Shown: piece by piece, positions 1 to 49,260 of the stretch
Layout: every line of letters starts with the position of its first letter
Numbering within the stretch: position 1 is the stretch's first letter
NCBI GenBank assembly: GCA_021817225.1
Contig: JAKAVR010000007.1
Coordinates: 1 to 49,260, forward strand
Direction of reading: 5' to 3'
Length of the DNA stretch: 49,260 nucleotides
DNA from: Thermoplasmata archaeon
GTDB lineage: Archaea; Thermoplasmatota; Thermoplasmata; Sysuiplasmatales; Sysuiplasmataceae
Translations under genes and position numbers: made by a program
The notes under the pieces: generated by a model
What the model saw: only the letters and a program-made list of their open reading frames with translations
Told to the model about the DNA's origin: nothing
Databases searched by the model: none

Positions 1-68
1 TTCATCTCCATGTATGCGGACGGGCGGCTGTCGTCCGTGTCTGATTTGTTCTTTTTCCTCGCTGCCAT
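1..68 (-). CDS. Partial hypothetical protein, N-terminus only
   Basis: An ATG at 68-66 on the minus strand opens a frame that runs off the left edge. The visible start reads MAARKKNKSDTDDSRPSAY, a lysine-rich, charged beginning. A TATA-like box (TTTATAT, about 92-98 on the minus strand) lies some 26 nt upstream of the ATG, the spacing expected for a leaderless archaeal gene, which is the main support for the call. Function cannot be judged from 22 residues. Confidence 0.5.
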   Translation of the reverse strand, partial: MAARKKNKSDTDDSRPSAYMEM

Positions 69-213
69 GCAAAGGGTATAACATTAACTAGATATAAATG
101 TAGCGGTATCAATACAAAGAGCTATAGAACCCATTACAGGCACGATCGACGGCTCAAAGGCAATCTGATACCCCTGCAATCGACTTCAGGCACCGGGTCG
201 TGGAGAAGGGCGC

Positions 214-360
214 TCAGGGACCGTTCTCTGCCGCAGGCGTGTCCTTATTCCTCCAGTCCTCGAGCCAGTGGACGCACCTGGGACAGCGCTTCGGCTTCCT
301 TGTGCTGAGTCTCGGTGTCCATTCGTAGCCGCAGTGCGTGCATTGCATTGTTCTGTTCAT
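214..360 (-). CDS. Small zinc-ribbon protein
   Basis: About 48 residues with two CxxC knuckles (CTHCGYEW and later CPRC) separated by a basic stretch, a rubredoxin-like zinc ribbon. Small proteins of this layout are common in archaea and often sit on plasmids and integrated elements; they are thought to bind DNA or act in protein complexes, but no specific function can be given. The start is uncertain: ATGs at 378, 360 and 348 are in frame, and the TATA-like box near 394-405 would favour 378 or 360. It diverges from the ribbon-helix-helix gene at 425 and shares its AT-rich promoter region. Confidence 0.6.
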   Translation of the reverse strand: MNRTMQCTHCGYEWTPRLSTRKPKRCPRCVHWLEDWRNKDTPAAENGP

Positions 361-393
361 CGACAACACTATCGACATCACTATTATTGACAG

Positions 394-406
394 CAATATA
401 TAAATA
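394..406. promoter_or_regulatory. Shared bidirectional TATA-like element
   Basis: The AT-only run around ATATATAAATAT reads as a TATA box on both strands. Its centre is about 24 nt before the ATG at 425 on the plus strand and about 22-40 nt before the candidate starts at 378 and 360 on the minus strand. It can therefore serve the divergent zinc-ribbon and ribbon-helix-helix genes, and the ribbon-helix-helix product is an obvious candidate regulator of it (inference). Confidence 0.5.
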
Positions 407-424
407 TTGATATAGCCAGACCGA

Positions 425-619
425 ATGTATCGATATCGCATGAGCAACGGCAACGGCTATCGTGAAAGAGGTTTCCATCAAGTCATGATCGACGGCCAGC
501 TCTACGAGCGTCTCAGGGTGCTCAAGAACGGCGACGTGGACAGCTTCGGCGATGTCATCAGGCGCTACCTTCCCGATGAGCGCATGCTTCTCAGATCACG
601 GGGGTTGAGCTTCAGATGA
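425..619 (+). CDS. Ribbon-helix-helix-like small protein
   Basis: 64 residues. The central part, VMIDGQLYERLRVLKN followed by SFGDVIRRYLP, resembles the strand-helix-helix of VapB/CopG-type regulators: a short hydrophobic strand, a helix containing LYERL, then an S-F-x-D-V-I-R-R-Y-L second helix. ATG 425 is placed as the start because it lies about 24 nt after the TATA-like run (leaderless); ATG 440 is an alternative. It heads a run of five closely packed genes and overlaps the next one by ATGA at 616-619. It is likely a transcriptional regulator of the element or an antitoxin-like protein; no toxin partner is recognised next to it. Confidence 0.6.
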   Translation: MYRYRMSNGNGYRERGFHQVMIDGQLYERLRVLKNGDVDSFGDVIRRYLPDERMLLRSRGLSFR

Positions 620-981
620 ATGAAACGGAAGTCCGGGGCGTCGGAGAGACGGAAGAGGAAGGAATCAGAACCGAAATAGCGACCGTCTACGTCAGCGAAG
701 TAGCATGCCTTCTCCACGCATACAAAGACGATGACGGCAGGGTTCATTTCAAGCCCGAATGCCCGACGAAGGCGGACGAGAAGCAGCTCAGGAGCATTCT
801 TACTGAGCTGTATCCCGAAGACGGCAATGTGGTCGTGGAGAAGGCGGAAATCACGCTGGAGGGTGTGAAATGTGAAGACGATGTTTGCAAGGCTCTTGGC
901 GAATTCGCAAAGGATGCGGCCGAGAGGCTCAGAAATGACCCTGAAAGCGAAAGAAAGGGGCGGTTCGGCAGGAATGAGTGA
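616..981 (+). CDS. Hypothetical acidic protein
   Basis: 121 residues, strongly acidic and rich in Glu and Lys, with three Cys (in VACLLHAY, PECPTK and KCEDDVC). I do not recognise a family. The start ATG overlaps the stop of the ribbon-helix-helix gene by 4 nt, so translation is probably coupled. The middle (SILTELYPEDGNVVVEKAEI) predicts alternating helix and strand and the C-terminal part is helical. It is followed with an 8-nt overlap by the next small gene. Coding status rests on the tight packing and the absence of a competing frame. Confidence 0.55.
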   Translation: MNETEVRGVGETEEEGIRTEIATVYVSEVACLLHAYKDDDGRVHFKPECPTKADEKQLRSILTELYPEDGNVVVEKAEITLEGVKCEDDVCKALGEFAKDAAERLRNDPESERKGRFGRNE

Positions 982-1150
982 GAACGAAACGGAGGTAAAA
1001 GGAATGAATGGAAATGCAACGGATGCAGACCCGAAGACTTGCCCGGTGAATGACAAGTGGCTGAGGAAGATGTACGAGATACTTCCGCCATACATCATTC
1101 GCAACAGCAAGCTTGCGGGATACCAGCACTGCTTTGAGAAGACAGAGTGA
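974..1150 (+). CDS. Hypothetical small protein
   Basis: 58 residues from ATG 974, which overlaps the preceding stop (979-981) by 8 nt; the frame is open further upstream but that part overlaps the previous gene out of frame. The N-terminus (MSENETEVKG) is similar in style to that of the previous gene (MNETEVRGVG), suggesting a duplicated leader or local duplication. The remainder, KWLRKMYEILPPYIIRNSK, predicts an amphipathic helix. No family recognised. Confidence 0.45.
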   Translation: MSENETEVKGMNGNATDADPKTCPVNDKWLRKMYEILPPYIIRNSKLAGYQHCFEKTE

Positions 1151-1650
1151 GCAACAGTGCCAAACCATTTACCCTTCATGGGGATTGCATTGAGGTGAAT
1201 GTTTTGCAGGACACGCAATCGGAGAAGAAAGATGGCGGAGACAGGGGAGGCCGTGAGGTGTGGTGGAAGGAATTCATCCCGAACGATAAGCCGAAGGGCA
1301 GGGACGGCAAGGAAGAAGCGCAGACTGCCATGCAGTGCTTCCTGGCAGGCGCGCAGATTGGCGACGATCTCGACAGCATCGCAGTCGCTGTCCACGAGTT
1401 CTACGAGAACGAGTTCAACCGTGTCGGCACGGCTGCCGAACAGTGGCTCAAGCTGCTTGTGAGCAGGGTCGACGGCCTCATAGACAACGCGAAGGCATGC
1501 GGCGCAGGCGAAAACATAGTGCACAGGTGGGAGGATTTCGTCGACTCTTACCGGAGCGGCGACTGGCAGGGGATGGAGAGCACGATAAACACCATGGGCA
1601 GGATCATGAACAGAGAGTTCACAGGAAAGGTGACCTTCAGTTACGGATAG
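1147..1650 (+). CDS. Hypothetical helical protein
   Basis: 167 residues starting at GTG 1147, which overlaps the preceding TGA by 3 nt, so it is probably translationally coupled. The N-terminal third is basic and low in structure; from about residue 55 onward the sequence is a series of amphipathic helices (AMQCFLAGAQIGDDLDSIAV, then FYENEFNRVGTAAEQWLKLL and others). I do not recognise the family. Its position in the packed run 425-2021 suggests a shared role with its neighbours. Confidence 0.5.
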   Translation: MSNSAKPFTLHGDCIEVNVLQDTQSEKKDGGDRGGREVWWKEFIPNDKPKGRDGKEEAQTAMQCFLAGAQIGDDLDSIAVAVHEFYENEFNRVGTAAEQWLKLLVSRVDGLIDNAKACGAGENIVHRWEDFVDSYRSGDWQGMESTINTMGRIMNREFTGKVTFSYG

Positions 1651-1658
1651 GTGCTCAA

Positions 1659-2021
1659 ATGGCGGAAGAGAGAGAGTTCTATGCAAGTGAGAGGCTCTCA
1701 TGCATGCTTGCAGGCATGTTCATCCAGGACAATCTCGGCGACATAGAGTCGATGCTCAGGGATGTGCAGGAGTGGCCGCTGGGTTCACAGTCCGAGCTCA
1801 ACCTCAGGCTTCCCATCGAAATGCGATTTGAAACGCTGGAATCTGCATTGAAGGCAAAGGAAGGCGTCTGCCAGATACCTGTCAGTCTGAAGGCGGAGAT
1901 TGGCAGGGCTGCGGAACTGTTTGGCAGCACCAACTACAGGGATGCAGAAGAGCTGCTGCAGACAATCCAGGGCAGCTACCAGCACCTTGCAGAGGACGGT
2001 CTGAGGAAAAACAGAGTGTGA
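1659..2021 (+). CDS. Hypothetical helical protein
   Basis: 120 residues from ATG 1659, eight nt after the preceding stop. The frame is open far upstream but that part is antisense to real coding logic, so the internal ATG is chosen. The product is helix-rich (MLAGMFIQDNLGDIESMLRD, AEIGRAAELFGSTNYRDAEE) and ends with a basic tail. It looks organised like the preceding protein, with small helical repeats, and the two could be distant paralogues. Its last 46 nt overlap the end of the convergent membrane-protein gene. Confidence 0.5.
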   Translation: MAEEREFYASERLSCMLAGMFIQDNLGDIESMLRDVQEWPLGSQSELNLRLPIEMRFETLESALKAKEGVCQIPVSLKAEIGRAAELFGSTNYRDAEELLQTIQGSYQHLAEDGLRKNRV

Positions 2022-2308
2022 AACAACTCAGCGAGTGGCTCATTTCCGCGAAGCTCTCTGGCGTAAGCAGTTGCCTGCATTGAACTTGTTTGCGTTCCCA
2101 TGCCTGATTGTCCGTGTGGCATGGGGAACATAGACGCTATCCATGGCAGCAGCGCGACGAACAGGACAGCTGCCATCACGCACATCATCTTCTTTCCCTT
2201 CGCCGATGATGCTCCAGACTCCTTCCTACGCAAGAGCGCCACGCCTATGATTACGGCAATAACTGTCAGGAGCAGGCCTGAGATGACAAGAACCACTCCA
2301 AACGACAT
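1976..2308 (-). CDS. Small two-TM membrane protein
   Basis: 110 residues from ATG 2308 (an in-frame TTG at 2362 would add 18). Two hydrophobic segments are clear: residues about 3-24 (VVLVISGLLLTVIAVIIGVA) and about 42-60 (CVMAAVLFVALLPWIASMF), separated by a short basic loop, consistent with a hairpin in the membrane. The C-terminal part is soluble with no recognisable motif. It converges on and overlaps the hypothetical gene ending at 2021. Small membrane proteins of this kind are typical cargo of archaeal integrated elements; no function is assigned. Confidence 0.5.
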   Translation of the reverse strand: MSFGVVLVISGLLLTVIAVIIGVALLRRKESGASSAKGKKMMCVMAAVLFVALLPWIASMFPMPHGQSGMGTQTSSMQATAYARELRGNEPLAELFHTLFFLRPSSARCW

Positions 2309-2381
2309 GCGCCACAGCACGAACTCATCCCTGTGCAGGTCAGGGCAAAGCACATATTTCAACTTCGTTATATCCTATTCC

Positions 2382-2564
2382 ATGGCCGATTATGTGCAGT
2401 GCCCCTTCTGCGACAGGCTTTTCAAAGAGCCGCAGGCACGAAGGCCGTCTGGAGAGACGCCGCTCGGGGAGCATGTGATGAGCGCTCATCACAAGGTCAG
2501 GGTCAGGAAGGGGAGCAACTACAGGTGGATGGATGAGGGCGAAGTGCGGAAGAGACTCGCATGA
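2382..2564 (+). CDS. Small C2H2-type zinc-finger protein
   Basis: 60 residues. The start reads MADYVQCPFCDRLF and is followed by EHVMSAHHKV, giving C-x2-C ... H-x4-H, a single classical zinc finger, then a basic tail. ATG 2382 is chosen because a TATA-like CATATTTC sits at 2352-2359, about 26 nt upstream (leaderless). Single C2H2 fingers are frequent in archaeal viruses and plasmids, where they act as DNA-binding regulators. It is adjacent to the integrase, tail to tail. Confidence 0.65.
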   Translation: MADYVQCPFCDRLFKEPQARRPSGETPLGEHVMSAHHKVRVRKGSNYRWMDEGEVRKRLA

Positions 2565-2580
2565 AAAAAGCGGGAAGGGT

Positions 2581-3936
2581 TCAAAAGGGTAGTTTCATGA
2601 CTGCATTGCCATCAGGCAGAGAGGCGACAAATTCGTAGCCCTGATTTATGAACTCTGCCACGCTTGAAACAGGCACGACCTTCTGCCTCGAGCCGTTTCC
2701 GTTCATCATGCCGGCGAGCTTCCTCCTCACCGCCTCCTGGACATCCTCGTTGCTCAGCGAGCTCATATCCATTCTTGCAAGTTCCTCTTTGCTGTAGCCT
2801 GCAAGCATCATGAGCTGCTCCTTGAGCGCATTCTTCAGCTTCTCCTCGCTCAGGACATCGGAAGTCTTCTTCCTTGTCTGAAGGAGGTCGGATGCCTTCT
2901 CGTACGCCTTCCGCATGTCATCGACGACGCTGTCGGGCAGCCTGTTCTTCCTGACGGTGTATTCACTCTCAATGTCGCCTACATGCCCCATCCAGAACTG
3001 CTGGTATGCATGGCTGACCATGCCCTTGCTCTCTGCGAGCATGAGGTTCGTGTCGAAGTATGAGCGCCAGACATACGGGCGCCAGGGAAGACCGACCGCC
3101 CTCATCGCGCGCCTGATGTCGTCACCTATCTTCACCGTCCTTATGAAAGGTGACATGTCCCTCGCATTGTGCGCCTTCATCAGTGAAGATGACTTCCTGA
3201 ACTGAAGCATGCTTGTCGCTACGATGCCTGTTTCAGGCGCGATCTTCTCGCCGTCCGCAATCCTGCGCTCGAGGTGCTGCCTGATTATTTCACAACCTTC
3301 CTCGCACATGAATGTGAAGTATCTGCGCCTCGACTTGCTCAGCTCATCCCTCACGGCGACGAGCGTCGGCATTCTCGCAAAAGAGACTTTGCCATCTTTG
3401 ATTTCAATTTCAGGCAGGTCCTTTATCCTCAGTCCGTCGAGACCGAGATAATCGCCAAGAACCTCCAGTCTCAATCCTGAGAAGGCAATGAGCGCAATTG
3501 CGGCCCTCGTTCTCAGGGAGGTGGTGTCCGAATAGAGCACTTTACCGAACTCCTCCTGTGTCGGTATGCGCTCGTTCTCAAGCGTCGGCCTCTTCCCCGG
3601 ATTTCTGACCTTTATCTTCCTTTCTATAGGCTTCCTGTTCCATGCGGCCCAGCTTCTCACCGCCTTCATGTACGACTCAATGTATCCTGGAGAATATTTC
3701 CCTGACTTCTCAATGCCGTCTATGAAGTCCTGCGCAACCTCTTCCATCCTCCTCTTTGACAGTTTGACAAACTGCTGCGGCGTCATGCCCACAGACGTGC
3801 AGAACCTTCCCAGGGAACGGAGGTAGACATCGGCGACAATGAGGCTGCCCTTCGAATTGTTGTCGTACCAGCGCGAAAGGTTGGGATCCTTCGTCAATTC
3901 CCTGTACTGCTCCTTTCGGTATTCCTTGAAAGACAT
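2581..3936 (-). CDS. Tyrosine-recombinase integrase, archaeal type
   Basis: 451 residues from ATG 3936; a TATA-like CTTATATTT about 26 nt upstream supports this leaderless start over an upstream in-frame ATG at 4008. The N-terminal half carries a SAM-like core-binding domain (PNLSRWYDNNSKGS onward). The catalytic domain shows the first Arg in AFSGLRLEVLGDYLG, a second Arg in PYVWRSYFDTN, the His in FWMGHVGDIESEY and the nucleophile Tyr in the same segment. The C-terminus (VSSVAEFINQGYEFVASLPDG) is a small domain often appended to archaeal element integrases. It catalyses site-specific integration or excision, usually at tRNA genes. No tRNA gene or att repeat is visible beside it here, so the target is unknown. 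The gene appears intact. Confidence 0.9.
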   Translation of the reverse strand: MSFKEYRKEQYRELTKDPNLSRWYDNNSKGSLIVADVYLRSLGRFCTSVGMTPQQFVKLSKRRMEEVAQDFIDGIEKSGKYSPGYIESYMKAVRSWAAWNRKPIERKIKVRNPGKRPTLENERIPTQEEFGKVLYSDTTSLRTRAAIALIAFSGLRLEVLGDYLGLDGLRIKDLPEIEIKDGKVSFARMPTLVAVRDELSKSRRRYFTFMCEEGCEIIRQHLERRIADGEKIAPETGIVATSMLQFRKSSSLMKAHNARDMSPFIRTVKIGDDIRRAMRAVGLPWRPYVWRSYFDTNLMLAESKGMVSHAYQQFWMGHVGDIESEYTVRKNRLPDSVVDDMRKAYEKASDLLQTRKKTSDVLSEEKLKNALKEQLMMLAGYSKEELARMDMSSLSNEDVQEAVRRKLAGMMNGNGSRQKVVPVSSVAEFINQGYEFVASLPDGNAVMKLPF

Positions 3937-4232
3937 GAAAAGATCATGTTTTCGCCAAAATATAAGCCTATCCACACCGTAAAACGGAACAAATCCGGAC
4001 GGACCCATTTCTTGGTCCCTGTTGCCCCTCTGTGGCTAATGCACTATACTGTTTATCTGCAAAAATTGGACCAGATTGCTCTTCCACGATGACCAGTGGC
4101 AATACACAAAGAGGCATCTATAGGGACAAATGAATATCAACAAAGTAAATCGTCTCACCATGGTATTGAAACCGAATTGTGTGTATTCTTGCGGCGGAGG
4201 CCTGAAGTCGTCTCCATATGGAAGACAGGAGG
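3937..4232. other. Intergenic stretch with no recognised gene
   Basis: Between the integrase start and the end of the methyltransferase pseudogene I see only the integrase promoter (TATA-like 3957-3966, minus strand). The open frames here are short, overlap the pseudogene in other frames and have no recognisable product. Confidence 0.5.
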
Positions 4233-4885
4233 TCACGACTTTACTTCGAACAAGATATGGTTGCCAGATTGCGTTCTCACGATCGGTGCCGGTGTTCTGC
4301 GGCAGCATTTGCTGTAATCGTCATATGCCCTGAATTCATTCAGCGGAGAGTTGAATTCATCGAAATAGACCAGACCCCGCTTCTTATGAATGGATTCATA
4401 TGTGTGAGGACGATCATAGCAGAAGGATAGAAATCGCGGTCTATGTTCAGAACCAGTCTGTTCCTCCTTTCGAATGTTCTTTGGAACGCCGGTAAGGTGT
4501 CCTGGAACAATCCCACCACAAATCCGCCCCTCATGTCGTTTATCTCAGGCTTGATGCCCTCTGTGCTGAACACGTATTTCCCGAATCTCTCTCATTCCTC
4601 AGGCAGTCCTGTGAAAGCGTCAAAGCCATAAAACCTGCTTTCGTGGCACCTGTTCAGCTATAGCCAGAAGCGGAATGTGCCGCCGCCAACTCCAAATTCG
4701 AGATAATCCACCGGTTGTCCTTTGGATATCTGGGAATTGTCATATTCGAAAATTCTGTGCTTGCTGTCCGCCAACGGTGTCCGGTTCATTCTTTGCCATA
4801 GGACACGTTTTGCACTGTAGCTTAAGCTGTCAACTGTGCCGAAGCAAAATTGAAGACTCCTGGCCAGAAGTCCTTCGATATTCAT
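4233..4885 (-). pseudogene. TylF/MycF-like class I methyltransferase pseudogene
   Basis: The minus strand encodes, in one frame, the SAM-binding strand YLEFGVGGGTFRFW, then FYGFDAFTGLPEE, then FVVGLFQDTLPAF and LVLNIDRDFYPSA, the ordered signatures of TylF-like methyltransferases. The frame is broken by TAG at 4660-4658 and by TGA at 4594-4592; the TGA falls exactly where the family has Trp in GLPExW. Around 4375-4395 the frame shifts by one base and the end of the domain continues as LVYFDEFNSPLNEFRAY to a stop at 4233. The start is a guess (ATG 4885); the frame is open upstream to 5146. A family member would methylate a sugar or polyketide hydroxyl. It is certainly inactivated unless the stops are read through. 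Confidence 0.8.
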
Positions 4886-5247
4886 GGCCCTGGTAATGTC
4901 CTCAAAACAGATGTAATGTGATGCAGACTGTATTTCTAACCTGTCGTGGGCTTCCTGCTGTTCCTCAGCCTTGGAGACACCGGCGCTGCACTTAATCCAA
5001 TTTGGAAGCGGGCCACTGCAAGCGACGGACTCACCCGCATTCATCGATTCTCGCAGGATGGTGCAATTTCCGCAGCGTCGGTGATGATAAGTCACACTGT
5101 AAAGCATTCCATGCTCACCGGGCGGGGTTCCCTGATTTTCCAGCACAAGAGTCCGGGAGTCGGCTATCAGGTATTCCCAAGTTTTCCATTATGTAATCCT
5201 GTTTCTGAGATGCAGCCGGGCGAAAAGGCACTCGAACTGGCCTCAAT

Positions 5248-5601
5248 TCAATATCCGGTGTATTCCCGCAGTGGCCTGATGGCTCCCACAATCAGACCAA
5301 GCACTGCAGACAGAAGCAGAGAAAAATCAAGATGCAGGTAGTACACAATAAGGAAAATTGTCAAAACAAACGCAAGCCCTTTAACAAGCATTCTTTCCGT
5401 GTCGTCCTTCAGGCTGTTGAGGGGCAGAACAAGGAAGATCAGGGCGTAAATGAAGTAAGCCAATGTAATAGACAAACCGGAAAGACGGGCCAGAACAATC
5501 ATGCCCGTTGTGTAGGCCAGTAAAACCATGATGCCGGCAATGGCTGAAAAACTGACAGCGTCAATGGCCGATTTCCTGCCAGTTGTTACTTCTTCAAACA
5601 T
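5248..5601 (-). CDS. Four-TM membrane protein
   Basis: 117 residues, nearly all hydrophobic, with about four membrane segments (SAIAGIMVLLAYTTGMIVLA, LAYFIYALIFLVLPL, LAFVLTIFLIVYYLHL and LLLSAVLGLIVGAI). A TATA-like GGATATATCA lies about 29 nt upstream of ATG 5601, supporting a real short-leader gene. No family is recognised and no catalytic residues stand out. It diverges from the acetyltransferase at 5757. Confidence 0.55.
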   Translation of the reverse strand: MFEEVTTGRKSAIDAVSFSAIAGIMVLLAYTTGMIVLARLSGLSITLAYFIYALIFLVLPLNSLKDDTERMLVKGLAFVLTIFLIVYYLHLDFSLLLSAVLGLIVGAIRPLREYTGY

Positions 5602-5723
5602 TGTTCTTCCTCATTTCGGGGTTCTGATATATCCAACTTCCTTTGTGAAATGCGCTCTCCGCATGTGTGCCTGCAAGCAAATTCATCCTGTCCCCGGTGC
5701 GGAACGTTGTATCGTGAGGAACG

Positions 5724-5733
5724 GTTTATAGCC
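5724..5733 (+). promoter_or_regulatory. TATA-like box for the GNAT gene
   Basis: GTTTATAGCC with its centre about 28 nt before ATG 5757, consistent with a leaderless transcript. Confidence 0.5.
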
Positions 5734-5756
5734 GCCCGGCTCTTAACGGCGCCCGA

Positions 5757-6224
5757 ATGGAAGAATTCACCATTTCTCCCGGGAACGTCCATGATCTTGA
5801 AATCCTCACAAGACACAGAATGCTGATGTGGGCCGAAATTTACCCTGAACTCGCAGATAGCATTGCTGCTTCCGAAGAGACCACGCGCGACTGGATAAAG
5901 GTCAAGCTGTTGCAGGGCAGCATGATCCCTTTCATGGCAAGGACGGCGGATGGAAAAGTCGCAGGGAGTGGATGCATACTGATAAAAGAGGATCAGCCCA
6001 GGCCGACGGACAAGTCAGTTTACACACCGTATCTGATGTCCATGTACACTGAGAGAGAATGCAGAAAGAAGGGCGTTGCAACAGGAATCGTCGCTGCCTC
6101 AATCAAATGGTGCAGGGAGAATGGCTACGGCAGTATCACCCTTCATGCATCGAAGGAAGGCAGGGGCATCTACGAGGGATTCGGCTTCAATCCAACGAAT
6201 GAGATGAGGCTTTCAATCCGGTGA
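5757..6224 (+). CDS. GNAT-family N-acetyltransferase
   Basis: 155 residues. Shows the GNAT fold order: N-terminal strand and helix (ISPGNVHDLEILTRHRMLM), the central strand pair (GKVAGSGCILI), the acetyl-CoA pyrophosphate loop RKKGVATGIV (R/Q-x-x-G-x-A) at about residues 101-110, and the C-terminal IYEGFGFNPTNEMRLSI, the usual strand after the Y-x-x-x-G-F motif. It transfers an acetyl group from acetyl-CoA to an amine; the substrate cannot be inferred from sequence. It appears to be monocistronic with its own leaderless promoter. Confidence 0.85.
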   Translation: MEEFTISPGNVHDLEILTRHRMLMWAEIYPELADSIAASEETTRDWIKVKLLQGSMIPFMARTADGKVAGSGCILIKEDQPRPTDKSVYTPYLMSMYTERECRKKGVATGIVAASIKWCRENGYGSITLHASKEGRGIYEGFGFNPTNEMRLSIR

Positions 6225-6323
6225 AAGGAAATGGCCTGCCTGCATTCAAAGTGAATTATCAGGGCCACAACTGCTGCTAAAATGCAAAACCTGTGGGAGA
6301 CATCTGAAGCAAGTTTTAGTGCC

Positions 6324-6794
6324 TTAAATGGTAAGTCTTTCCTGCAGATTTGCAACTATTTGGCCAATGAGCTCCCGCGACGTCATCTCGACGGCATCCT
6401 GCCCGAAAATCCTCAGCAGGAGTCCCGAATCCACCAGAGCATTCCACGATATTTCAGTCCCTCCGTCCCCTTCCCTGAATCGAATTGATACAGAAATGGC
6501 CAGGGCGCTGCCAAGCGTCCTTCCCTTCCCCTTTATCTCCACCCCATTGTCATTCAATTCAACATACTGGAATTTCATCGTCGCAGTGGCCGTGGAAATG
6601 TGCATGCTCCCGATTCCTTTTCCAATTTTCTCGAGGTCGAGTTTGAATCTCACCGATGTTACTCCGTTTTCAACCGAAAATGCCTCGACGCCAGGCAGCA
6701 CTGTCACGAGGGATTGAGGGGTTGTGACCAGCTCCCTGACCATCTCGCATGTTGCTGCAGTGACAAATTCGCCATTCAGCTCAAGCGGATTCAC
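6324..6794 (-). CDS. CoxG-like SRPBCC protein
   Basis: 156 residues of the START/SRPBCC superfamily, close to carbon monoxide dehydrogenase subunit G (CoxG): MNPLELNGEFVT, LVTVLPGVEAFSVENG, then the antiparallel strands ending GGTEISWNALVDSGLLLRIFG and a C-terminal helix. CoxG proteins are linked to maturation or membrane recruitment of molybdenum CO dehydrogenase-like enzymes, but many homologues act elsewhere. Here no molybdenum hydroxylase genes are adjacent. It starts one base after the stop of the glycerol-3-phosphate dehydrogenase gene, so the two are co-transcribed. Function in this context is unknown. Confidence 0.75.
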   Translation of the reverse strand: MNPLELNGEFVTAATCEMVRELVTTPQSLVTVLPGVEAFSVENGVTSVRFKLDLEKIGKGIGSMHISTATATMKFQYVELNDNGVEIKGKGRTLGSALAISVSIRFREGDGGTEISWNALVDSGLLLRIFGQDAVEMTSRELIGQIVANLQERLTI

Positions 6795-6795
6795 T

Positions 6796-8082
6796 TCAGT
6801 CTCCTTCCTTCCCTCTGAGCATGCTCAAGAGCAGTGCCGCAGGTATCATCTCTTCCTCATCCGTGCCTCCCCTGAGCCTGTCCAGCAGGGCGGTCACTTG
6901 CGCGGAATGCGAGACATCGTCGTTTCTGCCGCCTGTCTGAGGGTCAAGCGGATTGAAGAGCCTCAGGGGTTCTTTCACCCCTGCACTGCTTCCCATTGCC
7001 GTCAGTGCTGCCTCCGCCGCTTTCTGACCGACAAGCATGCAGGTCGTCATTTTTCCTCCAACAACTGTAACGAGGTTTTCAACTTTCGTTTCATCCCCAA
7101 TTATGCGAAAATCCCTGCTTGCTCTCCTCGCATCTCCGCCGCTGTCGTCCTTCAACAGTGGCCTGAATGAAGCATACGACCTCGTGAATCCCAATTGCGA
7201 CACAAGCGGGACCATGGCGGCCGCCTCCTCCCTCAGGAGCTGCACATCCTCTTCATCGATATCGAAGGAAGCAACATCATAGCTTACCGCCGCCGTCGTC
7301 CCTGCAATCGTCCTGCTTCCGTAGGGGACAAGTATGTCGCCGTCAGAGGGCCTGCGCATCCTGTTCAACACCCTTATAGACAGCCTCCGCGCGACCACCG
7401 ACATCACGCCTGCTGCAGGAAGTGTCTCGATCCTGTTGCCGAGCAATGCCGATGTTTCACCAACCCACGGGCCGGAGCAGTTTATCACAAAATCTGCTTC
7501 CGTCTTCTCGTTAAGGCCGCTCAGCACATTTCTTGTCCGGACTGCCCTGATGCGCCCTCCCTCGAACTCTGCTCCGACCAGTTCAGTGAATGGCAGGAAG
7601 TTGACGCCGAGATTGACAGCAGTCAATATTGAGCAGGCAATGAACATGCCTCCCTTCAGGACATTGTCCTGTACGGAAAGAGAACACCTTGCCGCAGGGT
7701 TCAGGTTATGCTCAATCTTCAGCGTTTCTTCAGAATCGTTGTAGTGGTAGGGGATGGAGCACCTTCCCAGTTCAGTGGCGAGCAGTTCCCCATACGCCTC
7801 CTCTTCCGCATTGAGCGCCACAAAAAGTCCTCCCGTCTGCTCAACACAGTGTGGCGCGGCGCGTAGGATCCGCGACGACTCCTCTCGGCACTCCACAGCT
7901 GAAGCATTGTCAACGACAGCATATCTTGCACCGCTGTGCAGCAGCCCGTGAAATCTCAATGATGTACCTGAGCCGGCCATTCCCCTGTCGATGAGTTTGA
8001 CGCTGAAGCCCCGCCTTGCGAGTTCAATGGATGTGAAGATGCCGCTGGACCCCGCCCCGATTACCAGTATGTTGCCTGCCAT
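6796..8082 (-). CDS. glpA: FAD-dependent glycerol-3-phosphate dehydrogenase (GlpA-like)
   Basis: 428 residues with the DAO-type FAD domain: Rossmann motif ILVIGAGSSGIFTSIELARR near residue 5, the GlpA/GlpD signature GTSLRFHGLLHSGARYAV, the second nucleotide segment DFVINCSGPWVGETSALLG, and C-terminal VTVVGGKMTTCMLVGQKAA. It oxidises sn-glycerol 3-phosphate to dihydroxyacetone phosphate, feeding electrons to a quinone or a partner. It is shorter than bacterial GlpA, lacking most of the C-terminal BFD-like region. No glpB or glpC neighbour is present; the next gene is the CoxG-like protein. Archaeal lipids use glycerol 1-phosphate, so this is probably for glycerol catabolism. A TATA-like GATTTAATTA lies about 39 nt upstream. 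Confidence 0.85.
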   Translation of the reverse strand: MAGNILVIGAGSSGIFTSIELARRGFSVKLIDRGMAGSGTSLRFHGLLHSGARYAVVDNASAVECREESSRILRAAPHCVEQTGGLFVALNAEEEAYGELLATELGRCSIPYHYNDSEETLKIEHNLNPAARCSLSVQDNVLKGGMFIACSILTAVNLGVNFLPFTELVGAEFEGGRIRAVRTRNVLSGLNEKTEADFVINCSGPWVGETSALLGNRIETLPAAGVMSVVARRLSIRVLNRMRRPSDGDILVPYGSRTIAGTTAAVSYDVASFDIDEEDVQLLREEAAAMVPLVSQLGFTRSYASFRPLLKDDSGGDARRASRDFRIIGDETKVENLVTVVGGKMTTCMLVGQKAAEAALTAMGSSAGVKEPLRLFNPLDPQTGGRNDDVSHSAQVTALLDRLRGGTDEEEMIPAALLLSMLRGKEGD

Positions 8083-8190
8083 CTTCTTACTGCCATGAGC
8101 TAGTGCTTGCCTGTAATTAAATCAAGCCATGCCGTTTGGTGGCGCAGGAGGAAACGGAATGCACGCTGGAGGAGTCACTCTTTCCATTCC

Positions 8191-8823
8191 TCATTCAGTC
8201 TGAATCGCAAACTCTATCTCGGCAGTGACATCGCCCACCTTCCTTTCTGCCGAAACCTTTGCAAGCAGTCCTTTGTGAAAGTAATAGTCCACGAGCGGCG
8301 CTGTCTTCTGCCAGAAAGTCTTGATCCGCCCCCTTGTTACCTCCTCGATATCGTCAGTCCTGTGGAAGAGTTCAGCCCCGTCGAGATCACACTTCCCTTC
8401 GACAACAGGTGGATTCTCAAGCTTGTTGTAGACGGCGTTGCACACAGGACACACACGCCTGTTCACTATCCTCTGCACCAGTAACTCCTCCGGAGCGTCA
8501 AAGTAAATCACCCTCTGGATTTCAGTGACACTCTGCAGGAAGTCAGCCTGCTCAATTGTCCGGGGGTACCCGTCTATAATGAAGCCGTCTGGAGTGTTTT
8601 GTATTTTATCTCTGAGTATGGCATTCACAACATCATCGGGGACGAGATCGCCCCTGTCCATGAACTCCTTTGCCTTGAGGCCCAGGGCGGATCCTTTTCC
8701 TATTGCATCCCTCAGGATGTCCCCAGTCGCAATCCTGGCCAGATGGTATTTCTTGGCGATGACGATGGCCTGAGTTCCCTTTCCTGCCCCGGGCGGCCCG
8801 AGAAAGACTAGGCGTGTCTTCAT
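8191..8823 (-). CDS. adk: Adenylate kinase
   Basis: 210 residues. P-loop GPPGAGKGT at residues 9-17, AMP-binding ATGDILRDA, the FIIDGYPRT signature near residue 81 and a long LID domain with zinc ligands C125-x2-C128-x16-C145-x2-D148. Catalyses ATP + AMP to 2 ADP in the cytosol. This is the long, bacterial-like enzyme with a structural zinc site rather than the short trimeric archaeal type. ATG 8823 is chosen over 8838 because a TATA-like ATTATTTAAC lies about 26 nt upstream, predicting a leaderless mRNA. Confidence 0.95.
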   Translation of the reverse strand: MKTRLVFLGPPGAGKGTQAIVIAKKYHLARIATGDILRDAIGKGSALGLKAKEFMDRGDLVPDDVVNAILRDKIQNTPDGFIIDGYPRTIEQADFLQSVTEIQRVIYFDAPEELLVQRIVNRRVCPVCNAVYNKLENPPVVEGKCDLDGAELFHRTDDIEEVTRGRIKTFWQKTAPLVDYYFHKGLLAKVSAERKVGDVTAEIEFAIQTE

Positions 8824-8844
8824 CGCATAGGTGTACATGCTTGA

Positions 8845-8853
8845 GTTAAATAA
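8845..8853 (-). promoter_or_regulatory. TATA-like box of adk
   Basis: TTATTTAAC read on the minus strand, centred 26 nt before ATG 8823; decides the start in favour of the second in-frame ATG. Confidence 0.55.
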
Positions 8854-8913
8854 TCTCTCCCACTCGAGCAGGTTCCCCCTTTATCAGGTCAGTGCAGACT
8901 CCACGGCGCAGGC

Positions 8914-9615
8914 TCACAGGCCAGGCAGTGCAATCAGGTTGAGCAGACTCAGTGACGCGATGGCGGCTATTGGAAGCAAAAGGCATACGAGGTATGCCTT
9001 CACATTCCACCTGATTACCTTCGATCCGTCCAGCGGCGGAACCGGGATCATGTTGAAAACGCCCAGCCACGCATCAAGGAATGCCACACCGGCGAAGAAT
9101 GTTGTCCACAGACCTCCCAGGCTCGAAGTTGCGACTGCAGCTGCCACGAAAACGAATGAGAATGCAGTATTTGTAAGCGGTCCCGCCGCACTTACCAGAC
9201 CGCTCTCCCTCCTTGTGAGGTTTCCTGAAATATAGACGGCCCCCGGGGCGGCAAGGAAGAGGCCGAGGAAGGAAGTGAAGAGGCCAAGAAGCAGGCCGAA
9301 AAAGGAGTATCTGAATTCGGCCCACGCCCCGAATTTCTGAGCATAGTACTTGTGCATGAGCTCATGAAGAAGGAATCCGGTCAGGACGGAGACAACCGAT
9401 ATTAGCAGGGCGAGCGGTATCTGCGTCATCAGCCCGCCATGTAATGTGAAAAATACCATGAAGGCAGCCACAAGCACCGCAAACGCGACAGCTATGTGCC
9501 TTTCCTCGAGCCTGCTGAAGCTTATCATTCCCCTCGGGATATAATTGTAGGGCGACGAGCGATACTTATCCCCGCCCTTGTCGAAATCAACTCTGTACGG
9601 GCCGCTTTTTGACAT
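8914..9615 (-). CDS. M50-family membrane metalloprotease
   Basis: 233 residues with about six membrane segments. The zinc site is HELMH (H84, E85, H88) inside FLLHELMHKYYAQKFGAWAE, and the third ligand motif is VPPLDGSKV, equivalent to the LDG motif of site-2 proteases. Such enzymes cut transmembrane substrates inside the membrane. The compact form without PDZ or CBS domains is common in archaea. ATG 9615 is preferred to 9642 because the TATA-like CATAAAATAG at about 9642-9651 would overlap the upstream start. Substrate unknown. Confidence 0.85.
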   Translation of the reverse strand: MSKSGPYRVDFDKGGDKYRSSPYNYIPRGMISFSRLEERHIAVAFAVLVAAFMVFFTLHGGLMTQIPLALLISVVSVLTGFLLHELMHKYYAQKFGAWAEFRYSFFGLLLGLFTSFLGLFLAAPGAVYISGNLTRRESGLVSAAGPLTNTAFSFVFVAAAVATSSLGGLWTTFFAGVAFLDAWLGVFNMIPVPPLDGSKVIRWNVKAYLVCLLLPIAAIASLSLLNLIALPGL

Positions 9616-9663
9616 TTCCGGGCCGTACCATTGAAGATACAACTATTTTATGTTTGACGATTT

Positions 9664-10053
9664 TCAGTACTGCTCAGACACGGTATAGCGAATTGTCGCC
9701 TTCTGGAGTGCGGAAGTGAAAGTTATTGTCAATGTGGAGGGAAGTACAGGAAGCGCTATCCTGCCGCTCGTTCCAAGATGGGTGCTTGTGAAATTCTGCT
9801 GGGCGAATGTGTAATAGACTGTTATTGCAATGGCGGCTGTCGAATTGTACGTGATGGTGAGGTAGCCCGAAAACCTTATTCCGAAATGCACCGCCGAGCT
9901 TGAAAGCGGACCTACCGTGACAGCCTGATTGTCTGCCATCGTCGAAATGAGCCCCATGTTTGCCACGGTGGCAAGATAGACTGCTGCAACAACAAGTATG
10001 ACTACGGCTGCTGTAAGAACAGACGCGAGGATTTTCCATCCCTTTATCGACAT
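9664..10053 (-). CDS. Membrane-anchored secreted-type hypothetical protein
   Basis: 129 residues from ATG 10053. A single N-terminal membrane segment (ILASVLTAAVVILVVAAVYL) is followed by a Ser/Thr/Val-rich region of predicted beta strands (VHFGIRFSGYLTITYNSTAA, LPVLPSTLTITFTSALQK) that would lie outside the cell. This layout resembles pilin-like or archaeal surface proteins, but no type III signal-peptidase motif is evident. Function unknown. It lies upstream of the M50 protease gene on the same strand. Confidence 0.55.
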   Translation of the reverse strand: MSIKGWKILASVLTAAVVILVVAAVYLATVANMGLISTMADNQAVTVGPLSSSAVHFGIRFSGYLTITYNSTAAIAITVYYTFAQQNFTSTHLGTSGRIALPVLPSTLTITFTSALQKATIRYTVSEQY

Positions 10054-10233
10054 TTTCTGAGTCTCCTTCCGGTTCCCGCCTATCATGTTCCGCTTCTGTG
10101 CTCCCGGGCGGGCCCGGCAGTTCGATTAACCACGCATCTGACTAATATCAGTTGCTAATCGAATCACCTGTGAAGATCACGGCCGGTCATTCGGATGCTC
10201 ATCGAGCCGGCTTCGCCGAACTCACGGAAATAG

Positions 10234-10240
10234 TTTAAAT
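10234..10240 (+). promoter_or_regulatory. TATA-like box of the DNA polymerase IV gene
   Basis: TTTAAAT centred 24 nt before GTG 10261, so the transcript should be leaderless and start at the GTG. Confidence 0.5.
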
Positions 10241-10260
10241 TCACAATATGATTAAACGTC

Positions 10261-11343
10261 GTGCCCGAACGAACTATATTGCACGTCGATTTGGACTATT
10301 TTTACGCCCAGTGCGAGGAGATCCGAAATCCTTCGTTGAAGGGACGGCCAGTCGCCGTCTGCATCTATTCGGGAAGAACGGAGGACAGCGGAGCAGTGTC
10401 AACCTCAAACTATGAAGCGCGCAAGCTTGGGATAAAGTCGGGCATGCCGATCGCCTTTGCAAAGAGGAATGCCTCGGCCGATACGGTGTTTCTCAGGGCC
10501 GATCTCGGCCACTACGATACTGTTTCCGAGAGGATCATGAACTTTCTGCATACTTTCAGTCCGGTGATGGAGCAGGCAAGCATCGACGAGGCGTACCTCG
10601 ACCTGACAGGCATTGTTTCTTCATTCGGCGATGCCGCAGATGCGGCCAGGCGCATAAAGGAGGGACTGCTTGCAGGCGAGGGACTGACCTGTTCCATCGG
10701 GATTGGGCCGAACAAGCTCATCGCAAAGATGGCAGCCGGCGTGAACAAGCCGGATGGCCTGACCGTCATAAGGGATGATCAGGTGGAGGATTTCCTGTCG
10801 CCTATGCCCGTCGGCAGGCTTTTTGGCGTCGGAAAGGTCACGGAGAAGAAGCTCAACGAAGAGGGAATTGAAACAATAGGGCAGCTCAGGGATCGGACCG
10901 CTCCAGATACAAGAAGAATGTTCGGTTCGGGGATGGGAGGCTGGCTTTACAATGCGTCCAGGGGAATTGACGAGGAACCCGTAATGGAGAGGAAGCGTGA
11001 GCAGTATGGCAGAATTGTCACGCTCAAGGAGGACACCAGGGATTCAGGCATCCTGCTCGAAGGCGCGCGAACTCTTCTTCAGGATGTTGTTGAGATGGTC
11101 AGGAAAGACGGGCAGGCGTTCAAGACTGTCACCTTCATAGGCATAATGGATGACCTCTCCACAAGGACAAAGAACAGGAGCATGCAGGAATACACAGACG
11201 AACTCGAACCATGCATGAGGATGATGCCCCAGCTGATAGACGAATTCCTGAGCGAGCACTCCAGGAGCATCAGGCGGATGGGTGTGAAGGTCTCCAACCT
11301 GGGGGAGAAAAAGGGGCAGAAGATGCTCTCGGATTTCATGTGA
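10261..11343 (+). CDS. dpo4: Y-family DNA polymerase IV (Dpo4/Dbh)
   Basis: 360 residues, GTG start. Metal-binding Asp in HVDLDYFYAQ (D10), catalytic SIDEAYLD (D109, E110), the steric-gate region around residue 15, and helix-hairpin-helix KLIAKMAAGVNKPDGLTV followed by the thumb segment FGVGKVTEKKLNEEGIETIG. The little-finger domain covers about residues 240-345. The extreme C-terminus QKMLSDFM fits a PCNA-interacting peptide (Q-x-x-L-x-x-F). It copies past damaged template bases with low fidelity, tethered to PCNA. Full length for the family. Confidence 0.95.
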   Translation: MPERTILHVDLDYFYAQCEEIRNPSLKGRPVAVCIYSGRTEDSGAVSTSNYEARKLGIKSGMPIAFAKRNASADTVFLRADLGHYDTVSERIMNFLHTFSPVMEQASIDEAYLDLTGIVSSFGDAADAARRIKEGLLAGEGLTCSIGIGPNKLIAKMAAGVNKPDGLTVIRDDQVEDFLSPMPVGRLFGVGKVTEKKLNEEGIETIGQLRDRTAPDTRRMFGSGMGGWLYNASRGIDEEPVMERKREQYGRIVTLKEDTRDSGILLEGARTLLQDVVEMVRKDGQAFKTVTFIGIMDDLSTRTKNRSMQEYTDELEPCMRMMPQLIDEFLSEHSRSIRRMGVKVSNLGEKKGQKMLSDFM

Positions 11344-11362
11344 TCTGTCTGGTGGTTATGCC

Positions 11363-12064
11363 TTGGTACAGTTCTTCTTTCCGGTAATCGCGGTGCTTTC
11401 CTTCGGCCCCGCCCTTCTTCTCCTCTACATTTCACTCTCCAGGTACACCTGGCCGAGGACGGACAAGCCTTATTTTGACGACAGGTGGATTTTCGGCCTG
11501 CTTGCCGTCGGCATCATAGTCGGTGCAGTCTTCGCTTACATCGAGGAGCTGACCGCCGTCGGGGGCGGGATTGTCTTCGTTGTGCTCTTCGTTGCGATAC
11601 AGCAGCTCCTTGTGCTCGTGATACTCAACTACCCGAGGGTGAGGAGAAAGGGCTCCGGAAGATTTTACGGCTACTCCCTGGGAACATCCATGGCCGCGGG
11701 TGTTGCGCTTGGAGAATACGGCATAGTCTTTTCGGGGGCTGCTTCGTTCAACATACCGACGCTGCTTGTCCTGATAGTCTATACTTTCGGCATTGAACTG
11801 CTCGGCGGGGCGACAGGTTCCATCATAGGCTACGGCATAGAGAGCGGAACGGCCTCAAGGGGCACTGCATACGCCATTCTGCTGCAGGCGGTATTCAATG
11901 TCATCATGATCCCCGTGTTTTCATTTCGCCCCTCGGCGCTCACAATGCTTTTCGACATTTCGGCCCTTGCAGTCTCAGTCGCTGTTTACCTGGCTGTCCT
12001 GACCCGTCTGCTGCCGAGGGAACTGATCGCGCCTGGTGCCGCAAGAAGCAAGAGACTCATGTGA
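11363..12064 (+). CDS. Polytopic membrane protein, PrsW-like appearance
   Basis: 233 residues with about seven hydrophobic segments. It starts at TTG 11363 with a GGTGG stretch about 10 nt upstream as a possible ribosome-binding site. Glu residues sit in membrane segments (FAYIEELTAVGGGIVFVVLF, ALGEYGIVFSGAASF), which recalls PrsW-type or CPBP-like membrane proteases, but the conserved EExxK and HxxxD motifs are not evident. I leave the function open. It follows the polymerase gene by 19 nt and may be co-transcribed. Confidence 0.6.
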   Translation: MVQFFFPVIAVLSFGPALLLLYISLSRYTWPRTDKPYFDDRWIFGLLAVGIIVGAVFAYIEELTAVGGGIVFVVLFVAIQQLLVLVILNYPRVRRKGSGRFYGYSLGTSMAAGVALGEYGIVFSGAASFNIPTLLVLIVYTFGIELLGGATGSIIGYGIESGTASRGTAYAILLQAVFNVIMIPVFSFRPSALTMLFDISALAVSVAVYLAVLTRLLPRELIAPGAARSKRLM

Positions 12065-12065
12065 T

Positions 12066-12512
12066 TTACCTGACGACACGGAGGACACCCTTCGCCGAGG
12101 AATATACTGCGCCCGCTTCCACGAGCTTCATAATCCTTGTCTCCGCCTGTTCCGGGCTTATGCCGAGGAAGGCCGCAAATTCATCAATGCCGAAACTGTC
12201 GTGCGATGATAGAAAATCGTCCATGCTCCTCCTGGCAGCCTGCCTGCCTGCCACCTGCCTGGCGGCTCCGCCCTGTTTCCTCGCCTTCTCAACCGCCCCG
12301 GGAGAGAGCTGATGCGGTTTCATTCCCGCGTTTATGATGAAGAGGGCGGTCCTTGCGGCTCCGGCATCCTCCCCTTCGTAGTGCTTCAGTGCCTTTGAGA
12401 TGATTATTGTCTTGCCGCAATGCGAACATTTTGTCCTTGCGACACCTGATTGTGCAGCCTTTCCAAAACCGCACGAGGGGCAGGCGACTACAATCAAGCT
12501 GCCTCCATTCAA
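12066..12512 (-). CDS. Zinc-ribbon plus winged-helix protein
   Basis: 148 residues starting at TTG 12512, directly after the TGA of the arginine decarboxylase gene. Residues 9-36 form a zinc ribbon (VACPSCGFGKA and TKCSHCGKTIIIS). The C-terminal 55 residues (FLSSHDSFGIDEFAAFLGIS, then RIMKLVEAGAVYSSAKGVLR) look like a winged helix. The middle is basic. This composition is conserved in several archaea without known function, possibly as a DNA- or RNA-binding factor. It is probably co-transcribed and translationally coupled with the decarboxylase. Confidence 0.7.
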   Translation of the reverse strand: MNGGSLIVVACPSCGFGKAAQSGVARTKCSHCGKTIIISKALKHYEGEDAGAARTALFIINAGMKPHQLSPGAVEKARKQGGAARQVAGRQAARRSMDDFLSSHDSFGIDEFAAFLGISPEQAETRIMKLVEAGAVYSSAKGVLRVVR

Positions 12513-12983
12513 TCAGTCGAATGAGAAGACAACGGATGCAAGACACGCACCGTAGTGGTCAAGCGGTATGTCAAGCTCCTCGGTAACATAGTAGATCTTC
12601 TTGAACTTGATACGCCTCAGTTTCGACATCTCGTCCATTTTCCATTCGAGTATCTGGTTGAGGTTCTTCTGCGTGCCGTACATGTGCCCTTCTGCAACGT
12701 ATCCTCCCTGCCCGTCCGCCCTGAAGCCGTACGCGATACCCGCCGAAATCGTCTCGCCCTCCCCTCCACGCATCTGGGCGAGGACGCAGTGTGTCACCAT
12801 CCCCCTTGGCAGATTCTTCTTCGCAACCTTCTTTACTCCTACCGGCAGAACGGAAGAGACAGAAACCAGGTTCTGTTCGCCTATGCCCGCGAGTATGAGT
12901 GCCTGGTCAAATGCATTCAGATCCGAAACCTTGCTTATTGCCTTGCCAGATGTCACGAAGAACCTGGTGGGAACTGGAAACAT
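12513..12983 (-). CDS. pdaD: Pyruvoyl-dependent arginine decarboxylase
   Basis: 156 residues, typical of PvlArgDC. The self-cleavage site is S43-S44 within NLVSVSSVLPVG; cleavage leaves an N-terminal pyruvoyl group on the larger chain. Downstream conserved pieces include HCVLAQMRGGEGETISAGIA with the essential Glu, and the EGHMYGT segment. It converts arginine to agmatine, used for polyamines and, in archaea, for agmatidine in tRNA-Ile2. ATG 12983 is about 28 nt after TATA-like GCTTAAAGG, so it has its own leaderless promoter inside the end of lipB. Confidence 0.92.
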   Translation of the reverse strand: MFPVPTRFFVTSGKAISKVSDLNAFDQALILAGIGEQNLVSVSSVLPVGVKKVAKKNLPRGMVTHCVLAQMRGGEGETISAGIAYGFRADGQGGYVAEGHMYGTQKNLNQILEWKMDEMSKLRRIKFKKIYYVTEELDIPLDHYGACLASVVFSFD

Positions 12984-13007
12984 ATTAAGTGCATTGGCGA
13001 GCTGCCT

Positions 13008-13769
13008 TTAAGCCTTTCTCCGATATGCGCTTCTGAGCAGTGATTCCTGCGCCATTGCACCATGCGCCGAATCCACTCCGCCGGAAATGCTGTCAAGCGT
13101 GGTGCGCTCCGCGTCGAAATCAAATGATTCCATGAAGGCTGAAACGAAGTCATGCCTGAACTCATCAATGTCAACCCTCCTTCCCAGGATTCGCTTCGCA
13201 GATGTCATTGTTGAGGCACTCATTCCGCATGGGTTGATGTACTCGAAACCATCCAGCTCATTGTTCAGGTTTATCGCTATGCCGTGGAAGGTGACCCACC
13301 GCTTCACAGCTATCCCGAGGGAAGCGATTTTCTTGCCGCCCACCCAGACACCGACAGGGTCGAACCTGCCCTCGCTCTCAATTCCCAGCCTCCCGAGCGC
13401 GGACACGGCTGCGCCCATCACCCTTGAGACAAGAGTCCTTATCCCCGTCCCGTTTTCGTATATGTTCAGTATCGGGTATGCCACAAGTTGCCCAGGGCAG
13501 TGGTAGGTGCCTTCGCCTCCCCTCTCTATCTGGAAGACGGGGACAGGCAGGTCAGGGAGAGCGTCCCTGTATCCACGGCCGAAAGTGATGACAGGGTTGT
13601 GCTCGGTGAGAATAAGAGTGTCGCAGATTGCCGAATTCTGCCTCATTACAAGGAGTCTTCTCTGCACTTCAAGGCACGTTCCGTAGTCCGTGAGGCCAAG
13701 ATCCAGCACATTGCACCTCCTGCTGATGTGTTCCGCGGATGTTCCTGATGCTGTGCGATCGGGGCGCAT
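13008..13769 (-). CDS. lipB: Octanoyl-[carrier protein]:protein octanoyltransferase
   Basis: 253 residues. Carries the LipB signatures RGGEGTYHCPGQLVAYP (residues 83-99), VGGKKIASLGIAVKRWVTFH with catalytic Lys147, and NPCGM with nucleophile Cys181. It moves octanoate from acyl carrier protein (or another donor) onto the lipoyl-domain lysine, the first step of de novo lipoylation. It lies 4 nt after lpd, in the operon that also encodes its E2 target and lipA. The N-terminal 18 residues and the last 25 are extensions of unclear meaning. Confidence 0.93.
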   Translation of the reverse strand: MRPDRTASGTSAEHISRRCNVLDLGLTDYGTCLEVQRRLLVMRQNSAICDTLILTEHNPVITFGRGYRDALPDLPVPVFQIERGGEGTYHCPGQLVAYPILNIYENGTGIRTLVSRVMGAAVSALGRLGIESEGRFDPVGVWVGGKKIASLGIAVKRWVTFHGIAINLNNELDGFEYINPCGMSASTMTSAKRILGRRVDIDEFRHDFVSAFMESFDFDAERTTLDSISGGVDSAHGAMAQESLLRSAYRRKA

Positions 13770-13773
13770 TCAG

Positions 13774-15171
13774 TCACCTTACTATGAAGTGCGTCGCTCT
13801 CTTGTTCGCTGCTTCTGCCGCCTCCATCACCGCTTCAGGCAGGGTGGGATGCGGGTGCACCGTGAGAGCAATGTCGTCCAGCGTGGCTCCCATCTCAATC
13901 GCGAGCGCAACCTCGCTTATGAGTTCGGACGAGTCCTTGCCGACTATCTGGCATCCTACAACAGTCTCATCGTCTTCCCTTGCCACGATCTTCACAAAAC
14001 CCTCGTTTTCTCCAAAGGTCGTTGCCCTGCCTGATGCAGAAAACGGGAACTTGCCCACCTTCACCCTGATCCCCCGGGCCTCCGCTTCCGACTGGGTAAG
14101 GCCAACGGCGGCTATCTCCGGATCGGTGAACACTGCGTATGGCATCGCCTTCTGCTCCATTGCAGACTGCTGCCCCGCAATTACTTCAGCGGCCACCTTG
14201 CCCATTGCAGTCGCCCTGTGCGCAAGAAACGGCGCCCCTGTTACGTCACCAACTGCAAAGATCCAGTCAGCGTTTGTCCTGCACTGCTCGTCCGTGATTA
14301 TGAAACCCTTCCCGTCCACCGCAACCCCCGCGCTTTCCAGTCCGAGTCCTTCGGTGGATGCCTTCTTCCCGACGCTCACAAGGATGAGGTCGCTCTCGAT
14401 GACAGATTGTGTTCCGTCCTCTGACTTCACGGTTGAAACAAGCGCGCTTCCTTTCGTCTCTGCCTTCTCAACCACTGACCTGGTTCGGATCTCCAGTCCG
14501 AGCGCCTTGAGCCTGCGATCTACCACCCTCATTATCTCCTGCTCGGTCCCCGGCATGACCTGCGGCATCATTTCGACAACAGAGACCCTTGTTCCGAGCT
14601 TCGCCATCGCCACGCCCATTTCCAGCCCTATGTAGCCTCCTCCCACAACAAGCATCCTGCCGGGCAGCTTTTCAATTGAAAGCAAATCCCTGACATTGAT
14701 TATCTTCTTGTGGTCGAACTTCAGCGACGGGAGCTCGATGAACTTCGAGCCGGTGGCAATCACTGCAAAATCGCACCCTATTGTTTCGCCTGCTGCTTCC
14801 ACAAGCCCCCTGCCTGCAATCCTGCCCCTGCCCCTGAATATCCTCACTCCGTTTCCCTTCAGGAGTGTTTCAACTCCCCTGGTCATCTTTGAAACGACTG
14901 ATTTCTTGAACTCCTGTATTCCCTTCATGCTGGGCGATGGCGGGCTGCCATCGAAAATTCCCTTGCCTGATGCTTCGACGGTCCTGTGGTAGAGGTCTGA
15001 AATCTGTATGATTGCCTTTGACGGAATGCACCCGAAATTCAGGCATTCACCACCCAGTTCCTCTTCTTCCACAATGGCCACCTTCTTCCCGAGCTGGCCC
15101 AGCCTGATGGCGCACGGATACCCGCCCGGTCCCGCGCCTATTATTACCGCATCGAACCTCTCCATAATCAT
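13774..15171 (-). CDS. lpdA: Dihydrolipoamide dehydrogenase (E3)
   Basis: 465 residues. FAD motif AVIIGAGPGGYPCAIRLG, redox disulfide C43/C48 in GGECLNFGCIPSKA, NAD-binding MLVVGGGYIGLEMGVAMA, second FAD motif WIFAVGDVTGAPFLAHRA and the C-terminal catalytic HPHPTLPEAVMEAAE. It reoxidises dihydrolipoyl-E2 with NAD+. GGEC replaces the common GGTC, a small variation. The start overlaps the end of the E2 gene by 4 nt (ATGA), so translation is coupled. Confidence 0.95.
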   Translation of the reverse strand: MIMERFDAVIIGAGPGGYPCAIRLGQLGKKVAIVEEEELGGECLNFGCIPSKAIIQISDLYHRTVEASGKGIFDGSPPSPSMKGIQEFKKSVVSKMTRGVETLLKGNGVRIFRGRGRIAGRGLVEAAGETIGCDFAVIATGSKFIELPSLKFDHKKIINVRDLLSIEKLPGRMLVVGGGYIGLEMGVAMAKLGTRVSVVEMMPQVMPGTEQEIMRVVDRRLKALGLEIRTRSVVEKAETKGSALVSTVKSEDGTQSVIESDLILVSVGKKASTEGLGLESAGVAVDGKGFIITDEQCRTNADWIFAVGDVTGAPFLAHRATAMGKVAAEVIAGQQSAMEQKAMPYAVFTDPEIAAVGLTQSEAEARGIRVKVGKFPFSASGRATTFGENEGFVKIVAREDDETVVGCQIVGKDSSELISEVALAIEMGATLDDIALTVHPHPTLPEAVMEAAEAANKRATHFIVR

Positions 15172-16364
15172 TCCAGCTTCAGCAGGAACGGCTTCTCCAG
15201 GTACTCTATGAACCTGTTGCCGAAAAGGGCCGCCTCGGCGCCGTCTATTATCCTGTGGTCACAGGCGACCGTGAAGTACATCATGTGCCTGACAACAATC
15301 TGGCCGTCCCTGAACACCGGTCTCTGCTCTATCTTGTGTATGCCCACTATGGCGCTCTCTGGATAGTTGATTATGGGCGAGGAGAACAGGCCGCCGATGG
15401 GGCCGACATTTGTCACAGTGATTGTTCCGCCCTGCACATCCGCCAGCTGCAGCTTCCCGGCCCTTGCCTTCGATGCAAGGGAGCCGATATCCTCGGAGAG
15501 CTGAGCGACGCTCTTTGTGTCCGCATCTTTCAACACAGGCACGACAAGGCCGTCAGGCGCCGCAACTGCAATGCCTATGTTGTAATGATGCTTGACAACT
15601 ATTTCATTTGCCTTTTCGTCGTAGCTTGAGTTCAGCACGGGATGGTCCTTCAGCGCGGCGATCAGCGCCTTCACTATGAATGGGAGGTAGGTCACCTTCA
15701 CATTCTCTCCAAGCCTTTTAGAAAATACGTCCCTGGCTGCAACGATGTTCGTCATGTCGACTTCATCGGTGTAGTTGAAATGAGGTATGTTCCTCTTCGA
15801 CTCTGTCATCCTCTCGAATATCTTGCGCCTGACACCCGCGACTGGAATCCTTTCATCGCCAGAAACAGCCGCCGTTGCCTGCTTCGCCTGCGGAGCCTTC
15901 CGGGCCGCAGACGCTGTCTCCAGGTCCTCGATTGTAATCCTGCCGGAAGGGTCGTGGGGAACGACTGTTCCAAGATCTATGCCAAGCTCCCTCGCCCTTT
16001 TCCTGACAGCCGGTGTTGCCTTGACCTGGACCGTGCTCCTGCTCTCGATGATTGGCGGCGCGTGGTCCTGCCTGATCTGAGGAGCAGGAGGCGCCAGGGG
16101 CGGCTTCTCGGCCTCCTCTCCTTCGGACTCGTACTGGAGTATGGACTGTCCCACTTTCACAACCTCGCCCTCCTTCGCTGTGAACTTTACAATCTTGCCC
16201 GTGAAGGGCGAAGTCATCTCGACATTGACCTTGTCTGTCATTATCTCGGCTATGGGCTGGAACTCCCTGACTTCCTCTCCTTCCCTGACGAGCCATTTTC
16301 TTATCTCTCCCTCGGCAACGCCCTCTCCAACATCCGGTAATTTGAATTCTCTGACCATTTGCAA
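15168..16364 (-). CDS. pdhC: 2-oxoacid dehydrogenase E2 (dihydrolipoyl acyltransferase)
   Basis: 398 residues in the classical order: one lipoyl domain (residues 1-80; lipoyl Lys45 in MTDKVNVEM), a flexible Pro/Ala-rich linker, a peripheral-subunit-binding domain (ATPAVRKRARELGIDL, about 115-150), a second linker and the catalytic domain from about residue 170. The acyltransferase active site is DHRIIDG with H370 and D374. It passes the acyl group from E1-TPP to CoA and forms the complex core. MTDKVNVE resembles the sequence in branched-chain and pyruvate complexes alike, so the 2-oxoacid is not determined. Confidence 0.95.
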   Translation of the reverse strand: MQMVREFKLPDVGEGVAEGEIRKWLVREGEEVREFQPIAEIMTDKVNVEMTSPFTGKIVKFTAKEGEVVKVGQSILQYESEGEEAEKPPLAPPAPQIRQDHAPPIIESRSTVQVKATPAVRKRARELGIDLGTVVPHDPSGRITIEDLETASAARKAPQAKQATAAVSGDERIPVAGVRRKIFERMTESKRNIPHFNYTDEVDMTNIVAARDVFSKRLGENVKVTYLPFIVKALIAALKDHPVLNSSYDEKANEIVVKHHYNIGIAVAAPDGLVVPVLKDADTKSVAQLSEDIGSLASKARAGKLQLADVQGGTITVTNVGPIGGLFSSPIINYPESAIVGIHKIEQRPVFRDGQIVVRHMMYFTVACDHRIIDGAEAALFGNRFIEYLEKPFLLKLE

Positions 16365-16369
16365 AACCT

Positions 16370-17353
16370 CTAGTAGCTCATAGATCTCCGTATGTATCCC
16401 GCTACCCTCTCGGCATCAGGAAGATAGACGTTCTCCCATGTGTAGGTGAAGGGCGTGTCAAACCCGGACACCCTGAGTATTGGGGCCCTGAGGCTGTCTA
16501 TAGCTTTCTCCGCTATCAGGGCAGCGATTTCCGCCCCAAAGCCGCAGAACTTTGGTGCCTCGTTTGCCACAACAGCTCTCCCTGTCTTCTCAACAGATTT
16601 CAACACCGTCTCTATATCGAGTGGTGACAACGTCCTCAAATCGACAACCTCTGCAGAAATTCCCTCCCTGGCCACCATGGCCGCAGCCTCCAGGCAAGTA
16701 TGTACAGATGCACCGTATGTGATCACTGACACATCCTTTCCCTCGAGCGCAATCCTCGCCTTTCCAATCGGCACAGTGTACGCTCCGTCGGGCACCTCCT
16801 GCTTGACTGACCTGTAGATCCTCTTCGGTTCAAGGAAGACAACCGGATCCTCGTCACGTATTGACGCAATAAGCAGTCCCTTCGCATCGTAGGGTGTCGA
16901 CGGTGTCACAACCTTCAGTCCGGAAGTGTGGGCGAAGTATACCTCTGAACTTTGTGAATGGTAGAGCCCGCCCTTGATGCCCCCGCCATATGGCGTCCTG
17001 ATGACCACCGGAGCAGTGTATGTACCACCGGACCTGTAGCTGATCTTTGCAAGTTCGCTCACTATCTGGTCGAAAGCAGGATAGATGAAATCCATGAACT
17101 GAATCTCTGCTATGGGCCGCATTCCGTAGAGCGCCATGCCGGTTGCCGTCCCGATGATCCCGGACTCGTTGAGCGGTGTGTCCATCACCCGCTCTCCTCC
17201 AAACATCGCATGCAGTCCCTCGGTCGCCCTGAAAACGCCGCCATCACGGCCGACGTCCTCCCCTATGATCACGACCCTGTCGTCCAGCTCCATTTCCGTT
17301 TTCATTGCATCCGTAACCGACTGAAGAAGCGTCCTGACCGTCATCCGAATCAT
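16370..17353 (-). CDS. pdhB: 2-oxoacid dehydrogenase E1 beta subunit
   Basis: 327 residues. Transketolase pyrimidine-binding domain with VIIGEDVGRDGGVFRATEGL and NESGIIGTATGMALYG, then a transketolase C-terminal domain with VSVITYGASVHTCLEAA and RVSGFDTPFTYTWENVYLP. Pairs with E1 alpha in a heterotetramer that decarboxylates the 2-oxoacid on thiamine diphosphate. Its start overlaps the E1 alpha stop by 4 nt, and it is followed after 5 nt by E2. Confidence 0.95.
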   Translation of the reverse strand: MIRMTVRTLLQSVTDAMKTEMELDDRVVIIGEDVGRDGGVFRATEGLHAMFGGERVMDTPLNESGIIGTATGMALYGMRPIAEIQFMDFIYPAFDQIVSELAKISYRSGGTYTAPVVIRTPYGGGIKGGLYHSQSSEVYFAHTSGLKVVTPSTPYDAKGLLIASIRDEDPVVFLEPKRIYRSVKQEVPDGAYTVPIGKARIALEGKDVSVITYGASVHTCLEAAAMVAREGISAEVVDLRTLSPLDIETVLKSVEKTGRAVVANEAPKFCGFGAEIAALIAEKAIDSLRAPILRVSGFDTPFTYTWENVYLPDAERVAGYIRRSMSY

Positions 17354-18474
17354 CTCCCCGTGTATCCTGGTCCGTATCGGCCCACGGTCTCCTCCATCTG
17401 CTCCTTCAGGTTCCAGGTCATGCTGGAGTAGACGTTTTCGAATATGCTCTCGACCGGTGGCTTTGGAACTGCCTCCGCCTTCTTTGCTGCCGCCCTTATT
17501 TCTTTGTCGATATCATCCATCAGTTTCCTGTCCGACTCGTCATCCAGGTACCCTTTCTTCCTGAGGTAGCCAGCCATCCTCCTAATCGGATCCCTCTTCT
17601 TCCACTCCTCGACTTCCCTGTTTTCCCTGTACTTGGTAGGATCGTCGGAAGAGGAATGAGGGCCGAGCCTGTAGGTCAGCGCCTCTATCATTGTGGGTCC
17701 CTCCCCGTTTCTTGCCCTTTCCGCAGCCTTCTTTGCAGCAGAGTAGACGGCAAGAATGTCGTTCCCGTCAACCCTTTCGCTCGGTATGCCGTATGCTGAT
17801 GCCTTCTGAGCGAGCGTCTCGGAAGCCGTCTGCCTGCTCGTGGGCAGCGATATTGCATAACCATTATTCTGGCAGAAGAATATTACGGGAGCCTTGAACA
17901 CGCCAGCGAAGTTCATGCCTGAGTGAAAGTCGTTCTCGGATGTTGCACCGTCGCCGAAGAATGTGAGCGCTATCTCCTTCTTCTTCGTTATCTTCGCTCC
18001 CATGGCCATACCTACAGCATGCGGTATCTGCGTCGCGATCGGGCTCGAAGGGGTGACGACATTCTTCTCCCTTGAATTGAAATGGTTGGGCATCTGCCTT
18101 CCCTTGTTGTAGTCGAGCGAATTCCCGAAAAGCTGGTGAAACAGCTGCAGGACCGTTTCTCCCCTGAGGAGAAGTGCACCGGGTTCCCTGTATGCCGGGA
18201 ATATCCAGTCTTCTTTCTTGAGAACTGCCGTCGAACCCACGCTGCATGCTTCCTGGCCCGCTGCGCCTATGTAGAACCCTATCCTTCCCTGCCGCTGCAG
18301 TCCCATTGAGATTTCTTCGAACTTGCGCACCGTGGCCATTGTCCGGTACATGCGCAAGAGGAGTTCTTCCGGAATAGCCGGTTCCAGTTCCCTCCTGTAG
18401 TTTCCTTCATTATCGATTATCTGCAGCATACCTGTCTTCTTTTCCATAACTGTGCTTTCTTTCAAGTCGTCCAC
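17350..18474 (-). CDS. pdhA: 2-oxoacid dehydrogenase E1 alpha subunit
   Basis: 374 residues. The thiamine-diphosphate motif runs from LTFFGDGATSENDFHSGMNF to FFCQNNGYAIS (GDG-x(n)-NN). The phosphorylation-loop region YRLGPHSSSDDPTKYR and AAGQEACSVGSTAVL are also typical. The start ATG 18474 overlaps the end of lipA by 13 nt; ATG 18447 is possible. Substrate could be pyruvate or branched-chain 2-oxoacids, the latter being what the Thermoplasma complex is known to use. Confidence 0.95.
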   Translation of the reverse strand: MDDLKESTVMEKKTGMLQIIDNEGNYRRELEPAIPEELLLRMYRTMATVRKFEEISMGLQRQGRIGFYIGAAGQEACSVGSTAVLKKEDWIFPAYREPGALLLRGETVLQLFHQLFGNSLDYNKGRQMPNHFNSREKNVVTPSSPIATQIPHAVGMAMGAKITKKKEIALTFFGDGATSENDFHSGMNFAGVFKAPVIFFCQNNGYAISLPTSRQTASETLAQKASAYGIPSERVDGNDILAVYSAAKKAAERARNGEGPTMIEALTYRLGPHSSSDDPTKYRENREVEEWKKRDPIRRMAGYLRKKGYLDDESDRKLMDDIDKEIRAAAKKAEAVPKPPVESIFENVYSSMTWNLKEQMEETVGRYGPGYTGR

Positions 18475-19391
18475 TTTCCTTGAAGCTGTTTCGGCAACTG
18501 CCTGTCCATCCCGGCATTCCTGTTCCTGGCGAGCCCCTCGAGATAGAGTTCCCCTGCTCTGTAAGAACTCCTTACGAACGGTCCTGATGCAACCATGCCG
18601 AAGCCAAGGTCTTTCGCGGCCTTTTCATATTCGCCGAACGCGGAAGGGCTGATGAATTCGACAACAGGAAGATGCCGTTGCGTCGGCTGGAGGTACTGCC
18701 CGATTGTCAGGGCATCCACGCCGACACGGCGCAGATCAGTCATTGTCTGAACGAGCTCTTCGTGTCTTTCCCCCAGTCCGACCATGATGGAGGATTTTGT
18801 GACTCTTCCCCCGGACGCATTCTTCAGGTGTTCAAGAACAGCAAGGCTCTGGTCGTAGCCGGCCCTCCTGTCGCGCACGGAGGGTGTCAGCCTTCTCACC
18901 GTTTCCACGTTGTGAGCAAGGACGTCCGCTCCTGACGCGATTATCCTGTCAAGGCTTGTCGTGTCGCCCCTGAAGTCGGGCATAAGTACCTCTACAAGCA
19001 CATTGCTTCCTGCCTTGATTTCCCGGACCGTCCTGGCGATGTGCGATGAGCCTCCATCCGCCAGATCGTCCCTGTCGACTGAGGTCAGAACAATATAGGC
19101 AAGGCCGCTCTCCTTCACCGCCCTTGCCACCCTCACCGGTTCGTCATTGTCGAGCACCCGCATCGGATTTGCGGTTTTGACAGAGCAGAATCTGCAGCCC
19201 CTGGTGCATTTGTCTCCCATAAGGAGGACAGTCGCGGTTCCGCCAGCCCAGCATTCCGACTGGTTGGGGCATTTTGCTTCTTCGCATATTGTATGCAGCT
19301 GAAGTGACTTGAGTCTGCTGCGAAGAGTGGCATACTCCTCTGTCGCCTCCATCCTCACCTTCAGCCAGGCAGGCTTCCCGACATCCGTCAT
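18462..19391 (-). CDS. lipA: Lipoyl synthase
   Basis: 309 residues, radical-SAM enzyme. Auxiliary 4Fe-4S cluster ligands C36, C41, C47 (CEEAKCPNQSECW) and radical-SAM ligands C62, C66, C69 (CTRGCRFCSV), with the C-terminal FVRSSYRAGE that supplies the Ser ligand. It inserts two sulfurs into octanoyl-E2 to make lipoyl-E2. It is the first gene of the lipA-pdhA-pdhB-pdhC-lpdA-lipB operon. A TATA-like GGTATAAG at about 19422-19429 would give a short leader before ATG 19391. Confidence 0.95.
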   Translation of the reverse strand: MTDVGKPAWLKVRMEATEEYATLRSRLKSLQLHTICEEAKCPNQSECWAGGTATVLLMGDKCTRGCRFCSVKTANPMRVLDNDEPVRVARAVKESGLAYIVLTSVDRDDLADGGSSHIARTVREIKAGSNVLVEVLMPDFRGDTTSLDRIIASGADVLAHNVETVRRLTPSVRDRRAGYDQSLAVLEHLKNASGGRVTKSSIMVGLGERHEELVQTMTDLRRVGVDALTIGQYLQPTQRHLPVVEFISPSAFGEYEKAAKDLGFGMVASGPFVRSSYRAGELYLEGLARNRNAGMDRQLPKQLQGKWTT

Positions 19392-19527
19392 TTTGTTTCT
19401 CGCATGGTATTATTCTGACCACTTATACCTTTAATGGCAGACAACTGATAGCATATGACACACGCCTGTTGTGTCGCCACATCTGAAATTGTATCATGGG
19501 TTACCCACAGGTGCATCCAAGCAAGTA

Positions 19528-19535
19528 TTTTATAT
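19528..19535 (+). promoter_or_regulatory. TATA-like box of the eS1 gene
   Basis: TTTTATAT about 42 nt before ATG 19574; predicts a 5' leader of about 16 nt. Confidence 0.5.
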
Positions 19536-19573
19536 GAATTCAATTTACTAACGATTGATACGGTCGTGCACTG

Positions 19574-20338
19574 ATGGCTGACAAATCCAAATCATCACGG
19601 AAGGTCAAGGACAAATGGAAGGAAAAGACCTGGTTCAAGATATATGCTCCAGAGATGTTCAACTCCATAGAGCTCGGCGAAACGCCTGCAACTACACCGG
19701 ATGAATTGAGGGATAGGATCACTGAGGCGACCGTCCAGGATCTCACGGGAGACTTCTCCAAGATGCATATCAAGTTGCGATTCAAGGCAAACAGCATCAA
19801 GGGAAGCGAGGTTCACACACAGTTCATAGGGCACGACCTGACAAACGACTATGTCAGGCGACTGACAAGGAGGAAAAGGACAAAGACGGAGCATGTTGTC
19901 GATGCGGTGACAAAGGAAGGATTCAAGATCAGGATCAAGCCGATGGTGGTCACAGAAAGGAGAATTCAGTCCTCCCAGGAAACATCGCTTAGAAACGTGA
20001 TGGTAAGTGTTGTCCAGAGCCAGGCTTCGACGATGCTCCTTCCAGAGGTCATCAAGGCAATTGTTTCCGGTGACATGGCGAAGGAGATTTCGAACGCCAC
20101 AAAGATCATAATACCGATGAAGAAAGTGGAGATAAGGAGAAGCGAAATCATCGGTTTCCCTTCCGAGACACAGTCCTTCAGCGAAGTAGCCGCGGCCGAA
20201 AAACAAGATGTCCAGCCACCTGAAGCGTCTCAGGCACCCGAACCAGCAGCGGAGGAGCCGCCTGCGGAACCCGAGAAGCGGCAGGAAAAGAGGGCCGAAG
20301 AGGAACTGTCCCCTGAAGAGATCGGGGATGCAAGCTGA
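19574..20338 (+). CDS. rps3ae: Small ribosomal subunit protein eS1 (S3Ae)
   Basis: 254 residues. The core KEKTWFKIYAPEMFNSIELG, then KMHIKLRFKANSIKGSEVHT, RRLTRRKRTKTEHVVDAVTK and FKIRIKPMVVTERRIQSSQE is characteristic of archaeal and eukaryotic S3Ae. It sits on the platform of the small subunit. The last 50 residues are a Pro/Glu/Ala-rich acidic tail (QPPEASQAPEPAAEEPPAEP) that is longer than in most relatives and probably disordered. It is followed 29 nt later by tRNA-Met. Confidence 0.97.
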   Translation: MADKSKSSRKVKDKWKEKTWFKIYAPEMFNSIELGETPATTPDELRDRITEATVQDLTGDFSKMHIKLRFKANSIKGSEVHTQFIGHDLTNDYVRRLTRRKRTKTEHVVDAVTKEGFKIRIKPMVVTERRIQSSQETSLRNVMVSVVQSQASTMLLPEVIKAIVSGDMAKEISNATKIIIPMKKVEIRRSEIIGFPSETQSFSEVAAAEKQDVQPPEASQAPEPAAEEPPAEPEKRQEKRAEEELSPEEIGDAS

Positions 20339-20367
20339 AAGGCAGCTTATCTCTTTTCACACTGCAA

Positions 20368-20467
20368 GCCGGGGTAGCTCAGACTGGCGGAGCGTCGGAC
20401 TCATAAGGATCCCGGCGCGGTGCCTTGAGAAATCCGAAGGCCGCGGGTTCAAATCCCGTCCCCGGCA
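20368..20467 (+). tRNA. Elongator tRNA-Met (CAU) with intron
   Basis: Cloverleaf read directly: acceptor GCCGGGG/CCCCGGC, D-arm GCTC/GAGC, anticodon stem TCGGA/TCCGA with loop CTCATA+A, anticodon CAT at 20402-20404, T-arm GCGGG-TTCAAAT-CCCGT, discriminator A. A 26-nt intron (about 20406-20431) follows position 37, the canonical archaeal site processed by the bulge-helix-bulge endonuclease. The G1:C72 pair and the absence of the initiator features mark it as elongator. CCA is not encoded. Confidence 0.93.
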
Positions 20468-20739
20468 GTCCAATTGACAGTAGCCCCCGGGCATGTGACT
20501 TCAGTCGATGGACGTCTCACTGAAATGCCATGGCCCGGACGCCCCGGCACAGAATATTCCCTGCTTTCAGGCTTAAGTCCTCCATCGGTCGTCTCAGTTG
20601 CAGGGGGGCAGCAGCCGTCGGGGCCGTTGTGGTGGACGTTCCGCATCGCGAGTGCAGGATGTGCTCCAGCTGTTATTCCGACCATTGTTTCCACGGTGCA
20701 ACCGATCATCACAGGGATGCCTGCAGATTCCGCGATTTC
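20468..20739. other. Intergenic stretch with no recognised gene
   Basis: About 270 nt between tRNA-Met and the end of the GH31 gene. Open frames here either overlap the tRNA or continue antisense to the glucosidase, and their products are unlike any protein I know. I see nothing else in it. Confidence 0.4.
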
Positions 20740-22737
20740 CTATTCAAGCACGACTCTCCTGAAGCTGGCGGGGCCCACTGTTGTTCTCCCGGTCTCACGC
20801 GAGGCAACGCATTTTTTTCCGTCCGTCGCGGCCGCCTCCTTCTCTGTACCGAGGAATGTGACGGTGCATTTGCCCAGGACGCTCCCGGCATCGAAAGAGT
20901 CTGTCCCGGAAGAAAGCCTGTGCTCTTCGCCGTCATACTTCAGGAATTTCCCGCCCCCGTATACAAGGAACCTGTTGCCGCTCATTGGAATTATCGAACC
21001 CTTCCTCACAAAAAGGTTCATTGTCCCTTCCTTCCTGAACCATTGCTGCCCCTTGTGCACCCTGCCGTCGTCGAGCGAGAACCACTCCCCTTCAGGAAGG
21101 TACACATCCCTTCCCTCAGCCCCCCTGTCAAGCACCGGGGCGTAAAGCAATCCATCCCCCACCATGTATTCATCATTGACACTGTAGGAAGTCCTGTCAT
21201 TCTGGAAGGAATAGAAGAGTGGTCGCACCACGGGATGGCCCTTCGCATGCGCCTCCCATGCAAGCGAATACAGGTACGGCATGTAGCTGTACCGCATCAG
21301 CACCGCCTCCACGGCCATCTTCCTGTACCGTTCCGGAAGGAGGAAGAGTTCCTGGTCTGACCCGTCCTTTGACTTGTGGTTCCTGTACACAGGGAAGAAG
21401 GCTGCCATCTGGTAGTAGCGCGCAACAAGCTCGGGCTCGGTCCTTCCAGCAAAGCCCCCCAAATCGCACCCTGCGAAAGGAACGCCCGATATCCCCATGC
21501 TTGTGACCATCGGTATCTGAAGCCTGAGATCGTCCCATGATGATATGTTGTCCCCCGTCCAGACCGCTGCATATTTCTGAATTCCCGCAAATCCTGATCT
21601 TGACAGAATGTAGGGCTCCGGGATCACCTCGCTCATTGCTTCGAAAGTCGCCCTTGCCTCCAGCAGGGCGTATGCGTTGTGGACAACATCATGCCTGATC
21701 TTCCTGCCTCCCACATTGTGCACCGCATCGCCCGGAATAGTCTTTCCCTCGTTGAACACGCTGGGCTCGTTCATGTCAAGCCAGAGTCCGTCGACCCCGT
21801 TCTCCTTCATGAATGACCTGACCATTCCCTTCCAGTGCCTGACCGCCCTTTCATCAAAGAAATCGGGGAATGCGCACAGCCCCGGCCACACCCTGCCAAG
21901 GTAGAGCTCCTGGTTTGAAGTTTCCACATAGCTGCCCATACCCTCCTCGAAGTGGTTGTACCCCTGTTCTGCCTTCAGCCCCGGGTCCATTATTGCCACA
22001 GACCTGACACCTTTTCTGTGAAGGCTTTCTATCATGCCTGACGGGTCACCGAAAATTCTCTTGTTCCATGTGAATATCTTGAACGAGTCCATGTAATCAA
22101 TGTCGAGGTAAATCGCCGAGACGGGCGCTATCCTGCTGTATTCCTCGGCCACGCCCATGATTGTGTTTTCCGGATAGTAGCTGAATCTTGAGACCTGGTG
22201 TCCAAGGCTCCACTCGGGAGGCATGAAAGGCATCCCAGTGAGTCGGAGGAACTGTTCCAGCACTTCCTGGACGGTGTCACCCTCGAACACGTACATTTCA
22301 AGGCCCGTCTCCGGAATGCGGACAATTATCCTGTCGTACTCGCTCACACCAACATCGAAGGTTATACCAGATACGGAATTGACGAAGAAACCTGTTGCCT
22401 TTTCCCTTATCGAGATGTAGAAAGGTATGGAGAGATATATGGGATCATCTCCCCGCCTGTAACCGCCCGGATCATTGTTCCACATCCTGAGTATGAGCCT
22501 TTTTCTCTCCAGCTCAAACGCCTTTTCACCAAATCCGACGACATGCTCGAATGTCTCGAGATCCTTCCTCACTGTCAATCCGGGCCCGTTTTCCTCGAAT
22601 CCAAGCGTCCCGCATCCTGTCTTGACATCCCTCGCCCTGCCTGAATCTCTCCCCTTGAAGTGATAGTCAATCACAGGAGTGTAACCGTTCACAACGATCC
22701 TGGTTGTGCCCCCGCTGGCTGAAACAACGACCTGCAT
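20740..22737 (-). CDS. malA: GH31 alpha-glucosidase (MalA-like)
   Basis: 665 residues, GH31 fold. N-terminal galactose-mutarotase-like beta sandwich to about residue 160, then the barrel with GMPFMPPEWSLGHQVSRFSY, catalytic nucleophile D321 in DGLWLDMNEPSVF and acid/base D396 in WTGDNISSW, then PFAGCDLGGFAG. The nucleophile number is close to that of Sulfolobus MalA (D320). It releases glucose from the non-reducing end of maltose and malto-oligosaccharides. No signal peptide is seen, so it acts in the cytosol. It diverges from the glgB operon, fitting a role in glucan turnover. Confidence 0.93.
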   Translation of the reverse strand: MQVVVSASGGTTRIVVNGYTPVIDYHFKGRDSGRARDVKTGCGTLGFEENGPGLTVRKDLETFEHVVGFGEKAFELERKRLILRMWNNDPGGYRRGDDPIYLSIPFYISIREKATGFFVNSVSGITFDVGVSEYDRIIVRIPETGLEMYVFEGDTVQEVLEQFLRLTGMPFMPPEWSLGHQVSRFSYYPENTIMGVAEEYSRIAPVSAIYLDIDYMDSFKIFTWNKRIFGDPSGMIESLHRKGVRSVAIMDPGLKAEQGYNHFEEGMGSYVETSNQELYLGRVWPGLCAFPDFFDERAVRHWKGMVRSFMKENGVDGLWLDMNEPSVFNEGKTIPGDAVHNVGGRKIRHDVVHNAYALLEARATFEAMSEVIPEPYILSRSGFAGIQKYAAVWTGDNISSWDDLRLQIPMVTSMGISGVPFAGCDLGGFAGRTEPELVARYYQMAAFFPVYRNHKSKDGSDQELFLLPERYRKMAVEAVLMRYSYMPYLYSLAWEAHAKGHPVVRPLFYSFQNDRTSYSVNDEYMVGDGLLYAPVLDRGAEGRDVYLPEGEWFSLDDGRVHKGQQWFRKEGTMNLFVRKGSIIPMSGNRFLVYGGGKFLKYDGEEHRLSSGTDSFDAGSVLGKCTVTFLGTEKEAAATDGKKCVASRETGRTTVGPASFRRVVLE

Positions 22738-22952
22738 GCTTTACACCCAGACGGCCACCCGTTAGGATGCCCGTGCAACTGTTTAGAACTCCCTATTAGT
22801 TAGCATTTGTGATGCGGCCCCACAATCAAACCGTCGCATTTGCGGACCGGCTGGAGGGCAGCATTGAAATTTGGGCAGCCGATAATCACAAAAGAAGATA
22901 TTAAAGAACTCCTCTCCAATCAAATGTGACAGCTGAAGCACAAGATGGTTGA
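22738..22952. promoter_or_regulatory. Divergent promoter region, malA / glgB operon
   Basis: About 215 nt between two divergent sugar-metabolism genes. On the plus strand a TATA-like GATATTAAAG near 22896-22905 would start the glgB transcript with a leader of roughly 25-30 nt. No clear TATA box or operator repeat for the minus strand was found by eye. Confidence 0.4.
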
Positions 22953-25139
22953 GTGATTATGGAAACGATGCTGAAGACGGTAGAGCAGTTCGAGGAGCCC
23001 GAGCCATTCAGATTCCTGGGTTGCCACGAAACGGAAGAGTCGAAGGAAATCAACTGTTTCCTGCCGCTTGCACGAACGGCCTGGATCGAGTCGACCGACG
23101 GATCCAAGATAGCAGATCTTCAGAAAGTGTCCGAGTCTGGCTCATTCAGCGTCTCTCTCGGCATGGAGGTGCCGACGGACAGGTATGTTGTCGCCTACAC
23201 GGACGCCTCAGGCTACACAAGCAGGAAGCATGATCCGTATCAGTTCGCTCCGCAGCTCTCTGACTTTGACGCATATCTCTTCAAGAAGGGGGAGCTGCTG
23301 CTCAGCTATGAATCTCTCGGCGCCCACACCGCCGATGTGAGTGGAGTTGCCGGGACAAGGTTTGCTGTCTGGGCACCGAATGCGTCGGCAGTAGCCGTAG
23401 TGGGGAATTTCAACCACTGGACGCCCGGAGCTCATCCGATGGAGAACGTGAAGCACTCCGGCATATGGGAGCTTTTCATCCCGGATGTTGGTGTGGACGA
23501 GGTATACAAGTTTGCAATCAGGTCGGCAGTTGACGGAAAGGTAAGGGTCAGAACAGACCCGTACGCCTTCAGGACAGAGATGAGGCCAAGGACCGGTTCC
23601 ATTGTCACGACGCTTTCTTTTGACTGGACGGACGGGGCATGGATGGCAGCAAGGAAACAGGCGGGGAGCATCTCCGGGCCGGTATCGGTCTACGAGGTCC
23701 ACCTGGGCTCGTGGCGCAGGAGGCCGGACGGCACTTTCCTTTCCTACGTGGAAGCAGGGAGGGAGCTGATAGAATACATGAAGATGCTTGGATTCACTCA
23801 CATCGAGCTGATGCCCATCATGGAACATCCTCTCGACGCGTCCTGGGGCTACCAGGTGATCAACTACTACTCCGCAACCTCGAGGTACGGCACCCCGCAG
23901 GAATTGATGTGGTTCATCAACGAGTGCCACTTGAACGGGATTGGCGTGATCCTTGACTGGGTCCCTGCGCACTTCCCAGATGATGAGTTCGGTCTTTCGA
24001 TGTATGACGGGACGCATCTCTTCGACCACATGGATCCGAGGAAGGGAAAGCACCCCGACTGGGGAACCAACGTTTTCAATTACGGCAGGAACGAGGTAAG
24101 GAATTTCCTGACAAGCAACGCACTCTTCTGGACAGGTGTATACCACGCCGACGGCCTGAGGATAGACGCCGTCTCATCAATGCTGTATCTCGACTATTCA
24201 AGGAAGGAGGGAGAGTGGGTTCCCAACGAGTACGGCGGGAGGGAAAACATCGAGGCGATAGACTTTCTCAGGTCGCTGAACAGGGTCCTCCATGAAAAAT
24301 ACCCGGGCGTACTGACGATTGCCGAGGAATCCACCGCCTGGGGCGGTGTCACAAACAGGGTTGAATTCGGAGGACTCGGATTCGATTTCAAGTGGAACAT
24401 GGGGTGGATGCATGACACACTCGAGTACTTCACAAAGGATGCCGTCTACAGGCGTTACCATCAGCGCAACCTGACCTTTTCCGTCTGGTACGCATTCAGC
24501 GAAAAATTCATGCTCCCTTTTTCTCACGACGAGGTGGTGCACGGCAAGGGTTCAATGCTGTCAAAGATGCCTGGCGACTACTGGCAGAAATTCGCGAACC
24601 TGCGCCTGTGCCTCACATACATGTATGGCAGCCCAGGCAAGAAACTGATGTTCATGGGAACGGAGTTCGGCCAGTGGTCCGAGTGGAACGAAAGCAGGAG
24701 CCTTGACTGGATCCTGCTCGACTTCCCGTCGCACAGCAGGGTGTCGCTCCTTGTGGGCGATCTCAACGGTCTGTACAGACAGCACAAACAGCTACATTCG
24801 CTCGACTGCGATCCGCGCGGATTCGAATGGATAGATTTCAGCGACTCAGACAACAGTGTCATCAGCTTCGTGAGGCACTCGGCAGATGGGGGAAAAGGGC
24901 TTCTGTTCGTCTTCAATATGACGCCGGTGCCCCGGTACAATTACAGGATAGGCGTTCCCTGGAAGGGAAAATACAACGAACTCTTCAATTCGGACGCATC
25001 GGAATACGGAGGCAGCGGGATCGGCAACTTTGGCGGCGTGGAATCGGATGACATTCCCATGCATGGAAGGATGCAGTCGATAAGCATCACGCTGCCCCCG
25101 CTGTCCGGAGAGATATTCATACCATCCGGGGAGGTCTGA
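22953..25139 (+). CDS. glgB: 1,4-alpha-glucan branching enzyme
   Basis: 728 residues from GTG 22953 (ATG 22959 possible). N-terminal domain, then a CBM48 module (TRFAVWAPNASAVAVVGNFN), the GH13 barrel from VYEVHLGSWRR and a C-terminal beta domain. Catalytic residues fall at D405 (GLRIDAV), E458 (TIAEESTAW) and D526 (FSHDEVVHG), exactly the numbers of the E. coli enzyme, which is also 728 residues long. It creates alpha-1,6 branches in glycogen-like glucan. First gene of the glgB-glgE-treS-mak run; glgE begins 3 nt after its stop. Confidence 0.96.
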   Translation: MIMETMLKTVEQFEEPEPFRFLGCHETEESKEINCFLPLARTAWIESTDGSKIADLQKVSESGSFSVSLGMEVPTDRYVVAYTDASGYTSRKHDPYQFAPQLSDFDAYLFKKGELLLSYESLGAHTADVSGVAGTRFAVWAPNASAVAVVGNFNHWTPGAHPMENVKHSGIWELFIPDVGVDEVYKFAIRSAVDGKVRVRTDPYAFRTEMRPRTGSIVTTLSFDWTDGAWMAARKQAGSISGPVSVYEVHLGSWRRRPDGTFLSYVEAGRELIEYMKMLGFTHIELMPIMEHPLDASWGYQVINYYSATSRYGTPQELMWFINECHLNGIGVILDWVPAHFPDDEFGLSMYDGTHLFDHMDPRKGKHPDWGTNVFNYGRNEVRNFLTSNALFWTGVYHADGLRIDAVSSMLYLDYSRKEGEWVPNEYGGRENIEAIDFLRSLNRVLHEKYPGVLTIAEESTAWGGVTNRVEFGGLGFDFKWNMGWMHDTLEYFTKDAVYRRYHQRNLTFSVWYAFSEKFMLPFSHDEVVHGKGSMLSKMPGDYWQKFANLRLCLTYMYGSPGKKLMFMGTEFGQWSEWNESRSLDWILLDFPSHSRVSLLVGDLNGLYRQHKQLHSLDCDPRGFEWIDFSDSDNSVISFVRHSADGGKGLLFVFNMTPVPRYNYRIGVPWKGKYNELFNSDASEYGGSGIGNFGGVESDDIPMHGRMQSISITLPPLSGEIFIPSGEV

Positions 25140-25142
25140 GAT

Positions 25143-27083
25143 ATGCCGCTTCCTGGCAGCATCATTATAGGCGAAGTCACACCCCAGGTCGAGTGCGGCG
25201 CCTTTCCAGCGAAGCGTGCGCTGGGCGATGCGATATCCGTCCGCGCAGACATATTCACCCACGGGACTGAGCTGCTTGCCGCCGAGCTCCTTTTCAGGAA
25301 GGAGGGTGAAGACGACTGGCACAGGTCAGCCATGAGACAGGGGCAGGATGACAGGTGGGAGGGGGAGTTCAGGGCGGAAGAGATCGGAGTGTACCGGTTC
25401 ACGATCGAAGCATGGGTAGACAGGTACTCGACATGGCTGGAAAGCCTGAAGAAGTGGCAGCTTGCAGGAGAGGACACAGCGCAGGATTTGAAAATAGGCA
25501 TGGCAATGCTCGGCGAGATTGCCTCATCATCGGGGAGCGAGGGCAAAGCGATAGCGGAGATTGCTGCGAGGATGCAGAAAGCAGGGCAGTCACATGCCAC
25601 GGAGATTGCATCCGATGCACGCACCGTGGAACTTGCCACAAGGAACCAGAAGAGGGACTGCACAAGGTTCGGGAAGGAGCTTGAGATAGTCGTTGAAAGC
25701 AGACTCGCCAGGTTTGCAAGCTGGTACGAGCTTTTCCCGAGATCACAGTCGAAGGCCGAAGGCAGACATGGCAATTTCGAAGACTGCATCCAGAGGCTCG
25801 ACGACATTTCCGCAATGGGCTTCAATATTCTCTACCTTGCCCCGATACATCCGATAGGGACGACAAACAGGCGCGGAAGAAACGGTTCGCCTGTCGCACT
25901 GGAAACAGATCCTGGCAGTCCATGGGCCATCGGCAGCAGCGACGGAGGGCACAAGTCGATCAACAGGGAGCTGGGCACCCTTGCAGATTTCAAGCAGCTG
26001 CTCAGGAAGGCAAGGCAGAAAAGGATGGAAGTTGCACTCGACATTGCATTCCAGTGCTCCCCTGACCACCCATATGTCAGGGAACACCCGGACTGGTTCT
26101 ATCACAGGAGTGACGGTTCGATTCGGTATGCTGAGAATCCGCCAAAGAAGTACTTTGACATCTATCCGTTCAACTTTGAGACAGGCGACCGGAAGGGGCT
26201 CTGGAATGAGCTGAAGAGCATATTCGACTTCTGGATAGAAGCGGGAGTGACCATTTTCAGGGTGGACAATCCGCACACCAAGCCGTTTGCCTTCTGGGAG
26301 TGGGTGATTGGTGAAATCAAGAAGGAGCATCCTGAGGTCATCTTCCTGTCTGAAGCATTCACCAGGCCCAAGGTAATGTATGAACTTTCCAAACTGGGCT
26401 TCACCGAGTCCTACAGCTATTTCACATGGAAGAACTTCAACTGGGAGCTGGAGGAATATTTTGCCGAGGTAAACAAGAGTGGCATCGCCGATTTCTTCTG
26501 GCCCAACCTGTTCACAAACACGCCTGACATACTTCCGTTTGTCCTGCAGAAGGGCGGAAGGCCTGCCTTCATGCTTCGCGCACTTCTTGCAGCCACTTTG
26601 TCACCCCTCTGGGGCGTGTACAGCGGCTTCGAACTCTGCGAGAGTGAGGCGCTGCCCGGGAGGGAGGAGTACCTGAACTCGGAGAAGTACGAGATAAGGC
26701 AGAGGGACTGGAACAGGAAGGGCAACATAAAGAAGCTGATAACACGCCTCAACGAGATAAGGCGCGACCACGAGTCGCTCCAGGAGCTTGGCAATCTTGA
26801 ATTCCATCCCGCGCCGAACCCGAACCTCGTCCTCTACACGAAGAAGTCTGTGGATGGGGACGATGTGCTCATGATTGTAGTCAACATAAACCCTTACGAG
26901 GCCCAGGACGCTGTTCTCAGAGTCCCGATTGACAGGCTTGGCGTCCGTTCCGACGAAAGCTACGGCGTCCGCGACCTTCTCACAGGAGAGCTCTTCAGGT
27001 GGTACGGAGAGTATAACTACGTACGACTTGTTCCCGGTGAAAGGCCGGGCCACGTGTTTGCCATAGAAAGGTTTTCACCATGA
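25143..27083 (+). CDS. glgE: Maltosyltransferase GlgE (maltose 1-phosphate to alpha-glucan)
   Basis: 646 residues. Domains: N-terminal beta domain (about 1-100), a helical insert (about 100-200) and the GH13_3 barrel. Diagnostic segments are FRVDNPHTKPFAFWEW with nucleophile D375, FLSEAFTRPKVMYELSKLGF with acid/base E404 (the same 29-residue spacing as D394/E423 of Streptomyces GlgE), and ESYSYFTWKNFNWELEEYF. It extends alpha-1,4-glucan by maltosyl units from maltose 1-phosphate. Overlaps treS by 4 nt. Confidence 0.94.
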   Translation: MPLPGSIIIGEVTPQVECGAFPAKRALGDAISVRADIFTHGTELLAAELLFRKEGEDDWHRSAMRQGQDDRWEGEFRAEEIGVYRFTIEAWVDRYSTWLESLKKWQLAGEDTAQDLKIGMAMLGEIASSSGSEGKAIAEIAARMQKAGQSHATEIASDARTVELATRNQKRDCTRFGKELEIVVESRLARFASWYELFPRSQSKAEGRHGNFEDCIQRLDDISAMGFNILYLAPIHPIGTTNRRGRNGSPVALETDPGSPWAIGSSDGGHKSINRELGTLADFKQLLRKARQKRMEVALDIAFQCSPDHPYVREHPDWFYHRSDGSIRYAENPPKKYFDIYPFNFETGDRKGLWNELKSIFDFWIEAGVTIFRVDNPHTKPFAFWEWVIGEIKKEHPEVIFLSEAFTRPKVMYELSKLGFTESYSYFTWKNFNWELEEYFAEVNKSGIADFFWPNLFTNTPDILPFVLQKGGRPAFMLRALLAATLSPLWGVYSGFELCESEALPGREEYLNSEKYEIRQRDWNRKGNIKKLITRLNEIRRDHESLQELGNLEFHPAPNPNLVLYTKKSVDGDDVLMIVVNINPYEAQDAVLRVPIDRLGVRSDESYGVRDLLTGELFRWYGEYNYVRLVPGERPGHVFAIERFSP

Positions 27084-28735
27084 AAGACCAGCTCTGGTAC
27101 AGGGATGCGATATTCTACGAGATTCCCGTGAAGTCATTCTACGATTCCAACGATGATGGCATAGGCGACTTCAACGGCATCAGGCTCAAGCTTGACTACC
27201 TCGCGGCACTTGGCGTGGACTGCCTGTGGCTCCTCCCTTTCTACAGGTCTCCCCTCAAGGATGACGGATACGACATCTCCGACTATTATTCCGTCCAGCC
27301 TGAATACGGCACGGTCGAGGACTTCAGGCTGCTTCTCTCGGATGCCCACTCGAGGGGCATGCGCGTGATTGCAGACCTTGTCATGAATCACTGCTCGGAC
27401 CAGAACAGCTGGTTCAGGGAGGCAATATCAGGCAGGGAGTCGCCCAGGAGGAACTGGTTTGTCTGGAGCGACGAGGACACCAGGTACCCCGGAGCGAGGG
27501 TAATATTCACAGATGCGGAGACATCCAACTGGGCATGGGAGCCGAAGACAAAGCAGTACTACTGGCACAGGTTCTACAGCCACCAGCCGGATCTGAATTA
27601 TGACAACGGCGAGGTCCGCGAGGAGATGAGGAACGTCATGAGATTCTGGCTCCGCATGGGCCTGGACGGGTTCAGGTGCGACGCCGTCCCCTATATCTAC
27701 GAGAGGGAGGGGACGACCTGTGAAAACCTTCCTGAAACACACATCTTCTTCAAGGACGTCAGGCGGATGTTGGAGGCCGAATTTCCAGGAACAATCCTTC
27801 TGGCGGAGGCAAACCAGTGGCCGACGGAGGCAAAGTCATACTTTGGCGACCAGGATGAGTTCCACATGGCCTTCAATTTCCCCCTGATGCCCAGGATATA
27901 CATCTCGCTTGCAAAGGAGGACGCCTATCCGGTGATTAACATAGTAAAGCAGACAACACCGATACCTGAGAAATGCGACTGGGGCATCTTCCTCCGGAAC
28001 CATGACGAGCTGACCCTGGAGATGGTCACCGACGAGGAAAGGGACATATTGTACTCCGAGTACGCAAAGCATCCGAAGATGCGCCTCAACATGGGCATAA
28101 GGAGGAGGCTCGCCCCGCTGCTCGACAATGACAGGGCGTCCCTCGAGCTTGTCCACGCCCTGATTTTATCCCTCCCCGGCTCACCCATACTCTACTACGG
28201 CGACGAGCTCGGCATGGGCGACAACATATACCTCGGTGACAGGAACGGGGTGAGGACGCCAATGCAGTGGTCCCATGACAGAAACGCTGGATTTTCGAGA
28301 GCCGACGGGGAGCGCCTCTTCTCACCGCCAATCACAAATCCTAACTACCACTATGAAAGCGTCAACGTCGAGTCTGAGAACAGGCTACCGTCGTCGCTTC
28401 TGAACTGGGTGAGGAGAATGCTCGCCGTCAGGAGGAAGTACGCACAGGTGCTCGGAAGGGGCGAGATAAGGTTCCTTGAGCACAGGAACAAGCGGGTGCT
28501 GTCATACGTGAGGAGCTACCAGGACAACCGCATGCTCTGCATTTTCAACTTTTCCAGGAAGCCAACATACCTCGAACTCTCTCTTCCCGAGTTTGCGGGA
28601 CTCAGGCCTGTTGAGGCGATAACCGATGCCCAGTTCCCGCGCATCGGGGAGCTGCCCTATTTCTTCACTCTCCACCCGCGTGCCTTTTTCTGGCTGAGCC
28701 TCAAGCAGCCGACTGGGGAAGACGAGGAGGATTGA
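27080..28735 (+). CDS. treS: Trehalose synthase (maltose/trehalose isomerase)
   Basis: 551 residues, GH13_16. Typical pieces: WYRDAIFYEIPVKSFYDSND, GIGDFNGIRLKLDYLAALGV, nucleophile D201 in GFRCDAVPYIYEREGT, acid/base E243 in LAEANQWP and FLRNHDELTLEMVTDEER. It interconverts trehalose and maltose; in a GlgE pathway it supplies maltose for phosphorylation. In some Actinobacteria it is fused to the kinase; here the two are separate but adjacent with zero spacing. Confidence 0.93.
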   Translation: MKDQLWYRDAIFYEIPVKSFYDSNDDGIGDFNGIRLKLDYLAALGVDCLWLLPFYRSPLKDDGYDISDYYSVQPEYGTVEDFRLLLSDAHSRGMRVIADLVMNHCSDQNSWFREAISGRESPRRNWFVWSDEDTRYPGARVIFTDAETSNWAWEPKTKQYYWHRFYSHQPDLNYDNGEVREEMRNVMRFWLRMGLDGFRCDAVPYIYEREGTTCENLPETHIFFKDVRRMLEAEFPGTILLAEANQWPTEAKSYFGDQDEFHMAFNFPLMPRIYISLAKEDAYPVINIVKQTTPIPEKCDWGIFLRNHDELTLEMVTDEERDILYSEYAKHPKMRLNMGIRRRLAPLLDNDRASLELVHALILSLPGSPILYYGDELGMGDNIYLGDRNGVRTPMQWSHDRNAGFSRADGERLFSPPITNPNYHYESVNVESENRLPSSLLNWVRRMLAVRRKYAQVLGRGEIRFLEHRNKRVLSYVRSYQDNRMLCIFNFSRKPTYLELSLPEFAGLRPVEAITDAQFPRIGELPYFFTLHPRAFFWLSLKQPTGEDEED

Positions 28736-30265
28736 ATGGCCCGGATTGTTCCGGCCCTTCTCATGCCTGTTGCCTCCGGGACGGTTGAAAAACTTCAGTC
28801 ACTGCGCTGGTTCGGCAGCAAGTCGAAGACTATTGAGACATTTGAGTTGCTTGATTACGGAGAGGTCCAGTCCGGGGGAGATGAGTTCCTGCTTCTCTTC
28901 CTCCGCTTATCATACGCGCAGGGCGGAACAGATGACTATTTCGTTCCTCTGTCGATTTCCGGGCAGCGCCGCGCTCCAGCAGCGCCGCTCTTTTTCAGCG
29001 TCGAGCATGAAGGTTCGAGTCTCTGGTTCGAGGACGCGCTCTATAGCAGCAGCTTCCTGAAATTTGTATCCTCCCTTCTTTTCTCAAACTCCGCGCTTAA
29101 GATGCAGAGGGGAACAATAAAGGGGGAAAGCACTTCGCTCATGGTCTCCTCCCCCCGCGCGCAAGAGGTTTACGTGGTATCCACCGAGCAGAGCAATACT
29201 TCCGTGGTAATTGACGGCAGCTCGATTTACAAGAGCTACAGGAAGATCGAGCCGGGCGAGAACCCGGACTACGAGATTCCTTCGCGCCTTGCATTCTCCT
29301 CCGGGTTCAGGAACGTCCCCGGGCCGTTGGGGAGGCTCGAATACAGGGACGACAGGCGATACACCATCGGCTCACTCAGCCAGTTTGTGGAGAACGAGGG
29401 TGACTGCTGGACGTACTTCACACGCAGCCTTGGTGCATTCCTTGCCAATGCAGGCACCGGGAAAACGGACCTGGATGACGAAAGTCGCAGTCTGTCATGC
29501 CTCGGGCTTGTGAGGAAGCTCGGGAAGCTGACATCCTCGCTCCATAATGCACTCGCATCGCTGAAGGCGGACGGCGAATTCACTCCCGTCGCCGTGACTT
29601 CGCAAGATACATCGAAGTGGGCGGATGATTACTGCTCTCTGGTTGCAGATACTCTTGCGCTTGTCAGGAAAAAATTCACTGGAATGGAGCCGGGCATCGC
29701 ACGGCTTGCGGGCGAACTTTCAAGCTCGGAGAAGGAGCTACTCGGCGCAGCCGGTATCGTGAGAAGACTGGATTCGGGGCGCATGCACAAGATAAGAATC
29801 CACGGTGACTACCATCTCGGCCAGGTGCTCAAGGCGGGTGATCAATTCTATATCATTGATTTTGAGGGGGAGCCGATGCGCTCGCTCGGTTACAGGAGAT
29901 CGCGGCACTGTGCGCTCAGGGACGTGAGCGGCATGCTCCGCTCGCTGGACTATGCAATAAGCTTTGCAGAAAGGAAGATCGGCTCCGGTTGGCCGGACAG
30001 CGGGCCTGGTGTTCGCTGGAGGAGCAGGGCATCCTCTGCCTTCCTCGAGTCTTACTGGAGCGCATATTCGCCTGTTATCCAGTATCTGCCTGAATCATTT
30101 GAAGGCATGATCGGTCTTGTCCGCTTTTTCACTCTGGAGAAGGCAGTCTACGAGCTGCGATATGAAATGAACAACAGGCCTTCATGGGTAGACATACCGA
30201 TGCGCGCCATCCGGTTGCTGGTAGCGGAACCCGGTGAACAAAGACTAAATAATGATTTCAACTGA
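28736..30265 (+). CDS. mak: Maltokinase (Pep2-like)
   Basis: 509 residues. N-terminal cap domain with the typical LRWFGSKSKTI, a central region and the phosphotransferase lobe with RIHGDYHLGQVL (catalytic D358) and FYIIDFEGEPMRSLGYRRSR (Mg-binding DFEGEP). It phosphorylates maltose with ATP to maltose 1-phosphate, the GlgE donor. ATG directly follows the treS stop. About 50 residues longer than the Mycobacterium enzyme. Its end holds the promoter of the next gene. Confidence 0.93.
   Translation: MARIVPALLMPVASGTVEKLQSLRWFGSKSKTIETFELLDYGEVQSGGDEFLLLFLRLSYAQGGTDDYFVPLSISGQRRAPAAPLFFSVEHEGSSLWFEDALYSSSFLKFVSSLLFSNSALKMQRGTIKGESTSLMVSSPRAQEVYVVSTEQSNTSVVIDGSSIYKSYRKIEPGENPDYEIPSRLAFSSGFRNVPGPLGRLEYRDDRRYTIGSLSQFVENEGDCWTYFTRSLGAFLANAGTGKTDLDDESRSLSCLGLVRKLGKLTSSLHNALASLKADGEFTPVAVTSQDTSKWADDYCSLVADTLALVRKKFTGMEPGIARLAGELSSSEKELLGAAGIVRRLDSGRMHKIRIHGDYHLGQVLKAGDQFYIIDFEGEPMRSLGYRRSRHCALRDVSGMLRSLDYAISFAERKIGSGWPDSGPGVRWRSRASSAFLESYWSAYSPVIQYLPESFEGMIGLVRFFTLEKAVYELRYEMNNRPSWVDIPMRAIRLLVAEPGEQRLNNDFN
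30244..30253 (+). promoter_or_regulatory. TATA-like box of the glgX/treX gene
   Basis: ACTAAATAAT inside the last codons of the maltokinase gene, centred 26 nt before GTG 30275. It indicates a separate leaderless transcript for the debranching enzyme and fixes the GTG as start. Confidence 0.5.
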
Positions 30266-30274
30266 CGGGGATGT

Positions 30275-32422
30275 GTGGCTGCCTCTCGGAGAACGGGAAT
30301 AGGCTCTCCATATCCGCAGGGCGTGACTCTGGAGGATGATGGCGCGAATTTTGCCATCTATTCAGAGAATGCGAAAAAAGTGACGCTTCAGCTTTTCGAC
30401 AGCCAGGGAACGGCACAACCTGCAGAGGAATTCGAAGTCAAGGAGGTTGACGATTATGTCTGGCACATTTTCGTCTCGGGCATAAAGCCCGGAGACCTGT
30501 ACGGCTACAGGGTCGATGGCCCGTACAAGCCGGAACTCGGTCACAGGTTCAACAGCAACAAGCTGCTCCTCGATCCGTACGCAAGGGCGCTGGATGGTAC
30601 GATCAGCTGGACAAACGATCTTTTCGGTTATGTCATGGGGAGCGATCAGGCCGATATGTCGTTCAGCTTGTCCGACAGCTCAAAGTCTCTGCCCAAGTGC
30701 GCGGTTATCGGCAGCTCGTTTGACTGGAAAGGGGTGAGGAATCCGCGCCACAACTTGAGCAGCACTGTCATCTACGAGACTCATGTCAAGGGACTGACGC
30801 TTAACCATCCGGAGGTGGAGCAGTCAAGAAGGGGCACATACAGTGGCATTGCGTCACCGAAGATGATCCGGTACCTCACCGATTTGGGCATAACATCGGT
30901 CGAGCTGATGCCTGTCCATCAGAAGGTGGCAAACAAGGAGCTGATTGACAGGGGACTCACGAACTACTGGGGGTACAATACAGTCGGATTTTTCGCGCCT
31001 GACGTCAGGTACTCTTCCGACAGTTCGCCGCAGGGCTCCGTTAACGAATTCAAGGAAATGGTCAGGACATTCCATGAAAACAACATAGAGGTAATACTGG
31101 ATGTCGTCTATAACCACACAGGCGAGGGCAACCACCTCGGCCCAACGCTCAGTTTCAGGGGAATAGACAACAGCGTGTATTACAGGCTGGCGTATGATAA
31201 TCCCCGATTCTACGTTGATTTTACAGGGACGGGGAACACGCTGAACGCAAGGCACCCGCAGGTGCTCCAGCTTATTATGGACAGCCTGAGGTACTGGGCC
31301 ACCGAGATGCATGTGGACGGTTTCAGGTTCGACCTTGCATCCACACTTGCAAGGGAGCTGTACGCCGTGGACAGGCTGTCATCCTTCTTCGACGTCATAC
31401 ACCAGGACCCGATAATCTCAAGGCTCAAGCTCATAGCGGAGCCGTGGGATGTCGGCCCGGGCGGCTACCAGGTGGGGCAATTCCCGACACACTGGGCCGA
31501 GTGGAACGGCAAGTACAGGGATTCAGTGAAGCGGTACTGGACAAGGTCACCCAACAACCTGTCAGAATTTGCGACCAGATTCTCAGGGTCATCCGATCTC
31601 TATGCTGCCAACGGAAGGAGGCCGCATGCAAGCATCAACTACGTGACCTCTCACGACGGCTTCACACTGAACGACCTTGTGAGCTACAACACGAAGCACA
31701 ACGAGGCAAACCTCGAGGACAACAGGGACGGGATGGATGACAACCTGAGTTCAAACATGGGCGTCGAGGGTGAAACGGACGACCCGGTGATAAACCTCCA
31801 GAGGCAGCGCAGGATACGGAGCTTCCTGATCACGCTGCTCACCTCCCACGGTGTACCGATGATTCTCGGAGGTGATGAGATAGGAAGGACGCAGCGTGGA
31901 AACAACAACGCCTACTGCCAGGATAACTCGACAAGCTGGTATGACTGGAACATCGGACAGAGGCAGATGCTACTGCTCGATTTCACGAGGAGGATGGTGA
32001 GCATAAGGATGAAGTACCATGTCCTGCGCAGGAGGGGCTATTTCCACGGTACTGTCGTCTCCGACGGCGCCAAGGACATCGCATGGCTAAGGCCGGACGG
32101 AATAGAAATGCAGGAGGGAGACTGGCATTCGGACAGCAAGGCAATTGGCATACTCCTTTCCGCAACAGGCATTGAAGATCTTGGATATCACGACGAAAGC
32201 GTATCCGAGGAGGATCTGCTGATTCTGCTCAACCCCGGCGAGAAGCCTGTGGAATTCACAGTTCCAAGGAACTGGTACTCACAGGAGATATTGATAGACT
32301 CAGAGCCGGAAAACCAGTCCAGGTACCCGATACCCATGGACTGGAAGAGGATAACGGTCAACCCGAGTGGCTCCGCGATCCTCAGGGGAAGGCGAAACCA
32401 CAGCGCCAGCCATCACGGTTGA
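30275..32422 (+). CDS. glgX: Glycogen debranching enzyme (GlgX/TreX, isoamylase type)
   Basis: 715 residues, GH13_11. CBM48-like N-terminus (ANFAIYSENAKKVTLQLFD), the insertion YETHVKGLTLNHPEVE, and the barrel with nucleophile D353 (VDGFRFDLAS), acid/base E389 (LIAEPWD) and D461 (TSHDGFTL), then MILGGDEIGRTQRGNNNAYC. It cleaves alpha-1,6 branches of glycogen-like glucan; TreX homologues can also transfer glucan. Unlike Sulfolobus, no treY or treZ accompanies it here. It starts at GTG 30275 with a leaderless promoter. Confidence 0.95.
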   Translation: MAASRRTGIGSPYPQGVTLEDDGANFAIYSENAKKVTLQLFDSQGTAQPAEEFEVKEVDDYVWHIFVSGIKPGDLYGYRVDGPYKPELGHRFNSNKLLLDPYARALDGTISWTNDLFGYVMGSDQADMSFSLSDSSKSLPKCAVIGSSFDWKGVRNPRHNLSSTVIYETHVKGLTLNHPEVEQSRRGTYSGIASPKMIRYLTDLGITSVELMPVHQKVANKELIDRGLTNYWGYNTVGFFAPDVRYSSDSSPQGSVNEFKEMVRTFHENNIEVILDVVYNHTGEGNHLGPTLSFRGIDNSVYYRLAYDNPRFYVDFTGTGNTLNARHPQVLQLIMDSLRYWATEMHVDGFRFDLASTLARELYAVDRLSSFFDVIHQDPIISRLKLIAEPWDVGPGGYQVGQFPTHWAEWNGKYRDSVKRYWTRSPNNLSEFATRFSGSSDLYAANGRRPHASINYVTSHDGFTLNDLVSYNTKHNEANLEDNRDGMDDNLSSNMGVEGETDDPVINLQRQRRIRSFLITLLTSHGVPMILGGDEIGRTQRGNNNAYCQDNSTSWYDWNIGQRQMLLLDFTRRMVSIRMKYHVLRRRGYFHGTVVSDGAKDIAWLRPDGIEMQEGDWHSDSKAIGILLSATGIEDLGYHDESVSEEDLLILLNPGEKPVEFTVPRNWYSQEILIDSEPENQSRYPIPMDWKRITVNPSGSAILRGRRNHSASHHG

Positions 32423-32520
32423 ACCGAGATGGTGCGATTTGCCGCTTCGGCACTCATCCAGCCGGGGATGCAAAACGATGAATAACAAGCTCTGCTTAGC
32501 GTTTAGGCGGTAGGACTCAG

Positions 32521-33912
32521 ATGGGGCTGCACGAGGACTTGACTGCAATTGTGCCGGATGGCGTCCTTTCCTCAAGGGAGGAACTCATACCATACAGCAG
32601 GGATGCATCCCATTTTCAGGGGAAGCTGCCCGTAGCAGTCGTGCTGCCGCGCACCACGGAACAGGTTTCACGCGTCCTGAAGTACTGCAACGACCACTCC
32701 ATCAGGGTGGTGGCGCGCGGGGGCGGCACATCCCTCACCGGCGCCTCGATAGCAGTTGACAATGCGGTGGTGATGAGCCTCCTGCGCATGGACTCTGTCC
32801 TGAGCATCAGCGTCGAGGACAGGTGCGCCGAGGTGGAGGCCGGAGTCAGGATCGACAGCCTGAATTTGAAATTATCCAAACTGGGCCAGTTATTCCCGCC
32901 AGACCCTGGCAGTTCAATAGCAGCCACTGTCGGAGGCATCATAAATACCAACGCCGGGGGGCTCCACTGCGTGCGTTACGGAACCACAAAGGACTGGATT
33001 CTTGGCCTGGAGGCCGTTCTGATGGACGGCTCTGTTCTTCGGCTAGGCAACAGGACGCTCAAGTCGAGGATTGGTTATGACCTGACCTCGCTGATAGTCG
33101 GGAGCGAGGGCACACTTGCTGTTGTGACCAGGGCATTCCTGAAGATAGTCTCGAAGCCTGAAGAGGTGGGCAGGGTGCTGGCGTTTTTCATGGATATAGA
33201 GTCTCTCGGAAGGGCCGTGGCGGCAATAAAAGCATCGGGCATTGAGCCTCTGACAGCAGAGTACATGGACAGAATGACAATGGATGCAGTCGAGTCGACA
33301 GGTACATTCAAATTCGAAGTACGCGCGCCTTATGTGCTTCTGCTCGATGTGGATGGCCCGGGAGAAGCGATTGGAAGGAGGCTGGCTGCCGCTTCGGCCA
33401 TGCTGAGCGAAAACGGCGCCACCGGAGTAGTGTCCACCAGGGACAGGGATGAGATGGAAAGGCTCTACACGGCCAGAAAAGGTGCCTACTCATCCCTCTT
33501 GAAGCTGAGGAAGAGTGAAAGGGACGCCGTTGTGATAGGTGACATTGTTGTTCCTCCTTCCTCCCTTCCCGCGGTCCTGCGGAGGATTGGGGAGCTTGTT
33601 TCGGCGGATGGTGTGCGTGTTGCCCTCTTCGGCCATATAGGCGACGGGAACATACACGCGAACATCTTCGTCGATTTCAGCGACTCAGCGGAAACGGGCA
33701 GGGTCGAAAGGTTTCATACCCATCTTGCAGAGACTGCTCTCGAGCATGGCGGGAGTGTTTCTGCGGAGCACGGCATCGGCATAGAGAAGATTGGCCTGCT
33801 GAGGATGGAATACAGCTCAAGACATTCCGAGAAGGCGCTTGATATCATGAAAAGCATGAAGTCCCTTTTCGATCCGAAGGGGCTGCTCAATCCTGGGAAG
33901 GTATTTGATTGA
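32521..33912 (+). CDS. glcD: FAD-linked 2-hydroxyacid oxidase (GlcD/D-lactate dehydrogenase-like)
   Basis: 463 residues of the PCMH-FAD family. FAD-binding segments VVARGGGTSLTGASIAVDNA and PPDPGSSIAATVGGIINTNA, SEGTLAVVTRAFLKIV, then the C-terminal cap with GHIGDGNIHANIFVDFSDSA and EHGIGIEKIGLL, the usual His and Glu motifs. It oxidises glycolate, D-lactate or a related 2-hydroxyacid and passes electrons on, probably to the Fe-S protein encoded next (4-nt overlap). Substrate cannot be settled from sequence. Confidence 0.9.
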   Translation: MGLHEDLTAIVPDGVLSSREELIPYSRDASHFQGKLPVAVVLPRTTEQVSRVLKYCNDHSIRVVARGGGTSLTGASIAVDNAVVMSLLRMDSVLSISVEDRCAEVEAGVRIDSLNLKLSKLGQLFPPDPGSSIAATVGGIINTNAGGLHCVRYGTTKDWILGLEAVLMDGSVLRLGNRTLKSRIGYDLTSLIVGSEGTLAVVTRAFLKIVSKPEEVGRVLAFFMDIESLGRAVAAIKASGIEPLTAEYMDRMTMDAVESTGTFKFEVRAPYVLLLDVDGPGEAIGRRLAAASAMLSENGATGVVSTRDRDEMERLYTARKGAYSSLLKLRKSERDAVVIGDIVVPPSSLPAVLRRIGELVSADGVRVALFGHIGDGNIHANIFVDFSDSAETGRVERFHTHLAETALEHGGSVSAEHGIGIEKIGLLRMEYSSRHSEKALDIMKSMKSLFDPKGLLNPGKVFD

Positions 33913-35138
33913 GCAGTACGGAGCAGCGCCTGCTCGAGGAAGCCGGCAGGTGCATCAATTGCGGATTCTGCGAGGCCGTGTGCCCCACCCTCCCGTCGTC
34001 AGGGTACAACAGCTCCAGGGGAGCAAGGGGCAGGGTGATGCTTGGCAGGGAGATGCTCGACTCGGCAGCAAGGGGAGAAGGCATATCACAATTCGCGGAC
34101 TCGTTCTTCTCCTGCCTTGACTGCTACGCATGCCTTCAGGTATGCCCCGCGGGAGTCAATGCAGGAAGGGTGAGCCACATGGCAAGGGAGCTGATCACGG
34201 GCAGGGGCGAAGGTGTACCGCAGCTCGCCAGGCTGATGGAGAGGATGATAATGCGCTACCACTCGATCGTCCCCCTGGGCAGGAGAGCTTCCGCATGGGC
34301 GAAGGGTCTGAACATACCGGCCGCAGGTGAAACGCTCCTGTATACTGGACAGATGTACCAGCTCATGTCGTACAGCAGCGCAATGACATCCTTCCTTCAT
34401 GGAAGGGGGAAGGGCATCAGCAGAACGATTGTCGGAAGTGTGCTCAGGCTGCCGTGGCTGATGCGGCTCGCACCTCTGCTGAACGACAGGGAAATAGAGG
34501 AGGAGATGGGCAACAGTCTCAGGAATATTGCCACCATGCTGGACAGGGAGGGCGTTAAATTCTGCTACATGGGCGAATCGGAGCCTTATCCGGGCACACT
34601 TATGCACGACCTGGGCTTTGCCTCATCCATGAAGGAGTATGCCTCATTCGTGGCGGGCGAGTTCAGGAAACGGGGTGCAAGAAGGGTGATCACCGTGGAC
34701 CCGCATACGCATGACCTGCTCAAGAACACCTATCCACAGCTTGTGGAAGGGTTCGACTTTGAAGTTGTGCACTATACCGAGTTGCTTGACCCGGAGAGTT
34801 TCAGCCGGGGGTCGGACGACGTCTCGTTTCACGAACCGTGCCACATGACAAGGCGCTTTGATGATTTCAGCGCGCCGGCACGGCTGCTGGGGAGGGTGGC
34901 CGAAGTCAAGCTGCCTGACAGCTCCGGAAGGAAGACTCACTGCTGCGGCGGCCCCGACGAGCTTCTCTATCCCGGCATAGCTGGCGGTGTTTCCCGCGCG
35001 AGGATGAAGCAGCTCAGGGAAGCAGGTGGAAGACTGACAGTGACAGCCTGTCCCGTCTGCCTTCTCAACCTCGGGCGCGAGGGAGAAGCAATGGACATTT
35101 CGGACCTGCTTGTCAGAAGGATGAAGCCCGGCAGCTGA
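33909..35138 (+). CDS. Fe-S oxidoreductase, GlcF/HdrD-type
   Basis: 409 residues from TTG 33909, overlapping the stop of the oxidase gene (TTGA). Two 4Fe-4S motifs: CINCGFCEAVCP (C15, C18, C21, C25) and CLDCYACLQVCP near residue 70. Then two CCG-type repeats: FHEPCHMTRRF ... THCCGGPDEL and VTACPVCLLNL. It takes electrons from the flavoprotein and passes them to quinone or another carrier. Together they form a GlcDF-like or lactate-oxidising module. Confidence 0.9.
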   Translation: MSSTEQRLLEEAGRCINCGFCEAVCPTLPSSGYNSSRGARGRVMLGREMLDSAARGEGISQFADSFFSCLDCYACLQVCPAGVNAGRVSHMARELITGRGEGVPQLARLMERMIMRYHSIVPLGRRASAWAKGLNIPAAGETLLYTGQMYQLMSYSSAMTSFLHGRGKGISRTIVGSVLRLPWLMRLAPLLNDREIEEEMGNSLRNIATMLDREGVKFCYMGESEPYPGTLMHDLGFASSMKEYASFVAGEFRKRGARRVITVDPHTHDLLKNTYPQLVEGFDFEVVHYTELLDPESFSRGSDDVSFHEPCHMTRRFDDFSAPARLLGRVAEVKLPDSSGRKTHCCGGPDELLYPGIAGGVSRARMKQLREAGGRLTVTACPVCLLNLGREGEAMDISDLLVRRMKPGS

Positions 35139-35200
35139 ATTGCGTGGCAACATCCCCCTCTCCGGACCGCCCCTGAGTTTCGATTAAACTTATTAACGAG

Positions 35201-35208
35201 TATAAAAT
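35201..35208 (+). promoter_or_regulatory. TATA box of the C45-like gene
   Basis: TATAAAAT centred 26 nt before ATG 35230. An out-of-frame ATG at 35212 lies in between and would be skipped in a leaderless transcript. Confidence 0.55.
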
Positions 35209-35229
35209 TCAAATGCCGGTGAAGTCGAC

Positions 35230-36171
35230 ATGGCCGATGAAACCTCCACGACTGAAGTCCAGGAATACTACAAGCTGATCAACGCAGGCGGAAACCACTA
35301 TGACATAGGCAGGAAGATGACCGATGCCTTTACACCCGCTCTCCATAAGCGGCTGAGCCTGCCCCCGGATCCGGCCCTCCTCGAAAACGCACTCAGGGCC
35401 GCAGATGGCGTGTTCGACCTGCATCCCGTCCTCAAGGACGAGCTGCAGGGAATTGCGGAGGGCATTTCAATCGAATTCGAGGCAATGCTCGTCGAAACAT
35501 CGGATTTCAGGGCTGGTCCGACCCATTCAATGACCGTACTGGCAAGGGAAGGCAACTCAATCATTGTCGGAAGGAGTTTCTCCGGCCCGCCCTCCACCTA
35601 TGTGCGTAACCTCCTGAGGCTTGACCCGAACGATTCATATGCGTCACTTGGAAGGATGTCGGGATACTTCGGCGGGACATGGGAGAGCATAGGCGTTTAC
35701 GGCCAGTTTGTCTGCGCCGACATTCTGTCTGCAAACTCCGGGCCGAGGCAGGGCCCTGCGGCCTACATGGTCCCTAGAATGATCACCGAATCAAGCAAGA
35801 GCATTGAGACAGCAGTCGAAAAGATGAAGACGGTTGTGCCGATGCACGATTCATCATACATAATCACAGGCTCGAACAGGGCATACATGTATGTGGCACA
35901 GGGCGGCAGGGCGTCCATGGAGGAGATAACAGCCTTCCCGTTTGTTGCAGTTAATGGCAGAAGGCTCGGTGCGCCGGGTGATGTCTCGGGGAAGGATGGA
36001 GTAAGGGCAGTGCTGTCCAGCCATGACATGGGAGGATGTCTTCACGGAGCTGAAACAGAGACGCTCTATTCACTCATCGTCGACATGGGCTCGGAGGAAA
36101 TCGAGTATTCGAATGGCGCACCATGCACTGCTGGATTCAACAAGGTGGACTGGCCCGGCGGATACGGGTAG
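35230..36171 (+). CDS. C45 / acyl-CoA:6-APA acyltransferase-like Ntn hydrolase
   Basis: 313 residues with the overall plan of C45-family proteins: an N-terminal helical part (HPVLKDELQGIAEGISIEFE), then the strand after the self-cleavage site (HSMTVLAREGNSIIVGRSFS) and GSNRAYMYVAQGG / HDMGGCLHGAETETLYSLIV at the end. In family members the autocatalytic nucleophile is Cys in a GCTS-like motif; here the aligned residues read AGPTHSM, without Cys. Thr or Ser might replace it, or the protein may be non-processed. Substrates are amides or beta-lactam-like; the actual one is unknown. Confidence 0.65.
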   Translation: MADETSTTEVQEYYKLINAGGNHYDIGRKMTDAFTPALHKRLSLPPDPALLENALRAADGVFDLHPVLKDELQGIAEGISIEFEAMLVETSDFRAGPTHSMTVLAREGNSIIVGRSFSGPPSTYVRNLLRLDPNDSYASLGRMSGYFGGTWESIGVYGQFVCADILSANSGPRQGPAAYMVPRMITESSKSIETAVEKMKTVVPMHDSSYIITGSNRAYMYVAQGGRASMEEITAFPFVAVNGRRLGAPGDVSGKDGVRAVLSSHDMGGCLHGAETETLYSLIVDMGSEEIEYSNGAPCTAGFNKVDWPGGYG

Positions 36172-36221
36172 GCAATACTTAATTTACCTTTCCCTGTAAT
36201 TAACAGCCAAAGGTGTGACAT

Positions 36222-37442
36222 CTGCGCATTCTAATATATACAGGCAAGGGCGGCGTCGGCAAGACCTCAATCTCTGTTGCCACCGCCATAAAGTGTGCCG
36301 AAAGGGGCCAGAGGACAATTGTTATGAGCACCGATTCCGCCCACAGCCTATCGGACAGCATAGAGTTCCCGATTGGAAATACAATCACCAGAATTGCTCA
36401 CAATCTCGATGGCCTTGAGATAGACATACTGAAGGAACTGGAGGACAACTGGAACGAGATAAGGGAGTACGTGTTCAGCTTCTTCGCTTCGCAGGGAATG
36501 GATGAGATATCTGCCAAGGAGATGGCCATTTTCCCTGGAATGGAGTTTATAGCGGCGCTCTTCTATCTGGACCGTTTCAGCAGGAACGACGAATATGATC
36601 TTGTTGTCATAGATACGGCGCCGACTGCAGACACGCTGCGACTGCTGAGCTTCCCGGACGTCGCCGACTGGTACTTCCAGCGATTCTACGGCGTCCTGAA
36701 GAGCTTCGTGAAGGTGGCCCGTGCCACGGTCGGTCACGTCATCTCCTTCCCATTGCCGACAAACGAGGCGATGAAGGAGTTCGAGCGCTTCAACCAGAGG
36801 ATAAAGGACGTAAGGGAGATGCTTGTCAATCCGGAGATAACATCCGTAAGACTCGTGACCAATCCCGAAAAGATGGTCATCAATGAGACGATGCGCGCGT
36901 ACACCTACCTTTCCCTTTACAACCTTACCGTGGAAGCGCTCATGGTAAACAGGGTCTACGACCGCGACTCAAAGAATGCAGATCCGAAGAAACTCAGGGA
37001 GCAGGAAACATACATGGGCATGATACACGAGATATTCGAGCCGCTCAAGATATTCAAGGCCCATCAGTTCACCCTTGAGGTCGTTGGGCAAGAGGCAGTC
37101 AAGCGGCTGGCAGACGAGCTTTTCGGCGACACAGACCCTTCGGTCATCTACTCCCGTGAAAACCCTTTGAAGATTACGTCGCGGGGCGGCACGACCACAA
37201 TCAGGCTCAAGGTGCCCTTTGCAACCACGGACCAGCTAGAATTATATACAAAGAGGGACGCTATTATTGTCAACATTGGCCAGTACAGGAGGACGATCGC
37301 GCTGCCACTGGGGCTTTATGGCAGGAAGGTTTCCTCTGCTGAGATATCGGATGGTATGCTGGCCATTAAATTCAGGGAGGAGCTGAATGCCACAAAGAAA
37401 AGAAAGCGCGGAGAACGAGCTGAGGACAAAGGAAGTAGTTGA
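36222..37442 (+). CDS. arsA: ArsA/GET3-family ATPase with Hsp20-like C-terminus, CTG start
   Basis: 406 residues if started at CTG 36222. The frame is closed by TGA at 36216-36218, and the P-loop YTGKGGVGKT begins only six codons after CTG, so no ATG, GTG or TTG is available upstream of the essential motif. AGGTG at 36211-36215 is a well-placed ribosome-binding site. Further motifs: TDSAHSLSDSI, VVIDTAPTADTLRLLSFPDV (switch II) and VTNPEKMVINET. Residues about 315-390 form an Hsp20-like beta domain (TTTIRLKVPFATTDQLELYT). Family members insert tail-anchored membrane proteins or energise arsenite export; no ars genes are nearby. Confidence 0.9.
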   Translation: MRILIYTGKGGVGKTSISVATAIKCAERGQRTIVMSTDSAHSLSDSIEFPIGNTITRIAHNLDGLEIDILKELEDNWNEIREYVFSFFASQGMDEISAKEMAIFPGMEFIAALFYLDRFSRNDEYDLVVIDTAPTADTLRLLSFPDVADWYFQRFYGVLKSFVKVARATVGHVISFPLPTNEAMKEFERFNQRIKDVREMLVNPEITSVRLVTNPEKMVINETMRAYTYLSLYNLTVEALMVNRVYDRDSKNADPKKLREQETYMGMIHEIFEPLKIFKAHQFTLEVVGQEAVKRLADELFGDTDPSVIYSRENPLKITSRGGTTTIRLKVPFATTDQLELYTKRDAIIVNIGQYRRTIALPLGLYGRKVSSAEISDGMLAIKFREELNATKKRKRGERAEDKGSS

Positions 37443-37680
37443 ACACGCCTACAATGCAGGCGTCAGCGCCCTGATGGCAATGAGATCAATGCTGCCCAAG
37501 CCTGCCACGAATTCCAGGGCAATGAATGAATTCAGGAACGCGCAGAGGGAATTCCTGCTGACGGCGAGGGCGATCATAGACAGCCAGCTCGGTTTTCTGG
37601 AGCATGTCGAGAAGGTGTCCAGGGCGGGCGAAAAGAAGGAAGAGCCTAGAAAGGTCCAGGTAAGGCAGAAGAAGGAATGA
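37387..37680 (+). CDS. Small helical protein overlapping arsA
   Basis: 97 residues; ATG 37387 lies inside the end of arsA (56-nt overlap in another frame) and has GGAGG a few bases upstream. Sequence is helical, with LMAMRSMLPKPATN and FRNAQREFLLTARAIIDSQL, and a basic tail. No family recognised. The strong ribosome-binding site and same orientation suggest a translationally coupled partner of the ATPase. Confidence 0.65.
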   Translation: MPQRKESAENELRTKEVVEHAYNAGVSALMAMRSMLPKPATNSRAMNEFRNAQREFLLTARAIIDSQLGFLEHVEKVSRAGEKKEEPRKVQVRQKKE

Positions 37681-38031
37681 TCAGCCCTGCCTCACGGCGG
37701 AGGCGATGCTCTCCATCTTCCTTATCACGAGTCCCTCGTCCACTCCCTTCTCAATAACGGACACAACGACGGCCTTCCTTCCCGCGCTCAGTATGAGCAT
37801 TTTGCTGTCGCTGCTTTCCACAGTCACCTTTTCGGGCGGTCCGCGCTTCAGTTCCATGTTGGCTGTAACCGCGGCACCCATGAGAGTTGCGCACATTATT
37901 GCAAATGTCTCTACGAATGTTCCCGAATCAAGGTCGGAGGCTATTACAAGGCCGTCCCTGCTTATGATAGCGGACGATTTCACTCCGTCTCCTCGCAGTT
38001 CCTTCAGCATGCCTTTGAGATCTTCAGTCAT
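37681..38031 (-). CDS. Roadblock/LC7-domain protein
   Basis: 116 residues, a full roadblock domain: helix LKGMLKELRGDGVKSSAIIS, strand RDGLVIASDL, central helix ETFAIMCATLMGAAVTANME, strands KMLILSAGRKAVVVSVIEKG and a final helix. These proteins dimerise and commonly regulate small GTPases or serve in sensing and motility complexes. It overlaps the V4R-like gene by 8 nt, and the two probably form a functional pair. No GTPase is found in the window. Confidence 0.88.
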   Translation of the reverse strand: MTEDLKGMLKELRGDGVKSSAIISRDGLVIASDLDSGTFVETFAIMCATLMGAAVTANMELKRGPPEKVTVESSDSKMLILSAGRKAVVVSVIEKGVDEGLVIRKMESIASAVRQG

Positions 38032-38443
38032 CAGTTTCCTCCTCCAGGTTGGTTATCTTGAACACACAGCCGCTGGAACCGAGGCTTTCGCACTCTTCCT
38101 CCTCGCATAGTACCTTCTTGTGTTCTGCAGCTTCGTACAGCCTCTTGAATACTCCCCTCAGCCTGTGGCAGGTGGGTGTGCTTGCACTTCCTGCTTCAAT
38201 CGAACCGTGAACTATGACACCGTGGCCATTGAACTCTACCTCTTCGGCCCAGCCCCTTGCCACGAGCAGCCTCGTCGCAGTCTCAAGCAAGTCGCCTTCC
38301 TCGTCCATTGCAATTCGGACGATCTCGCTTCCGGTGAGTATCCCCTCCCTGTAGAACAGACCATGGGAAGCGCTGGCCATCACTCCTTCGTAGAGTGTCC
38401 GTATGTTTCCCATTTCCGTCTGGGAGATCTTGACGAATTTCAT
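38024..38443 (-). CDS. V4R-like (4-vinyl reductase) domain protein
   Basis: 139 residues resembling the V4R sensor domain: YEGVMASASHGLFYREGILT (the usual alpha start), VRIAMDEEGDLLETATRLLV, GWAEEVEF, CHRLRGVFKRLYEAAEHKKV and the Cys-rich end (CEEEECESLGSSGCVFKITN). V4R domains bind small molecules or metals and are often fused to regulators. A TATA-like ATTTATAAAC on the minus strand at 38469-38478 gives a leader of only about 5 nt. Confidence 0.75.
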   Translation of the reverse strand: MKFVKISQTEMGNIRTLYEGVMASASHGLFYREGILTGSEIVRIAMDEEGDLLETATRLLVARGWAEEVEFNGHGVIVHGSIEAGSASTPTCHRLRGVFKRLYEAAEHKKVLCEEEECESLGSSGCVFKITNLEEETDD

Positions 38444-38603
38444 GCTGTGTCAATTCATTTTGAGAGAGTTTATAAATCTTTTCCGCAAAAGTGCGATATT
38501 ACATAGGAACACCGGGCGGCGCCAGATATGCTTTCCCGGCATCACGCTGCAGGCAAGATTTTAATCGCCGGCGTGCGTAACACAGTGACGGTGCAAGAGT
38601 CAG

Positions 38604-39218
38604 ATGCTGACAGACGGTGAAGGTGAAATCGCGGTCAGGTTCTCGCGCGCGATAAGCGAAAGCGCAGTACTCACGGGCAGCTACAAGGCACCGGACATTA
38701 AGCTGCCTCCCGTCTTCGAGAAGAAGGCGGGTGCGTTTGTGACGGTGCAGACTTTTCCCGCAAGGGAATTGAGGGGATGCATCGGTATTCCGGAGCCGAT
38801 ATATACCCTGCGCCAGGCAATACTGAACTCGGCGGTGGACGCTGTCCTTTCCGATCCGAGGTTTGAACCGGTGAGCGAAAGCGAGCTTCCCTCCCTCATA
38901 TTTGAATTGACCGTGCTCTCCCCACCTGAACCGATTGTATCCAAGACCAGGTGGGACCTGCCTTCGAGCGTGGATATCGGAAAGCACGGCCTGATAATTG
39001 AAAGGGGCAGGTTCAGGGGGCTGCTTCTGCCCCAGGTCGCAGTGGAAGAGAAATGGAGCAGCGAGGAGTTCCTGAGCATGACATGCTGGAAGGCAGGGCT
39101 GCCGGAGGATGCATGGCACGATACACGCGTCAGTGTCTACAGGTTCGAAGGAGAGGTGTTCAGCGAAGAGGCGCCGAAGGGAAGGGTGGTGAGGAGAGAG
39201 CTCAACAGGCACGCCTGA
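38604..39218 (+). CDS. AMMECR1-family protein
   Basis: 204 residues. Diagnostic LRGCIG motif in ARELRGCIGIPEPIYTLRQA, followed by SAVDAVLSDPRFEPVSESEL, IGKHGLIIERGRFRGLLLPQ and EEFLSMTCWKAGLPEDAW. The family is nearly universal in archaea and eukaryotes; the biochemical role is still unclear, and archaeal members are sometimes linked with MEMO and radical-SAM proteins. A TATA-like ATTTTAATC near 38555-38563 lies about 45 nt upstream. Confidence 0.92.
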   Translation: MLTDGEGEIAVRFSRAISESAVLTGSYKAPDIKLPPVFEKKAGAFVTVQTFPARELRGCIGIPEPIYTLRQAILNSAVDAVLSDPRFEPVSESELPSLIFELTVLSPPEPIVSKTRWDLPSSVDIGKHGLIIERGRFRGLLLPQVAVEEKWSSEEFLSMTCWKAGLPEDAWHDTRVSVYRFEGEVFSEEAPKGRVVRRELNRHA

Positions 39219-39280
39219 CCGAAAAGCGAGCGCGGGCCGGCGATTTCAATTGCAGGATGTGGTCTGTGTGAGCGTCAGGT

Positions 39281-39290
39281 ATTATATAAA
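39281..39290 (+). promoter_or_regulatory. TATA box of pyrC
   Basis: ATTATATAAA about 54 nt before TTG 39339. This predicts a leader of about 27 nt, long enough to hold the GAGGT ribosome-binding site near 39328-39332. Confidence 0.5.
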
Positions 39291-39338
39291 AAGTCAGATA
39301 TGCTTTTTCATAAGAAAGCGAGAGAGTGAGGTTGATTC

Positions 39339-40622
39339 TTGGCCCGTGCTGACTTTGCGATAGACGGCACCTTCTACATCGACCGAATGCTTGTCCGGAC
39401 ATCCATCGGGATAAAAGGTAGCCGTATAACGGGTATAAAGAAGAACGTGGAGGCATACGAGCGTGAATCCTTCGACAACAGCATCATTATACCGGGTGCC
39501 ATCGACCTTCATGTCCATTTCAGGGAACCGGGACTCACGCACAAGGAAGATATAACGACCGGGAGCACAAGCGCCCTCTTCGGAGGAGTGACAACTGCCG
39601 TCGACATGCCCAACACCGTTCCGCCTACCACGACACCCGAGAGGCTCTCAAAGAAGCTTGAGCTTTACTCAGGCAAGTCATTCGTCGACTACGGTGCGTT
39701 TGCATCTCTAATGCCTGGCGGCCGGGTGGCCAAGCTTGCAGAACAGGCGTCGGGTTTCAAGCTTTTCATGGGCAGCAGCACGGGTGAACTCATGTGCAGC
39801 GACCCCGTCCAGCAGTCAAAGCTCGTCGAGGCTGCAGCAAGAACATCCAGGCCGGTTGTCGTGCATGCCGAGGATGAGGCACTGCGCAACAGGATTTCGG
39901 AGTACAACCTGCGTGACCACTACAGGTCAAGACCCCCCGAATGCGAGATAGAAGCAGTCAGAAGACTGGTTCGTTTTGCAGAATCTCCCTCAAAGCCCAG
40001 GATTCACGTGGCACATGTATCCACTAGGGAGGCTGCTGAAATGAAGCACGGTGACAATGTCACCCTCGAGGTGACGCCGCACCACCTTCTTCTCGATTCG
40101 GAAATGCCCCTCAAGGCGTACGGCAAGGTCAACCCTCCCCTGAGGCGGAGGGATGACAGGATCGCACTGATGAAGCTTGTCACCGCCGACAAAATGGACA
40201 CATTCGGCTCGGACCACGCCCCACACACGAGGGAGGAGAAGGAGGACGAATTCGACTACGCCCCGGCAGGGATTCCAGGTGTTGAGACAATGCTGCCTCT
40301 TCTGCTGCAGCTTGTCGAGACGGGTGAATTGAAGCTCAGCACGCTCGTCAGGATGATTAGCGAAAAACCCGCCGAGATACTCGGCGCGAGAAAGGGTAGG
40401 ATAGCAGTCGGATATGACGCAGATATTGTCGTGGTCAACATGAGGAAGATAAGGGCCGTCGACGCATCCGCTCTCCATTCAAGATGCGGATGGTCACCCT
40501 TCGAGGGCCATCTTGCCGTTTTCCCCGAAAAAGTTTATCTCCGGGGAAGAAAAGTGGTTGATGGTCAGGCCCTTATCGGAAAGCCGCAGGGCATGGCAGT
40601 GCATGGTGTGCCTGATGGTTGA
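39339..40622 (+). CDS. pyrC: Dihydroorotase
   Basis: 427 residues from TTG 39339, with GAGGT about 7 nt upstream. Zinc-binding HVHFREPG (H58, H60), TTAVDMPNT, VVHAEDEALRNRI, HVAHVSTREAAE and FGSDHAPHTREEKE are all present, typical of class I dihydroorotase in the amidohydrolase superfamily. It cyclises carbamoyl aspartate to dihydroorotate in pyrimidine synthesis. Its end overlaps the next gene by 8 nt. An allantoinase is the alternative but the context is compatible with nucleotide synthesis (purF nearby). Confidence 0.92.
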   Translation: MARADFAIDGTFYIDRMLVRTSIGIKGSRITGIKKNVEAYERESFDNSIIIPGAIDLHVHFREPGLTHKEDITTGSTSALFGGVTTAVDMPNTVPPTTTPERLSKKLELYSGKSFVDYGAFASLMPGGRVAKLAEQASGFKLFMGSSTGELMCSDPVQQSKLVEAAARTSRPVVVHAEDEALRNRISEYNLRDHYRSRPPECEIEAVRRLVRFAESPSKPRIHVAHVSTREAAEMKHGDNVTLEVTPHHLLLDSEMPLKAYGKVNPPLRRRDDRIALMKLVTADKMDTFGSDHAPHTREEKEDEFDYAPAGIPGVETMLPLLLQLVETGELKLSTLVRMISEKPAEILGARKGRIAVGYDADIVVVNMRKIRAVDASALHSRCGWSPFEGHLAVFPEKVYLRGRKVVDGQALIGKPQGMAVHGVPDG

Positions 40623-41769
40623 GATAGACACTTCCGAGCTCAGGGGCAAGTGGTTCAAGTGCATCGACGGCTGTGGCCTCTGCTGCCTGTGCCAGCCTGA
40701 ACTTCTGCCCTCCGAGCTCAAGGTCTTCAGGGACAATCCGGGACTCGCCGGGGTGGTTGTCAGGAGCAACAGCGATTCCGCAAGAAAATCGATCGCAATG
40801 CTCAAAAACGGCGGTCCATGCATGCTGCTGAAGGGGAGGAAGTGCACCATATACCGTGAAAGGCCGCACTTCTGCAGGCAGTTTCCTGTCCACACGCATC
40901 TGATGTGGCGAATTCAACTTACACCTGACTATTCATGCAGGGGTATATGGCGGGAGGACTGGGTGGACGGGAAAGACGGATTCGTGGATTTGGAGAAGTA
41001 TGGTCTCGACGAGCTTCACCGCTACTCTCGCGAAAAGCTTGAGGCAGAGCTGAAGGACGCAAACGAGGTTTTCGAGGAATTCAGGCAGAATTCAATCGAC
41101 AACGGGGTGTGGAGGGAAGCGGATGAGCTTCGATCTAAAGCAGCATCGCTGATCAGCGACGGTTTCTTTTCGGACATGGACGGGCTTGGCTCAATCCTGC
41201 TTGCTGTGCAGCGCGCCAGGGAGGATGAGCTGGATGTCTTTGATATACTCCGTGCCACCGGGAAGGGACAGAACCGGAGGGAATCGCTGAATGCGATGCG
41301 GGAGCTTTCGGAGGAGCTCCTGACGGTGTCCAGGGTAGAGGATAATCCGATATACGTTGACGGTTCACTGAACTGGAACATATACAACATGGTCAACGGG
41401 AAGATATGGAAAAGAAGACTTCTGGACAGGGGAGGCATGAGCAACATTTCCCAGGTGGAGCTTGATATCTCAGACATCTCTATTTCGGCAGAAGGTGAAG
41501 GGGCTCTCGCCTCATACTCGAACAAGTCAAATTCAAGGGATGCCTTCATGGGCTTTGTCTACTACCTTGTCGATGATGCAGACTACGACTTCGACCTGCT
41601 CCCAACCTACCTCGAAAACATGGCAATGACGCAACTGGACCTGGTGATGAGATCTGCCATAATACAGCCTGAACGGCGCAGGAGTATTGGCAGGGAGCAG
41701 GTGGCGGAGGGTGTGGTGTACATCGACATGGATATGCACGATGCGCCTACCATCGGATCTGTGATATGA
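40615..41769 (+). CDS. YkgJ-type Cys-cluster protein
   Basis: 384 residues from ATG 40615 (in-frame ATGs at 40603 and further upstream are less likely). Cysteines in FKCIDGCGLCCLCQ, GGPCMLLKGRKCTIYRERPH and FCRQFP make up the CxxxCxxCC ... C-x(n)-C-x(n)-C zinc or iron cluster domain of the YkgJ family (first 110 residues). The rest, about 260 residues, is helical (EKLEAELKDANEVFEEFRQN) and has no recognised domain, making it much longer than most family members. Function is unknown. It overlaps pyrC by 8 nt. Confidence 0.8.
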   Translation: MVEIDTSELRGKWFKCIDGCGLCCLCQPELLPSELKVFRDNPGLAGVVVRSNSDSARKSIAMLKNGGPCMLLKGRKCTIYRERPHFCRQFPVHTHLMWRIQLTPDYSCRGIWREDWVDGKDGFVDLEKYGLDELHRYSREKLEAELKDANEVFEEFRQNSIDNGVWREADELRSKAASLISDGFFSDMDGLGSILLAVQRAREDELDVFDILRATGKGQNRRESLNAMRELSEELLTVSRVEDNPIYVDGSLNWNIYNMVNGKIWKRRLLDRGGMSNISQVELDISDISISAEGEGALASYSNKSNSRDAFMGFVYYLVDDADYDFDLLPTYLENMAMTQLDLVMRSAIIQPERRRSIGREQVAEGVVYIDMDMHDAPTIGSVI

Positions 41770-41832
41770 CTGCCATGGCACAGGCTGCCTGCTCATGCCC
41801 GGAGCCGTTGCCCCCTCGTTTTCCAACAAAGG

Positions 41833-41840
41833 TTTAATAT
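41833..41840 (+). promoter_or_regulatory. TATA box of the LSm gene
   Basis: TTTAATAT centred 27 nt before ATG 41864 and only 15 nt before ATG 41852. It therefore selects the second ATG as leaderless start. Confidence 0.5.
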
Positions 41841-41863
41841 CTGCTTGCAAAATGACTTCTCCC

Positions 41864-42088
41864 ATGGCCAGTGCTGTCAAACCTCTCGCCTTTCTTGGGC
41901 AGGCGATAGAGTCGCAGGTAATGGTGGAGCTCAAGGGAAACAGGGGCTACAGAGGCACTCTTGACGGCTACGACCCGCACATGAACCTTGTCCTCCGGAA
42001 TGCCGAGGAGCTCGTAAACAACAAAGTTGTGAGAAAAATGGAGATAACGATCGTCCGCGGCGACAATGTTATATATATCTCTCCTTAA
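41864..42088 (+). CDS. lsm: Sm-like archaeal protein (LSm)
   Basis: 74 residues. Sm1 motif: [20 protein letters not shown] then [12 protein letters not shown]; Sm2 motif: [17 protein letters not shown] (I-x-R-G-x-x-V/I). It forms a heptameric ring that binds U-rich RNA and acts in RNA processing. It directly precedes the L37e gene, an arrangement conserved across archaea. Start chosen by the promoter distance. Confidence 0.97.
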
Positions 42089-42102
42089 GATTGGTGAACA
42101 TC

Positions 42103-42267
42103 ATGAGCAAGGGAACTCCATCTCAGGGAAAACACAATTCAAACAAGACGCATATTATCTGCAGGAGATGCGGAAGGCACTCATACAATGTGAAGGGCTT
42201 CTGTGCCTCATGCGGCTATGGAAGAAAGGCGACCGTCAGGTCCTACGGCTGGGCCAAGGCCCATTAG
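42103..42267 (+). CDS. rpl37e: Large ribosomal subunit protein eL37 (L37e)
   Basis: 54 residues, short but certain: starts [20 protein letters not shown] and carries two zinc knuckles, CRRC and CASCG, followed by [16 protein letters not shown] structural zinc-binding protein of the large ribosomal subunit. TATA-like TTATATATAT at 42069-42078 lies about 30 nt upstream inside the end of lsm, and GGTGA at 42093-42097 is a possible ribosome-binding site. The next gene begins 4 or 13 nt after its stop. Confidence 0.97.
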
Positions 42268-42271
42268 GCAG

Positions 42272-43738
42272 GTGAACGAATTGTTCACCGACAGGGCCGA
42301 GGACAAGTGCGGCGTTGTCGGCATGTCATCCGAAAGGGATGTTGCATCCTACCTGTACGGAAGTCTGCGAATTCTTCAGCACAGGGGCCAGAACAGTGCG
42401 GGAATAGCCGTGAGTTCCGACCAGGAGACAATCAAGGCGGTCAAGGGGCTTGGACTTGCCCATGAGGTGTTCAACAGTGAAAACATTTCATCGCTCACAG
42501 GCAGGTCTGGCATTGGTCATGTCCGTTATCCAACAACGGGGGACGACATGCTCGAGAACGTGCAGCCGCTTGTCCTCAGTTCCGGGGTGGGCGATGTCGC
42601 GCTGGCGCACAACGGCGACATTGTCAATTCCGAGAGGCTCAGGGCCAGGCTCGAAGATGAGGGATGGGCCTTCTTTTCAACGACCGACACCGAACTTGTC
42701 ATAAGGATGATTGTGAACGAGCTCAAGGACCTCGTGGACCCGGTAAAGGCGGTAAGAAACGCGCTGAAGCAGGTCGAGGGCGGATACGCGTTCACACTAA
42801 TGATTGGCTCAAGGGTCTTTGGCATAAGGGATCCGCTTGGAATTAGGCCTCTTGCCCTCGGCAAAGTGCCAGAGGGATACGCGGTTGCGAGCGAGAGTGT
42901 TGTGTTCGACATGCTTGGCGGAAAGCTCGTCAGGGATGTCATGCCGGGCGAAATAGTAGAATTGACACCGGACGACTATGTTTCCTATCCATCGCCCTCC
43001 CTCCAGGAGAAGGCAAACTGCATGTTCGAGTACGTATACTTCGCCAGACCTGACAGCATCATCGACGGGAAGGCAGTTTTCGACGTGAGGGTCGAAGTGG
43101 GAAGAATGCTCGCCATGGAAAGGCCGGTGGAGGCAGATGTTGTCATTCCTGTCCCGGATTCAGGCAGGACCCATGCCATCGGGTTTTGCGAGGCATCGGG
43201 CATACCCATGTCTGAAGGGCTGATGAAGAACAGGTTCGTCGAGCGCACTTTTATCCTGCCCGACCAGGACGCGAGGGAGGCAAGTGTAAGGATGAAGCTC
43301 AATCCGATCAAGTCAGTCATACAGGGCAAGCGCGTTGTCATCATCGACGACAGCATCGTCCGCGGAACGACCATGAGGAAGATTGTCCAGATGGTCAGGG
43401 AGGCAGGCGCAAGGGAAGTCCACGTGCGTATCGGATGCCCTATGATTGTCGCGCCATGCTACTACGGCATCGACATGAAGACAAGGAGCCAGTTCATTGC
43501 CACAGGCAAGACCGAGTCTGACATCGCACGGGAAATCACTGCGGACAGCCTCGGATACATAAGCGTCGACGGGCTCGTGAAGGCAATAGGCTCGAAGCAG
43601 TCAGATCTCTGCCTGGGCTGCCTCACAGCTGAGTACCCCACACGCGTCCCGGGCGAGAGACTGCGCTTCCAGAGAAGTCTCGAGAGCTTCCAGGAAGCAG
43701 CGGTAGAGGGAAGTGCACTCGGCCGCATCGACACATGA
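42272..43738 (+). CDS. purF: Amidophosphoribosyltransferase
   Basis: About 489 residues from GTG 42272; TTG 42281 with AGGTGA just upstream is an equally good start. N-terminal glutaminase with nucleophile Cys in EDKCGVVG after a short propeptide, LQHRGQNSAGIAV and HVRYPTTG; C-terminal phosphoribosyltransferase with VVIIDDSIVRGTTMRKIV. Cysteines in NCMFEYVYFARPDS, APCYYGIDM and CLGCLTAEYP match the ligands of the 4Fe-4S cluster of the B. subtilis type. First committed step of purine synthesis. Probably co-transcribed with lsm and rpl37e. Confidence 0.95.
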   Translation: MNELFTDRAEDKCGVVGMSSERDVASYLYGSLRILQHRGQNSAGIAVSSDQETIKAVKGLGLAHEVFNSENISSLTGRSGIGHVRYPTTGDDMLENVQPLVLSSGVGDVALAHNGDIVNSERLRARLEDEGWAFFSTTDTELVIRMIVNELKDLVDPVKAVRNALKQVEGGYAFTLMIGSRVFGIRDPLGIRPLALGKVPEGYAVASESVVFDMLGGKLVRDVMPGEIVELTPDDYVSYPSPSLQEKANCMFEYVYFARPDSIIDGKAVFDVRVEVGRMLAMERPVEADVVIPVPDSGRTHAIGFCEASGIPMSEGLMKNRFVERTFILPDQDAREASVRMKLNPIKSVIQGKRVVIIDDSIVRGTTMRKIVQMVREAGAREVHVRIGCPMIVAPCYYGIDMKTRSQFIATGKTESDIAREITADSLGYISVDGLVKAIGSKQSDLCLGCLTAEYPTRVPGERLRFQRSLESFQEAAVEGSALGRIDT

Positions 43739-43787
43739 GAAGCACAGTAAGTTTTATGTTGAGAATGGCTTAGCACCTAATCGGCAT

Positions 43788-43860
43788 GGGCCGGTAGATC
43801 AGTTGGAAGATCGCTACCTTGGCATGGTAGAGGCCACGGGTTCAAATCCCGCCCGGTCCA
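43788..43860 (+). tRNA. tRNA-Ala (GGC)
   Basis: Cloverleaf: acceptor GGGCCGG/CCGGTCC with the alanine identity pair G3:U70, D-arm GATC/GATC, anticodon stem CTACC/GGTAG with loop TTGGCAT (anticodon GGC at 43821-43823), T-loop TTCAAAT with stem CGGG/CCCG (the outermost T-stem pair is A:C), discriminator A, no encoded CCA. No intron. A TATA-like GTTTTATG lies about 30 nt upstream. Its 3' 20 nt (43841-43860) are repeated downstream. Confidence 0.93.
43841..43860 (+). repeat. tRNA-Ala 3' end, reference copy of the att-like repeat
   Basis: TTCAAATCCCGCCCGGTCCA, the T-loop to the 3' end of tRNA-Ala. It recurs exactly at 46836-46855 and with changes at 45489-45508 and 48796-48815. tRNA 3' ends are the standard targets of archaeal tyrosine integrases, so this is the presumed attachment core. 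Confidence 0.8.
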
Positions 43861-43889
43861 CTTCTGACCATTGAAAGGTGGTTGAAGCC

Positions 43890-43913
43890 TGGTGCAAATC
43901 CAGACTGTTCATG
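43890..43913 (+). repeat. Decayed copy of the tRNA-Ala 3' repeat
   Basis: TGGTGCAAATCCAGACTGTT aligns with the tRNA repeat with about six differences, and shares the 12-mer GTGCAAATCCAG exactly with the copy at 45489. Lies between tRNA-Ala and the ATPase gene. Weak on its own; supported by the shared variant. Confidence 0.4.
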
Positions 43914-43916
43914 CTC

Positions 43917-45359
43917 TTACTTTTTCATCCTTTCCAATGACTTCTCTATTTCCCCAAGATCCATGAGCAATGTATCCTTGTCTGTCGCATCGGCATTTCC
44001 TGAGAATCCGGATTTCGAAAATACTGCATAGGCAATCCTGCTGTTCGGATGCAGCTTGATCACCGCTTTCGATTTTTCTTTCAGCTCAGATATGATACCG
44101 ACACTGGTGCGCCTGCTGGACCACTTGCACTCGGCAAAGAACAGCTCATCCCTTTCTGCCGAATATGCGACAATATCAATCTCTTCCATGTCTTTGCCGG
44201 GACCTTTTGCCCTGTTCCTTCCCCACCATCTTGAGGCACTGTCGAAAGCTCTTCCAATAATGCCATCAACAACCAGCTCCCGCATCAACTGCTCAAACTG
44301 TTCTCCTGCAAACGTCCCGAAGTCTTCCTTTATCCTTTCAAGGACATCATCAGATCGTGATATCTCTATTTCACTCCTATTGGGCAGGACATATCTTAAC
44401 CAGAATTTGAGATAAGGATCAGTAACGCGATACAGCCTTCTTTTGAATTTCTCGGGTGCACCAAAAGGTATCTCAGGAGAAACGAGCTCAAGGGACATCA
44501 TAACATCAATGTACTTGGACACCATGCTCTTATCAAGTCCTGTGTAGTCACTTATTTCGCCGAGTGTGTTGCTGCCTTTGGCTATTGATTTCAATATGAG
44601 CATGTAGTTCCTTGGCTCCCTCAACTCTGTCCTGAGGAGAAATTCAGCCTCCTCGTAGAGCGGAGCCCCCTTAGAAAGGATTTTCTCCAATACGTTTTTC
44701 CAGAAGGTTAGTTTCGGATCGAACTTCAGCAGGTAATCCGGCACTCCCCCCAATACGAAGTAAGTTCTGCAAAGATCTTCGAATCCTGACGGTATGATCT
44801 CTTTGATGTGACGAAACTTCAGAGGATTAAGTCGCAACTGTCCAGTTCTCCTGCCGTACAACGGGCTCTTGTATGACAGTATCTCATTTTCCATCATGCT
44901 GATTGACGATCCCGACAGAATCAGCATGACCTCCGCTTCGCCTGGGAGCGTATCGTATATCTTCTGAAACACTGACGGGATAGATCTGTTTGCCTCTATC
45001 AGGTACGGAAATTCATCAAATGCAATGACTAATTTTGACTCTCTGAATCTTTCCTGGAACGCTCTGTTGGCGGACAGCATTGAAAAGAAAGAGAACCAGT
45101 CGGAGTACAGTCCGCCGCGTATCCCAGGGTCCCGGAGAAACGTAGCAATTATCTCTTGGAAGCTCCTTATATTATCTCTGTCACCTTCATTGGTTGCAAG
45201 AAAGTAAAGTCCTTTCCCGTCTGTGAATTTGCGTATCAGCTCTGTTTTGCCAACACGTCTTCTTCCGTAGATTACAAAAAGACGCTTGCCTCTTTCGGCA
45301 TAGTCTTTCTTCAGTATATCGAGTTCGTCCTTTCTGTCTGCGAAAATTCGTTGAGACAT
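43917..45359 (-). CDS. Archaeal ATPase (ATPase_2) with DUF234/nuclease-like C-terminus
   Basis: 480 residues. Walker A YGRRRVGKTEL (K38), Walker B LVIAFDEFPYL near residue 113, sensor-like LILSGSSISMMENEIL, then a winged-helix part (GEISDYTGLDKSMVSKYIDV) and a C-terminal DUF234 domain with EIDIVAYSAERDELFFAECK, which has the D-x(n)-E-x-K spacing of PD-(D/E)xK nucleases. The family is abundant on archaeal mobile elements; its job is not established. It looks intact. A TATA-like GATTTAAGTT lies about 29 nt upstream. Confidence 0.88.
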   Translation of the reverse strand: MSQRIFADRKDELDILKKDYAERGKRLFVIYGRRRVGKTELIRKFTDGKGLYFLATNEGDRDNIRSFQEIIATFLRDPGIRGGLYSDWFSFFSMLSANRAFQERFRESKLVIAFDEFPYLIEANRSIPSVFQKIYDTLPGEAEVMLILSGSSISMMENEILSYKSPLYGRRTGQLRLNPLKFRHIKEIIPSGFEDLCRTYFVLGGVPDYLLKFDPKLTFWKNVLEKILSKGAPLYEEAEFLLRTELREPRNYMLILKSIAKGSNTLGEISDYTGLDKSMVSKYIDVMMSLELVSPEIPFGAPEKFKRRLYRVTDPYLKFWLRYVLPNRSEIEISRSDDVLERIKEDFGTFAGEQFEQLMRELVVDGIIGRAFDSASRWWGRNRAKGPGKDMEEIDIVAYSAERDELFFAECKWSSRRTSVGIISELKEKSKAVIKLHPNSRIAYAVFSKSGFSGNADATDKDTLLMDLGEIEKSLERMKK

Positions 45360-45488
45360 AAGTATTATACTTTATACTCAACCAACTTAAATCTTTTTCT
45401 GCCGGGATGATGTTGATGAAGCAGACTCATGGATGCGGAGAGTCCTGCATTAGCACTCATGCCACCCTAGCGCCCTGCTGGTTGTTAG

Positions 45489-45508
45489 TGCAAATCCAGC
45501 CCGGTCCA
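45489..45508 (+). repeat. tRNA-Ala 3' repeat copy, between ATPase and toxin-like module
   Basis: TGCAAATCCAGCCCGGTCCA differs from the tRNA copy at two positions (T to G, C to A). The core CCCGGTCCA is intact. Confidence 0.7.
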
Positions 45509-45514
45509 TTCTGC

Positions 45515-46195
45515 CTAATCTGCCAATGAAACAACCGCGTTGACGTTCTTCGCATAAGTACTTTCATCTACAAGTCCGTAAACTCCTTGCAACCCATTCC
45601 TGAATTCCTTTGAACTTATCTTGCTTTTCAACCTGTTGAACCTCTCCTTGAAGTCACACATAGATTCCACCTCCGCCTTGATCCATTTTCTATCTCTTAC
45701 CATCGGTGCCATCATGAATAAATCCCTCATGTCAGTAGACCTGCAGCTAATCATCTTGATTACGAACAGTGCGTCAAGATTGATTATTCTGACTTTCATG
45801 TCTTCGGCGATGGTCTTACCCTTCAGCGAATGTATTTCGGAATTCCTGAAAACCCAACCAGCAGGTATCCTCACATTCGTTTGCCTGTCAAAGATATCCT
45901 TTACCAGAATTTCGAAACTTACCCTGATGAAACCGGAGATCTTCTTCTCGTATCTCGCGAAGTCTATAGAGTCAGTTTCGGCGTTCGAGGTCTTCCTGTA
46001 ATATCCAAGACCCAACAGGACCTTTTCCACTTTAGCCAATTCCGTCTTATCCATGACGACTATGTCGCAGTCGACCGAGAACCTGGGCAGCGTATATGCG
46101 TTCACCGCATATCCCCCTATAACGACAAATTCCAGACCATTTAGCTTCTTGAGCGTTTCGAAGACCTCCTTTTCCCTAATCTGAAGCACTTCCAT
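45515..46195 (-). CDS. Nucleotidyltransferase-fold protein, toxin-like
   Basis: 226 residues. N-terminal nucleotidyltransferase core FVVIGGYAVNAYTLPRFSVD with G27-G28 and D42-x-D44 (the DxD metal site), followed by helices and strands that include LDALFVIKMISCRSTDMRDL, a common helix pair in the AbiEii/MNT-like group. Such enzymes nucleotidylate tRNA or proteins and serve as toxins in type IV or VII toxin-antitoxin and abortive-infection systems. Overlaps the partner gene by 20 nt. Toxicity is inferred from context only. Confidence 0.75.
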   Translation of the reverse strand: MEVLQIREKEVFETLKKLNGLEFVVIGGYAVNAYTLPRFSVDCDIVVMDKTELAKVEKVLLGLGYYRKTSNAETDSIDFARYEKKISGFIRVSFEILVKDIFDRQTNVRIPAGWVFRNSEIHSLKGKTIAEDMKVRIINLDALFVIKMISCRSTDMRDLFMMAPMVRDRKWIKAEVESMCDFKERFNRLKSKISSKEFRNGLQGVYGLVDESTYAKNVNAVVSLAD

Positions 46196-46778
46196 ACTTC
46201 CGCCTCATGTAATCATACGCATAGTAGTAGATCTCGTTGGATTTGGCTATCCTTTGGGCTTTGGACAAGCTTACAACGCTGAAGCCATCTTTCTGCACGG
46301 GTTTCAAGTGGCTTACCGGCCTTATAATCACGTACTCCCCTATTGCGGCGCCGTGGTCGATGTAGGACGGTATATCATTCTTGCTGAAAAATGACTTCCA
46401 GTAATTCAAATCCTTCCTTAAAACATTCACGAAGTAGGGGGACTTCTCTATCCCCCTCTGCACATATGAAAAGTCGCTCCATATCTCAATGGCTGACAAT
46501 CCAGTAAAGGCGTAAGGTTTCTCTGCGGTCTTCATCGTGCCGGGAACTTTAAAGTCCAATAAGCCCTTGACCGCCTTTTCAGGACTAACGCATACATAAG
46601 AATTGCGCGATTTTTTCTGTATCCAGCCGGCCCTCAACAATAAGGAGAAAATCTTCTTCTTCATACTCTGTCCGACTATCCAATCTAAGTCCATCTGGCC
46701 GAACTGTTCCTCGGTCCCGTGCCTGGTGAAGAATAATGCGTACGCCTTCAATCCGTACTGTGGTATCTCTTTCGTCAT
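46176..46778 (-). CDS. Winged-helix partner of the nucleotidyltransferase (AbiEi-like)
   Basis: About 200 residues. N-terminal winged helix (YALFFTRHGTEEQFGQMDLD, then MKKKIFSLLLRAGWIQKKSR) followed by an AbiEi-like domain (YAFTGLSAIEIWSDFSYVQR). ATG 46778 is preferred over 46811 because a perfect inverted repeat and a weak TATA-like sequence lie directly upstream of it. It overlaps and probably represses its own operon, like AbiEi antitoxins; that is inference. The overlap with the nucleotidyltransferase gene shows coupling. Confidence 0.68.
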   Translation of the reverse strand: MTKEIPQYGLKAYALFFTRHGTEEQFGQMDLDWIVGQSMKKKIFSLLLRAGWIQKKSRNSYVCVSPEKAVKGLLDFKVPGTMKTAEKPYAFTGLSAIEIWSDFSYVQRGIEKSPYFVNVLRKDLNYWKSFFSKNDIPSYIDHGAAIGEYVIIRPVSHLKPVQKDGFSVVSLSKAQRIAKSNEIYYYAYDYMRRKYGSASD

Positions 46779-46798
46779 AGTTACCTTATGGGTAACTA
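46778..46798 (-). promoter_or_regulatory. Perfect 8-bp inverted repeat at the start codon, probable operator
   Basis: TAGTTACC and GGTAACTA, perfect reverse complements separated by 5 nt, directly abut or overlap ATG 46778. A dimeric regulator bound here would block initiation of the winged-helix/nucleotidyltransferase operon. Confidence 0.6.
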
Positions 46799-46835
46799 GG
46801 TATTTGTGCATTTCCTTGACTCACAAGTGGCTCTC

Positions 46836-46855
46836 TTCAAATCCCGCCCGGTCCA
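46836..46855 (+). repeat. Exact 20-nt copy of the tRNA-Ala 3' end
   Basis: Identical over all 20 nt to 43841-43860, about 3 kb downstream of the tRNA. Only the 3' part is duplicated; the preceding bases do not form a tRNA. This is the hallmark of an attR site left by integration into tRNA-Ala. Confidence 0.85.
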
Positions 46856-47027
46856 TTGCTTATCGCATTTTATTATGTTTTCATAAAGGGACGGGGACCG
46901 GTCTCCCTGCTAGTTATTTGTTTTATTGTTGTTTTGGGATATATGGGATTTGCAGGAATATTGATGAGAATAATTTGTTTCACAATTTTCATCCGAAAAC
47001 CCAAACTCAGTACTTGGCCGTTAGCGT

Positions 47028-47924
47028 TTATCTGACCACATCCAACAATCTCAGTGCTTCAGTTTGCGGAGGTCCCCTGTTTTCCACTATGTGACTCTCC
47101 CCGTAGATCTTGTTTAAGGAGCACACAATCATCAGCAGCAGGTGCCTGAAACGTATGAGCTCATCCAACACAACAGGACTGCCTCTATGCCTCCCGGAGG
47201 CATAGAGCATCTCTGCAATGACCCACTCATTCTCTATGAGCACAGCCACGAACATGTTCAGCTGCCTGGCTGCTGTTTCCCTGCTCGATGTCCTCGCCCT
47301 TGCCATTTCGGCGATTCTGCAGCTCGACTCTATTCCGAACCTCCTGCGGTACAGCTGCATTGTCTGTTTTGGCGATGTGCATACGCGGCAGACTGTGAAG
47401 TAGTAGCTCCTGATCCTCCCGTGCTCCCTCCTCTTCGCCGCTTGCACCCTCAGGTCAATGCTCTCCACACCCGATTTCAGTGCGTGCACTGTTGTGAATG
47501 AATGCCTGCCGCTGTTCCAGCAGGCAGCCATCTTCCTGCCGGCCCGCACCGGCATGATGAATGGCATCGCCTGCTTCCTGAGCGAATGAGTGATCAACCG
47601 CTGGAGGCTCCCCTGTTCCGGCGCCTCAACAACCCCTGCCATCTGCCTGCGTGAATGGCCGTTCCCTGCGTGTCTCCCGGCAGATGTCAGGCTTCCGGCG
47701 GTCGCGGAGGCCTTCATCACGAACCTTGCCGTGTCCCTGACGGTGCTGTCCGGAAATGCCAGCAGCAGCGCCACTGCCAGGACATGCATGAGCACATCCT
47801 CGACACGCCTCCTTATGTCCGAGGGTTTAAGAACCCTCGGAACAGAGTTTTTATTATTACTGCACACGATTGCTGTATCGCGATTCTTACGAGTCGCCCC
47901 ATCCCATCCTTTCATGTCTATCAA
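47028..47924 (-). pseudogene. DDE transposase, probably degenerate
   Basis: 298 residues. The C-terminal half is a recognisable DDE transposase: MPFIMPVRAGRKMAACW, IRSYYFTVCRVC, then LYRRRFGIESSCRIAEMARA (the Y-x-x-R-F-x-I-E motif with the catalytic Glu) and ARTSSRETAARQLN. The N-terminal half is short; where relatives have a catalytic Asp in a DRGF-like stretch there is APEQGSLQRLITH, and the first Asp region seems lost. Relatives are about 350-400 residues, so an internal deletion or frameshift is likely. No clear terminal inverted repeats were found by eye. Confidence 0.7.
47818..47841. repeat. Perfect 10-bp inverted repeat inside the transposase gene
   Basis: TCCGAGGGTT and AACCCTCGGA separated by TAAG. 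It lies near the 5' end of the transposase frame and would form a strong hairpin in either strand. Confidence 0.7.
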
Positions 47925-48012
47925 ACAAGAAATGTGGGATGGGTCTCATACAATTGTCCGGAAATTAAATTCCAACAATGCCAGCGTACCAATCATGACC
48001 AAGTACTGAAAT

Positions 48013-48612
48013 TCAAATAAGGAAAGGAATTATTCTCTTAGTCTTGGCCATATATCGCCTGTAGTAGTCTCCCAATTCTTCAACGAGGAACTTCTCTTCC
48101 TTCAGAATTCTGTGCCCATAAGCAAGACTGAAGGAGATTACGGCTACCAGGACAGAAGCCCAACTTTGAAACATCAGAGCAATGCCAATCTGTATGAGAA
48201 GGATTCCCGTATAGGATGGATGTCTCACATAATGATACGGGCCTACGTCAATGACTTTCTGATCTTTTTGAATGCCCACAACATGAGAAAAATATTTTCC
48301 CAGCACTGCAACTGCCCACTGCCTGATTCCCACACCCGAAAGGAAGATAATAATACCTGCAAAGAACGCATCTCCTGGAAGAATAAACAGCTTAAAGGAT
48401 GCTGAAACCAAAGTGAAAACCAAGAGTGCTTCCCAACCAAGCCAGGTAGTGAAATTCAGGCCATGTTTCCGTTCCTGCACTTCGCTACCATCGCGTCTCC
48501 TTCCGGGAATTATGATCCCGCCAACGATCTCTGTTATAATCCAAAACGAGATGGTGGCCAGAAATACTGACAGATATAAGTTAAGACCATAAATCAAGGG
48601 AAAGGATGACAT
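48013..48612 (-). CDS. Isoprenylcysteine carboxyl methyltransferase-like membrane protein
   Basis: 199 residues from ATG 48612; a TATA-like TTATTTAT at 48640-48647 is about 31 nt upstream, while the upstream ATG 48663 would precede the promoter. Four to five membrane segments and the family signature VGPYHYVRHPSYTGILLIQI with the C-terminal EEKFLVEELGDYYRRYMAKT and KRIIPF. Homologues use SAM to methylate isoprenylcysteine in eukaryotes; prokaryotic members have mostly unknown lipid-like or protein substrates. Lies in the same repeat-bounded segment as the transposase. Confidence 0.85.
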   Translation of the reverse strand: MSSFPLIYGLNLYLSVFLATISFWIITEIVGGIIIPGRRRDGSEVQERKHGLNFTTWLGWEALLVFTLVSASFKLFILPGDAFFAGIIIFLSGVGIRQWAVAVLGKYFSHVVGIQKDQKVIDVGPYHYVRHPSYTGILLIQIGIALMFQSWASVLVAVISFSLAYGHRILKEEKFLVEELGDYYRRYMAKTKRIIPFLI

Positions 48613-48795
48613 AAATAGTTCAATTTCGTAATGCGTGAGATAAATAAGTATATTCTCCACCATTGGTCAAAAAAGTGCAACTCAATTAATTTCTCAACCG
48701 AAAATGTATGGAACCGATGGGCTATTTGCCGGATTCCTAACATATGAGCTGAGAACGAATGAAGATCTCTCTGGCTGGATTCGCTTAGAACATTA

Positions 48796-48815
48796 ATCAA
48801 ATCTCGACCGGTCCA
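48796..48815 (+). repeat. Divergent copy of the tRNA-Ala 3' repeat
   Basis: ATCAAATCTCGACCGGTCCA, 17 of 20 positions equal to the tRNA copy. It lies upstream of the ICMT gene and closes the third module. Confidence 0.65.
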
Positions 48816-48860
48816 TTTCTGGACAGGGCAACATGCAATACGATGTGTTGGTTTTCATTC

Positions 48861-49193
48861 TCATGTCCATTCGCTTTGAATATTATTTCCTACGAAATAC
48901 ATGGCGACTGCAGAGATTATGAGCACGAAGACCGCATCCATAGCCATCCCTATTGACCAACCAAAGTATTGCCCAGACATAAGGAACAGCATTCCATTTA
49001 TTATTGCATCAATTACGAAGGCAAGAATTAGAATCGCTAATATTCTTAATGAAAGAAAATGAGTTTTAAAAGAAAGAGCAAGAAAAACCAGCGAAGTGAT
49101 TAGAATGGCGATGCCGTTGATGATGTGCGCCAGTACTAAACCAAAGTGACCTCCAAAATATATTATTCTTCTTTGGATTGAGAATGCATTATT
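48861..49193 (-). pseudogene. Membrane-protein ORF without a usable start codon
   Basis: A frame open for 111 codons on the minus strand, ending at TGA 48863-48861. It encodes about four membrane segments (GGHFGLVLAHIINGIAILIT, LRILAILILAFVIDAIINGM, AMDAVFVLIISAVAMYFVGN) with a clear membrane-protein look. The frame opens after a TGA at 49196-49194 and no ATG, GTG or TTG occurs before the first membrane segment; an ATG in the neighbouring frame (start MHSQSKEE) suggests a one-base loss near 49170. Either a recent frameshift or a non-standard start. AT-rich compared with the rest of the window. Confidence 0.5.
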
Positions 49194-49260
49194 TCACGCT
49201 TATTTCAGCGCGCTCTTATTGATGGCAGTGGCAGCGCCGAGTGCATCATTGCATTCCTTA

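Follow-up and report, generated by a model that had tools for sequence, protein, structure and literature searches.

Gene content and layout

Five open reading frames (ORFs) were confirmed on the plus strand of the window, the whole stretch of 49,260 bases analyzed here, at positions 425-619, 616-981, 974-1150, 1147-1650, and 1659-2021. The window is one contig (C98) of a 1.97-Mb genome in 99 contigs. The first ORF encodes a putative ribbon-helix-helix (RHH) protein, and the four genes behind it are designated g2 to g5. The stop codon of the RHH gene is joined to the start of g2 by an ATGA overlap. The sequence-only reading, made before any database search, had given overlaps of 4, 8, and 3 nt followed by an 8-nt gap; the first two overlaps and the gap were reproduced, while the third overlap is 4 nt with the stop codons included. 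The unit exceeds these five genes, as it comprises a divergent zinc-ribbon gene, the RHH-g2-g3-g4-g5 run, a finger gene, and a convergent integrase gene. Its features are given below together with the evidence for each; C65 is the contig of the same genome that carries another full-length copy.

214-360, minus strand: divergent small zinc-ribbon gene, 48 aa, 5′ of the operon; also in C65
399-408, plus strand: TATA-box-like TATAAATATT, from the sequence
425-619, plus strand: RHH gene, 64 aa from 425 or 59 aa if from 440; subthreshold PF02697 match and dN/dS
428-435, plus strand: palindrome TATCGATA, candidate operator; shared with C65, function putative
616-981, plus strand: g2, 121 aa, without a recognized family; ATGA overlap and dN/dS
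991-996, plus strand: Shine-Dalgarno-like GGAGGT ahead of the ATG at 1004, from the sequence; GGAGG also in C65
1004-1150, plus strand: g3, 48 aa from 1004 (58 aa from the earlier start at 974); conservation between C98 and C65
1030-1119, plus strand: hairpin A, a predicted imperfect 90-nt hairpin inside g3; shuffles, synonymous randomization, and the C65 fold
1126-1160, plus strand: hairpin B, enclosing the overlap of the g3 stop and the g4 GTG; predicted in C98 and C65, with a three-copy consensus
1147-1650, plus strand: g4, 167 aa, with an N-terminal arm and a predicted four-helix region; three genomic copies, core dN/dS, and model
1659-2021, plus strand: g5, 120 aa, a predicted four-helix bundle; dN/dS and model
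2382-2564, plus strand: small C2H2-like zinc-finger gene; C65 counterpart, likewise just before the integrase gene
2581-4008, minus strand: convergent gene for a predicted tyrosine integrase, 475 aa; PHROG 1 match, and NCBIfam XerA_Arch match below the cut-off

The start of g3 is more likely to be 1004 than 974, because GGAGGT (991-996) lies seven bases upstream of the former and the ATG at 974 is missing from C65, which retains both GGAGG and the ATG equivalent to 1004. With this start, the g2/g3 junction would therefore be a 22-nt gap with no overlap. The GTG of g4 has no clear Shine-Dalgarno sequence before it, and AGGTGCTC precedes the ATG of g5 in all three copies of the run. The C65 counterpart of the zinc-ribbon gene (L006 11153-11305, plus strand) conserves the CxxCGY..CPxC pattern; Pfam zinc-ribbon matches were weak and all under the cut-off. 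Similarly, the finger gene, with 47 of 60 residues identical between C98 and C65, matched Pfam fingers only under the cut-off. An antisense ORF of 378 aa (window 565-1701, minus strand) spans g2 to g4 and is probably a by-product of codon use, as the antisense ORFs of C65 are shorter.

In the region preceding the RHH gene, TATAAATA was found at 399 in C98 and was also present upstream of the C65 RHH gene, where TATCGATA likewise follows the TATA box, at a spacing of 16 nt versus 29 nt. The palindrome has a single exact copy in the 49,260-base window. The occurrence of both elements in two copies is consistent with an RHH operator near the transcription start, an indication that is weak by itself.

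The RHH protein matched PF02697 (VAPB_antitox) across the fold region with an E value of 3.1e-4 and 21.9 bits, and the C65 protein matched with 21.8 bits, against a cut-off of 27.9. For g2 to g5, profile searches of Pfam, PHROGs, NCBIfam, and PADLOC gave nothing convincing, in agreement with the earlier statement that these products resemble nothing familiar; the best matches short of this were those of g2 to a PHROG (E 0.016) and of g4 to an NCBIfam family (E 0.044), and the PADLOC search returned no match for any of the five products. Sequence searches of solved structures with g5, g4, g2, the RHH protein, and the integrase were equally without a convincing result. The model of g5 (mean pLDDT 82, pTM 0.74) has helices at residues 9-36, 44-66, 75-89, and 93-106 and, as modeled, is a generic four-helix bundle. 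No Foldseek match to it was obtained at an E value of ≤0.001 in the PDB or among viral models, and its VIA-align Z scores of up to 12.2, a range common for helical bundles, were mostly to designed bundles and receptor domains. The model of g4 was poor (mean pLDDT 52), with helices at residues 52-89, 95-117, 122-137, and 140-161.

The sequence-only reading had proposed duplications for both g4/g5 and g2/g3. In the case of g4 and g5, BLASTP gave an E value of 0.010 over 30 aa; equally good scores were obtained with 10 of 1,000 shuffles for the g4 core, 18 of 1,000 for whole g4, and 137 of 2,000 for the global score, and the models have four helices in the same order, that of g4 being the poor one. 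The hhalign probability was only 5%. The two are probably paralogous four-helix bundles, although the sequence evidence is weak. The likeness of g2 to g3 did not hold up: the local score was matched by 40 of 1,000 shuffles and came from a stretch of nine residues, and the C65 g2 begins differently. In addition, the g3 stretch, which includes the ribosome-binding site, sits upstream of the start at 1004. The duplication is therefore unsupported. A joint function of the five products, also suggested earlier, is plausible.

Genomic copies, selection, and the g3 hairpins

Two further copies of the run were found in the same genome, one full length on C65 and one truncated on C96. The C65 copy has 81% DNA identity to C98 over 449-2014 and the same gene order, and g4 and g5 are each 78% identical between the two. 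In C65, g2 is frameshifted by two extra bases that put its two parts in different frames, and an internal ATG still opens an ORF of 94 aa. In the C96 copy, the contig end falls inside g3, and g5 is cut short. Two features were seen only in C65. A cysteine-rich sixth ORF of 48 aa (L006 9565-9422, minus strand) overlaps the g5 stop, is absent from C98, and has its cysteines in a B-box-like arrangement (PF25287, E 2.8e-4, below the cut-off). A coiled-coil gene (L006 8665-9012, minus strand) with a 53-nt direct repeat lies between g5 and the finger gene.

Selection was estimated by the Nei-Gojobori method between C98 and C65, with 3, 0, 0, 6, and 0 codons dropped for the RHH gene and g2 to g5, respectively. 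The dN/dS values were 0.075 for the RHH gene from 440 (56 codons), 0.214 for g2 downstream of the C65 frameshift (87 codons), 0.104 for g3 from 1004 (48 codons), 0.206 for g4 from 1195 (145 codons; 0.114 for the core), and 0.124 for g5 (120 codons), with dS between the copies reaching about 1.2. For the 17-codon stretch of g2 that precedes the frameshift, the value was 1.14, with very few changes to draw on. The last 41 residues of g3 were identical at 40 positions, and from 1031 onwards, nonsynonymous changes numbered 1 in 94 sites and synonymous changes 4 in 23. The run therefore goes beyond chance, since copies in the same genome keep the gene order with dN/dS values of 0.08 to 0.21, and it is a real protein-coding operon under purifying selection. 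This bears out the earlier view of a coupled run behind an RHH gene, the RHH match itself being subthreshold. A lack of protein-level conservation in every relative had been named as the finding that would overturn that view; it does not apply, because copies exist elsewhere in the genome, and the conservation is confined to these copies, none that was convincing having been found in the other genomes searched.

The region 1020-1160 is predicted to fold at -47.9 kcal/mol (z -3.9; 0 of 200 dinucleotide shuffles as stable), and its antisense strand is nearly as strong (z -3.7). In a shuffle scan with 110-nt windows, 205 of them in the element, the minimum for the element was located at 1021 (z -4.23). 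A single host window out of 200 fell below -3.5, and at -4.27 it was slightly more extreme than g3, so the g3 region is not unique by the plain shuffle scan alone. When codons were redrawn with the protein fixed, the g3 window, with a z of -4.72 and 0 of 150, ranked lowest among 181 windows; the minimum among 123 host windows was -3.19, two of the host windows listed also being at 0 of 150. A finer codon-redraw run over 123 nt with two codon tables gave 3 and 1 of 3,000 for C98 (z -3.6 and -3.7) and 10 and 6 of 3,000 for C65 (z -3.0), and permutation of codons only over 123 nt gave 0 and 5 of 1,500; the window was picked after scanning, and all of these randomization fractions are not corrected p values. 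The stability of the g3 hairpin exceeds what the protein sequence explains.

Hairpin A also folds in C65, with part of the outer stem broken, and its inner stem is identical in C96. The three-copy consensus of hairpin B contains three one-sided changes that keep pairing and one pair broken in one copy, and no two-sided compensatory changes in the hairpins were seen among the three copies. Compared with g5, g3 showed reduced synonymous change (p 0.0016, from rounded counts and uncorrected), as it did against the g4 core (p 0.043, 0.0048, and 0.034 for three copy pairs that are not independent, uncorrected), while the difference from g2 was not significant (p 0.27). Gene conversion between the copies could alternatively account for the low synonymous divergence in g3. 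Rfam contained no match of note. With a covariance model built from the three copies, only those three matched well across 23 sequence sources; a fourth match, at an E value of 0.93, was taken as chance. The g3 hairpin may help to control the making of the later genes.

The integrative element and searches for relatives

The arrangement of zinc ribbon, operon, finger, and integrase genes is common to C98 and C65. The integrases of the two contigs are only 45% identical, whereas g4 and g5 are each at 78%; the operon has therefore been combined with two integrase lineages. The window integrase matched PHROG 1 (integrase) at an E value of 4e-5 and NCBIfam XerA_Arch at 3e-5, with 23.7 bits against a cut-off of 220, and had no Pfam integrase match.

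On C65, the integrase ORF starts ∼34 bases beyond a tRNA gene whose match is 96 nt against a model of 71 positions, which suggests an intron. The homology of C65 to a sister genome, G002 (93%), ends at the 3′ end of this tRNA. In G002, the tRNA without an element is followed by a HAD-type gene remnant, a kinase-type gene, and an MFS gene; in the genome studied here, HAD, kinase, and MFS genes lie on C96, past a copy of the tRNA end (L007 4215-4234, 2 mismatches in 20). Given an attL at the tRNA 3′ end, an attR copy on C96, and the uninterrupted G002 site, C65 and C96 appear to be the two ends of one tRNA-gene insertion, provided that the contigs are sound. The insertion would be at least 15 kb (C65 10025-19245 plus C96 4235-10161). 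An integrase gene by a tRNA 3′ end, a far att repeat, and an empty site in a relative are the classical signs of tRNA targeting, and all are present in the C65/C96 element. Its cargo includes a heavy-metal P-type ATPase (L006 12386-14884) and an HxlR regulator (L006 11709-12074), possibly for metal resistance. On the C96 side (L007 4235-10161), a serine resolvase, an MT-A70 methylase, a 796-aa protein without a family, and a MazE/AbrB-type protein (below the cut-off) all adjoin the truncated cluster copy. The window's own element runs off the contig at its left end, and homology to G002 begins only at 4196; no att site was found for this element and no tRNA up to 4008.

Two other regions of the genome bear traces of mobility. 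Contig C36, which carries an L18e-type ribosomal protein, contains a third integrase of the same family (L031 2711-4012, minus strand) with two in-frame stops, near two ORFs, one antisense and presumably tRNA-like, the other short and presumably HicA-like; it was read as an older, decayed element. The L18e-type protein and the apparent intron of the target tRNA are the grounds for regarding the host as an archaeon, presumably of the Thermoplasmata. In the window, the G+C content falls to 0.45 to 0.50 at 44000-49260, after a tRNA-Ala at 43788, and this drop, together with ORFs that are presumably ATPase-like, nucleotidyltransferase-like, and transposase-like, suggests another mobile or defense-type region.

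Relatives of the operon were sought at several depths. A g4 search of 100 relatives, own genome included, was positive in 1, the own genome alone. Among 300 genomes of the class (own included), 17 matched a g4 profile at an E value of ≤1 and 11 matched a joined g2+g3+g5 profile, as part of which alone g3 was sought, with none convincing outside the own genome in either case. The best outside match to each profile was taken as chance, that to the g4 profile being in G121 (E 3.5e-4, 62 positions, two internal stops) and that to the joined profile in G062 (E 3.2e-4, spanning a join). Scans of viral contigs with g4, g2, and g5, of genome contigs with g4 and g5, of plasmids with g4, and of phages with the DNA of 600-2030 yielded no relatives, at a reach of close relatives only, as the contig scans begin from short peptide patterns and may skip near records. 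Integrase relatives were found in 87 of the 300 class genomes at an E value of ≤1e-10 and in none of the viral contigs, plasmids, or phages. Of 11 related integrase loci retrieved, 8 in other genomes were viewed as ORF lists covering parts of each; these bore other cargo, including a Prim-Pol gene, and no g2-g5 operon. Relatives of the finger gene were present in G004 (E 1e-30), G007 (3e-19), and G235 (2e-12), where the neighborhoods differ and lack the cluster, and none was seen in the viral contigs. A joined finger/zinc-ribbon profile matched 63 of 300 genomes at an E value of ≤0.01; most of the other matches listed lay within its zinc-ribbon part and were regarded as generic.

Possible function and relation to known systems

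The reading tentatively preferred, with a probability of roughly 0.4, is that of an accessory operon, autorepressed by its RHH protein and carried by an integrative element, whose coupled g2-g5 products would act on the host in establishment or counter-defense. This last role, proposed by analogy, is the least certain part. By binding the palindrome next to the TATA box of its own gene, the RHH protein would hold down expression of the operon in the integrated state, as the RHH repressors of archaeal viruses do. On entry or induction, coupled translation would yield g2 to g5 at a fixed ratio. Because no clear ribosome-binding site precedes g4 and hairpin B encloses its start, translation of g4 would depend on ribosomes completing g3, which would also melt hairpin A. 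Least surely, the lineage-specific g2-g5 products might be accessory proteins acting on the host, g4 and g5 being paralogous four-helix subunits. Cas1 matches above the cut-off occur at two loci of the host, so counter-defense is possible; no CRISPR arrays were seen in the two Cas1 regions, and comparison of window positions 1-2400 with the own genome at an E value of ≤0.001 gave no further match resembling a spacer. In favor of this reading are the copies, the purifying selection, the gene order common to two elements with dissimilar integrases, the tRNA insertion, the shared promoter elements, the hairpins, and the reduced synonymous change in g3. Against this reading, no product has a recognizable activity or relative, and the role is assigned by analogy; the palindrome is one 8-mer at differing spacings, and the RHH match is below the Pfam cut-off; the limits of the hairpin evidence described above count against it as well; and the copies are not all intact, given the g2 frameshift in C65 and the g5 truncation in C96.

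A rather unlikely alternative gives the operon a role in the element's own core biology, be it replication, copy control, packaging, or partition; g4 and g5 would then be helical subunits of a structural or nucleoprotein kind, and the hairpin in g3 would be a site of replication or transfer. The operon is indeed common to two elements with different integrases, its helical-bundle proteins are paired, the hairpin is also stable with DNA energies (z -2.9; 2 of 200 shuffles), and the C96 remnant adjoins the resolvase, the methylase, and the large protein without a family. However, no replication initiator, ATPase, or coat family was recognized in the operon, g5 had no Foldseek match at an E value of ≤0.001 in the PDB or among viral models, and the eight related integrase loci bear other cargo.

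A toxin-antitoxin or addiction module that retains the element in the genome, with the RHH protein as antitoxin and g2 or another product as toxin, is unlikely. As in archaeal VapBC systems, a VAPB_antitox-type RHH gene (subthreshold, E 3e-4) overlaps the next gene by 4 nt, and the full g2 frame was lost in C65, as a toxin might be. In contrast to VapBC, neither a PIN toxin nor any other toxin family was recognized in g2-g5 with Pfam, NCBIfam, or PADLOC, and four genes, not one, follow downstream; moreover, the tail of the RHH protein past the fold is short, and g2 is still constrained after the frameshift. Also doubtful is an account in which g3 is a dual element, a short leader-like ORF whose hairpin A would act jointly with hairpin B at the g4 start to gate g4/g5 translation on ribosome passage. 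A real gate would be a case of RNA-level control within an archaeal mobile-element operon, a switch in which RHH repression and coupling at the RNA level together govern orphan host-acting proteins.

It is quite improbable that the g3 region is chiefly a regulatory RNA or DNA structure with an incidental 48-aa ORF, an idea suggested by a hairpin beyond coding need and suppressed synonymous change; the frame is uninterrupted in C98, in C65, and in the available part of C96, nonsynonymous change is lower still, a clear Shine-Dalgarno sequence precedes 1004, and Rfam offered nothing of note. Spurious ORFs or a functionless, decaying remnant, to which the C65 frameshift and C96 truncation might point, are hardly credible, being contradicted by the low dN/dS over all five genes at the dS reached.

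RHH-headed operons of small orphan genes are a likely place for undiscovered counter-defense or establishment proteins of archaeal mobile elements. The repeat copies, selection tests, mapped tRNA insertion, and uninterrupted site in a relative make this operon testable.

Such an operon can be compared with several known systems. In the sections of one study drawn on here, archaeal viruses carry short early genes of orphan type that are predicted to be anti-defense genes, RHH domains being present in some of them (PMC11065993). The present operon resembles such sets with Aca-like regulators in that short lineage-specific genes lie beside a DNA-binding regulator, and RHH domains are found among those sets; the Acr/Aca surroundings described in those sections are mostly single genes with strong promoters, whereas a closely packed operon in an integrative element is found here, and no Acr similarity was seen in the operon products. 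The integrase classes used here follow PMC8371274; with the classical (type II) tyrosine-integrase elements that archaea carry at tRNA genes, the C65/C96 element shares an intact integrase gene by the tRNA 3′ end and a far att repeat, and differs in that the integrase is above no curated cut-off and the cargo is without known relatives. Finally, the archaeal RHH autorepressors F55, SvtR, and AvtR are documented in the portions of PMC9608457 and PMC5569661 consulted. The candidate operator here is one 8-bp palindrome, in contrast to the tandem ATAGATAG repeats of F55; no sequence relation to the three repressors is shown, and the RHH gene here heads the same operon. Like the operons of SSV1 F55, SIRV1 SvtR, and AFV6 AvtR, this one combines a small, putative RHH protein, a site resembling an operator near the TATA box of that protein's gene, and small orphan genes, and with SSV1 it additionally shares the integrated state and a predicted tyrosine integrase.
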